Shown here in pieces: positions 1-38,355 of a DNA stretch of 38,355 bases. The notes under the pieces were generated by a model, which was not told the origin of the DNA, ran no database searches, and worked only from the letters and a program-made list of their open reading frames with translations. The stretch is from a virus. Each line of letters starts with the position of its first letter. Positions within the stretch are counted from its first letter, which is position 1. Position numbers and translations under genes: made by a program. The stretch spans positions 1 through 38,355 of IMG/VR virus record IMGVR_UViG_3300007344_000071; one strand, written 5' to 3'.

Positions 1-114
1 AGATTCGCTAAAATACAAGATGCAAATTTGAATGACTTGTTTTATCAAAAAAGATTAAATGAAAAAGTAATAAAGTTAAGAGATGGGTTAAAACAACTAT
101 TAAAAACTAAATAG
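1..114 (+). CDS. C-terminal end of an unidentified gene (cut by window edge)
   Basis: An open frame enters at base 1 and stops at TAG 112-114. It gives 37 residues that are charged and helix-like, ending in GLKQLLKTK. The start lies outside the window and no family can be named. It is followed after 3 nt by the next small gene, so it probably belongs to the same transcript. Joining the window ends does not connect it in frame to the gene cut at 38355, so it is probably a different gene or more sequence is missing. Confidence 0.6.
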   Translation, partial: RFAKIQDANLNDLFYQKRLNEKVIKLRDGLKQLLKTK

Positions 115-117
115 ATT

Positions 118-210
118 ATGAGTAATAAAATTAAAAACAATTTACCACAAATAATTATGTTAATATTTTGTTTAGGTATGATTATTAAAATAATAGTTGG
201 TAAGTTATGA
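118..210 (+). CDS. 30-residue single-span membrane peptide
   Basis: The frame starts at ATG 118, 3 nt after the preceding stop, and ends at TGA 208-210, overlapping the next ATG (ATGA). It has a short basic and polar N-terminus (MSNKIKNNLP) and then one hydrophobic stretch of about 17 residues (IIMLIFCLGMIIKIIVG). The topology is that of a tiny inner-membrane protein. The function is unknown. Tight coupling to both neighbours supports it as a real gene despite its size. Confidence 0.5.
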   Translation: MSNKIKNNLPQIIMLIFCLGMIIKIIVGKL

Positions 211-323
211 GTGATAAAAGAGAAATATATAATTGGATAACAAAAAATCCATTTAAAACAATATTGATAATACATATAATTGAAGTTGCAATATTATTAA
301 GTGCTGTAATTTTATTAACCTAA
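207..323 (+). CDS. 38-residue single-span membrane peptide
   Basis: The ATG at 207 overlaps the upstream TGA by four bases, the translational coupling used throughout this window. The N-terminus is charged (MSDKREIYNWITKNPFK) and is followed by one long hydrophobic segment to the C-terminus (about residues 19-37). This predicts a single-span membrane protein with a cytoplasmic N-terminus. No family is recognised. Small phage membrane proteins at such positions can act in superinfection exclusion or lysis control, but nothing here shows that. Confidence 0.5.
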   Translation: MSDKREIYNWITKNPFKTILIIHIIEVAILLSAVILLT

Positions 324-390
324 TATAAAAACAAGTGAATTAATAAATAATGAGTTAAACAAATAGGGTATAAACAATAAAAAAGAAGTT

Positions 391-552
391 ATGAAAACAT
401 TAGTAGTATTTTTAGTAGTATTAGTTTGCTACATTTTACAATTAGGCGCTAAAGATTGTAGTGCAGAAATAAAATATAAAAACGGAAAAACCTTTATGAT
501 TAAATTTAAAGGGTGGTACGACAAATTAAAACCCAAACAAGATAAACAATAA
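391..552 (+). CDS. 53-residue small protein with signal-type N-terminus
   Basis: ATG 391 follows an A-rich leader (AATAAAAAAGAAGTT). Residues 1-20 are hydrophobic (MKTLVVFLVVLVCYILQLGA), like a signal peptide or anchor, followed by a small charged domain rich in Lys and aromatics that ends at TAA 550-552. It would be a membrane-anchored or exported peptide. No family is recognised. The 67 nt upstream (324-390) carry no convincing gene or promoter. Confidence 0.5.
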   Translation: MKTLVVFLVVLVCYILQLGAKDCSAEIKYKNGKTFMIKFKGWYDKLKPKQDKQ

Positions 553-556
553 GATT

Positions 557-649
557 ATGGAAAAGCAATTACGAAAACTATTTTTATTTTACTTTTTATG
601 TGGGTTTGTATTAGGCTCACTATTATGTACATTTATATTAACTCAATAG
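557..649 (+). CDS. 30-residue membrane peptide
   Basis: ATG 557 lies 4 nt after the previous stop and the frame ends at TAG 647-649. A basic start (MEKQLRKL) precedes a continuous hydrophobic segment (FLFYFLCGFVLGSLLCTFIL), so this is a minimal one-span membrane peptide. It is the last of four consecutive tiny membrane or exported genes at the left end. The function is unknown. Confidence 0.45.
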   Translation: MEKQLRKLFLFYFLCGFVLGSLLCTFILTQ

Positions 650-716
650 ATAAAACAGATTAATAAACAAACAATATGAGTGAATGGACTAAATTAAAAC
701 TTTAATTAAAATTAAT

Positions 717-724
717 TATTTTTG
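717..724 (+). promoter_or_regulatory. Bacteroidota -7 promoter element TATTTTTG
   Basis: The sequence matches the TAnnTTTG consensus of the Bacteroidota primary sigma factor. Its 3' end is 13 nt before ATG 738, giving a leader of about 9 nt. The upstream 40 nt are almost pure A/T with no clear TTTG at the -33 position. It would transcribe the 738-2035 gene group. With only one matching box it remains a prediction. Confidence 0.45.
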
Positions 725-737
725 TAAATAAAAGAAA

Positions 738-986
738 ATGTCAAAAGAGGTAAACAAAGAATTAGAATATGAAGTGGCAATGCGAAAAAGCACAGGTAAA
801 AAAACCCTTGAAGCTTTAAAGAAACTAAATATAAAAAGCCCTAATACTTCAAATAAAATAAAAGTTGCACCTGGATTATGGGTTACACCTGACAAACCTA
901 TTGAAAACGAAAAAGAAAAACAGGCTTTTATTGAGTATATGCAAATAAAATTTCAAAACCAATTAAAATACTTATGTCAGATTTAA
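738..986 (+). CDS. Hypothetical 82-residue protein ahead of the ParB-like gene
   Basis: A soluble, lysine-rich protein of unknown family. It starts at ATG 738, just behind a TATTTTTG promoter core, and overlaps the next gene by 13 nt. A central part contains KVAPGLWVTPDKPIENEKE, which has no motif that can be tied to a function. Its position before the ParB-like protein and the terminase suggests a packaging or DNA-handling accessory role, which is inference from context only. Confidence 0.7.
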   Translation: MSKEVNKELEYEVAMRKSTGKKTLEALKKLNIKSPNTSNKIKVAPGLWVTPDKPIENEKEKQAFIEYMQIKFQNQLKYLCQI

Positions 987-1573
987 ACACGTTTGAAAGG
1001 AAAAGAATAAAACTTTCAAGGCTTTTATCAAATGAAGGCCAATTAAAAGGGGTACCAAAAAACCCGCGAATTATAAAGGATCAAAAATTTAAAGAATTAT
1101 TAACGTCTTTAGAAAAAAGGCCACAACAATTAGAACTTCAAGAACTTTTTGTTGTACCTTACAAAGAATCATTTGTTGTAATTGCTGGTAACATGAGATT
1201 AAAGGGTTGTAAGGACCTAAAATTTAAAGACGTACCTTGTAAAATAATACCAGCTGAAACACCTGAAGAAGATTTAAGGGCTTACGCTATTTCAACAAAT
1301 ATTTCTTACGGTGAATGGAGTTTTGACGACTTAGGCAACGAATGGGAAAGTTCTGAATTAAATTCTTTAGGGCTTAACGTTTGGGAAGAAAACAGCACAG
1401 AATTAGAAGGAATTTATGAAGAAGAAGAAAAAAACGAAAAATCGGCAAACAAAAATAATTTTATTATTACTTTAGATTATACAGAAGAAGATTACACAAA
1501 AGTAGTTACAGCCTTCGCAAAACACACAGAAACACGCGAACATGTTGTTTTTAAATTATTAGGTATTAAGTAA
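974..1573 (+). CDS. ParB-like nuclease-domain protein
   Basis: A 199-residue protein with a ParB/sulfiredoxin-type N-terminal domain at roughly residues 10-92. The signature is VIAGNMRLKGCKDL (GNMR at 72-75), which matches the conserved G-x-R box that in ParB-like proteins binds nucleotide or phosphate, followed by a strand ending VPCKII. Residues 101-125 (YAISTNISYGEWSFDDL) are a second conserved-looking block. A Glu-rich linker (about 138-158) and a small C-terminal domain follow. Proteins of this type are common beside terminases and DNA methylases in Bacteroidota phages. It may bind or nick DNA, but catalysis cannot be shown from sequence. Confidence 0.75.
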   Translation: MSDLNTFERKRIKLSRLLSNEGQLKGVPKNPRIIKDQKFKELLTSLEKRPQQLELQELFVVPYKESFVVIAGNMRLKGCKDLKFKDVPCKIIPAETPEEDLRAYAISTNISYGEWSFDDLGNEWESSELNSLGLNVWEENSTELEGIYEEEEKNEKSANKNNFIITLDYTEEDYTKVVTAFAKHTETREHVVFKLLGIK

Positions 1574-1657
1574 ACAATATAAAATTCTGTATAAAACAAT
1601 TATAACAATATAATATTTTGTATATTACAACAATAACAACGAAAAAACAGCGAAAAT

Positions 1658-2035
1658 ATGCCAAATCCTGAAAATTTAATTGGTAAAGGCTTTGATTCAA
1701 GGCCTGAAAACATTAATAAGAATGGCCGACCCCGTAAAAGCTTTGCTACAATCAACGCAAAATTAAAAAAACAAGGTGTTGAGCCTTTAACTAAAAAACA
1801 GCTGTTAGACTTCTATGAATTAGTATTTAACGCGACTGAAAAAGAATTAGTTGCTTTAAGGAATGACGAAGAAACGCCTTTTGTTATGAAAATGATAATA
1901 CAGGAATTAGGAAGCGCGGCAACACGTTCTAAGGCCTTACAGGATTATAGAAATTATATGTTTGCAGAAGTTGACACAGGACCCGAAATAAGAATTATTG
2001 GTTATGGTGAAACAAAGCAAATTGAAAGCAAATAA
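1658..2035 (+). CDS. Candidate small terminase subunit
   Basis: A 125-residue protein. The N-terminus (NLIGKGFDSRPENINKNGRP, followed by R-K) resembles the glycine/arginine-rich start of DUF5681-type phage proteins. The rest is mainly helical (LTKKQLLDFYELVFNATEKE), as expected for a small DNA-recognition protein. It lies upstream of the large terminase gene, separated only by a homing-type cassette, so the small packaging subunit is the best guess. Its TAA stop (2033-2035) lies inside the first unit of an 18-bp tandem repeat. An alternative is an unrelated DNA-binding protein. Confidence 0.55.
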   Translation: MPNPENLIGKGFDSRPENINKNGRPRKSFATINAKLKKQGVEPLTKKQLLDFYELVFNATEKELVALRNDEETPFVMKMIIQELGSAATRSKALQDYRNYMFAEVDTGPEIRIIGYGETKQIESK

Positions 2036-2068
2036 CACAAAAAAAAGTGTTAACACAAAAAAAAGTGT
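2033..2068 (+). repeat. Exact 18-bp tandem duplication with internal dyad
   Basis: TAACACAAAAAAAAGTGT occurs twice back to back (2033-2050 and 2051-2068). Each unit is a dyad of ACAC and GTGT around eight A's. The first unit includes the stop codon of the upstream gene. The second occupies the spacer and -33 side of the promoter at 2069-2076. The layout suggests paired operator half-sites for a dimeric regulator. A hairpin terminator is less likely, because no T-run follows on the + strand. Confidence 0.85.
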
Positions 2069-2076
2069 TACATTTG
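2069..2076 (+). promoter_or_regulatory. TACATTTG promoter core, leaderless spacing
   Basis: A TAnnTTTG match immediately after the tandem repeat. Only four bases (TTTT) separate it from ATG 2081. In Bacteroidota the start site lies about 4-6 nt after this box, so the mRNA would begin at or within a base or two of the start codon. It probably drives the homing-type cassette, with the repeat as operator. Confidence 0.6.
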
Positions 2077-2080
2077 TTTT

Positions 2081-2659
2081 ATGAAAATCAAAAGAAATAC
2101 AAAGGCTATATATTTAATTGAAAATATGGAAAATGGCCGTATAAAAATTGGGGTTTCTGACAACCCTTCAAAAAGAATAAAAAGTTTAATGTCTCAAGGT
2201 GGGTGTTTAATGACATTAAGATATGAAAGCCACCAAATAACAAACTTTTCAAAAATAGAATCAGACCTACATTCAATGTTTGTTGAAAGTAGATTTGTTG
2301 GCGAATGGTTTAATATTGATTTAAAAGAGGCTAAAAACGCTGTCAAAAGACTTGTTAAAAATAGGCATGATTGCCTAATAATAAGACATTTTGAAGAAGG
2401 TAAGCCAATTGGTGAAATAGCAAAGTTCAATAATGTTTCAAGAACAGCAATTGTAAATTACTTATTAAGTAAAGGTTTTAGGCCTAAAGATAGGAACGGT
2501 AAAACAGCAAAAAAGATTGTTTACAAACCAGCAGAGCCTTATAATGTTGAAAGTTCAATTAGTAATGATAAAATTGCAAAAATGGTCGAATTAAACAATA
2601 AAAAAATTGCAGAAAAAAGAAGTAAAATCAATAAATTAAAAAATGAAAAACCAGCATAA
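2081..2659 (+). CDS. GIY-YIG nuclease with HTH (homing-endonuclease-like)
   Basis: A 192-residue protein. Residues 8-80 fit a GIY-YIG fold of the T5orf172 type: AIYLIE (9-14), IKIGVS (21-26), an Arg near 32, an acidic/His helix (E60, H64) and GEWFNI (74-79). Residues 108-132 (KPIGEIAKFNNVSRTAIVNY) form a resolvase-like helix-turn-helix that would give DNA specificity. Lys-rich C-terminus. It overlaps the following NUMOD1-like gene by 17 nt and is inserted between the terminase-type genes, a classic site for homing endonucleases. The start follows a promoter core by 4 nt, so translation is probably leaderless. Confidence 0.75.
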   Translation: MKIKRNTKAIYLIENMENGRIKIGVSDNPSKRIKSLMSQGGCLMTLRYESHQITNFSKIESDLHSMFVESRFVGEWFNIDLKEAKNAVKRLVKNRHDCLIIRHFEEGKPIGEIAKFNNVSRTAIVNYLLSKGFRPKDRNGKTAKKIVYKPAEPYNVESSISNDKIAKMVELNNKKIAEKRSKINKLKNEKPA

Positions 2660-2816
2660 AAGGAAAAAAGTAAAGATTTATAATGATACTGAAGAAAAAG
2701 AATTTAATTCAATTGGTGAAGTAGCTGAATATTTAAAGTGTAATATTTCAACAGTTTCTAAGGTCCTGAACTTTCACGCTAATACAGTAAAAGGCTATAA
2801 AGCTGAATTTATATAA
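2643..2816 (+). CDS. NUMOD1-like DNA-binding peptide
   Basis: A 57-residue basic protein (MKNQHKRKKVKIYND at the N-terminus). Residues 21-52 follow the NUMOD1 plan: F-N-S-I-G-E-V-A-E-Y-L, then ISTVSKVL (35-42), then a closing G-Y (51-52). NUMOD1 modules are the helix-turn-helix DNA-binding units of GIY-YIG and HNH homing endonucleases. Here it is a separate gene that overlaps the nuclease frame and abuts the large terminase (TAA directly followed by ATG 2817). It may be the split-off specificity domain of the upstream nuclease. Confidence 0.65.
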   Translation: MKNQHKRKKVKIYNDTEEKEFNSIGEVAEYLKCNISTVSKVLNFHANTVKGYKAEFI

Positions 2817-4196
2817 ATGTCACAACTAATAAAAATAAACCCCAATTTATTTAACCCGCTTTATTGGCATATTTTAGACGTTTTAAAAGATCCTGAAATT
2901 AGGCACGTTTATATTTACGGGGGGTCTTCAGCGGCCAAAACTTATTCTTTGGCACAGGCTTTAATGATTGAGGGCGAAAAACAGCAATTTAATTCAATTA
3001 TATTTAGAAAAGAACAGGCTTCAATTAATGATACTATTTACAACGATTTTAAAGAGATTGACGAAAAATTTGAATTAGAAAACAAACTTCAATTATTTTT
3101 AATAAAATTAGCATGAAATAATGTTATAAGATTCAGAGGTATTGACAAAAGTGGAAAAGTAAAAGGGTTAAAAGGCTATAAAAAAATATTATTAGATGAA
3201 TTAGACCACTTTAAAAAGGACGACTTTAAAGAACTTAGAAGACGTTTAAGGGGTGAAGACGGCCAACAGATATTTTATACATGGAATCCAATAAGTAAAG
3301 AACATTGGGTAAAAGAAGACTTAATTGATAAAGAAGATTGGTTAAAATTACCTTTAGAAGTTCCAGGACCTTCAGAATTTACTTCATTAAGTCATAAATC
3401 AGGTAAATGGATTAATAAAAGAGGTGATTCAATACTTATTAAAACTAATTATTTAGATAATTATTGGGTAAGTGGACACCCTGACGAAAATTTTGGGCGA
3501 TATGATAAGCACGTAATACAGGAATTTGAAAACATGAAGATTTTAGATCCTGAAGATTATAAAATATACGCGTGGGGCGAATGGGGTACGCCTAAAGTTG
3601 ATAGCCCTTATATTACACAATTTGAAGACGCTAAACATATAAGCGAAAAGGCTGTATTTAATCAAAATATGCAATTTATTATAAGTTTTGATTTTAATAT
3701 TGATAATACAACCTGTTTATTTGCTCACGTTGGCCATGATTATATTCACTTCTTTGACGAAATGGCCGCGCCTGATTTACCACAATTATTAGAAAAGATT
3801 AAGTTTAAATATAATAAATTTTTAGTCAATTGTATTATTACAGGTGATAATTCAGGAAATAACAGAACCCATTTAATTAGTGATAAGATGAACAGTTACA
3901 GAATGATTAAAAACCTTCTGAACATAACCCAAACACAATTAAAAGTTGTTGTAAACCCAACACACAAAGAAAATAGGGTTACTTGTAATACAATTTTAGC
4001 CTTTCATCCAAACGTATTATTTAACCCGCGTTGTGAACATACGATTTATGACCTTAAAAATGTTGAATGTGATTCAGAACAAAGAATTATTAAAAAAGAT
4101 AGGTCAATTGCTAACCAAAAAGCGGATCATTTTGATACTTTTAGATATATCTTAAACAGATTTAAAAGGAAATGGGTAAAAGATTACAGAAATTAA
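2817..4196 (+). CDS. terL: Terminase large subunit, interrupted by in-frame TGA
   Basis: ATP-driven DNA packaging motor and nuclease. One frame spans 460 codons but has TGA at codon 100 (3114-3116). Walker A is GGSSAAKT (35-42), with Ala where Gly is usual, and Walker B with catalytic Glu is KILLDELDHF (123-132). The C-terminal RNase H-like nuclease shows acidic residues in SFDFNI (D292), TGDNSG (D344) and ADHFDTF (D437, D440). Domain content and length suit the Terminase_3/6 families. The reading frame continues unchanged after TGA (NNVIRFRGIDKSGKVKG, a conserved-looking ATPase stretch), so the stop separates Walker A from Walker B. The next in-frame ATG is only at 3534. It is a nonsense mutation, sequence error or read-through site. 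Confidence 0.85.
3114..3116 (+). other. In-frame TGA inside the terminase ATPase domain
   Basis: The context is AAA-TTA-GCA-TGA-AAT-AAT-GTT. The flanking peptides (IKLA and NNVIRFRG) read on in the same frame. A single G to A change from TGG would explain it. Standard TGA stops end several other genes here (for example 8932-8934, 6912-6914 and 7478-7480), so a genome-wide TGA=Trp code is not supported. Confidence 0.85.
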
Positions 4197-4239
4197 TATT
4201 TTTTTTTATCTTTATAGCGTAACATTAAAAACTTAAAAA

Positions 4240-4893
4240 ATGAAAGTAACAGATAAAATAACAATAACAAACGAAGATAATATTGAGTTAATGGCACGTT
4301 ATCCAGATAACTACTTTGATTTAGCAATAGTTGATCCTCCTTATGGCTATGGAAAAAAAGAAACGGCTATATTAAATTTTAGAATGGAGAAACAAGAGAA
4401 AGAATGGAATATTGCACCGAATGATGAATATTTTAAAGAATTGTTTAGAGTTTCAAAAAATCAAATCATTTGGGGTGGTAATTACTTTCCATTTATTTGG
4501 GGGTTTGGTGGTAGGTGTTTTATTTATTGGCATAAAGGAAATCCAGTTCCAAATTTTGCAGATGGTGAATTAGCTTGGACATCTTTTGATAAAAATGCAC
4601 AAACTTTTGATTACAGATATTACGGTAATTTGCAAGGCAATACAAGTGCTGAAAAGAAACATCATCCAACACAAAAACCAGTTAGACTTTATGAGTGGCT
4701 ATTGGATAACTATGCTAAAGAAAATGATAAAATATTAGATACTCATTTAGGAAGCGGAAGTATTGCAATAGCTTGTCATAATAGAGGCTTTGAATTAACG
4801 GCTTGTGAGTTAGATAAAGACTATTTTGAGGCCTCAATTAAAAGAATTAAAAACCACGTTTCACAAATTACAATTTTTGATTGTGGGGCTTAA
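4240..4893 (+). CDS. Beta-class DNA adenine/cytosine methyltransferase
   Basis: A 217-residue N6/N4-type DNA methyltransferase. The catalytic motif IV, DPPY (32-35), precedes the SAM-binding motif I, DTHLGSGS (167-174), the order that defines the beta class. HPTQKP (142-147) is the usual motif preceding motif I, and E190 ends the SAM-binding strand. It would protect phage DNA from host restriction or mark it. No cognate restriction enzyme is seen. Codon use differs from the neighbours, with Asp almost always GAT, suggesting later acquisition. The leader GTAACATTAAAAACTT resembles those at 32843 and 34409. Confidence 0.9.
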   Translation: MKVTDKITITNEDNIELMARYPDNYFDLAIVDPPYGYGKKETAILNFRMEKQEKEWNIAPNDEYFKELFRVSKNQIIWGGNYFPFIWGFGGRCFIYWHKGNPVPNFADGELAWTSFDKNAQTFDYRYYGNLQGNTSAEKKHHPTQKPVRLYEWLLDNYAKENDKILDTHLGSGSIAIACHNRGFELTACELDKDYFEASIKRIKNHVSQITIFDCGA

Positions 4894-4907
4894 AACAAAA
4901 TTATTAC

Positions 4908-4915
4908 TATATTTG
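4908..4915 (+). promoter_or_regulatory. TATATTTG promoter core, leaderless spacing
   Basis: A perfect TAnnTTTG box followed by four bases (TTAA) and ATG 4920. It marks the 5' end of the glycan cassette 4920-8163. Candidate -33 TTG/TTTG triplets exist upstream (near 4876-4883), but the spacing is longer than ideal. The mRNA should start at or next to the AUG. Confidence 0.65.
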
Positions 4916-4919
4916 TTAA

Positions 4920-5396
4920 ATGTTTGAAGTAGGAATAAATACATTAATTCACCCAACAGCCGAAATTGAAAGGACTGTTTCAATAGGTGATAATTGCAAA
5001 ATTGGTAAAGGCACAGTAATTAGGCGAAATGTCGAAATACGTGACAATGTTGAAATTGGTGAAAACTGTTATATTGATTCAGGCGTTATTATTACAGGTA
5101 ATGCAAAAATTGGAAATAATGTAACACTTAGAAACTTAGTAGTTGTTGCAAGGGGTTCAGTTATTGGTAACGGTTCATTTTTAGCACCCCGCGTAATGTT
5201 TAACAACCTTGACGAAGTTCAAAATTCTGTAGGTGGTGCAATAGTTGGCGAAAATTGTTTTATAGGAACAAACACAGTCTTACAGCATGGAATTATTATT
5301 GCTGATGAAGTTAAAATTGGTTCAATGTCGTTAGTAACCAAAGATATTAGCGAAAAAGGAATTTATTTTGGATGTCCAGCGAAAAAACAAAGTTAA
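4920..5396 (+). CDS. Hexapeptide-repeat (left-handed beta-helix) acyltransferase
   Basis: A 158-residue protein built of [LIV]-G-x-x-x-x repeats (IGDNCKIGKGTVIRRNVEI, IGENCYIDSGVIITGNAKI) across residues 10-150. It ends with the GCPAK motif found in sugar O-acetyl and N-acyl transferases. It probably moves an acetyl or other acyl group onto a nucleotide sugar or glycan. First gene of the glycan cassette, with its own promoter core 4 nt before ATG. A second, different acyltransferase lies two genes downstream. The exact acyl donor and acceptor cannot be read from sequence. Confidence 0.85.
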   Translation: MFEVGINTLIHPTAEIERTVSIGDNCKIGKGTVIRRNVEIRDNVEIGENCYIDSGVIITGNAKIGNNVTLRNLVVVARGSVIGNGSFLAPRVMFNNLDEVQNSVGGAIVGENCFIGTNTVLQHGIIIADEVKIGSMSLVTKDISEKGIYFGCPAKKQS

Positions 5397-5575
5397 AAAA
5401 AGATTCAGAAAAGTTAAGTTCATTATGTAATTTAAGGCCTGACGAAACTTTACTTTTATTAAGCAAATTACCTAAAAAATATTATAAAACAGGCGCTATA
5501 ATTATTCACGCGCTATCTAATAAAGGTTATCAAAGTTTAGATATATTACTAATCATTAATAAATTAAAAGACTAA
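5372..5575 (+). CDS. Hypothetical 67-residue protein in the glycan cassette
   Basis: ATG 5372 overlaps the upstream acyltransferase by 25 nt, and the stop TAA shares an A with the ATG of the next acyltransferase (TAATG at 5573-5577). It has a lysine-rich N-terminus and a helical remainder (PDETLLLLSKLPKKYYKTGA). There is no recognised family. It could be a carrier or adaptor for the flanking acyltransferases, but nothing like an acyl-carrier phosphopantetheine site (DSL) is convincingly present. Confidence 0.65.
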   Translation: MSSEKTKLKKDSEKLSSLCNLRPDETLLLLSKLPKKYYKTGAIIIHALSNKGYQSLDILLIINKLKD

Positions 5576-6138
5576 TGGAGTTAACAAACAGACAAAAATT
5601 TTGTTTAAAAATGAGGGAATTTTTTAGACCTTCAATAAATGTTGTTTTGCCTCAATGGGTTAGAATTGGCCGCAACGTACATATTGAACAAAACGTTGTT
5701 TTTTCTTATCATGGTTTAGGCGCTGAAAAAATAAAAGATGAATGGCTTTTAATACCTCACGCGGGACATATTTTAATTGGCGACAATGTAACAATATTAG
5801 ATTCAGCAATAATAATGAGAGCAACAAAAACAGTTACTTCAATTGGTCCAGGATCAATAATTGGAGTAAAAGCCCATATTGGCCACAATGTTTATATTGG
5901 TCCAGGTTGTTTAATTGGTTCAGGTTGTTTAATTGGCGGGTCTGTAATAATAGAAAAAGACGTTGAAATTGGGGCGGGTGCAATTATAAGAAACAAAGTT
6001 AAAATTGGAAAGGGTGCAAAGATAGGTTTGGGGGCTGTTGTTGTTAAAGATGTAAAAGAGGGTGAAACTGTTGCGGGTTGTCCAGCAAAACCACTTACAA
6101 AAAAAGAATTAGAACAAACAGATAAATTTTTATTATAA
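5575..6138 (+). CDS. Second hexapeptide-repeat acyltransferase
   Basis: A 187-residue left-handed beta-helix protein. Hexapeptide repeats run from about residue 30 to 165 (IGRNVHIEQNVVF; IGPGSIIGVKAHIGHNVYIG; VEIGAGAIIRNKVKIGKGAK). The helix is interrupted by a loop with a conserved-type His (PHAGHILIGDN), and it ends in AGCPAKPL like maltose/galactoside O-acetyltransferases. It is coupled to the preceding gene by TAATG. Two acyltransferases in one cassette suggest a multiply decorated glycan. The substrate is not determinable. Confidence 0.85.
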   Translation: MELTNRQKFCLKMREFFRPSINVVLPQWVRIGRNVHIEQNVVFSYHGLGAEKIKDEWLLIPHAGHILIGDNVTILDSAIIMRATKTVTSIGPGSIIGVKAHIGHNVYIGPGCLIGSGCLIGGSVIIEKDVEIGAGAIIRNKVKIGKGAKIGLGAVVVKDVKEGETVAGCPAKPLTKKELEQTDKFLL

Positions 6139-6154
6139 ACTAAAACAAAAAAAC

Positions 6155-6313
6155 ATGAATTTAATTTTAATAGTAGTAAGTATCATTTTATTAATTATTA
6201 TTTTGACTTTGCCAAGTAAGTTGAATAAGATAATGAAAAACCAAACTAATTTAGACAAAAAACTTGACATTATTTCTAAGAATCAGGGAGTAATTGAAAA
6301 GAAAATTAAGTAA
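6155..6313 (+). CDS. Small single-span membrane coiled-coil protein
   Basis: 52 residues: an N-terminal hydrophobic segment (MNLILIVVSIILLIIILTL) and then a charged heptad-like helix rich in Lys, Asn and Asp. It starts at ATG 6155 after AACAAAAAAAC and ends at TAA 6311-6313, 1 nt before the next ATG (6315). Likely a membrane-anchored peptide within the glycan operon. No family is recognised. Confidence 0.55.
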   Translation: MNLILIVVSIILLIIILTLPSKLNKIMKNQTNLDKKLDIISKNQGVIEKKIK

Positions 6314-6314
6314 T

Positions 6315-6914
6315 ATGAACAAACAATTATATAAAAAACTATTACAGGGCTATTTAAAAGACGGTTTTAAATTCGTTTTATTTAATGAGTTTGACCCAAA
6401 GAAGGAAAAACAAATAATTCTAAGGCATGACGTTGATTTTTCTGTTGAATACGCTTTAGAAATGGCAAATATTGAAGCTGGTTTAGGAATTAAAGCAAGT
6501 TATTTCTTTTTAACACACAGTCTTTACAATTGGCACACAATAGACTTTTCAGACTTTAAGGGTTTAGGTCATTATACGGGGTTACATATAGATTTTAATT
6601 GCCCTATTGAAATTGATGAAAAAACGTTTAAAAATATTTATTCTATTCATAGGCCAACAAAAGAACATTTAAACACAGATAAACCTTTTTCAACTTATAA
6701 CAAAAAATTCTTTACTGATATTTTTTATACTTCAGATTCAGGGTATAAAGAGCCAAAAACTATAACTGAAAACAGTCAGTTGTTAATTCATCCTATTTGG
6801 TGGATGACAAGAAAAGGCGATATAAATATGAAGCTTAAAGAATGGCAAAAATTAGAGGCTAAAAAAACAAACGAATATATTAGTGAAAACATTAAAAAAG
6901 AGTTGTTAAAATGA
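6315..6914 (+). CDS. Polysaccharide deacetylase-like (NodB-type) protein
   Basis: 199 residues from ATG 6315; a TTG start 21 nt upstream would overlap the preceding gene and is less likely. The first NodB motif is ILRHDVDF (35-42), with metal or catalytic Asp in HDVD, followed by IKASYFFLTHS, the strand after motif 1 in CE4-like proteins. HIDF (91-94), SIHRP and LLIHPIWWM supply further His residues. Such divergent deacetylases sit in surface-glycan loci, where they remove N-acetyl groups. The family assignment is by motif only. Overlaps the next gene by ATGA. Confidence 0.7.
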   Translation: MNKQLYKKLLQGYLKDGFKFVLFNEFDPKKEKQIILRHDVDFSVEYALEMANIEAGLGIKASYFFLTHSLYNWHTIDFSDFKGLGHYTGLHIDFNCPIEIDEKTFKNIYSIHRPTKEHLNTDKPFSTYNKKFFTDIFYTSDSGYKEPKTITENSQLLIHPIWWMTRKGDINMKLKEWQKLEAKKTNEYISENIKKELLK

Positions 6915-7480
6915 ATAAAAGAGAACTAAAAGAAGACTTTTATGACAATGCTTATATTGATTCTAAAAAATATAATAGTCATTATAAAAAAACGCCTTAC
7001 TTTAAAGACTTATGGCCTTTTGTTTTATCTAAGCTTAACAAAGAAAAAGACATTATTGCTGACTTTGGTTGTGGTCCTGGTCAATTTCCTAATTATTTAG
7101 TTGATGAAGGCTTTAAATTGTCTTATGGTACAGACTTTTCAGAAGTAGCAATTGAAAAAAGTAAAGAATTGTTACCTGAACACAAATTTTATGTTTGTGA
7201 TATGTATAAAAAAGACACTTATACTAAACACAAATACAATACAGCGATTTGTTTAGAGGTTTTAGAACACCTAACAAACGATTTTAAGTTTTTCGAGTAT
7301 TTACCTAAAGGATGCAAAATAATTGTTTCTGTGCCAAATTTTGACAGTATTTCACACGTTAGATATTTTAAGGACCTAAACGAAGTAAAGAAACGTTATA
7401 AGGATCAAATGAAAATTCAAGGTGGCAAAACAATTTACTTAGGTAACAAACAAATTTTTATATTATTCGGGACTAAATGA
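6911..7480 (+). CDS. Class I SAM-dependent methyltransferase
   Basis: 189 residues. Motif I is IIADFGCGPGQF (48-59), followed by GTDFSEVAIEKSKEL (post-I acidic residue D), YVCDM (motif II) and CLEVLEHL (motif III/IV), as in the Methyltransf_11/23 families that methylate small molecules and sugars. It overlaps both neighbours by ATGA (6911-6914 and 7477-7480), so it is co-translated with the deacetylase-like and glycosyltransferase genes. Its likely role is O-methylation of the same glycan. A DNA or protein substrate is less likely because the catalytic DPPY/NPPY motif is missing. Confidence 0.8.
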   Translation: MNKRELKEDFYDNAYIDSKKYNSHYKKTPYFKDLWPFVLSKLNKEKDIIADFGCGPGQFPNYLVDEGFKLSYGTDFSEVAIEKSKELLPEHKFYVCDMYKKDTYTKHKYNTAICLEVLEHLTNDFKFFEYLPKGCKIIVSVPNFDSISHVRYFKDLNEVKKRYKDQMKIQGGKTIYLGNKQIFILFGTK

Positions 7481-8163
7481 AAATAATAGCTGTAACACCT
7501 TTTTATTTAAGGCCTCATATATCTAAAATATTTTGGCAAAATTGCAACGATATTAATTTAGATGTTATTGCCCTTGTTTCAGACTATGATAATAAAATTT
7601 TAGCAGAAAAAAACGCTTATAAAACTATTGAGTTACAAAACAACCCTTTAGGCCTTAAATGGCAAACAGGAATAGAAGCCTTAAAAGAAATTGAATTTGA
7701 CTACTGTTTAATTATAGGGTCTGACGACATAACAAGTTTTAAATGTATTGACTTATATAAAAAGATAATAAAAGAAACAAACAGCGAATATATAGGTTTT
7801 CAAGATGCTTTAGCAATGGATTTTAAAACTAAAAAATTCAGAAGATTTAAAGGTTATGAAGGTTTTAGGTCAGGCGAATCAATAGGGGCAAACAGATTAA
7901 TTAGTAAAAGACTATTAGAATTAATTAATTATAAAGTTTTTCCTGTTGGCCGTCATAAATTTATGGACAGGCCTTTAACTGAAGCCCTAAAAAAACAAGG
8001 TATTGAAAACACTTTGATTAAACAAGGGTTAAAGCCTTACAGATTCGGATTAAAAACAAAATTAACTATTTCAAAAAACTATCATGGAAGCCCTTTTATC
8101 TATAATGTAAATTTAAAAGGTTGGTATTCTGAAGAAGTTATAAAAATGTTATTAGAAAAATAG
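7477..8163 (+). CDS. Glycosyltransferase-like protein (GT-A type)
   Basis: A 228-residue protein beginning MKIIAVTPFYLRP, a typical first strand of a GT-A nucleotide-sugar fold. YCLIIGSDDI (77-86) occupies the position of the DxD metal/nucleotide motif. FRSGESIGANRLISKRLLE resembles the acceptor-side loop of GT2-like enzymes. It is the last gene of the cassette that starts at 4920. Its stop TAG (8161-8163) directly precedes a new promoter core. Donor and acceptor are unknown; the context suggests decoration of the virion or of host surface glycan. Confidence 0.7.
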   Translation: MKIIAVTPFYLRPHISKIFWQNCNDINLDVIALVSDYDNKILAEKNAYKTIELQNNPLGLKWQTGIEALKEIEFDYCLIIGSDDITSFKCIDLYKKIIKETNSEYIGFQDALAMDFKTKKFRRFKGYEGFRSGESIGANRLISKRLLELINYKVFPVGRHKFMDRPLTEALKKQGIENTLIKQGLKPYRFGLKTKLTISKNYHGSPFIYNVNLKGWYSEEVIKMLLEK

Positions 8164-8164
8164 T

Positions 8165-8172
8165 TATATTTG
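8165..8172 (+). promoter_or_regulatory. TATATTTG promoter core, leaderless spacing
   Basis: The string AATAGTTATATTTG here is repeated at 10259-10272. The box is followed by CTTT and ATG 8177, the same 4-nt gap as at 2081, 4920 and 17555. No clear TTTG lies at -33. Confidence 0.65.
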
Positions 8173-8176
8173 CTTT

Positions 8177-8575
8177 ATGATTTCAGATTGTGGTAATTAT
8201 TGGGTTAATCATAATAGCAATAAACATTTTATTGCTGGGAACAACTATATTTCTGCTACATTTTATAGAATAATTTACTTTATAACTAAAAGCGACAAAT
8301 ATAATAAGTCATTTTATCATAAAATAAATTTTCATTGGAAAATAGAAGCTTATATTGGGACAATTAAATTTATTAACGAACAAAAGGGGTTAAAAAGACA
8401 GTTAGAAAAGTTAAAAGAAACAAATCCTAATCATTATTATATAATTAATATAAATAATTCTATTAAACAGCATGAAGAATCTATTTTAATGGGAATAAAT
8501 AAATTAAATGATGAACCAAAATATCTTCTTATTTTTAAATGGTATTATATTTTGAAAAATAAATTGAAAGTATGA
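8177..8575 (+). CDS. Hypothetical 132-residue protein
   Basis: Aromatic-rich protein with an N-terminal ISDCGNYWVNHNSNKHF stretch and an FKWYYILKNKLKV tail. Residues 60-110 look helical (EQKGLKRQLEKLKE). No family is recognised. It has its own promoter core and is coupled to the next gene by ATGA (8572-8575). It begins the block of small genes in front of the tail module. Confidence 0.7.
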   Translation: MISDCGNYWVNHNSNKHFIAGNNYISATFYRIIYFITKSDKYNKSFYHKINFHWKIEAYIGTIKFINEQKGLKRQLEKLKETNPNHYYIININNSIKQHEESILMGINKLNDEPKYLLIFKWYYILKNKLKV

Positions 8576-8934
8576 ACTGTGATAATTTTACAAAAACTAA
8601 ACCTGTTGGAAAATGCGGGACTAAAATTTGGCTGGGAACACGCCAAAACTTAACAGGTGATGAATTGTTATTTGTTAGATATATTCTAAACGGTGATGAA
8701 GTTGAAGTTTCAACAGACCCAATTATTCAAGGTAATGACATTTTTTTAGACCTTACAGACCCTTATATTGATTTTTACAGCCAATATAATACTTATTATA
8801 TTTGGTTGTCAGATTCAAACGGTTATAATTCTGACGGCCTTACAATAAGAAATAATAAAGCTGACCATGACGGTTTTATAGTTAATTTTGCAAATGTTGC
8901 AATAGGTACTGACAGGCTAATTATTGAATCATGA
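8572..8934 (+). CDS. Hypothetical beta-rich protein, possible virion component
   Basis: 120 residues, acidic and predicted beta-rich (DPIIQGNDIFLDLTDPYIDF). It starts MNCDNFTKTKPVGKC and carries few Cys. The pattern recalls small accessory virion proteins of Bacteroidota phages, but no named domain is visible. It ends TGA at 8932-8934 within the ATG of the next gene. The function is unassigned. Confidence 0.65.
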   Translation: MNCDNFTKTKPVGKCGTKIWLGTRQNLTGDELLFVRYILNGDEVEVSTDPIIQGNDIFLDLTDPYIDFYSQYNTYYIWLSDSNGYNSDGLTIRNNKADHDGFIVNFANVAIGTDRLIIES

Positions 8935-9299
8935 TAGACTTACTAATTTTAATGTTAATCAATTCATTTGTTTGTTTTGGTTTTTGGAACGCTTGTTTAT
9001 ATGAAGTTGAAAAAGTAAAGGTTGAAACGGGGTATTTAGAGAACTTTAAAAAACAGTATAGATATGAAGATAAAGAAATTAAGGGCGTTTTGTGGCGTTT
9101 AGAAAAGTGGGGCAAAGATAAGTTCATTTATAAAGCAATAGGCGGTTGTTTACCTTGTATGGCCTCATTACATTCTATTTTCCCATATTGGGCTTATATG
9201 TATTCAACAAACGCTATTAATTTAAACGCTTTATTGTTTTATCCTGTTTATGTTTTAGCTTTATCAGGTGTTAACTTTTTAATTGAAAATAAATTATGA
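8931..9299 (+). CDS. Membrane protein with CxxC motif
   Basis: 122 residues. The N-terminal membrane segment (LLILMLINSFVCFGFWNACL) is followed by a charged cytoplasmic part, then GGCLPCMASLHSIFPYWAYM with a CLPC pair at a membrane entry, and a C-terminal hydrophobic segment. A CxCM-type membrane motif like this is seen in DUF1360-like and other small phage membrane proteins. It overlaps both neighbours by 4 nt. The role is unknown. The Cys pair could bind metal or form a disulfide. Confidence 0.7.
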   Translation: MIDLLILMLINSFVCFGFWNACLYEVEKVKVETGYLENFKKQYRYEDKEIKGVLWRLEKWGKDKFIYKAIGGCLPCMASLHSIFPYWAYMYSTNAINLNALLFYPVYVLALSGVNFLIENKL

Positions 9300-9532
9300 T
9301 AGGTGAAGTTTTTGTGACTGACAATATTGAAGAAATTGAAAAAGCTGAAGAACTTGGATTTGAAGCGCCTGAACCTGTTTACAGGAAAACAGAAATTTTA
9401 TTTGATATTGAGGGCGTTTATTATGCTTATATAAATGTTGACGGTAATATTAATATTAACATTCATCAAAACGTTTACACTTTAGATTTTAATAAAGAAA
9501 TTTGGGGGCAACTAAAAGAAAAATTTGCTTAA
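9296..9532 (+). CDS. Hypothetical acidic 78-residue protein
   Basis: ATG 9296 overlaps the previous TGA. The N-terminus is acidic (NIEEIEKAEELGFEAPEPVY) and the C-terminal half beta-like (YYAYINVDGNININIHQNVY). There is no recognised domain. Immediately upstream of the tail-assembly chaperone gene, so it is probably part of the tail operon. Confidence 0.6.
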   Translation: MIGEVFVTDNIEEIEKAEELGFEAPEPVYRKTEILFDIEGVYYAYINVDGNININIHQNVYTLDFNKEIWGQLKEKFA

Positions 9533-9533
9533 T

Positions 9534-10157
9534 ATGAAATACCTAAGAAACTTTTATTATTGGATTAAGTTTTTATTTACTGATCCTGAAAAAGTAACAA
9601 TTCACCCGCGTTACAATATGCACCTTAAATACGGTTTTAGTTGTGGGGGTAAACATTATTATAGGTGTTTACATGATTACGATATTAGGGAAAACAGGTT
9701 TAGATATTTAAGAACCTATTATCAAGAAGTACAAAACAAATTAACGTCACAGGATATAAACGCTTTTTGTGATAAAGCAATGGAAGAAATAAACAATGGT
9801 AAACCAATTGATGCGGGTAAAATATTGGACGAAATGAAATACAGGTCAACGTGGTTATTTGAGCCAACCAGCCTTTTTAAATACGCTTCAGTTATATATT
9901 TCGACCTTTCTGAAAATATTGAAGACTATGATGTTATATATAATCAGGATAAGATAAAACTTTGGAGTAAAAAAAAAGGGGTGTTGAGAATGTTCTTACA
10001 GGAATTGATGACAGGGTTGGACGAGTTATTGAGCTTATCGAAAAACGATTTTCAGTATTATATGGAAAGGCTTCAGGAGGCAAAAGAGAAACAACAGAAA
10101 TTAATTTACAACAAAGAAAACTTAAAAAACAACGAATTGACAGACGTAACGATTTAA
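9534..10157 (+). CDS. Tail assembly chaperone, short (gpG-like) form
   Basis: 207 residues from ATG 9534; a TTG start 9 nt upstream is less likely. It is soluble and mostly helical. The region FLQELMTGLDELLSLSKNDF resembles the C-terminal helices of Bacteroidota proteins found just before tape measure genes. Position directly upstream of the tape measure and a slippery heptamer A-AAA-AAC (10124-10130) about 25 nt before its TAA are the hallmarks of gpG/gpGT chaperones that wrap the tape measure during tail assembly. An A9-G4 run (9969-9981) is a second in-frame slip candidate. Confidence 0.7.
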   Translation: MKYLRNFYYWIKFLFTDPEKVTIHPRYNMHLKYGFSCGGKHYYRCLHDYDIRENRFRYLRTYYQEVQNKLTSQDINAFCDKAMEEINNGKPIDAGKILDEMKYRSTWLFEPTSLFKYASVIYFDLSENIEDYDVIYNQDKIKLWSKKKGVLRMFLQELMTGLDELLSLSKNDFQYYMERLQEAKEKQQKLIYNKENLKNNELTDVTI

Positions 10158-10255
10158 GACTTTGTAAAGGCGATTTAACTAAATTAAAAGACTTAAAAAG
10201 CCTATCTACATACGAATATCATGAATTATTAGAGTATTTAGACCAAAAAAATTAA
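9534..10255 (+). CDS. Tail assembly chaperone, -1 frameshift (gpGT-like) product
   Basis: A -1 slip at 10124-10130 replaces the final residues of the short form with about 42 more, ending LSTYEYHELLEYLDQKN before TAA 10253-10255. The -1 frame is open from 9971 to 10255, has no ATG of its own near the junction, and the extension looks protein-like. In lambda-type phages the T extension recruits the tube protein to the tape measure. The slip site is chosen by the canonical heptamer; the mechanism is inferred. Confidence 0.65.
10124..10130 (+). other. Slippery heptamer A AAA AAC for -1 frameshifting
   Basis: In frame 0 the codons are TTA-AAA-AAC. The heptamer is in the correct X-XXY-YYZ phase. 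The next -1 frame codons are CAA-CGA-ATT and stay open to 10255. No obvious strong downstream stem is seen in the A/T-rich sequence. Confidence 0.65.
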
Positions 10256-10264
10256 TAAAATAGT

Positions 10265-10272
10265 TATATTTG
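10265..10272 (+). promoter_or_regulatory. TATATTTG promoter core for tape measure/tail genes
   Basis: A TAnnTTTG match, 45 nt before ATG 10318. The preceding bases (AATAGT) duplicate those at 8159-8164. The transcript would include the leader hairpin at 10287-10300. Confidence 0.6.
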
Positions 10273-10286
10273 TGTTTATTGAGGTC

Positions 10287-10300
10287 TTTAGCTACCTAAA
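10287..10300 (+). promoter_or_regulatory. Leader hairpin of the tape measure transcript
   Basis: TTTAG - CTAC - CTAAA forms a small stem with a four-base loop, preceded by TTTATTGAGGTC. Equivalent hairpins with different stem sequences but the same four-base loop ending in C lie in the portal leader (19809-19824) and the capsid leader (23862-23877). Confidence 0.4.
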
Positions 10301-10317
10301 AGCAAATATTAATTAAT

Positions 10318-12753
10318 ATGGCTGGTACAGTTAAGGACGTAACTATTGACATTAAGGTTAAATCTAACCTAAAACAAGCTGAAAAGGGTTTTGACGACCT
10401 AAATAAAAACGTTGATAATACTACTAAGAACGTTGAAGGCAATATGTCCAAAATGGACAATTCAATTAAAAAGTTTGGAGCAACATTAATAGGGGCTTTT
10501 GCAATTAAAGAAGTTGTTGGCGATGCTGTTAGACGAATAACAGAATTTGAACAGTCAATTGCTAATTTAGGGGCTATTACAGGCGCTTCAGGTGGTGATT
10601 TAAAGAAGTTTGAAAAAGCTGTTTTACAAGTTTCAGCAAATACAGGTAAAGGGGCTTCAGATATTGCTAAGGCCTTTCAATTGGTAGGGTCTGCAAAACC
10701 TGAATTACTTTCTTCAGCCCAAGCTTTAGGGGCTGTAACTGAACAGGCTGTAATATTATCACAGGCGGGGGGCTTAGAAGTTCCAGCAGCAGCCGAAGCA
10801 CTTACAAAAGCTATGAATCAATTTGGTGTTGGAGCTGAAGAAGCGGCCAATTTCACAGATATATTAGCAACATCACAACAAAAAGGAACGGCAACAATTG
10901 CACAGTTAAGCGAATCATTAAAAAACGTTGGGGCGGTTGCCAATTCAGCGGGGTTAAATTTTCAAGAAACAAACGCGGCCTTACAGGCTTTGGCAAAAGG
11001 CGGATTGTCGGGTGCTGAAGCTGGAACAGGTTTAAGGGGTGTTTTATTAAAATTGCAAAAAGAAGGAATTGGATTTGTTGACGGTCAATTTGATATAAAC
11101 GAAGCCTTAACACAAACTTCAGAAAAATTTGCTTCAATTAAAGATCCAGCCGAATTAGCAACATTAAAATCAAAATTATTTGGTACTGAAAACGTCAAAA
11201 CTATTGACACTTTGTTAGCGCAACAGGACGTTTTAGTTGATTTAAACGGTAATTTATTAGAACATGGCAACGCCTTAGAACAAGCCGAAGTTGTTACAAG
11301 TACATTCAAAGGTGAACAAGAAAAACTTGACGCGGCTTATGGACGTGTAATTTTACAACTTGAAAACGGTAACGGCCAACTTTCAACAGCTGCAAAAAAT
11401 TATATAGTAGCAACAACAAATTTATTAGGATTTATTGAAGCACTTGAAAAGGGTGAAGGTGTTATGGCGGCTTTAAATAAAATTGGGGCTGACTTTGCTG
11501 TTAATTTGGGTATAATGTCAAAAGATTCGTCTGACTTTACAGAAACTTTAGCAAATAACGCTGTAAACTTACAAGTATTAAAGGAAAAACTTGAATCAGG
11601 TGAAATTTCACAGAAAAAATATAATTGGGCTGTTAAAAATCTACTAAATGGATATAAGCCTTTAAACAAAGTTACTGAAGAAAACACAGCAATTGTTGAA
11701 GAAAACACAGAAGTTGTTGAAGAAAATTCAGGCGCTGTTGGGGTAAATGCAAATTCAATTAAAGGATATGAAGAAAGGATAAAAGCATTAAATGAAACTT
11801 TATCAACAACAGATTTAGGTTCAGATAAGTTTTTTGAAACAAAAAGACGTATTTCAGAATTAAAAGACGAATTAGGGGCTTTAAAAGCTGGGTTGAGTCC
11901 TGAAGATTTAGGCGAAACAATTGACCCCGTTAAAAGTTTAGGATTAGACAACGAAACAATTGAAAAAATTGGTGAAGGTGAAAAGAAAAAGACAGAAGTA
12001 ATTGTTGAGGAAATGAAGGAACGAAACGCGAAGAAAAGAGAAGAAACAGCCGCAGACTTTGCCATGAATTTAGAAATGGAAAGGGCTTTTTCAGAAGCAA
12101 AAATTGAATTGGACCAACAAAATATGTTATCAGTTTTAGACTTAGCCGCTGCGGTTGCTTCAGCTGCGGGTGATAGTCAAGAAGCACAAATTGCCGCTTT
12201 AACATTTCAGAAATTAGCTGCTTTTGCAAGTATTGTAATTAATACACAAACAGCAATTGCAGCCGCAACAGCACCCCCGCCAATTGGTTTAGGTCCTATT
12301 TTGGGAGCTGGTTTAGTACCTGGATTAATAGCAAGGGGGGCAATTCAAGGCGGTATTGTTTTAGCAACAGCAATACCACAATTACAAAGTATTACACAGT
12401 CTAAAAAATTAAAGGACGGTGAAGTATTAATTGACGGTCCAGGAACAGAAACAAGTGACTCAATACCCGCTTTATTATCACGAAATGAATCTGTAATTAA
12501 TGCAAAGAGTTCTAAGAAACACGCGGGGGCGTTAAGGGCTATAAATGACGACAGATTTGAACAATGGTTAGAATCTAAAGTAATGAATCAGTTACTTTAT
12601 AGAGAAGTTAAAAAACAAATTTCTTCAGGATCTAAAAAGACAAATGAAGTTAGTTTTCCTGACGGTTTTAGGGTTACAAATCCTAATTCAATTTCAGGAC
12701 CTATTGCAGAAGCTTTAAATGAACAAACTTTTTTAAATAGAAATAGTTATTAA
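10318..12753 (+). CDS. Tail tape measure protein
   Basis: 811 residues. The N-terminal coiled coil (about 15-55) is followed by a TP901-type tape-measure core (about 70-330: TEFEQSIANLGAITGASGGD, TALxLGA-like AVTEQAVILSQAG, ATSQQKGTATIAQLSESL, GLSGAEAGTGLRGVLLKLQ). A Glu/Val-rich linker at 455-475 contains short repeats of EENTxxVEEN. A hydrophobic region (about 630-690) may contact or cross membrane during DNA entry. DGPGTETSDSIPALLSRNE (from 706) is a C-terminal motif I associate with Bacteroidota tape measures. Length predicts a tail of very roughly 120 nm (about 0.15 nm per residue). The next gene overlaps (TAATG). Confidence 0.92.
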   Translation: MAGTVKDVTIDIKVKSNLKQAEKGFDDLNKNVDNTTKNVEGNMSKMDNSIKKFGATLIGAFAIKEVVGDAVRRITEFEQSIANLGAITGASGGDLKKFEKAVLQVSANTGKGASDIAKAFQLVGSAKPELLSSAQALGAVTEQAVILSQAGGLEVPAAAEALTKAMNQFGVGAEEAANFTDILATSQQKGTATIAQLSESLKNVGAVANSAGLNFQETNAALQALAKGGLSGAEAGTGLRGVLLKLQKEGIGFVDGQFDINEALTQTSEKFASIKDPAELATLKSKLFGTENVKTIDTLLAQQDVLVDLNGNLLEHGNALEQAEVVTSTFKGEQEKLDAAYGRVILQLENGNGQLSTAAKNYIVATTNLLGFIEALEKGEGVMAALNKIGADFAVNLGIMSKDSSDFTETLANNAVNLQVLKEKLESGEISQKKYNWAVKNLLNGYKPLNKVTEENTAIVEENTEVVEENSGAVGVNANSIKGYEERIKALNETLSTTDLGSDKFFETKRRISELKDELGALKAGLSPEDLGETIDPVKSLGLDNETIEKIGEGEKKKTEVIVEEMKERNAKKREETAADFAMNLEMERAFSEAKIELDQQNMLSVLDLAAAVASAAGDSQEAQIAALTFQKLAAFASIVINTQTAIAAATAPPPIGLGPILGAGLVPGLIARGAIQGGIVLATAIPQLQSITQSKKLKDGEVLIDGPGTETSDSIPALLSRNESVINAKSSKKHAGALRAINDDRFEQWLESKVMNQLLYREVKKQISSGSKKTNEVSFPDGFRVTNPNSISGPIAEALNEQTFLNRNSY

Positions 12754-15359
12754 TGGGGTTAAGAATTACATTAGATACGACACAATTAAATGACCTTCCT
12801 AAAGGTTGGGAAAAGGCAAAATATAAGTCAAAACGTGACCCAAAAATTAAGGGTTTATTTACTATTTATGTAACTGATTTACAATTTTGGGGTGACGGGT
12901 TCGACTATATTGACGGGGTAATGTCTGCAAATTATTGTCAAACGATTGAAGTAACAATTGAATCAGATGACTGTCAGGCTGGAAATTGGGTTACTGAATT
13001 TAATGGAATTATTAAGCTAACAGAAATAACAAAGTTAGATATTGACCAAAGAATTATAACAACAAAAATATTTGACGAATCTTTTGGGGCGCGAATAAGC
13101 AATAATAAAAGTTTAAAGGCCTTAGTAAATGTTGGCACTTCAAAAAATGGCGAATCAATAACGCCTGTAACTTATGAAGACGTTTTTGTATTTGACCCAA
13201 CAGCAAATTTTGCAACATACGAAGCAACAGCGCGTCAAATGTTTAGGGCGTGGAATTGTTTTCATTTTATAATTCAATATATTACAGACGGTGAAGTTGA
13301 TTTTATTTCAGATTATTTTGACGTTGGGGGCGAAGGTTATAACACATTTATTACAAACGGTTCAGAGTTAAGAAAAGGCAACGGCAACGGTACACAATTA
13401 GAAATAAGTTTTAAAACATTATTTGCAGAATTAGACAAAAAATATAATTTATCTTTTGCTGTTGAGCCAAACCCGTCAACTTATACAAACCCTTACAGGG
13501 TCAGAGTTGAACCAACTTCATATTTTGAACAGGATGACGCGCAAATTCAATTAGATAACATTAGGGGTATTGATTTAGACTTTAACAAAGAGGCTTTATA
13601 TTCTGACATTAATATTGGTTCAGATAATTTTAATGATGACGTTGCTTTTTCATACCCGCCTTTAAATTTTAAAACTTTTAGAGAAGAAAATTACACAATA
13701 TTAGGACAATGTAATGTTGACAATACGCTTGACCTTGTTTCAAATTGGATAATAGACACAAATGTTATTGAAGACATTGTTGTTAATTCAGTTTCGAAAT
13801 ATGATGATAAAAACGCTATTGTTATGACTGACGACAATAACAAAGCTTTAAAATCTAAGCCCTATGGCGAACCCCTTTCAATTGGTGTTACTTCAGGTCT
13901 TACTTCAGCAAACAAACTAATAAGAACAACAGGAAGTTTTATTACTGACGGTGTTTCAATTGGCGATATGGCCGTAAATCTTGACACAGGGTTAAAAACA
14001 AATGTTACTTCAATTGATTCAGCTTTACAATTAGGGGTCACAGATGATTATTTTTCTTTAGGTAGTGAAAATTTTATTGTAAAAGACGGTCCTTTTGCTT
14101 ATAATCAACCTTTAAATAATTATAATGTAGTAAGTAGGTATTTGGGCGGGTTGCCTAATTCAGTTGTTAAATACCTTTCAACTTCGTCTTCTGCTAATTT
14201 TTGGGCTAAAATTACTTCAAGTGTTGTTGATACTGTTTATCCCGCGACAATTTCGCCTGTTGAATATGATGACGATTCAACCCCGCCATTTTTTGACGAT
14301 GGCAATAATTACGATACTTCAGGTTTTTATTATGACGTTCCTAATTCGGGTTTATACGGGTTTTTAGCAACGGCTGTATTTAAATTAAACGGTCAATTAG
14401 ACACAACTTCATTAATTGTAAACGGTGACTTTAGCGCAACCCCAGCTTCAACAGGTTGGTCTTATTGGCAATCAGGCGCAAATATAACAAACTTACAAGG
14501 TTACACTCACACTTTTGGCGGTGCTGGAATAAACAACTTATTTTTAAGAAGTAATTCTATAAACTTTCAAGCTAATAGAATTTATATATTACAGTTTAAT
14601 TGTGTTGTTGATTGTGGCGCTATAAGAATTAATTCTCCTTTTGCTTCAGGTGACACTTATGTTACAACTTCAGGCCTTAAAACAGTTGTAATTGATTTAA
14701 CAAATATTGGTAATTTATCTTTACCTACTAATTTTGAATTTAGATTTGAATATGTAACAGGCCAAACAGGTTTTTGTTTTAATAATTCAAAAGTTCAAAT
14801 TGATAGCGTTGAAATATACGCAACCCCAAAATTTGAAATTACTCAAACAATAGAAAGACGAAGTTCAGCAAATGTTTTATTACAAAGCTTTACAACTTCT
14901 TATGAAAAGGTTTTTGGTTTAAATCAGGTCCAGGACATAGATTATTACGAAGCGCAAAATACATTTTCAATATTTAAAAATGAAAGGGTAAGGGTTAAAA
15001 TAGAAATAAACGGGGTTACAGGGTCTAATTTGCAAAGTGAATTATTACCTGTTATGATTACGGGGGCTTTTAGTGATCCTGAATATACAAGTTTAAAAAC
15101 TATTTCAGTTGATGACGGTGGGGGCGACATTTTACCTGTAAATCCAAATGATTTTCCTATATATAAATATGAATTTAAAAAGGCCTTAACATTTGAACAA
15201 TGGAAATTATTAAAAGACGACCCTAAAAGTGCTGTTTTGTTTTCAAATACTGAAAATAATCACCTTTTTGGTTGGCGTAATTCAATAGAATATGATAGAA
15301 GGACTTCAGAAACGTCTTTTGTATTAAGAAGTAAAAAGAAAATAAACACAAATTGTTAA
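12753..15359 (+). CDS. Large tail protein with carbohydrate-binding-like module
   Basis: 868 residues, directly after the tape measure, so probably a distal tail/tail-hub protein or a spike platform. The N-terminal 130 residues (DLQFWGDGFDYIDGVM and TEFNGIIKLTEI) look like a beta-rich baseplate domain. Residues about 565-690 start LIVNGDFSATPASTGWSYW and end in KVQIDSVEIYAT, the plan of CBM4/9-type jelly-roll modules that bind polysaccharide. Such a module would contact capsule or outer-membrane glycans. The family call rests on motif and position only. Confidence 0.75.
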   Translation: MGLRITLDTTQLNDLPKGWEKAKYKSKRDPKIKGLFTIYVTDLQFWGDGFDYIDGVMSANYCQTIEVTIESDDCQAGNWVTEFNGIIKLTEITKLDIDQRIITTKIFDESFGARISNNKSLKALVNVGTSKNGESITPVTYEDVFVFDPTANFATYEATARQMFRAWNCFHFIIQYITDGEVDFISDYFDVGGEGYNTFITNGSELRKGNGNGTQLEISFKTLFAELDKKYNLSFAVEPNPSTYTNPYRVRVEPTSYFEQDDAQIQLDNIRGIDLDFNKEALYSDINIGSDNFNDDVAFSYPPLNFKTFREENYTILGQCNVDNTLDLVSNWIIDTNVIEDIVVNSVSKYDDKNAIVMTDDNNKALKSKPYGEPLSIGVTSGLTSANKLIRTTGSFITDGVSIGDMAVNLDTGLKTNVTSIDSALQLGVTDDYFSLGSENFIVKDGPFAYNQPLNNYNVVSRYLGGLPNSVVKYLSTSSSANFWAKITSSVVDTVYPATISPVEYDDDSTPPFFDDGNNYDTSGFYYDVPNSGLYGFLATAVFKLNGQLDTTSLIVNGDFSATPASTGWSYWQSGANITNLQGYTHTFGGAGINNLFLRSNSINFQANRIYILQFNCVVDCGAIRINSPFASGDTYVTTSGLKTVVIDLTNIGNLSLPTNFEFRFEYVTGQTGFCFNNSKVQIDSVEIYATPKFEITQTIERRSSANVLLQSFTTSYEKVFGLNQVQDIDYYEAQNTFSIFKNERVRVKIEINGVTGSNLQSELLPVMITGAFSDPEYTSLKTISVDDGGGDILPVNPNDFPIYKYEFKKALTFEQWKLLKDDPKSAVLFSNTENNHLFGWRNSIEYDRRTSETSFVLRSKKKINTNC

Positions 15360-15363
15360 AAAT

Positions 15364-16755
15364 ATGAGTTTAAGCAGAATAAACAATCAATTAGTAAAAC
15401 TTTACACACCTGAAGAAACAACGTTTAATGAACAAACGGGAAAATGTAAATGGTTTGAAAAATATTATCAAAAAGTTACGTGTGAAGATGTGACCCAAAT
15501 AGTTTTACAAAGTGAAGCAATTTTAACAGACAATTTAAGTGATGATCCAATTGTTGACAATGTTCAGGCGGGGGCAATAACAGCTGAAGCAACAGACAAA
15601 TTAATTGATTCGGGGGCTGACTTTGACGGCACAGGGGGTACAGGAAATGAAGTTTATGTTGGAATGACTGTTAAAAATACAGATACAGACCAATTTGCAA
15701 CAATTGTAAGTGTTGATTCAGCGACACAAATAACACTAAGCACAGATATAATGAACTTAGTAAACCCTAATTATTCAATTTCTTATTATGAAATAGACGG
15801 CAATGTTAGTTTTGGAACGAATGAAATTCAAAAAACTTCAGGTTTTACAGGTAGTATTGAACAAACAAATGTTTTAGAAGTTGGCGGGTTTTATATGTAT
15901 GAATTTGATATTAGTAGCTTTGAATTTTCTTCTTATTCAGATTCAATAACAGTTAAAATTGGCGGTCAAACTGTTGCCGTTTTAACAGCTGAAGATGATC
16001 CAACAGGAACTTTAACTTTTTACGGTAATGCAGCAAACACAGCTGACATTTCAATTGAATTTGATTCAAATATTGTTGCAGACCTAACAAATTTTAATAT
16101 TTACAATGTTACTAAGCCTGTTTTTTATATTAAGGATTGTGAAACAGATGAAACAGTTTACACTTCAATTGATGGCGATATTGACGCCTCTTTTGTTTCT
16201 GAACAGGTATTATTAAAAATAGACTGGTCCAATTTATTAGACGGTTATGACTGTAATTGTGGCTGTTATTATATCGAAATACATGAAGACGTTGCTTATT
16301 CAGAAGCCGTTTTTAGAACTGATTGTTTTCAATTATGCGAAAGTTTTGAATGTAATATTAAGCTTACAGGGTCAAATAATGACAACGCCTTTGGAATTGA
16401 TTTTGTTGGCCTTAATTATGAACCTGTTTTAAGGGTTGACGGTGGTTTAGAAACACCTAAATATAATGGTGATAAAGAAAATGAAGAAGATTCAGCGGGT
16501 GTAAGTAAAACGCTTTATTTTAAATCTGAAAAAGAAGTTGGCTTATTTATTTACGCGCAACCTGAACACATTCACGATTTTATTCGTTTATTAATAGGAT
16601 ATGACAATTTATATATTGAAGACGTTGAATATTTAGCTAAAGAAGCAAGTTATTCACCTGAAGGCGAAAGATTAGCGGGAAAATTGTTAAGTTTGTATAA
16701 CGCAACAACTAATTTAAGGCTTAAAAACGACTTAAACGAAAATAAATACTGTTAA
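15364..16755 (+). CDS. Tail/baseplate protein
   Basis: 463 residues starting MSLSRINNQLVKLY. The first half is beta-rich with Thr/Asp repeats (ITLSTDIMNLVNPNYSI). Residues about 285-345 form a Cys-rich segment (DCNCGCYYIEIHEDVAYSEA, then DCFQLCESFEC) typical of Bacteroidota phage tail proteins that follow the tape measure. The C-terminus ends in NENKYC. Probably an adsorption-apparatus subunit. The gene lies 4 nt after the previous stop. The 83 nt downstream hold only the A/T-rich leader of the next gene. Confidence 0.7.
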   Translation: MSLSRINNQLVKLYTPEETTFNEQTGKCKWFEKYYQKVTCEDVTQIVLQSEAILTDNLSDDPIVDNVQAGAITAEATDKLIDSGADFDGTGGTGNEVYVGMTVKNTDTDQFATIVSVDSATQITLSTDIMNLVNPNYSISYYEIDGNVSFGTNEIQKTSGFTGSIEQTNVLEVGGFYMYEFDISSFEFSSYSDSITVKIGGQTVAVLTAEDDPTGTLTFYGNAANTADISIEFDSNIVADLTNFNIYNVTKPVFYIKDCETDETVYTSIDGDIDASFVSEQVLLKIDWSNLLDGYDCNCGCYYIEIHEDVAYSEAVFRTDCFQLCESFECNIKLTGSNNDNAFGIDFVGLNYEPVLRVDGGLETPKYNGDKENEEDSAGVSKTLYFKSEKEVGLFIYAQPEHIHDFIRLLIGYDNLYIEDVEYLAKEASYSPEGERLAGKLLSLYNATTNLRLKNDLNENKYC

Positions 16756-16838
16756 AATAAAGAAATACAAAATATTGTTAGCCAAAGAAGTGAAGACTTA
16801 AAACTTAATTAAAATTAATAACTAAAAATAATACAAAC

Positions 16839-17363
16839 ATGAGTTTATATTGTGATACTCCGTTACCTGTCTTTGCTGAAGACATTTGTGCGAATGAAGA
16901 AGGTAGAATAATTGCTTCAGTTCTTTTAAGAAGTGACCACGCAATTACTGACCCAACTTCAAAAGCTCAATGGGATGCTGGATTGGCGAATGGTACAGTA
17001 GTTATTATCAAAAATGTTAAAGGTTCAAAGCCTAAAGGTTCACCCGTTCAAGTTGATGGCTATGGCCGTCAAAAAACGAGGACTGTTGGTTATGAACGTA
17101 CAGCACAATATTCACACCCTGACGTTGTTGGAAATGAAGATTTTTATGACGTTTTGAACTTTAATAGTTCTTATTCTTACGCTTATTTTACGGCTGGGAA
17201 TAAGGTTTGGATGCCGCCAAGTGATAACCCAATTGCTAACTTTGACGCTGACGTTGTTGTTGAAGAAGGTTTGGACAGTTCAATTTATTTTGACGTTGCT
17301 GTTAGTTGGGCTGCACAGGATATGCACACCGCATACGATGCGCCAACAGGTGTTTTTGAATAA
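16839..17363 (+). CDS. Probable major tail tube protein
   Basis: 174 residues, starting MSLYCDTPLPVFAEDIC, predicted beta-rich (TVVIIKNVKGSKPKGSPVQV and YERTAQYSHPDVVGNEDFYD). Size, an own leader with A-rich start (AATAATACAAACATG) and a strong terminator right after the stop (17383-17414) suggest an abundant structural protein. Its place after the tail genes fits a tube protein, although in most siphoviruses it comes before the chaperone and tape measure. A minor baseplate protein is the alternative. Confidence 0.65.
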   Translation: MSLYCDTPLPVFAEDICANEEGRIIASVLLRSDHAITDPTSKAQWDAGLANGTVVIIKNVKGSKPKGSPVQVDGYGRQKTRTVGYERTAQYSHPDVVGNEDFYDVLNFNSSYSYAYFTAGNKVWMPPSDNPIANFDADVVVEEGLDSSIYFDVAVSWAAQDMHTAYDAPTGVFE

Positions 17364-17382
17364 TAGTTAAATACTACGAATT

Positions 17383-17414
17383 AAAACCCGCTTATTAGAT
17401 AGGCGGGTTTTTTT
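17383..17414 (+). terminator. Intrinsic terminator after the tail tube gene
   Basis: AAAACCCGC (17383-17391) pairs with GCGGGTTTT (17403-17411) around an 11-nt loop, followed by a T-run to 17414. It ends the tail transcript and isolates the small RNA region downstream. Confidence 0.85.
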
Positions 17415-17430
17415 ATATGAAATATTTTAT

Positions 17431-17438
17431 TATATTTG
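17431..17438 (+). promoter_or_regulatory. TATATTTG promoter core of a short transcription unit
   Basis: A perfect TAnnTTTG box between two terminators, 17 nt after the upstream T-run. No start codon with a sizeable frame follows before the terminator at 17501. It should start a transcript at about 17443. Confidence 0.6.
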
Positions 17439-17442
17439 CTTT

Positions 17443-17528
17443 GCTTTTTTATTTAACCTTAGCTATTTAGGTATAAAAATAGAACGTTCTTTAAATTTAA
17501 ACAGGTGGCCTAATCCACCTGTTTTTTT
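17443..17528 (+). ncRNA. Predicted small RNA of about 85 nt
   Basis: Bounded by the promoter at 17431-17438 and the terminator at 17501-17528. It contains a stem CTATTT/AAATAG (17463-17482 area), a perfect 10-nt palindrome AGAACGTTCT (17481-17490) and the terminator hairpin. No open frame of useful length starts inside it. It could be an antisense or regulatory RNA. A 17-residue signal-like frame (17417-17470, MKYFIIFALLFYLTLAI) overlaps the promoter and is the main alternative reading. Confidence 0.5.
17501..17528 (+). terminator. Intrinsic terminator of the small RNA unit
   Basis: ACAGGTGG (17501-17508) pairs with CCACCTGT (17515-17522) around CCTAAT, followed by T7. The stem can lengthen by A-T pairs at its base. 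Confidence 0.88.
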
Positions 17529-17542
17529 ATTAAATAATTTTG

Positions 17543-17550
17543 TATATTTG
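17543..17550 (+). promoter_or_regulatory. TATATTTG promoter core, leaderless spacing
   Basis: The box is followed by TCTT and ATG 17555, repeating the 4-nt geometry of three other accessory genes. It lies 15 nt after the T-run of the preceding terminator and starts the second glycosyltransferase block. Confidence 0.65.
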
Positions 17551-17554
17551 TCTT

Positions 17555-17689
17555 ATGATTGATGAATACTTTAAAGAAAAAGCCAAAGAAAAGAAAAAAC
17601 AAATTCTTTTGAGTTGGAAAAAGTTCTACCTGGATTACAATAATGAATATCAGGCTGGAAAAGTTGAACGACAGTTAGAAAGACTATGA
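17555..17689 (+). CDS. 44-residue basic helical protein
   Basis: ATG 17555 to TGA 17687-17689. Lys/Glu-rich and probably one amphipathic helix (DEYFKEKAKEKKKQILLSW, ending KVERQLERL). It overlaps the glycosyltransferase start by ATGA (17686-17689), so its leaderless translation could feed the downstream gene by coupling. The function is unknown. Confidence 0.6.
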   Translation: MIDEYFKEKAKEKKKQILLSWKKFYLDYNNEYQAGKVERQLERL

Positions 17690-18504
17690 ACGGGATCTTA
17701 TTAATTGGAATGGGTAAAAACTATTCCAAAATGGCTTATAATATGGCCTTATCTATTAAGCGAAAAGAACCAAATTTACAAATTGCAATTATTACAGATG
17801 AAACAGATACTTCAATATTAGAAGTTTTTGACCATATAATTGAACCTGAATTAGACGACTATTTAGAGGGCGTACAATTCAACCCTTTTAAGCTTAAAAC
17901 TTTTATTTATAATTACAGCCCTTTTGACAAAACTATTTATTTAGATGTTGACGGTATTTGTTTGACTAAGTTTGATAAACTATTTGAACATGACTTTTTA
18001 ATTCAAGAAGTTGCAAGGTATAACAGCGAAAATTGGGATAAGTGCGCTATGGTTTGGGTAAGGAAGGCAAATAAGCACTTAAAAGACATTTACGAGGCCT
18101 ATAAACTACCTTTAGAAACTTTTTACCCTGAATATAATAGTAGCTTTATTCTGTTCAGTAAAAGCGCTAAAAATAAGAAGTACTTTAAACAGGTCCAAAA
18201 AAATTATATGGATAGAAAGTTAGATTTTAAGCCAATTGGGGGGCGTTACCCTGATGAATTGGCCTTTAACTTAGCTTCAGCGCAATTAAATCATTATTCA
18301 GATAACGAAAAAATTAAGCCTATTTACTTTCAATGGGAAAATAAAACTTTACCCTTAGGAGATATTGAAAAGAAATATAATTTTTTGGGAATGGCTGGGG
18401 GTCACCATTCAAACAGGTTAAAACATATTTACGAAATAACTGTAAAACAATTTAGCCCTTATTGGAAATTTGAAAGTAAAAAGAAAATATTTCACGAAAA
18501 ATAA
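17686..18504 (+). CDS. Glycosyltransferase with DxD motif (GT8-like)
   Basis: 272 residues. It begins NGILLIGMGKNYSKMAYNMA, with a nucleotide-sugar binding strand, and has TIYLDVDGIC with the metal-binding DVD (87-89) as in GT8 and related GT-A enzymes. A YNSSFILFSKSAK loop and a GGHHS element near residue 240 may be the C-terminal metal His. It would transfer a sugar to a protein or glycan. Lying between tube and portal genes, it is a candidate for decorating virion proteins. The donor sugar is unknown. Confidence 0.75.
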   Translation: MNGILLIGMGKNYSKMAYNMALSIKRKEPNLQIAIITDETDTSILEVFDHIIEPELDDYLEGVQFNPFKLKTFIYNYSPFDKTIYLDVDGICLTKFDKLFEHDFLIQEVARYNSENWDKCAMVWVRKANKHLKDIYEAYKLPLETFYPEYNSSFILFSKSAKNKKYFKQVQKNYMDRKLDFKPIGGRYPDELAFNLASAQLNHYSDNEKIKPIYFQWENKTLPLGDIEKKYNFLGMAGGHHSNRLKHIYEITVKQFSPYWKFESKKKIFHEK

Positions 18505-18508
18505 AATA

Positions 18509-18772
18509 ATGGCTAAAAACTGTATTACATTTAGTATAAAAACAGAATTTAAAAACGTGATTTGTATTGATGAAAATTGCACTTCATGCAAAGAACCAAT
18601 TGACTTATCAGGTTATATAATGATAATAAACGGTAAAAAAGTTGCTGTTTTATTATGTGAAAATTGTTATAAGGAATTTGAAGAAATAAGAAACAGGCCA
18701 AAAGCCTATGAAACAGTAGTTAAACACAAACCTAAATTTGGGTTTGAAAGTATTAAAATTTATCTAAATTAA
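18509..18772 (+). CDS. Small zinc-ribbon-like protein
   Basis: 87 residues from ATG 18509. A TTG 39 nt upstream would add 13 residues but lies deep in the preceding gene. Cys pairs in ENCTSCKEP and LLCENCYKEF give a C-x2-C...C-x2-C zinc site around a short beta hairpin. Such ribbons usually bind nucleic acid or stabilise protein contacts. Four nt after the glycosyltransferase stop. No named family. Confidence 0.6.
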   Translation: MAKNCITFSIKTEFKNVICIDENCTSCKEPIDLSGYIMIINGKKVAVLLCENCYKEFEEIRNRPKAYETVVKHKPKFGFESIKIYLN

Positions 18773-18773
18773 A

Positions 18774-19061
18774 ATGAAAAGAAAAACACCAAACAGAAAA
18801 CAAAACAAAGTTAATAGGTTAGAAAATATACAAAAATGGGTTGACCTTTATTTGAATGAAAACGATTTACAAGGGAGTTTTGAAAGCTTTGTAAAAATTA
18901 CAGGTAAAGGCAAAAAATCATTTGCTTATGGAGTAATAAAATTAAAAACAACTTTTAAATTATTGCCTTATTTAGATTTAACCTTTAGACACAAAAAACC
19001 GTTTAACTGTTTAGTTGAATTGACTTTTATTAAATGGAAATTATTTATAAAAATTGGATAA
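18774..19061 (+). CDS. Hypothetical basic 95-residue protein
   Basis: Strongly basic N-terminus (MKRKTPNRKQNKVNR) and aromatic-rich C-terminal half (FIKWKLFIKIG). It starts 1 nt after the previous stop and overlaps the next gene by 8 nt. No domain is recognised. It might bind nucleic acid or membranes through its charge, which is speculation. Confidence 0.6.
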   Translation: MKRKTPNRKQNKVNRLENIQKWVDLYLNENDLQGSFESFVKITGKGKKSFAYGVIKLKTTFKLLPYLDLTFRHKKPFNCLVELTFIKWKLFIKIG

Positions 19062-19779
19062 AGTAACAATAATAATTCCTGTTCACAACATTATTAAGCG
19101 CGGTTTTAAACGTGTTTTAAATTCTGTTCAAAGTTTAGAACTTCAGCAAAGTTATTTAGATGAAATAATTGTTGTTGATAGTTCTGAATTAAGACAGTTT
19201 GAAATGCTTAACGACCTTTTAAAACTTACTAAGGCCAAACATTACCATTTACCTTTAGACAACTTTAATAAGCCTAAACTGTTAAATTACGGTATTAATA
19301 AAGCTGAATCAAAATTTATTATGTGTACAGATTCAGATTATATTTTTAGAAAAGACTTTTTAAAAGAATGTGAAAGGGTAAGGGGTGAAAAAGTAATTAT
19401 ATTTAAAGAAGTTAAAATGTTGCCCCCAATTTCTAACATTAATTTGTCCAGGATCAAAACTTGGAATTTTCCAAAGTCTAAATTTAACCAATGGAAAAAG
19501 TTAGCTAATGGGGCGTGTCAATATGCTACAAAGAAATTCTTTACTGAAAACCCTTATTTTGAAGAAATGGAAGGTTTTGGGGCAATGGATAATTTAACAG
19601 CTTATGTTGCTTATAATAAAGGCCTTAAAATACATTGGTTAACACAAAGCGAAATATTGCACCAATACCACCAAATTGAAAATAAAATGGGTGGGACTAA
19701 TAAGAAAAAATTCAATAAGAATCAACAAGTTTTAGAAAAATATAGGAAAAAATACAATTTACCTAAACTTTTAAAATAA
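19054..19779 (+). CDS. Family 2 glycosyltransferase
   Basis: 241 residues. VTIIIPVHNIIKRG is the canonical GT2 first strand, DEIIVVDSSE the second, and FIMCTDSDYIF (DSD at 93-95) the DxD metal motif. GACQYATKKFF and GFGAMDNLTAYVA form the acceptor region (GT2 ED-like D). The start must be TTG 19054, because no ATG precedes the essential IIIPVH strand. TTG starts are rare here, so expression may be kept low or coupled to the overlapping upstream gene. Second glycosyltransferase of this block. Confidence 0.85.
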   Translation: MDKVTIIIPVHNIIKRGFKRVLNSVQSLELQQSYLDEIIVVDSSELRQFEMLNDLLKLTKAKHYHLPLDNFNKPKLLNYGINKAESKFIMCTDSDYIFRKDFLKECERVRGEKVIIFKEVKMLPPISNINLSRIKTWNFPKSKFNQWKKLANGACQYATKKFFTENPYFEEMEGFGAMDNLTAYVAYNKGLKIHWLTQSEILHQYHQIENKMGGTNKKKFNKNQQVLEKYRKKYNLPKLLK

Positions 19780-19786
19780 AAATAAC

Positions 19787-19794
19787 TATTTTTG
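19787..19794 (+). promoter_or_regulatory. TATTTTTG promoter core for the head module
   Basis: A TAnnTTTG match 7 nt after the glycosyltransferase stop and 52 nt before the portal ATG. The transcript start would lie near 19799 and the leader carries the hairpin 19809-19824. Confidence 0.5.
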
Positions 19795-19808
19795 TTTATT
19801 AAGAAGCC

Positions 19809-19824
19809 TTTCAAATGCTTGAAA
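19809..19824 (+). promoter_or_regulatory. Leader hairpin of the portal transcript
   Basis: TTTCAA - ATGC - TTGAAA, a perfect six-base stem with a four-base loop. It is preceded by TTTATTAAGAAGCC, similar to TTTATTGAGGTC before the tape measure hairpin. Confidence 0.4.
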
Positions 19825-19846
19825 TTTGAGTTGATAAACTTAAATT

Positions 19847-21628
19847 ATGCCAATAGTAAATAAGATTAATCTTCAAAATGAAGGGCAATTAAATCAGATA
19901 ATTGCTGGTTTAGTAACCGATAAAATTTATCACCCTAATTATTCTGACAACGCTGAACAGGCTGAAGAAATGGCCGTTCACTTAAAAGGTAATAGGCCAA
20001 CGCGAATTTTAGAAACTTACAGACCTAACGAACCTGAACAAATAAAAAAATATAGGTTAGAGGTTTACGAACCAATAACAAAAAGTCAAGGTAAAAGGAT
20101 TGTAAATGTACTTTCAAAAATTCAACAATCTTCAAATTATAATATTGAATTTCCTGAACAAAAAAACATTGCTGAAGACGAAAGTTTAAAAGCTTATACA
20201 ACAAAAGATTTTCCAATTTTTGGGTCTGTTGAAAGTTGGGGTTTTGACGTTGCTTTGAAACAGGGTTTAATTGACGCCAACGCGGTCTGTATTATTAAGC
20301 CTTTGGAAATTCCTGAAGACAACACAACCTATTACAAACCTTTTCCATTTATTTATAGGTCGGATCAAGTTTTAGACTATGGCCTTAACTATTTTATTTT
20401 ATTAGAGGACGAAAAGAACGTAATAAATAACACAGAATTAAATATATGGTGTATTGTTACAGATAAAGAAATATTAAAAATAAAACAAGTTGACCCCAAA
20501 AATTTAGGGCGTGTTGAAATTGAGGTTTTATTTAAGTATGATTTTAAAGATGTTCCTGGATTCTTTTTAAAGGGCGATTATAGAGAAGAAACAGTTCCTT
20601 TTGCTTATGATTCTTTTGTAAGTGGTGTTTTACCATATTGGAATAAGGCCATAAGATTGGATTCAGACCTTGACGCGCAATATAATCAACACTTATTTTT
20701 AGAACGTGTTGAAATAGAAGTTGAATGTGATGAAGGTTGTTCGCCAAAATCAATAACTGAAAAAGTTAGAGGGTTTACAAAGGTTGAAAACGGTGAAGAA
20801 AAATTTGTTTCATGTTCGCGATGTAATGGTAGTGGTTGGATAAATGGCCGAAGCCCTTATGGAGTTACAACAGTAAGAAAAGACGCTTTTGAGGGTGAAA
20901 AAACTGACTTTCCTGGCGTTACTTATATTGATAAGCCAATTGACATAGTTCAGTTAACAGAAGATAAAGTTGCAAAACAAATTTCTTCAGGTTTTCAAGC
21001 CATTAACTTAGATATAATTGACAAAGTTGGGGCGAATCAAAGCGGGGTGGCTAAAACAATTGACCGTTCAGAACTTGAAAGCTTTTTAAATAAAATTTCT
21101 GACAACCTATTTGACAATATTCTTTATAATTCTTATAAATTTATTTCAATTTGGAGATATAATTTAGTTAATCAGGACCTAATGCCAACAATAAACAAAC
21201 CAACTAAATTTAATACATTTAGCGAAGTTGTAATGGCTGAAGAAATGAAATTTTTAAAAGAAGCGGGGGTAAATCCTAATACATTGGTTCAAATGGAATT
21301 AGATTTTATTGCTAAAAAGTTCCCGAATGATATTGAAAAACAAAAATTCAATTCTAATATTATTGACCTTGACCCTTTAAGTGATAAATCTGAAGAAGAA
21401 AAAGCTGAAATTGTTTTAACAGGTGGGACAACCCGACAAAATTACATTATTTCAACTAATATAAGAAGCTTTATATTAACAGCAATTGAAAATGATCCTG
21501 AATACTTAGACAAAGCAAGAAGCGAAAAAATAACAATATTAAAGGCTTTAGCAGACGAATTAACAACACAGGCCGTAACAATTACAGATAATAATGGCGA
21601 TACCGAAGAAATTGAACAAACTTCTTAA
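19847..21628 (+). CDS. Portal protein with embedded Cys4 zinc site
   Basis: 593 residues, the usual length for a portal that forms the DNA channel ring at the capsid vertex. Features are the long N-terminal wing, aromatic beta regions (YYKPFPFIYRSDQVLDYG), and a C-terminal helical part (GANQSGVAKTIDRSELESFL), the common pattern in Bacteroidota portal proteins. Cysteines C294 and C298 (CDEGC) and C323 and C326 (CSRCNGSGW) form a DnaJ-like zinc knuckle inside the sequence. It overlaps the next gene by 35 nt. The call rests on length, pattern and position before MuF-like, scaffold and capsid genes. Confidence 0.8.
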   Translation: MPIVNKINLQNEGQLNQIIAGLVTDKIYHPNYSDNAEQAEEMAVHLKGNRPTRILETYRPNEPEQIKKYRLEVYEPITKSQGKRIVNVLSKIQQSSNYNIEFPEQKNIAEDESLKAYTTKDFPIFGSVESWGFDVALKQGLIDANAVCIIKPLEIPEDNTTYYKPFPFIYRSDQVLDYGLNYFILLEDEKNVINNTELNIWCIVTDKEILKIKQVDPKNLGRVEIEVLFKYDFKDVPGFFLKGDYREETVPFAYDSFVSGVLPYWNKAIRLDSDLDAQYNQHLFLERVEIEVECDEGCSPKSITEKVRGFTKVENGEEKFVSCSRCNGSGWINGRSPYGVTTVRKDAFEGEKTDFPGVTYIDKPIDIVQLTEDKVAKQISSGFQAINLDIIDKVGANQSGVAKTIDRSELESFLNKISDNLFDNILYNSYKFISIWRYNLVNQDLMPTINKPTKFNTFSEVVMAEEMKFLKEAGVNPNTLVQMELDFIAKKFPNDIEKQKFNSNIIDLDPLSDKSEEEKAEIVLTGGTTRQNYIISTNIRSFILTAIENDPEYLDKARSEKITILKALADELTTQAVTITDNNGDTEEIEQTS

Positions 21629-21908
21629 TAATAGAATTTCTTTAATTGACGACACAGTTGACCAATTTAGGGTTGAAGACGTTGAAAAGAAACTATTTCA
21701 GGACCTTAAAAAATACCTTTTAAAAGAATTAGATTATGATGACAACGGTAAAATTAAGTCAAGTTTAAAGAATTTAAAAGTAACACAAAAGGCAAAACCA
21801 ATTAGAAAAATATTAATTTCTGACGCTTATAAAGCCAAAGTTGGTAAATATATTGCAACATTTAACAAGGTCCGAACTTTATCAGACGAATATATAAAAG
21901 AGTTATAA
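21594..21908 (+). CDS. Hypothetical small head-module protein
   Basis: 104 residues, basic and helical (VEDVEKKLFQDLKKYLLKEL). ATG 21594 overlaps the portal gene by 35 nt; a later TTG at 21612 is an alternative start. The stop is followed after 1 nt by the MuF-like gene, so the two could be halves of a protein that is single in relatives. No family is recognised. Confidence 0.65.
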   Translation: MAIPKKLNKLLNNRISLIDDTVDQFRVEDVEKKLFQDLKKYLLKELDYDDNGKIKSSLKNLKVTQKAKPIRKILISDAYKAKVGKYIATFNKVRTLSDEYIKEL

Positions 21909-21909
21909 A

Positions 21910-22542
21910 ATGCCTGATTTTACAAACCTACAATTATACGATGAAATTTTAGAGTTTTCAAAACAAAGCGCGGCTTTAAATTTATTAGAAGCTGGGGTTG
22001 ACACTAATTTTACTCAAAAGATTTTAGAAGTTTTAAATTCGTCTGTTGTTTCTTCAGGCGATATTGATGACTTAATTGCAGAATTAGAACAATTTATTAC
22101 AGGTGGTTCAGAAGGTGTTGGGGCTTTACAAAGATATGTAAGTCAAGTTTCAAGTGATTCACTTACACAATTTAACGCCACTTACAACCAAACAATTACA
22201 CAGGACTTAGAAATTGAATTTTATAAGTACACAGGAACTAAAATAAGCGATACAAGGGCTTTTTGTGTTGACTTCATGCAACAATATTTTCATAAAAAAG
22301 AGGTTGAAAAATTAGGCGAAGCAATAAACCCTTTAACAAATAAAGGCTTAACACCACAACAATTAAAAGGCCGTATAAACGGGACTAACAAAAGTTCAAT
22401 CTTTATTAATAGGGGTGGTTGGAATTGTAGGCACTTTTTTAGCCCTATTTCACCCCGCTTTGTCCCTAAAAATGTACTAATAAGAAATGTAAAAAACGGT
22501 AATTGGCAACCTAACGAAAGGGAAACAAGGTTATTAGTTTAA
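21910..22542 (+). CDS. MuF-like minor head protein
   Basis: 210 residues. The C-terminal half has DTRAFCVDFMQQYFHKKEV and INRGGWNCRHFFSPIS, the Cys/His-containing block typical of SPP1 gp7/Mu gpF head morphogenesis proteins. A helical N-terminal half may pack against the portal. A few copies are usually held inside the capsid. Position immediately after the portal supports this. A rather short MuF, possibly because the N-terminal part is encoded by the gene upstream. Confidence 0.75.
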   Translation: MPDFTNLQLYDEILEFSKQSAALNLLEAGVDTNFTQKILEVLNSSVVSSGDIDDLIAELEQFITGGSEGVGALQRYVSQVSSDSLTQFNATYNQTITQDLEIEFYKYTGTKISDTRAFCVDFMQQYFHKKEVEKLGEAINPLTNKGLTPQQLKGRINGTNKSSIFINRGGWNCRHFFSPISPRFVPKNVLIRNVKNGNWQPNERETRLLV

Positions 22543-22584
22543 AATAAAATTCTGTAAAATAGTATATTTACAAAATAAACTAAC

Positions 22585-22592
22585 TATATTTG
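22585..22592 (+). promoter_or_regulatory. TATATTTG promoter core for scaffold/capsid genes
   Basis: A TAnnTTTG match in the 72-nt gap 22543-22614. The predicted start at about 22597 leaves a leader of about 18 nt before ATG 22615. It would supply extra transcription for the capsid block. Confidence 0.6.
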
Positions 22593-22614
22593 TATAAACT
22601 ATAAATTTTTAAAT

Positions 22615-22998
22615 ATGAGTTCAGTAAAAAAAATGCAAACAATAACTTTAGTTGACATAAGTAGGTCAACAGAAGGGAAAATGTTTGAAACTACTATGAG
22701 CCTTGCAATTTATAATAAGCAAAAGGCAAAAGGCAAAATTGGTCCTGAATGGATTGAAAAAAGTAAAATCAAAAGTATTGACGTTACTGAAGTAAATGAT
22801 CCAGCCGAAGCAATAACAGAAGTTGTTGAAGAAGTTGAAACAGTTGAAGAAACTGTTGTTGAAGAAGAAAAAGTTTCTTATTCTGAAATGACAAAACCCG
22901 AATTAGTTGCTGAATTAGAGGCAAGGGGTATTGAATTTAATCAGAATGATAGAAAAATAATATTAATTGCATTATTAACTGAAGCGGATAACGCTTAA
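22615..22998 (+). CDS. Head-module protein with C-terminal HeH/SAP-like domain
   Basis: 127 residues. A beta-like N-terminal region is joined by an acidic Val/Glu linker (TEVVEEVETVEETVVEEE) to a C-terminal helix-extended-helix unit, SEMTKPELVAELEARGIEF, matching HeH/SAP small DNA- or protein-binding domains frequent in phage capsid operons. Its role is probably in head assembly or head-tail joining. Confidence 0.7.
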   Translation: MSSVKKMQTITLVDISRSTEGKMFETTMSLAIYNKQKAKGKIGPEWIEKSKIKSIDVTEVNDPAEAITEVVEEVETVEETVVEEEKVSYSEMTKPELVAELEARGIEFNQNDRKIILIALLTEADNA

Positions 22999-23012
22999 AA
23001 AATCTTTTTGTT

Positions 23013-23855
23013 ATGGCTAACAAAACTCTGAAAGGCTTTCTTCAAGAAGTCTTTGAATCAATAGAACTTGAAGGATTTAATATTGAGGATGTTCCCGAAA
23101 TGGAATTACCTGAAAACGTAAGTGAAGAATTTCATAAAAAATTTTTGACTTTTGCAGCTGCAAAAAACAACCCCGACATAATGGGACACTTTAAAGGTAA
23201 GTATTTAAGTTCTTTGGACTTGAAAATTAAAAAGGCCATTGGTGAAGAAAAATTTGCAGAATTGAAAGAACAGGAGCCTGACAGCTTAAAGTTATTTGAC
23301 TTGGCTGTTGGTAGTATTACAGAAGACTTAAAAACAAATTCAACGTCTTCAGATAATAAAGCTTTTGAAAACTACAAAAAACAAACTATTAAGGAAATTG
23401 AGGAATATAAACTTAAAGTTGCAGCTTTAGAAACACAATCTGAAAAAGCTGTTAATGAAGAAAGTTCAAAATGGCTTAATAGGTTACAAGAGGCAAAAAT
23501 TAACGAAATACTAAGCGGCAAAAAGTTTAATTCAACTTTACCCGCTGACGATTTAAAATATTTGATTAGAAACAAATTAAATTCAAGTCCTTACTTAATT
23601 AAAATGGACGAAGATTTAACCTTTAAAATCTTCAACAGGGAAAACCCTGAAGCTGAAGCAATAAAAGAGGGTAAAAATGTTACTATTGACGAAGTTTTAA
23701 ATGAATTGTCTTTGCCATATATCGCCAAAAATAATGAGGCCGCGACAACTGAAGAATCTGTAAAAACAAAACAGACCATAACAGTTGACACAAAAACGGC
23801 TTCAGATGTTGACGGGCGATTTATTCCAGGACACCCCGATTACGGGAAAAATTAA
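23013..23855 (+). CDS. Capsid scaffolding protein
   Basis: 280 residues, acidic, mostly helical, with a central coiled coil (ENYKKQTIKEIEEYKLKVAA) and a basic C-terminal end (GRFIPGHPDYGKN). It lies directly upstream of the major capsid gene, the invariant place for scaffolds, which guide shell assembly and are later lost. No protease domain is visible, so a separate or host protease, or exit without cleavage, is implied. Confidence 0.75.
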   Translation: MANKTLKGFLQEVFESIELEGFNIEDVPEMELPENVSEEFHKKFLTFAAAKNNPDIMGHFKGKYLSSLDLKIKKAIGEEKFAELKEQEPDSLKLFDLAVGSITEDLKTNSTSSDNKAFENYKKQTIKEIEEYKLKVAALETQSEKAVNEESSKWLNRLQEAKINEILSGKKFNSTLPADDLKYLIRNKLNSSPYLIKMDEDLTFKIFNRENPEAEAIKEGKNVTIDEVLNELSLPYIAKNNEAATTEESVKTKQTITVDTKTASDVDGRFIPGHPDYGKN

Positions 23856-23861
23856 GAGGTC

Positions 23862-23877
23862 TTTTAGAAGCCTAAAA
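23862..23877 (+). promoter_or_regulatory. First leader hairpin before the capsid gene
   Basis: TTTTAG - AAGC - CTAAAA, six base pairs and a four-base loop, preceded by ATTAAGAGGTC. Same architecture as the tape measure and portal leaders but different stem bases. No promoter core directly upstream. Confidence 0.4.
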
Positions 23878-23912
23878 TTCTAAAGTAAAATTAATAATTA
23901 AATACTTTAGAA
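23878..23912 (+). promoter_or_regulatory. Perfect 10-bp stem-loop abutting the capsid start codon
   Basis: TTCTAAAGTA (23878-23887) and TACTTTAGAA (23903-23912) are exact inverted repeats around a 15-nt A/T loop, ending 2 nt before ATG 23915. It may stabilise the mRNA end after processing or control capsid translation. Confidence 0.6.
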
Positions 23913-23914
23913 AA

Positions 23915-24961
23915 ATGAGTTATAATAGTAATGGTGTTTTTACAGCGGGAACGTGTTTAGACAACCTGATTCAATTAGAATCAATTCAAGGCGGTGACTT
24001 CTCTGCTGCAAAAAAAAGAAGTAAAATTGGTTATTTAGAGGCGATAACTTCACCTTTAAATAAAATGGGAATGGCACAAATTCCTGTTCAAGAAGGATCA
24101 AAAGAACGTTTAGTGCAAGTTAGATGGGGTCAACGTGCAATAACAAGTCAAGTTAATACAACAGATGACGGGACGTGTGACACAGATGATTTTCCTGACT
24201 TTAATTCAACAACTTTTAGCGTGACTAAATACGTTGATACAAAGTTTGCAATGGACATGAAGCAATTCAAAAAAGTTTGTATGGGTCGTTCAGAATTTTT
24301 TGACGATGTTATTATGCGAAGATTTGACGCCTTAGCGAAGACAATTAACGGTGAATTGTTAACTGAACAATTAACTAACTTTGGTGTTAATCATGCAACG
24401 GGTTCAAGTGCAACAAAATCTGTAACTGTATTTCCAGCGGCAACGGGTGCGCCTAATGCGTCTGCCTTACAGGAATTAATGTCTGACTTTGAAGTTGAAA
24501 ATGAATTTGTAGGAACACCGATTATAATTGGTGCGGGTAATATTTACAAATTTTGGAAAACTTTAGAGGTTGGATGTTGTAATGATGCGGGAATAAATAT
24601 GTTAGACCTTTCAAATTCTTTAGGTTGGGCGCCATTTGTTGACAAACAAGTTGACACAATTATTGGGGCAAACCAATTTATTATGATGGAACAACACGCG
24701 GTTCAATTTGTGCCTTTCAACGATTACGTTGGTGAAGATGCAACTTCAGCTGGTGATTCTGTTGCAAGGGGTACAATTACAGACCCTAAAACAGGTGTTA
24801 CTTATGATATTAAAGTTTTACAGGATGATTGTAGCGACAAATGGAACGTAATAATTTCATTACACTATGATATTTTCTTTACACCTTTAGACCAATATCA
24901 AGTTGACGATCCTTTAAGAGGTTCAAACGGTACTTTAAGATATACAGCTGCAACAAGCTAA
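23915..24961 (+). CDS. Major capsid protein
   Basis: 348 residues. Size, position after the scaffold, own leader with two hairpins, and a following terminator suit an HK97-fold major capsid protein. It contains RYDAL-like FFDDVIMRRFDALAKTINGE, VPVQ-like QIPVQEGSKERLVQVRWGQR, and a beta-rich P-domain-like second half with PIIIGAGNIYKFWKTLEVG. Codon use shows rather more GAC, GTT and ACA, as in the other structural genes. Confidence 0.85.
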   Translation: MSYNSNGVFTAGTCLDNLIQLESIQGGDFSAAKKRSKIGYLEAITSPLNKMGMAQIPVQEGSKERLVQVRWGQRAITSQVNTTDDGTCDTDDFPDFNSTTFSVTKYVDTKFAMDMKQFKKVCMGRSEFFDDVIMRRFDALAKTINGELLTEQLTNFGVNHATGSSATKSVTVFPAATGAPNASALQELMSDFEVENEFVGTPIIIGAGNIYKFWKTLEVGCCNDAGINMLDLSNSLGWAPFVDKQVDTIIGANQFIMMEQHAVQFVPFNDYVGEDATSAGDSVARGTITDPKTGVTYDIKVLQDDCSDKWNVIISLHYDIFFTPLDQYQVDDPLRGSNGTLRYTAATS

Positions 24962-24980
24962 TTTTAAAACTACTAATAAA

Positions 24981-25003
24981 AAGGGGGTGTAAAAAGCCCC
25001 CTT
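24981..25003 (+). terminator. G/C hairpin after the capsid gene
   Basis: AAGGGGG (24981-24987) pairs with CCCCCTT (24997-25003) with loop TGTAAAAAG. No long T-run follows (ATTTAAAA), so it may attenuate rather than fully stop. A near copy is at 33124-33143. Confidence 0.7.
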
Positions 25004-25020
25004 ATTTAAAAACCTAATAA

Positions 25021-25995
25021 ATGAATTGTTTAGATAATTATATTGGCCTTAAAGGTTATTGTTCAGAAGTTACGCCTGAAAGTGGGCTATATATTAACGA
25101 CTTATCAGGTATTGATTTAAAGCTTTTAGCGAATATTTCAAACCCTGACCAGCCAAGTTATAAAGAAGTTTGGGAAAGTTTATATACTAAGTCAGTTAAT
25201 CAATTACAATCAGACGTTTTAATACGTTCACAGAAATTTTTTAAAACAAACATTTTATTAGCTAATTCAATTACGGGGTTTTATGAAGACCCTTTTGAAA
25301 CAGAAACTTCTTCAAATCATTTAAAAGGTACAACTATTGAAGTTGATTATAACACTTCAAAATATATAAGTATATTTTTAAATCATGTTCAACTTTATTT
25401 GTCAAGCGCTGTAAACGGCAATATTTACATTTACAATCTAATGAACGGCCAATTATTAGACACAATTGCTTTTACAGGTTCTATTGGTAATAATATTATT
25501 AATATTAATAAGAATTACAAAACATACGGCCAAGAAACTAAAATTTTCGTTTGCTATGACGGCAATATTGGAAATTCAATAAAAACTGACAATGTAGGCT
25601 TAACAGAAATTGCAGAAACAAGGGGGGCAAAAATAACAGTAGGGTCAACGGTCCTAAAAGATAATTTAACTTTAGACGGTGACAGTTATGGATTAATTGC
25701 AAACTTTAATTTGAAATGTGATATTTCTGAATTTATTTGCACGTCAAAAGACTTGTTTAAAATGGCTTTTTATTATTTAATAGGGGCTAACATACAATTT
25801 GAACGGTTAACGTCTAACAGGTTAAATAAATACACTCTAACGAAGACACAGGAAGAAATTAAAGACCTACATGACGAATATAAAGAATATTATGAAAAAC
25901 AATTAGACGTTATTTTAGATAATTTAAACCCTAATTCGGATCAAATTTGTTTTAGTTGTAATAAAGCACGAAGTTATAAATATTTAAACCCTTAA
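25021..25995 (+). CDS. Head-tail connector/virion protein of a Bacteroidota phage type
   Basis: 324 residues beginning MNCLDNYIGLKGYC followed by SGLYINDLSGIDLKLLANIS, a start I associate with conserved structural proteins in Bacteroidota prophages. The middle (100-200) is beta-rich like a jelly roll (VQLYLSSAVNGNIYIYNLMN). The C-terminal helix ends with CFSCNKARSYKYLNP. It lies after the capsid and before completion proteins, so a connector or decoration role is likely. Confidence 0.65.
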   Translation: MNCLDNYIGLKGYCSEVTPESGLYINDLSGIDLKLLANISNPDQPSYKEVWESLYTKSVNQLQSDVLIRSQKFFKTNILLANSITGFYEDPFETETSSNHLKGTTIEVDYNTSKYISIFLNHVQLYLSSAVNGNIYIYNLMNGQLLDTIAFTGSIGNNIININKNYKTYGQETKIFVCYDGNIGNSIKTDNVGLTEIAETRGAKITVGSTVLKDNLTLDGDSYGLIANFNLKCDISEFICTSKDLFKMAFYYLIGANIQFERLTSNRLNKYTLTKTQEEIKDLHDEYKEYYEKQLDVILDNLNPNSDQICFSCNKARSYKYLNP

Positions 25996-25998
25996 ATT

Positions 25999-26094
25999 AT
26001 GGCCTGTTCAAAATGTAATAAGAAAAAAGGACGTGTAAAAAGTACGTCAAAAAATAACAACTTAAAAAAAACAACAATAAGAATTAAAAAGTAA
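25999..26094 (+). CDS. 31-residue Lys-rich CxxC peptide
   Basis: ATG 25999 to TAA 26092-26094, overlapping the next ATG (TAATG). The peptide starts MACSKCNKKKGRVKS and is very basic. Its CSKC motif echoes the CFSC at the end of the upstream protein, so both may share a zinc site or it may have split from that gene. Small basic proteins in head modules can bind DNA. Confidence 0.55.
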   Translation: MACSKCNKKKGRVKSTSKNNNLKKTTIRIKK

Positions 26095-26537
26095 TGAGTC
26101 AAACACTTAGACAAGCTTCAGACGATATTTTAAAAGGCCTTATGCTAACAAGTATGGTAGCCCGTAAAGTTGCGTCTGATTTACACACTTTGTCTTTTGA
26201 CAGGATATTTACACAGGGGCTAAATGCTTCAGGTTCTCAAATTGGAACTTACACACCTTTTACAATTCGTAAGAAAAAAGAAAAGGGGCGTTTTACAAGT
26301 TCAAAAGTTAATTTAAGGGACACCGACAAATTAGCAAATTCTTATTTATTCCATTGTACAAGTAACACAAATTGCAATATTGGGTTTGCCAATATTAGTA
26401 GGGGTGACGGAAAAACAAACAGCGAATTAAAAGTAAAATTAGAAAACCAATATGGTGACATTTTTGGATTAACAGCAAAAGAAGAAGGCGAAATTGATGA
26501 AATAATTGCAGACTTTTTAGACAATATAAATTTTTAA
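26094..26537 (+). CDS. Virion morphogenesis/tail completion protein
   Basis: 147 residues. Helical N-terminus, then TYTPFTIRKKKEKGRFTSSK and NLRDTDKLANSYLFHC, resembling the phage virion morphogenesis (Phage_tail_S/gpG-like) and HK97 gp10-like proteins. There a basic strand follows a Leu-rich helix and ends with a short domain closing the head-tail joint. Located in the expected completion cluster. The C-terminal acidic helix (EEGEIDEIIADFLDN) is typical. Confidence 0.65.
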   Translation: MSQTLRQASDDILKGLMLTSMVARKVASDLHTLSFDRIFTQGLNASGSQIGTYTPFTIRKKKEKGRFTSSKVNLRDTDKLANSYLFHCTSNTNCNIGFANISRGDGKTNSELKVKLENQYGDIFGLTAKEEGEIDEIIADFLDNINF

Positions 26538-26540
26538 AAT

Positions 26541-27326
26541 ATGTGGAATCAAGGGGCAACAGACATAAATAATGACAATACAGCTTTAGGGCTTACGCCT
26601 GATTCAAGTTTAGTTAATAAATTTTCATATTTATTAAACGCTTCAGCAGCTGGTGGCGAACAATTAATTTCAAGTTTTGGGGGTTCTTTTAACCCAACAA
26701 CAGACGTAATGAAAACGGCTCAAACATTTACAATTACTTATGACCAAACTGTTGACGGTTTAGGACAAACAGGCGCAACAATATTATTAATAACTTATAT
26801 TGATGAAAATTATAATGAAGTTTCAGCAATACATACTTTAGGAAATACGGGAACAGATGTAACAAGTTTTACAGGTTTGGGAATAAACAGGGCGTTAGTT
26901 TTTTCAAATGGTGGATTAGGTTGGAATGCTAATGATATTACATTTACAGCAACAACAGATAGCACAACACAGGCACAAATTCCAGCAACAGATTCAGTAA
27001 CTCAACAAGCAATTTATCATACAGCAATAAGTTATAATTTACTTACTAATTGGCTTGAAATTAACGTTGCTAAATTAGCTGGTGGACAAGCCCCAAACAT
27101 AACAGTAAAAGGTTATTCATGGTCAAGAGTAACACAAACAAGGTACGAAATATTTAGAAAAGATGTTAAAACAAGCGTTTCAACAGATTTGGAAGTTCAA
27201 CCACAGCAACCTTTCCCAATTGGGGGGCGTGAAGTTATTTATTTTGTAATAGATACAGACAGGGATGCAACAAATATTAATTTAAGATTTTCGGGAAAAC
27301 TTAAAAAATCTCAACCGCAATCATGA
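26541..27326 (+). CDS. Beta-rich structural protein
   Basis: 261 residues, low in Lys and Cys and rich in Thr, Asn, Ile (for example ATILLITYIDENYNEVSAIH), with about 12 predicted strands. This is the signature of a decoration, head-fiber or tail protein rather than an enzyme. The C-terminal part (YFVIDTDRDATNINLRFSGK) looks like a closing sheet. ATGA overlap with the next gene. It could also be a second tail-tube protein. Confidence 0.55.
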   Translation: MWNQGATDINNDNTALGLTPDSSLVNKFSYLLNASAAGGEQLISSFGGSFNPTTDVMKTAQTFTITYDQTVDGLGQTGATILLITYIDENYNEVSAIHTLGNTGTDVTSFTGLGINRALVFSNGGLGWNANDITFTATTDSTTQAQIPATDSVTQQAIYHTAISYNLLTNWLEINVAKLAGGQAPNITVKGYSWSRVTQTRYEIFRKDVKTSVSTDLEVQPQQPFPIGGREVIYFVIDTDRDATNINLRFSGKLKKSQPQS

Positions 27327-28732
27327 TTGAAATAAATGACATATTAGCTTTAATTAATACAGCCTTATCAGGTCACTATTTTAAAGATATTACTTTTTAT
27401 AAAGTTGCTGAATTAAAAAAACAAAATTCAGAAGACCAAATTGAAAGGCCTTATGTTTTTCAGGGCGACGGTAATTATTCTTTTGTCCAGGACGACACAA
27501 AGGGGCTTATTGTTTATCATAGAATTTTAGATTATACAACAGAAGAAGATAATGACAGCGGATTTGGCCGTAACCCTATGACAGTTGAAAAATATTTAAT
27601 TAGGTCGGTTTTTTATGGTAATAAGTCGGCAATTAATAAAAGTTGTGAGGATCTAAATTTATTATTAGTAAAAGAATTTAGAAGCTTATTGCCTCGAAGG
27701 ATTGAAGGGTTAATTGATAGCAATTCTTTAAAAGTTACAAAAAATATAATTAATCAAAAAGAATTATCTGAAGACGAAGGCCTTACACTTACGCCTGAAA
27801 ATATATCTTTTGCAATAGAATTTGAATTTACATTAAAAACAACGCGTAATTGTGTTGATTTAAGTTGTGATTCTGAAGTTGTTGCGCCTTGTAAACCCGC
27901 AACAATTACAGATTCAGACGGTGTAACAGAAGTTGAAGTTCCTTCAGGTGGTAATTTTAGCTGTACACCTTGCGCCCCTTGTGAGGATGCAACGGTTGAA
28001 AATAGTGATTCAAGTTATCAAACAACTGTTGCAAGTGGTGGAACTTTGGTATTACCAGATATTACATTTACAGACTCAGACGGCACACAGTCAAGCGTTC
28101 CAAGTGTTAAAAACATAACGGCTACGCCTTGTGTTGCTCCGAGCGGAATTGCTTATGACAGACCACGTGCTTCGGGTGCAAATGTTATTTATGTTGATTA
28201 TGACGATGTTTGGAATGTAGAAAACAGACCATATCCAGACCCACCATCAAATCCATTATATATTCAAAGGCTTGACGAAAATGTTGGTATTTTTAATAGA
28301 TATAGGTTTTTAAAATATGATAATATATTTGCTTCAAAAGATAGATTTACAGACCCTATCGGTGGGACAGATTACTCTGGGCAAGGTGCAGGGATAGACC
28401 ATTTAACGGGTATAATGAATAAGTATGAGTTATATGGGGGAACTTTTACAGAGGCTATTACATACGCTGAGTCTTTAAATTCTTCTGTTCATCTTGGTTA
28501 TAATAATTGGCGTGTTGCTAATATAATGGAAGTTTTCGCATATTGGAATGGGGCGCAAAGGTTTTCATCTTTAGATATTGTTACTAATCAGCCATCGGCT
28601 GTTAATGTAGCTTCAAGCACAACACGGTACGACTCAACAACGGTTTGTCATCGTGTACTTTATACAACGGGAATATCTACAGTAAACAAGACAAGCGATA
28701 GTTGGTTTTTAATCGTTAGAAATCATTTTTAA
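27323..28732 (+). CDS. Fusion: head-tail joint domain plus DUF1566/Lcl-like adhesin
   Basis: 469 residues. Residues 1-180 look like a tail-terminator/connector (MIEINDILALINTALSG; RPYVFQGDGNYSF). Residues 185-275 hold two Thr/Ser-rich repeats (ITDSDGVTEVEVPSGG and ITFTDSDGTQSSVPSV) with CTPCAPC and ATPC between. Residues 275-469 match the Lcl C-terminal (DUF1566) fold: YNNWRVANIMEVFAYW (W396) and a closing strand SWFLIVRNHF. Lcl-like domains bind sugars or proteins, so this is a probable receptor-binding protein fused to the joint protein, which is unusual. Confidence 0.6.
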   Translation: MIEINDILALINTALSGHYFKDITFYKVAELKKQNSEDQIERPYVFQGDGNYSFVQDDTKGLIVYHRILDYTTEEDNDSGFGRNPMTVEKYLIRSVFYGNKSAINKSCEDLNLLLVKEFRSLLPRRIEGLIDSNSLKVTKNIINQKELSEDEGLTLTPENISFAIEFEFTLKTTRNCVDLSCDSEVVAPCKPATITDSDGVTEVEVPSGGNFSCTPCAPCEDATVENSDSSYQTTVASGGTLVLPDITFTDSDGTQSSVPSVKNITATPCVAPSGIAYDRPRASGANVIYVDYDDVWNVENRPYPDPPSNPLYIQRLDENVGIFNRYRFLKYDNIFASKDRFTDPIGGTDYSGQGAGIDHLTGIMNKYELYGGTFTEAITYAESLNSSVHLGYNNWRVANIMEVFAYWNGAQRFSSLDIVTNQPSAVNVASSTTRYDSTTVCHRVLYTTGISTVNKTSDSWFLIVRNHF

Positions 28733-28741
28733 TTAAAAATT

Positions 28742-29506
28742 ATGGCAAAAAGAAGATTTGAAGAAATAAAAAAAGGACGTATAAAAGACACGTTTGGAAT
28801 AAACCCAAATATTGATTTGCAATGGAATAGAGAAGTTTTTAACCCTTTCAATTTACCAAGTGCATTGCACGAATGGAATTATCAAAATGCAACTGATGTA
28901 GGTACTACTGTAACGGCTATTGATACAGGTAGCATTGGGGGGTTTGATATGACTAACCCAACGGCAGTTGAAAAACCTACACTAACATCAAATGGTTTTG
29001 GTTTTAGTGGTTCACAAGGATTAAAATATAATACAAGTGCTTTTAGGAGTTCAGATGCAAGTGGGGTTGTACACACATTAGTTTATTTTGATGCTAACAA
29101 TATGCAAACATTTGCTACGGCAGACAGTGCAAGTGAATTGTCAGATAGGTATAGATTTATCGTAGTATCAGAAAATTCAAGATTTCAAATTTGTAAGTCT
29201 GGGTCAATAGCAAATCAAATAACTACTGCAACATATAGTGGATGGAAGTTAGTTAGTATCGTTAATAATGGAATTGACAACTTCCACTATATTGATGGCG
29301 TAGAAATATTATCGTTTTCCGTTGATAATGTAGGTGGTAATTGGTTTAATCAAATATCTGCAAACGATAACATATCTATAGGTGTTACATATCGTTTAAC
29401 TCCTATTTATGGGACAGGAAATGTAAAATATGTAGCTTATTGTGGTTATGTAAGTAAAGCATCAGCAGAAGCTGATATGAATTTAATTTTGAATTCTGGA
29501 TTATGA
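28742..29506 (+). CDS. LamG/concanavalin-like tail adhesin
   Basis: 254 residues. After a basic start, residues about 30-254 resemble a LamG jelly roll: FGFSGSQGLKYNTSAF, ASGVVHTLVYFDAN, FHYIDGVEILSFSVDNVGG and IGVTYRLTPIYGTGNVKYVA. Such lectin folds are used for host recognition. Asp is GAT in about 11 of 14 cases, unlike the mixed use in the tape measure gene, so it may have been exchanged recently. It follows the other adhesin after 9 nt. Confidence 0.65.
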   Translation: MAKRRFEEIKKGRIKDTFGINPNIDLQWNREVFNPFNLPSALHEWNYQNATDVGTTVTAIDTGSIGGFDMTNPTAVEKPTLTSNGFGFSGSQGLKYNTSAFRSSDASGVVHTLVYFDANNMQTFATADSASELSDRYRFIVVSENSRFQICKSGSIANQITTATYSGWKLVSIVNNGIDNFHYIDGVEILSFSVDNVGGNWFNQISANDNISIGVTYRLTPIYGTGNVKYVAYCGYVSKASAEADMNLILNSGL

Positions 29507-29742
29507 TAGTAGCAGAATATAATACAATAGAAGAATATAAAGAAGCTAATTTAAAGGCTCATAATACTTGTATTGGTTTAGATAACTACAATTCGCCAAT
29601 GTATGCAAGTGAGAACGGTATAATGTCTGTTAACGATACTTATTTGCTTCATTTACTACCACAGTTTAAAAAAGAATTAAAAGAGGCTGGATTCAATTTT
29701 GTTGAAATAGAAAACAGTTATATAAAAGTAATTGAATTGTAA
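29503..29742 (+). CDS. Hypothetical 79-residue protein after the adhesin
   Basis: The ATG at 29503 overlaps the adhesin stop. Small acidic protein (NTIEEYKEANLKAHNTCIG) with an alpha/beta look. Its size and position behind an adhesin could suit a tail-fiber assembly chaperone, but there is no motif for it. No family is recognised. Confidence 0.55.
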   Translation: MIVAEYNTIEEYKEANLKAHNTCIGLDNYNSPMYASENGIMSVNDTYLLHLLPQFKKELKEAGFNFVEIENSYIKVIEL

Positions 29743-29743
29743 A

Positions 29744-30103
29744 ATGAACGACAAAGAAGAAAAAGAGTTAATAAAAGACGCAAAGAAAACCTTTCGTAAT
29801 TGGACTATAACTTTTCTATTATCATCAATAGTAGGTGCAACGGCTTTTTATTTTAATACTACTTATGTTCAGGCTCAAAATACGGAGCAAATAAAAGAAA
29901 ATACAAGTGAGTTAAAGAAAATAACAACAATACCAAAGTTAAACGAAAAGCAAATAAAAAACTTAGAATTACAAGTTACTGAAATAAAAGAAAATCAAAA
30001 AGAATTTCAAAAAGAAACAAAACAAAGCATTGAAGATATAAGAAAAACAAACTTAAAAATGTTGGAATTGCTTTATCAAATAAAACAACAAAATAATAAT
30101 TAA
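29744..30103 (+). CDS. Membrane-anchored coiled-coil protein (lysis module)
   Basis: 119 residues from ATG 29744; a TTG 12 nt upstream is less likely. A cytoplasmic charged N-terminus (1-20), one membrane segment (NWTITFLLSSIVGATAFYF), then a long Gln/Lys/Glu coiled coil to the C-terminus with heptads such as LELQVTEIKENQKEFQ. This resembles holin-like or i-spanin-like proteins. Immediately followed (overlap of 1 nt) by a probable endolysin, supporting a lysis role. Confidence 0.65.
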   Translation: MNDKEEKELIKDAKKTFRNWTITFLLSSIVGATAFYFNTTYVQAQNTEQIKENTSELKKITTIPKLNEKQIKNLELQVTEIKENQKEFQKETKQSIEDIRKTNLKMLELLYQIKQQNNN

Positions 30104-30522
30104 TGAAAAAGTTTGAATTTGACGTATTAATTGAAAGGACCAAAAGAGAAAAAACACAAACTTTAGGCGAATTAACAATTTATCAGGATAGAATTAAACC
30201 AATTTACGACTGTAAAACTTTAGAATTAGAAGAAGATAAAAACGCCAAAAGGGATGACTGTATTCCTGTTGGAATTTACGAAGTTGTAAAAAGACATTCA
30301 GCGAAATATGGTTTTCACTTTCATATTTTAGGGGTTGAAAATAGAAGTTTTATATTAATTCACGCGGCCAATTATTCGCGCCAATTATTAGGTTGTGTTG
30401 CTGTTGGTAAAAAACATATTGATATTGACAAAGACGGGTTAAAAGATGTTACAAGTTCACAGGCCACAATTAAGGAATTAAATAAATTACTACCTAAAAA
30501 ATTCACTTTAAAAATTATATAA
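30103..30522 (+). CDS. DUF5675-family putative endolysin
   Basis: 139 residues with the family's key blocks: LGELTIY (21-27), KTLELEED (38-45), CIPVGIYEVV (53-62), RSFILIHAANY (81-91) and LGCVAVGK (96-103). Conserved His88 and Cys98 are suitable for a cysteine/His active site on peptidoglycan. The family is common in lysis modules of Bacteroidota phages but its chemistry is, to my knowledge, not firmly proven. The flanking holin-like genes strengthen the endolysin role. Confidence 0.75.
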   Translation: MKKFEFDVLIERTKREKTQTLGELTIYQDRIKPIYDCKTLELEEDKNAKRDDCIPVGIYEVVKRHSAKYGFHFHILGVENRSFILIHAANYSRQLLGCVAVGKKHIDIDKDGLKDVTSSQATIKELNKLLPKKFTLKII

Positions 30523-30743
30523 TGAAATTATTCAACGATATATTAAAAGAAACGTCTGACGGCAAATATTCAAGTAAAAAAGTTTGGGGGGCTGTTATTA
30601 TGATCCTGGTTTGTTCAGCTTTTATTTTAGACGGCTTACACTTTTACAAAGCAAATGAAACTTTATTTAATACAATGCTTTTAACAGGGGCGGGGCTAAT
30701 TGGTTTACATACGTTAAAACAAACATTTAAAAAAGATGCTTAA
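30522..30743 (+). CDS. Two-span holin-like protein
   Basis: 73 residues: a charged start, a membrane segment (VWGAVIMILVCSAFILDGLHF), a short loop, a second span (TMLLTGAGLIGLHTL) and a basic tail. Size and topology match class II holins. It starts at the stop of the endolysin-like gene and overlaps the next gene by 8 nt. Holin function is inferred from topology and place. Confidence 0.65.
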   Translation: MKLFNDILKETSDGKYSSKKVWGAVIMILVCSAFILDGLHFYKANETLFNTMLLTGAGLIGLHTLKQTFKKDA

Positions 30744-31017
30744 AAAGTATTTTGAATTTATAATTATTGGTTTGTTGATCCTGTTATTTGTTCAGGGGTT
30801 TTTAAATTCACCTGAAGGAATAAGCGAAAAAGAAAAGGATTATTTGATTACTATTAACAGCCTTGAAAATGATAAAACCCAACTATTAAAAGAAAATAGT
30901 AACTTAGAGGCTAAAATAAACACTTTTAAAGATGATTATAAAAAAATTGATAGTGTTACTAATGCTTACAGCAATAACCAGCTTGACAGCTTTTTCACAG
31001 ACTTTTTCAACAGATAG
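30736..31017 (+). CDS. Spanin-like protein (inner membrane, coiled coil)
   Basis: 93 residues: N-terminal membrane anchor (YFEFIIIGLLILLFVQGFL), then a periplasm-facing coiled coil (LENDKTQLLKENSNLEAKIN). This is the topology of an i-spanin. The last 86 nt overlap, in another frame, the start of the next gene, like the embedded Rz/Rz1 arrangement. Confidence 0.6.
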   Translation: MLKKYFEFIIIGLLILLFVQGFLNSPEGISEKEKDYLITINSLENDKTQLLKENSNLEAKINTFKDDYKKIDSVTNAYSNNQLDSFFTDFFNR

Positions 31018-31303
31018 CGTAAAATGTTTTAATTATTCACAGTTAAGAAAAATAACAGCTGAATTAAAAAAGGGCGAAATTTGTGACAGCATTACACAAT
31101 TACAACAACTTCAAATAATGAATTTTAAGGACGTTTTAAAAGTTAATGATAAGATTATACTTGAAAACAATAAAAGGTTGTCAGAGGTTAAAAAAACACT
31201 AAACAAAACAGAATTAAAACTAAGGATTAGTAAACGTTTAACAATGTTTGGCGTTCCTGTTGCTTTTGGTGCTGGAATATTAACAGTAATATTATTAAAA
31301 TAA
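30932..31303 (+). CDS. Secreted/anchored partner protein, overlapping spanin-like gene
   Basis: 123 residues: signal peptide (MIIKKLIVLLMLTAITSLTA, cleavage near AFSQ), a coiled-coil middle, and a hydrophobic C-terminal segment (FGVPVAFGAGILTVILL). It starts inside the preceding gene. Similar signal peptide-coil-membrane proteins accompany lysis genes in Bacteroidota phages. No lipobox Cys after the signal, so it is not a classical Rz1-type lipoprotein. Confidence 0.6.
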   Translation: MIIKKLIVLLMLTAITSLTAFSQTFSTDSVKCFNYSQLRKITAELKKGEICDSITQLQQLQIMNFKDVLKVNDKIILENNKRLSEVKKTLNKTELKLRISKRLTMFGVPVAFGAGILTVILLK

Positions 31304-31304
31304 T

Positions 31305-32513
31305 ATGTTTCAAAAAAACCAACAAAGAAGCCTAACAGCTGAAGAAGCTTTAAGCTTAGGGCTTGAATTAAATATACATGAAGGCAATAAAAAAACAAGG
31401 TACAGAATTAATGACGAACAATATAAAAAAATATTACATGACAGAAATCAGGGTATAATTGACGCCTGTAATGAACATAAAGTTGACCCTTCAACGCCTA
31501 AATTTCTTTGGCTTAAAAATAAAAATTCGTCAATACCAACACAAAACCCACTTTATGAAGCGCCTGAAGTAAAAGAATTAAAAGAAACGATTTTAGAAGC
31601 TTTTGACGGTATTTTAAATAAATACACTAACAATGTAAAGGCAAAACCATTTAAGCCCCTTAAATTAGATGAAAAACGCGCTATTAAGGTCACTTTAACT
31701 GATAGTCATGTTGGAATGAATGTAAACCCCGATAATAACGCTTTATTTCAATATGAATATAATGCTGAAATTTATAGAAATTCGATGAATAAAGTTTATT
31801 GGTCAGTAATAAAAGAGTTTAACACTTATGGAACTTTTGACCAATTATTATTTGATGACTTAGGCGATTTGGCTGACGGTTGGAACGGTTACACAACGAG
31901 GGGCGGGCATGATTTACCCCAAAATATGACTAATTCAGAAGTTTTTGAAGTTTGTGTTGATAGTAAAGTTGAAATAATTAAAAGGTTGGTTGACGCTAAA
32001 GTTGCAAATAAAATAATATTAAGATCCATAACAAATGACAACCACGCGGGGGACTTTTCGTTAATAATAAACTTAGCAATTAAGAAAGTAATTAATTTAT
32101 TATACAATAAAGAAGTTGTTGAAGTAGATATTTTAACCCGATTTATTGAACATAGGACATACGGCAAACATTGCTTTGTCTTAACTCATGGTAAGGATAA
32201 AAAACAAATGAATAGAGGCTTACCAATTCATTTAAACGATAAGGCTGTCAGACTAATAAACGACTATATTGAACACTATGAAATTGACAGTAAATTTATT
32301 CACGTTGAAAAAGGCGACTTACATCAAATAGGTTACGAAAAAACAAAACGTTTTGATTATAGAAATTTTATGAGTTTTGCCCCGCCTTCTTCATGGGTTC
32401 AACATAATTTTGGTGATTCTTACGCTGGATATTCAATTCAGATAATACCAAAAAATACAAATGAAATAAGTCACACAGATTATTTTTTAGAATATGACAA
32501 ACGAAAAAATTGA
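31305..32513 (+). CDS. Calcineurin-like metallophosphoesterase
   Basis: 402 residues. Metallophosphoesterase metal motifs appear in order: D-x-H in LTDSHVGMN (D133, H135), GDLAD (187-191), NDNHAGD (244-250) and FVLTHGKD (291-298). The N-terminal ~120 residues are a separate helical domain with an HTH-like SLTAEEALSLGLELNI. Related phage enzymes act on DNA ends (Mre11/SbcD-like) or small phosphoesters. It lies between lysis and replication genes, with overlap to the next gene. Confidence 0.8.
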   Translation: MFQKNQQRSLTAEEALSLGLELNIHEGNKKTRYRINDEQYKKILHDRNQGIIDACNEHKVDPSTPKFLWLKNKNSSIPTQNPLYEAPEVKELKETILEAFDGILNKYTNNVKAKPFKPLKLDEKRAIKVTLTDSHVGMNVNPDNNALFQYEYNAEIYRNSMNKVYWSVIKEFNTYGTFDQLLFDDLGDLADGWNGYTTRGGHDLPQNMTNSEVFEVCVDSKVEIIKRLVDAKVANKIILRSITNDNHAGDFSLIINLAIKKVINLLYNKEVVEVDILTRFIEHRTYGKHCFVLTHGKDKKQMNRGLPIHLNDKAVRLINDYIEHYEIDSKFIHVEKGDLHQIGYEKTKRFDYRNFMSFAPPSSWVQHNFGDSYAGYSIQIIPKNTNEISHTDYFLEYDKRKN

Positions 32514-32748
32514 AAACTATTTAGAGGACCTGAAAAAAGAATTGATTAAAAAGAATACAATTTACGGTGATTCTTTACAGAACCCAATTCAAATTTTTCA
32601 AAAAGATAAGGTAAACGGTATCTTAGGCCGTATTGACGACAAATTAAACAGAATTAAGACAGTTGGTATTAATAAAGATACTGAAGACACCATAAAAGAC
32701 TTAATTGGCTATTTGGTTCACTTGGAAATAATGATCCAGGACATTTAA
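32494..32748 (+). CDS. DUF1599/nucleotide-modification-associated protein
   Basis: 84 residues. YGDSLQNPIQIF (24-35), GRIDDKLNRI (45-54) and TEDTIKDLIGYLVHL (63-77) match the small helical family DUF1599 (nucleotide modification associated domain 1), distantly like MazG-type pyrophosphatases. The family travels with phage DNA-modification genes. Overlaps the phosphoesterase gene by 20 nt. Confidence 0.75.
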   Translation: MTNEKIENYLEDLKKELIKKNTIYGDSLQNPIQIFQKDKVNGILGRIDDKLNRIKTVGINKDTEDTIKDLIGYLVHLEIMIQDI

Positions 32749-32811
32749 CTAAAATTATTCTTACTGATTTACAGCGTTTTATGATTTTTTTGTGAAATAA
32801 TTTTGTTTTTC

Positions 32812-32842
32812 TTTGCAGTTACAAAAATAAGGTCTATATTTG
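32812..32842 (+). promoter_or_regulatory. Complete Bacteroidota promoter (TTTG-N19-TATATTTG)
   Basis: TTTG at 32812-32815, 19-nt spacer, TATATTTG at 32835-32842. It has the best -33/-7 pair in the window. Downstream GTAAACATTAAAAAACTA is shared with the promoter at 34401. It drives the 32872 gene. Confidence 0.8.
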
Positions 32843-32871
32843 TAAGGTAAACATTAAAAAACTAAAACAAA

Positions 32872-33117
32872 ATGGTAAAAGTAACAGAAGCAAACAATTC
32901 AACTTACAAATCAACAAATGTAACAATTGGAAAAACAATTTTTTCAGTTATGCAAGTAACAGGAAAATTAAATTATATTTCAATAAGAAAGGAAACAAAC
33001 AACCCTTTTAAGACTTTAGGAAAAGATTTTAAAAACTTTAACGAAGCTGTAAGACACTATAAAAACCCAACTATGAAAGTTGAGTTATTAAAAATAGAAT
33101 TAGGATTTAGTTTATAA
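32872..33117 (+). CDS. Hypothetical 81-residue protein, own promoter
   Basis: Beta-rich N-terminal half (STYKSTNVTIGKTIFSVM) and a basic helical end (NFNEAVRHYKNPTMKVELLK). It sits between a complete promoter and a G/C terminator, so it probably makes an abundant short mRNA. No family is recognised. The pattern suggests an early phage protein, possibly for host takeover. Confidence 0.7.
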   Translation: MVKVTEANNSTYKSTNVTIGKTIFSVMQVTGKLNYISIRKETNNPFKTLGKDFKNFNEAVRHYKNPTMKVELLKIELGFSL

Positions 33118-33123
33118 AAAAAC

Positions 33124-33143
33124 AGGGGGTGTAAAAGCCCCCT
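33124..33143 (+). terminator. G/C hairpin terminator
   Basis: AGGGGG (33124-33129) pairs with CCCCCT (33138-33143) with loop TGTAAAAG. Almost the same hairpin as after the capsid gene. Weak T-tract. Confidence 0.75.
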
Positions 33144-33171
33144 AATATTAACATTAAAAAATTTAATAAAA

Positions 33172-33330
33172 ATGGAAAATAATAAAATGCAATGTTTTGT
33201 AAAATATTTAGATTGTAAAAATAATTTTAAAGTAACTAAAAAAGACTTTAAAGATTATAAAACAGCGTGGGCTTGGGTCCTTAAAAACTTTGAAAAACCA
33301 AACGCAGATTTTATCAATTATTATTATTAA
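33172..33330 (+). CDS. Hypothetical 52-residue protein
   Basis: ATG 33172 after ACATTAAAAAATTTAATAAAA, the repeated A-rich leader. Basic with aromatic C-terminus (YKTAWAWVLKNFEKPNADF). TAA at 33328-33330. Not recognised. It follows the hairpin terminator by 28 nt and may be expressed by read-through. Confidence 0.6.
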   Translation: MENNKMQCFVKYLDCKNNFKVTKKDFKDYKTAWAWVLKNFEKPNADFINYYY

Positions 33331-33348
33331 CATTAAAAAATAAAAATC

Positions 33349-33573
33349 ATGAACGAATTATTAAATAAATGGGCCATTCTAAAACAGGACGAAGCCGAAG
33401 CCGCTGACAAAAAAGCTGAAATAGTATTTGAACGCCTTAAATTAGATTTAGCAACAGACAAAGAAGTTTTTTTAAATTGGGGAATGTTAAAAAGTAAATT
33501 AGAGGCTGAAGACAGACAGTTATATTTTAAAGCTTTGGCAAAGTATCAGGATTTTAGGGACTTAAATTGTTAA
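33349..33573 (+). CDS. Hypothetical 74-residue helical protein
   Basis: Acidic/basic, all-helical composition (DEAEAADKKAEIVFERLKL). Leader ACATTAAAAAATAAAAATC. A coiled-coil type DNA- or protein-binding accessory is possible. No family is recognised. Confidence 0.65.
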   Translation: MNELLNKWAILKQDEAEAADKKAEIVFERLKLDLATDKEVFLNWGMLKSKLEAEDRQLYFKALAKYQDFRDLNC

Positions 33574-33576
33574 GAT

Positions 33577-33834
33577 ATGAAAACAGCACTTTATATAATA
33601 TCATTAATTACAATTTTATCATTATTAGCTTTTATTAATGAACGTAATGAAAACACTTTTTTAACATTTCAAAACAAGGCCTTAAAAAGTTCTAATAATT
33701 GGAAAACAAAAAGGCTTAAAAATTATGTTGAAATAACAATTATTCAGGATCATATTATTGTAAACGATAACCAAACAAGAAAGGTCAAAGGCGAAAACAA
33801 ACAATTATTAGAATTAACACAAAATTTATATTAA
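33577..33834 (+). CDS. Single-span membrane protein
   Basis: 85 residues: signal-anchor (MKTALYIISLITILSLLAFI) and a basic, Lys/Asn-rich soluble part, predicted outside the cytoplasm. 3 nt after the previous stop, 1 nt before the next start. Role unknown. Confidence 0.6.
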   Translation: MKTALYIISLITILSLLAFINERNENTFLTFQNKALKSSNNWKTKRLKNYVEITIIQDHIIVNDNQTRKVKGENKQLLELTQNLY

Positions 33835-33835
33835 A

Positions 33836-34024
33836 ATGGAAAACGAACAACAAAAAGAAACTTTAAAAAAAGTTCAAAGTATTGAAGAAATGACAACTGA
33901 ATTAATAAGCGACTATTACAAAGTAAAAGGAGCTTTGTTAAGTGTTAAACATCAATTAATAGTTAAGGGAGGTTTTGACGAATTAGTTGAAAGTATTAAA
34001 GAAAAATTAAACGAAGTACAATGA
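33836..34024 (+). CDS. Hypothetical 62-residue helical protein
   Basis: All-helical and Lys/Glu-rich (KKVQSIEEMTTELISDYYKV). ATG 33836; ATGA overlap with the next gene at 34021-34024. Unknown function. Confidence 0.6.
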   Translation: MENEQQKETLKKVQSIEEMTTELISDYYKVKGALLSVKHQLIVKGGFDELVESIKEKLNEVQ

Positions 34025-34362
34025 TAAAAGGATTTGAAAAAGAAACACACGAACTAACAGAACAGGAATTAAAATTAGTTGGCCTAATGGTTCAGGGTTT
34101 AAAAACTAAAATTGGCAAAATAAACGCTATTACAAATAAAAAAATGGAAAACGCTTTAGTTGATGTTGGTTACAAGGTTAACCCGTCCAGGATAAGAAAA
34201 TTAATACATCATATTAGAGTAAAAAAATTAGTTCCTAATTTGATAAGCACAAATAAAGGTTATTATATAGCAACGTCAGAAGAAGAAATTTTTGACTATA
34301 TTGAAAGCCTTCAACAGCGTATCAATTCAATAGAAGAAATAAAAAATTCATTTAATATTTAA
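34021..34362 (+). CDS. Winged-helix-like phage protein
   Basis: 113 residues. LTEQELKLVGLMVQGLKTK and VGYKVNPSRIRKLIHHIRVK give helix 2 and the recognition helix. KLVPNLISTNKGYYIATSEE forms the wing, and the last helix is YIESLQQRINSIEEIK. This pattern recalls small winged-helix proteins of Bacteroidota phage replication regions. Likely DNA-binding, either regulator or replication accessory. Confidence 0.65.
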   Translation: MIKGFEKETHELTEQELKLVGLMVQGLKTKIGKINAITNKKMENALVDVGYKVNPSRIRKLIHHIRVKKLVPNLISTNKGYYIATSEEEIFDYIESLQQRINSIEEIKNSFNI

Positions 34363-34379
34363 AAAAAGTTGTAAAAAGT

Positions 34380-34408
34380 TTTGTGAAACAAAAAAAAGGT
34401 TTATATTT
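34380..34408 (+). promoter_or_regulatory. Complete Bacteroidota promoter (TTTG-N17-TATATTTG)
   Basis: TTTG 34380-34383, 17-nt spacer, TATATTTG 34401-34408, followed by TAGTGTAAACATTAAAAAAC. Leader shared with 32843. Drives the 34439 gene. Confidence 0.8.
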
Positions 34409-34438
34409 GTAGTGTAAACATTAAAAAACTATAAAGAC

Positions 34439-34630
34439 ATGACAATTTTAGCAACACAAAACGGGACAACAAACGAAATTAAATTTACTTGGAATAGCGA
34501 TTTAACTGAATGTGATTATTTAGCTTTAGGAATTGAGGGGGACGAATTAAACGATACTTTAGACAGAATGATGTTGGTTGGTACTCACGAAGGAAATGAC
34601 TATAAAGGTTGGACCGTAAAAATAAACTAA
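34439..34630 (+). CDS. Hypothetical 63-residue protein, own promoter
   Basis: Acidic, beta-like (MTILATQNGTTNEIKFTWNS) with ECDYLALGIEGDEL. Same promoter-leader-gene-hairpin layout as the 32872 gene, so probably an abundant early product. Unknown. Confidence 0.65.
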   Translation: MTILATQNGTTNEIKFTWNSDLTECDYLALGIEGDELNDTLDRMMLVGTHEGNDYKGWTVKIN

Positions 34631-34637
34631 AACAAAC

Positions 34638-34654
34638 GGGGGTGAAATTCCCCC
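34638..34654 (+). terminator. G/C hairpin terminator
   Basis: GGGGG (34638-34642), loop TGAAATT, CCCCC (34650-34654), then TTT. Third member of the G5/C5 hairpin set. Confidence 0.75.
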
Positions 34655-34672
34655 TTTAAATTAAATAATTAT

Positions 34673-34900
34673 ATGGCAACATTAAAAAAAGTTATTGTCT
34701 TACAGAAAGGCAAAAAAATTGAGGTTTGGGGGTCCTTAACAGAAGCCTGTCAAAACCACCCCGATTTTAAATATTGGGCTTTAACAAGGCTAAAACTTGA
34801 AAAAGGCGTTAAGCATAACGGCTGGGAAATTAAAAAAGTAAACTATAATAAAAAATTTAAAAGCTATGTCAAAAACACATTGGTTACAAAGTCCAAATAA
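34673..34900 (+). CDS. Small basic HTH-like protein
   Basis: 75 residues: strand VIVLQKGKKIEVWGSLTEAC, then a HTH-like FKYWALTRLKLEKGVKHNGW and EIKKV ending. Short phage proteins of this kind are frequent next to recombination genes. DNA-binding is inferred from charge and shape. Overlaps the next gene by 35 nt. Confidence 0.65.
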   Translation: MATLKKVIVLQKGKKIEVWGSLTEACQNHPDFKYWALTRLKLEKGVKHNGWEIKKVNYNKKFKSYVKNTLVTKSK

Positions 34901-35357
34901 AAACTATTTAGGACATTGGGATTTACCTGAAGGAACTGACTTAATTGTTACAATTGTTTCGGCTAAATGGGAAGAAGTAAAAAACCCTATTACAAACAGT
35001 AAAGAATCAAAAAGGGTTGTAAGGTTTAAAGAAAAAGGGGTAAAACCTTTTATATGCAACCAAACAAACGCGCAAAGCATTGTAATTGCAACAGGCGTTA
35101 AATATATGGACGATTCAGAGGGTAAACAAATTTCATTATTCGTTGATAATATAGTTGACAAAAGAACAAAAGAAACAATTGACTGTATAAGAATTAGGCG
35201 TACAAATATTGAATTAATTTACAACGAATTAGTTGAATTATTTGAACTTAAAAAATCAGTTGTTGAAGAAAGTTTAAAAGTTAGGGCTGAAGAAATTATA
35301 AAAAATAAAGAGGCTTCAAGTTATAACAAATTAATTAAACATTTAAAAACTTTGTAA
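34866..35357 (+). CDS. Recombination-associated conserved phage protein
   Basis: 163 residues starting MSKTHWLQSPNKNYLGHWDL, a start typical of Bacteroidota phage proteins encoded before YqaJ exonucleases. Beta-rich middle (FICNQTNAQSIVIATGVKYM; ISLFVDNIVDKRT), charged helical tail. Probably a single-strand-annealing or ssDNA-binding partner of the exonuclease, by context. The long overlap with the upstream gene is accepted because the conserved N-terminus begins there. Confidence 0.7.
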   Translation: MSKTHWLQSPNKNYLGHWDLPEGTDLIVTIVSAKWEEVKNPITNSKESKRVVRFKEKGVKPFICNQTNAQSIVIATGVKYMDDSEGKQISLFVDNIVDKRTKETIDCIRIRRTNIELIYNELVELFELKKSVVEESLKVRAEEIIKNKEASSYNKLIKHLKTL

Positions 35358-35358
35358 A

Positions 35359-36075
35359 ATGAGTATTACAGAAAATGTTGAACGAATTGGAAGCTTTACA
35401 AGTTCACAGATTTATAAATTAATGACAAACAACGCCAAAAAAGACTATTTTGGTAAACCTGGACTTACTTATATTGAAGAAAAAAAAATTGAAAAGAGGT
35501 TAGGCCGAAGCGTTACAACTGAAACACACAGTCAGGCGATGGCGTGGGGTATTTTTATGGAAATGGTTGTTTTTGATAAAATAAGTTTTGAATATAAAAT
35601 TACATCTAATACAACAGACACACACCCAAAAATTAAAGAATGGGCTGGATCAAAAGATTTGTTTGTTGAAGGTGTTAAGGTTTCAGACATTAAATGTTAC
35701 CAACCTTTAAATTTTGCGAAATACACAGATGCTTTATTAAAAAAAGACGTTGCTTTTATTCGTCAAAATTTCCCTAAAGAATATTGGCAATTGGTTAGTA
35801 ATGCAATTATTAATAATACGCCAAATGCTGAAGCAATTACTTTCATGCCTTATGAATCTGAATTAGAAGAAATACGCGAAATGGCTGAAAATTATGACGG
35901 GAATGACCAATGGAAATACAGATTTATTGCAGAAAGTCACAAAAGCGCGTTGCCTTATTTACCAAATAAAGGATATTATAAAAACTTAAACATATTTGAA
36001 TTTAAAGTTCCTGAAGAAGATAAAAAAGCGTTAACAGAACGCGTTTTAATGGCAATACAATTACTGAACGGCTGA
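35359..36075 (+). CDS. YqaJ-family (lambda exonuclease-like) recombinase nuclease
   Basis: 238 residues, PD-(D/E)xK nuclease fold: GSFTSSQIYKLMTNN (start helix), GLTYIEEKKIEKRLGRSVT, MAWGIFMEMVVF (catalytic Glu helix), WAGSKDLFVEGVKVSDIKCY with the D...xIK (D-x-K) active site, and YWQLVSNAIIN. In phages it resects double-strand ends to feed annealing with a partner protein, here the 34866 product. TGA stop at 36073-36075. Confidence 0.88.
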   Translation: MSITENVERIGSFTSSQIYKLMTNNAKKDYFGKPGLTYIEEKKIEKRLGRSVTTETHSQAMAWGIFMEMVVFDKISFEYKITSNTTDTHPKIKEWAGSKDLFVEGVKVSDIKCYQPLNFAKYTDALLKKDVAFIRQNFPKEYWQLVSNAIINNTPNAEAITFMPYESELEEIREMAENYDGNDQWKYRFIAESHKSALPYLPNKGYYKNLNIFEFKVPEEDKKALTERVLMAIQLLNG

Positions 36076-36088
36076 ACAGTAGCCAATT

Positions 36089-36157
36089 ATGGCAATAACA
36101 ATTAGGAAGAAGCCTAAAAGACGTGCCTTAATAGTGGTGGTTGTAAAGTCTTTGTAA
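36089..36157 (+). CDS. Possible 22-residue basic peptide
   Basis: ATG 36089 to TAA 36155-36157 gives MAITIRKKPKRRALIVVVVK and two more residues. Basic head and hydrophobic tail. It occupies most of the gap 36076-36194. Too short to be certain, but the composition is not random A/T sequence. Confidence 0.3.
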   Translation: MAITIRKKPKRRALIVVVVKSL

Positions 36158-36194
36158 ACCAAACTATTATTTTTTAACTTAAAAAACGTAAAAC

Positions 36195-36620
36195 ATGAAA
36201 ACTATAAACAGAAAAGTAAACCCTTACGCCTTTGCTGGTATGCAATTTGACACAGTTGGCGGGGTATTAAATAAAGCTTTAAAAAACCCTTCAAAAATAC
36301 CTGATACAACAACGCGAAACATTATAGCTTTAGCAATTGAAGAAATAACAGAAGTATCAATTGAAGATATTAAAAGCCGTAAAAGACATAGATATATTGT
36401 TGAAATAAGACAAATTTATCATTACTTTTTGAAAAATTATACAGGTTATAATTTAACAGCAATAGGGGCTTTAACTAATCGGGATCATTCAACAGTTTTA
36501 TATAGTATTAAAATGGTTGAGGACCTTAAAGAAACTGACCCAGCTTTTAACGCTTTAGTTAATAAGATTAAAAAAGAAATTGAATTAAAAATTACTGAAA
36601 AATTAGAAATACTAATATAA
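36195..36620 (+). CDS. DnaA domain IV-like replication protein
   Basis: 141 residues. The C-terminal half follows the DnaA DNA-binding domain: RKRHRYIVEIRQIYHYFLKN, YNLTAIGALTNRDHSTVLYS (RDHSTV 96-101 is the box that contacts DnaA boxes), and a final helix. The ATPase domain of DnaA is absent; residues 1-55 are another small domain. It may mark the phage origin or compete with host DnaA. The following 36621-36767 gap is unusually structured and may be its target. Confidence 0.85.
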   Translation: MKTINRKVNPYAFAGMQFDTVGGVLNKALKNPSKIPDTTTRNIIALAIEEITEVSIEDIKSRKRHRYIVEIRQIYHYFLKNYTGYNLTAIGALTNRDHSTVLYSIKMVEDLKETDPAFNALVNKIKKEIELKITEKLEILI

Positions 36621-36625
36621 TTTAT

Positions 36626-36633
36626 TATATTTG
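36626..36633 (+). promoter_or_regulatory. TATATTTG promoter core of the structured leader
   Basis: A TAnnTTTG match 6 nt after the DnaA-like gene. A transcript starting near 36638 would have about 130 nt before ATG 36768, by far the longest leader predicted here. Confidence 0.6.
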
Positions 36634-36636
36634 TTC

Positions 36637-36767
36637 TTTAAACCGAAGCGACACAATTAGTTTAAAATTTTTATTATATATAATTCCTGTTAGGTGCTTT
36701 GCGTATTTCCTTTGTCGCTATCGGTTACGCATTGCACTTGACAAGGAAAATAAAACCCGATAGCGAT
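36637..36767 (+). promoter_or_regulatory. Highly structured leader with competing pairings (riboswitch-like or origin element)
   Basis: Less A/T-rich than its surroundings. Hairpin F: TTTAAAC (36637-36643)/GTTTAAA (36660-36666). Hairpin D: GTGC-TT-TGCGTA (36694-36705)/TACGCA-TT-GCAC (36726-36737), perfect except a TT/TT pair. Loop arm B TGTCGCTATCGGTT (36713-36726) can pair with loop arm A AACCGAAGCGACA (36641-36653, one bulge) or, exactly over ten bases, with arm C CCGATAGCGA (36757-36766), which ends 1 nt before ATG 36768. CCTTTGTC (36709-36716) can also pair with GACAAGG (36740-36746). Could be an RNA switch controlling the next gene, or a DNA element such as an origin hairpin. Confidence 0.6.
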
Positions 36768-37433
36768 ATGAAAAACACAAAAAGAAAAGGATTTAATTTT
36801 TTTAGAAGTTATTTTGATGTTTACAATGAACTTGAAAATAATGAAGATAAAGTTGCTTTTATTGATGCACTTTTAGAAAGGCAATTTTTAGGGGTTAAAC
36901 CTGAAAACTTAAAAGGTATGTCACGATTTGCCTGGATAAGTCAAGTTAATTCAATAGACAGTCAGGTAAAGGGTTGGGAAGATAAAACAGGGTTAAAATT
37001 AACCCCTACCGAAGGGGGGTCTTTAAGGGGTAAAAACAACCCTACCGAACAACTACAAGTAGAAGAAGAAGTAAAAGAAGAAGTAAAACTACAAGTAAAA
37101 GAAAAAATGTATTTCAAAAAAGAAATACATGACACCTTTGAAAATTGTTTAAATTATTTTCCTGAACACCTTCACCCAAAAAATGAAAAAATTAAAAATA
37201 GCTGGTTAGACACAATTAAAAAATTAAATGAAATTGAAAAATTACCTTTTGAAAAAATTATTGAAATAGTTGAAAAAACGCGAAAAGATGATTTTTGGTC
37301 TAAGAATTTTTTAAGTTTACAAAAGTTACGTAAAAAAAATAAAGAGGGTGTTTTATATATTGTTGTTTTTAATGAACAAATAAAAGGACCAGCACAAAAA
37401 AGTTTACAGGACAAAATTAAACACTTAATGTAA
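36768..37433 (+). CDS. Replication-type protein with DUF6291-like N-terminus
   Basis: 221 residues from ATG 36768. A TTG at 36699 would start inside hairpin D and is rejected. N-terminus FNFFRSYFDVYNELENNEDK and ALLERQFLGVKPENL resemble DUF6291/DnaD-like phage replication proteins. A charged linker (QVEEEVKEEVKLQVKEK) leads to a C-terminal domain with DDFWSKNFLSLQKLRKKNKE, typical of the tails of phage replication initiators. Likely origin-binding or helicase-loading. Controlled by the leader above. Confidence 0.7.
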   Translation: MKNTKRKGFNFFRSYFDVYNELENNEDKVAFIDALLERQFLGVKPENLKGMSRFAWISQVNSIDSQVKGWEDKTGLKLTPTEGGSLRGKNNPTEQLQVEEEVKEEVKLQVKEKMYFKKEIHDTFENCLNYFPEHLHPKNEKIKNSWLDTIKKLNEIEKLPFEKIIEIVEKTRKDDFWSKNFLSLQKLRKKNKEGVLYIVVFNEQIKGPAQKSLQDKIKHLM

Positions 37434-38143
37434 TGGAAATATCTTTAAGAAATACAGAGGACAACAAAATAAAAGAAACTTTAATAAAAGTTATTATTTT
37501 AATTGGCTTAAATATTGAAAATGTTTCAAAAGAAGAATTACAGGTTGTTGTAAATTACATTAAAAAAAATTACGGTTATTTAGATTCAGACAAATTATTT
37601 AAAGCCTTTGAATTGTGTATTAACGGCCATTTAGATTTTAAAATTGAAAAAAGTAAATTAAGTGCTTTATTAGTTTCTAATGTTTTACAGTCTTTTAGAC
37701 GTTGGGAAATACGCAACAACAAACATATTAAGCCAATTACTGACGTTAATCGCCAAATAGATACAAAACCACAGACAAAAGAAGAAAACGCTTTAGAACA
37801 CTTTAAAATACTTAAAAAAGCAATTGAAAATAATATTGAACCTTTTTTAATTGACTTTGACGCTGTTTTTTGGTATATGGAAAAAGAAAAGTTAATTGAT
37901 TTAACAGTTGAAGATAAAAAAATATTTTTTGATTTAACAAAAGAAGACTTAATTGAAGTTACTAAAGCTGTTGAATATAAAATTTATAAAGATCCTGAAA
38001 CAAAAAAAGAACATAAGTTTTTTATACCTGGAATTAGAAAGGCAAAAGAAAACGCTGAAAAATTTCTTAAAAATGAAAAGCTTTTAAAAAAAGAATGTAA
38101 AAAAAGATTAATATATAAATATTTTGAAAATTTAAAAAAATAA
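37433..38143 (+). CDS. Hypothetical replication-module protein
   Basis: 236 residues, coupled to the previous gene by TAATG. EELQVVVNYIKKNYGYLDSD and AFELCINGHLDFKIEKSKLS recall conserved Bacteroidota phage proteins adjacent to replication initiators. The C-terminal part is Lys-rich (KNEKLLKKECKKRLIYKYFE). Probably a helicase-loader-like or primosome partner, by position. Confidence 0.65.
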   Translation: MEISLRNTEDNKIKETLIKVIILIGLNIENVSKEELQVVVNYIKKNYGYLDSDKLFKAFELCINGHLDFKIEKSKLSALLVSNVLQSFRRWEIRNNKHIKPITDVNRQIDTKPQTKEENALEHFKILKKAIENNIEPFLIDFDAVFWYMEKEKLIDLTVEDKKIFFDLTKEDLIEVTKAVEYKIYKDPETKKEHKFFIPGIRKAKENAEKFLKNEKLLKKECKKRLIYKYFENLKK

Positions 38144-38147
38144 AATT

Positions 38148-38355
38148 ATGAATTTAGATTTATTTGGTAATGAAATTATTACAAACCCTTTATTAAGGGA
38201 CAAATTTATTGAACCGCCATTTAGTATATTAGACACAAAAAGCGGAAGTTGGCAAAATAGAAAACGTATTTGGAAAGGTATTGGGATGAAAAGCGAAGTT
38301 GGAAGAAAAAAAGATATGACTTATAAAGGGGCTGTAAAATCTTTTGATTATTACA
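38148..38355 (+). CDS. DNA methylase N-terminus (cut by window edge)
   Basis: 69 codons before the window ends. MNLDLFGNEIITNPLLRDKF and IEPPFSILDTKSGSWQNRKR, then WKGIGMKSEVGRKKD, are the opening of a modification methylase family I associate with Bacteroidota phages. The catalytic motifs lie beyond the edge. It would be a second DNA methyltransferase besides 4240-4893. Confidence 0.7.
   Translation, partial: MNLDLFGNEIITNPLLRDKFIEPPFSILDTKSGSWQNRKRIWKGIGMKSEVGRKKDMTYKGAVKSFDYY

Follow-up and report, generated by a model that had tools for sequence, protein, structure and literature searches.

The DNA upstream of the replication (rep) gene in a 38,355-base IMG/VR virus record (the window, i.e. 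the whole stretch analysed) is a divergent member of a family of phage leaders in which two hairpins, P1 and P2, follow a promoter and pair with each other through their loops. This family of kissing-hairpin leader RNAs is almost certainly real, and it is widespread, and seemingly undescribed, in viruses of Flavobacterium-like bacteria; no description of it was found in the literature searched, subscription journals lying outside the search. The leader (36626–36770) is located between a DnaA C-terminal domain gene and rep, as the first-pass annotation had proposed, and the overall interpretation given there, an element with mutually exclusive pairings, is partly supported. The features, by position in the window, are:

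36195–36620: DnaA C-terminal domain gene (DnaA domain IV; PF08299, E=3e-17)
36626–36633, plus strand: Bacteroidota -7 promoter box TATATTTG, fitting the consensus TAnnTTTG (PMC7366714)
36637–36666, plus strand: hairpin P1 (TTTAAAC/GTTTAAA; 36637–36643 pairs with 36660–36666 in the fold), with a 16-nt loop
36643–36653, plus strand: segment A (CCGAAGCGACA), the P1 loop arm that pairs with A'
36667–36683, plus strand: AU-rich linker between P1 and P2, 17 nt (5–32 nt, mostly 12–21 nt, in relatives)
36684–36748, plus strand: hairpin P2, from the fold, with no U-tract after it (P2 is of the terminator type in relatives)
36713–36724, plus strand: segment A' (TGTCGCTATCGG), the stretch of the P2 loop that can pair with A or with C
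36757–36768, plus strand: segment C (CCGATAGCGATA), which overlaps the start codon of rep and can pair with A', in this phage only
36768–37433, plus strand: rep gene, with a C-terminal DnaD/O-like region (phrog_2514, E=4e-12)

The promoter core recognised earlier corresponds to the -7 box. Both hairpins that had been described as strong are present, but P1 by itself is weak (about -1.6 kcal/mol in the predicted fold), and P2 is larger than had been stated, with a lower stem (36684–36697/36734–36748), a U-U 2x2 (UU/UU) internal loop, an upper stem (36700–36705/36726–36731) and a 20-nt apical loop. The dual complementarity claimed for the P2 loop arm was confirmed: A' pairs with A over 13 bp with one bulge (AGCGACA/TGTCGCT plus CCGA/TCGG; duplex -19.5 kcal/mol) and with C over 12 bp (-20.4 kcal/mol), taking in the A of the AUG. 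In dinucleotide shuffles of the leader, pairings as strong arose 2 times in 2000 for A:A' and 0 times in 2000 for A':C, never both together, and the whole P1-P2-kiss element was absent from all 2000 of the window's own shuffles. CCGATAGCGA and its complement have one exact occurrence each in the window. The further pairing of CCTTTGTC with GACAAGG also exists but loses to P2. Since A:A' is a pseudoknot, the ordinary fold of the leader is unremarkable (plain MFE z-score only -1.86). A likeness of P2 to integron attC sites was considered and dropped, as the GTTAGGT core is in the wrong order.

Several other regions of the window are worth noting. Before the DnaA-like gene, at 36118–36180, a pair of 6-bp helices interleave and are accompanied by a T run, a family-like arrangement that has no -7 box; because a box-free scan of the window found nothing above shuffles, no second element is claimed. 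ORFs at 2817–4196 resemble a terminase large subunit in two parts (2817–3116 and 3534–4196) about 400 bases apart, and ORFs at 4920–8163 and 17686–19779 resemble, judging from translations only, hexapeptide acyltransferases, methyltransferases and glycosyltransferases amid structural genes.

BLAST of the window leader against phages returned AT-rich chance matches only, and the Rfam 15 covariance models gave no match on the element in the window or in ten relatives. Single-sequence folding and Rfam searches miss the family because its core is a pseudoknot without conserved sequence. Relatives were reached through the N-terminal domain of rep, which is common to at least 140 viral loci, and through the MSKDLF and KSTAIK proteins as further anchors, adding 155 viral loci. 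The leaders of the rep N-terminal-domain relatives cannot be aligned with that of the window, yet they follow the same plan. The rep protein itself is modular: its N-terminal domain, about 95 residues long, is highly conserved, whereas the C-termini attached to it in different phages are unrelated (window 36768–37433, L005–L013).

Members were defined by a TAnnTTTG box followed by P1 within 0–12 nt. An initial descriptor had been adjusted to the few leaders known at the outset; a U-blind version, which demands the box, P1, P2 and at least 7 contiguous Watson-Crick kissing pairs and ignores the sequence after P2, was fixed before loci L096–L250 were fetched. Run over both strands of 1.9 Mb of loci, most of them from phages, it gave 208 matches with a score of at least 65; an equal length of shuffled sequence gave none. 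Among 73 non-redundant matches scoring at least 62, 72 lay on the coding strand and 71 had a U-tract after P2, the exceptions being one weak minus-strand match and the window. The non-redundant family set comprises 71 leaders with 62 different kissing (A) sequences, and a U-tract comes after P2 in all but one of them, a feature on which no selection had been made. A -7 box of the window type is present in most of the 71, P1 holds the same position relative to the box, and nearly all relatives have the internal loop in P2. The window leader scored 78 (best shuffle, 64): its box-P1 spacing is within the family range, its kiss contains a run of 7 contiguous pairs, and the lower stem, internal loop and upper stem of P2 are all in place, but P2 is followed by AGGAAAATAAAAC, which has no U-tract.

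The genes behind the leaders include, with unannotated types judged from sequence, rep, NUMOD4/HNH and GIY-YIG-like endonucleases, a ParB-like gene and an MBL-fold gene, and they start either 10–33 nt or 42–62 nt after P2. Up to three leaders were found per fetched locus. NUMOD4/HNH homing-endonuclease-like genes with their own kissing leader were seen at L049:254, L060:860, L084:2512, L310:11590 and near 2850–2970 of L093; the leader may therefore travel with mobile genes. This variety of genes bears on the rival view, already raised in the first-pass annotation, that the hairpins act as DNA in a replication origin. The window element, flanked by a DnaA domain IV gene on one side and rep on the other, is placed as an origin might be, but copies also front HNH/NUMOD4, GIY-YIG, MBL-fold and other genes unrelated to replication, and the elements come after a promoter, on the coding strand and with U-tracts, so that an origin is very improbable. 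Three local variations were also observed. Leaders of L005, L022, L028 and L048 form a subgroup with an extra small hairpin in the linker and the kissing sequence GCACTAC or CCACTAC. A DUF805b RNA of Rfam (E=4e-11) lies directly downstream of a kissing leader at L045:1987–2019. The KSTAIK leaders (e.g. L221, L026 and L224) have a longer spacing because a conserved hairpin, AATAGTTTATCGGTATCTTAAAACCG, sits between the terminator and the ATG.

The leader occurs in cultured phages, namely Flavobacterium phages tooticki6-1 (two leaders) and morran9-1, Olleya phage Harreka_1 and Polaribacter phage Freya_1 (two leaders). In Cellulophaga phage phi46:3, a leader before an HNH gene was recognised by eye, below the automatic cutoff. 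As the loci were fetched through leader-carrying genes, the density of leaders in them is uninformative on phages at large. The family descriptor found no member in 1.0 Mb of Flavobacteriaceae chromosome, and model R1 gave a best E of 0.002 in 301 Flavobacteriaceae genomes, with none of the 7 matched loci passing the descriptor. It had been suggested that the phage captured a dispersed host repeat (REP/MITE), to which the palindromic P2 lends some colour. However, the window element is present as a single copy in the record, its relatives share no sequence, no family member appeared in the 1.0 Mb of host chromosome, and the R1 matches in the 301 genomes were unconvincing; this explanation can be practically dismissed.

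Conservation of the pairing was examined in the leaders of one gene and by alignment. Upstream of the KSTAIK gene, 50 of 57 distinct regions have the box in place and 42 pass the automatic test, and in further ones the pairing can be recognised by eye. Their kissing sequences are hypervariable (32 different A sequences in 44 leaders) and include swapped versions, in which loop 1 carries GTGAGA and loop 2 TCTCAC or the two are exchanged. In alignment A4, whose 21 leaders had already passed a descriptor requiring P1, P2 and the kiss, so that the percentages of paired cells are inflated, 98.3% of cells were paired (99.4% in the kissing helix), as against 35–42% in slid controls. Both sides had changed in 19 of the 29 pairs, including 6 of the 8 kissing pairs, and 92 double-change cells were counted versus 22.5 +/- 4.2 in shuffles. 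The members found by eye bear on this selection, as does an earlier test that was independent of the kiss, in which 25 of 180 candidates had kisses of at least 7 bp between their own loops versus 3.4 expected from swapped loops. The kissing-loop option, first put forward for a regulatory leader RNA in the window, is therefore strongly supported: among homologous leaders it is the pairing that persists while the sequence varies, the reverse of the outcome that the first-pass annotation had set against its own reading. In contrast, the idea of a riboswitch with a ligand found no backing, given the empty Rfam search and the hypervariable loops.

On the sequence evidence, the leaders are probably cis-acting transcription attenuators with a kissing-loop-coupled terminator. 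RNA polymerase would start just past the TAnnTTTG box and transcribe P1, the AU-rich linker and P2, whose apical loop (A') would kiss the loop of P1 (A). Across the family, P2 has the make-up of a typical intrinsic terminator, 10–62 nt before the gene, and the kiss would tie it to P1. We infer that termination and translation respond to this pairing, and likewise the direction of the response; the kiss could either favour or impede termination. None of the 71 leaders has a further TAnnTTTG box between P2 and the ATG, so transcripts from the leader promoter must read through P2, which is the geometry of attenuation. Because A' leaves RNA polymerase before the 3' arm of P2, A:A' can form first; when the window leader was folded by 3' end, nested A:A' was the predicted minimum at 36726–36737 and P2 took over by 36748. 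In the multi-leader genomes examined, a P1 loop pairs with its own P2 over 7–9 bp and with the P2 loops of other leaders over 2–6 bp, and this orthogonality speaks for a cis mechanism. For kissing-hairpin regulators in general, it has been proposed that interior loops beneath the kissing loops are a design principle (PMC4878617). Against an attenuator, many leaders lie inside same-strand gene runs, where upstream read-in is possible, and no conserved antiterminator was found.

The shape of the element might instead be what is read. It is rather improbable that the leaders are a structural RNA module to which a protein of phage or host, or RNA polymerase itself as with the put RNA of phage HK022, binds whatever the kissing sequence. 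The shape is kept while the kissing sequences differ from leader to leader, a locus can carry up to three copies, and the AU-rich linker and the purine-rich internal loops are conserved, all of which favours such a module; no binding partner or shared regulator gene was identified. A bolder scheme, which we regard as unlikely, would join recognition of shape to attenuation: the early programme of flavobacterial phages would be under RNA control genome-wide, with orthogonal kissing-loop terminators, one per early unit, freed jointly by a shape-recognising phage or host factor. If true, this would be put-like antitermination of a new kind, and the window would contain such a leader turned to translational control.

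Under attenuation, the window element would be the 5' leader of the rep mRNA, one of the early-gene leaders of flavobacterial phages, in which the terminator has been lost and A' has a second partner, C, over the rep start codon. A:A' would keep rep translatable, and A':C would silence it, either in cis, after P2 has been opened, or in trans, by way of a separate copy. In Flavobacterium, translation proceeds without a Shine-Dalgarno sequence and is lowered by structure at the start site (PMC6847099), and A':C is therefore expected to repress. In cis, A':C is incompatible with a closed lower P2 stem, as about 8 nt would have to bridge a length of about 20 bp, and of the two predicted folds P2 is more stable; pairing in cis needs an opened lower stem, whereas pairing in trans does not. 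The proposal that exclusive pairings free or hide a start codon fits the window; it does not suit the family, where a terminator is found instead. A scan for the A'-C inverted-repeat pattern found no other viral contig with the promoter and start codon in place. As the A-A'-C arrangement is unique to one phage, C lacks the support of covariation, and the relatives found for the neighbouring gene P0003 come from the same phage only. We propose only tentatively, from one phage, that the window leader is a divergent and possibly translational member. No other leader has a non-stem part as complementary to the region before the ATG, the nearest being L064 (8 bp, two copies). At L064:2915–3000, a terminator hairpin (GAATGTG...CACATTC-U7) has the loop TTCACGTT, to which each of two AACGTGAA copies immediately upstream of the rep ATG is complementary; this is possibly a related translational design.

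The promoter-P1-P2-terminator unit could be a small RNA gene: with a promoter and a terminator of its own, it would release a discrete RNA of about 100 nt that uses its A or A' loop to act in trans on the cognate mRNA or on different ones, in the manner of P4 CI, P1 C4 and Gifsy-1 IsrK. In P4, seqA and seqC are alternative targets of seqB, as A and C could be of A' in the window, and the L064 terminator loop likewise faces two sites. In the prophage leader IsrK, the readthrough isoform is the target of the short one (PMC4825925). We consider a small RNA gene unlikely, since the elements stand directly before a start codon, A' in most leaders finds no further partner close to the ATG, and the leaders of one genome do not cross-pair.

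The family offers a first handle on gene timing in phages of the phylum Bacteroidota. It puts a structured RNA with strong covariation ahead of early genes, those for replication among them, in many phages of flavobacteria, and it amounts to a large natural collection of orthogonal kissing-loop terminators, candidates for testing as regulators.

Known systems share parts of this architecture. Purine and ZTP riboswitches also have a loop-loop or pseudoknot contact and an expression platform just before the gene, but the phage leaders lack a conserved ligand-binding core. Like the P4 CI and P1 C4 RNAs, the phage elements lie in the leader of the operon that they would control. A loop that can pair with either of two targets in the neighbourhood of its transcript, as in the C4/P4 type, was found in the window only (A and C); most relatives have no second target, there is no Rfam match, and the P1-P2 kiss is the constant feature. 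HK022 put is a two-hairpin phage leader RNA just downstream of early promoters, but put suppresses later terminators, whereas in the phage leaders the second hairpin itself is the terminator. Gifsy-1 IsrK has a prophage promoter followed by a terminator, giving a short terminated RNA and a longer readthrough mRNA; it differs in host and genes, and its abstract mentions no kissing P1-P2 architecture (PMC4825925). The pT181 repC attenuator resembles the phage leaders in being the 5' leader of a replication gene, with an intrinsic terminator before the gene and kissing hairpins with interior loops (PMC4878617). Antisense -7 boxes were absent from the window leader and at chance level in relatives (8 of 71 versus 7.7 expected). 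The pT181 leader has an antiterminator and kisses an antisense RNA in trans, whereas in the phage leaders both hairpins belong to one RNA.
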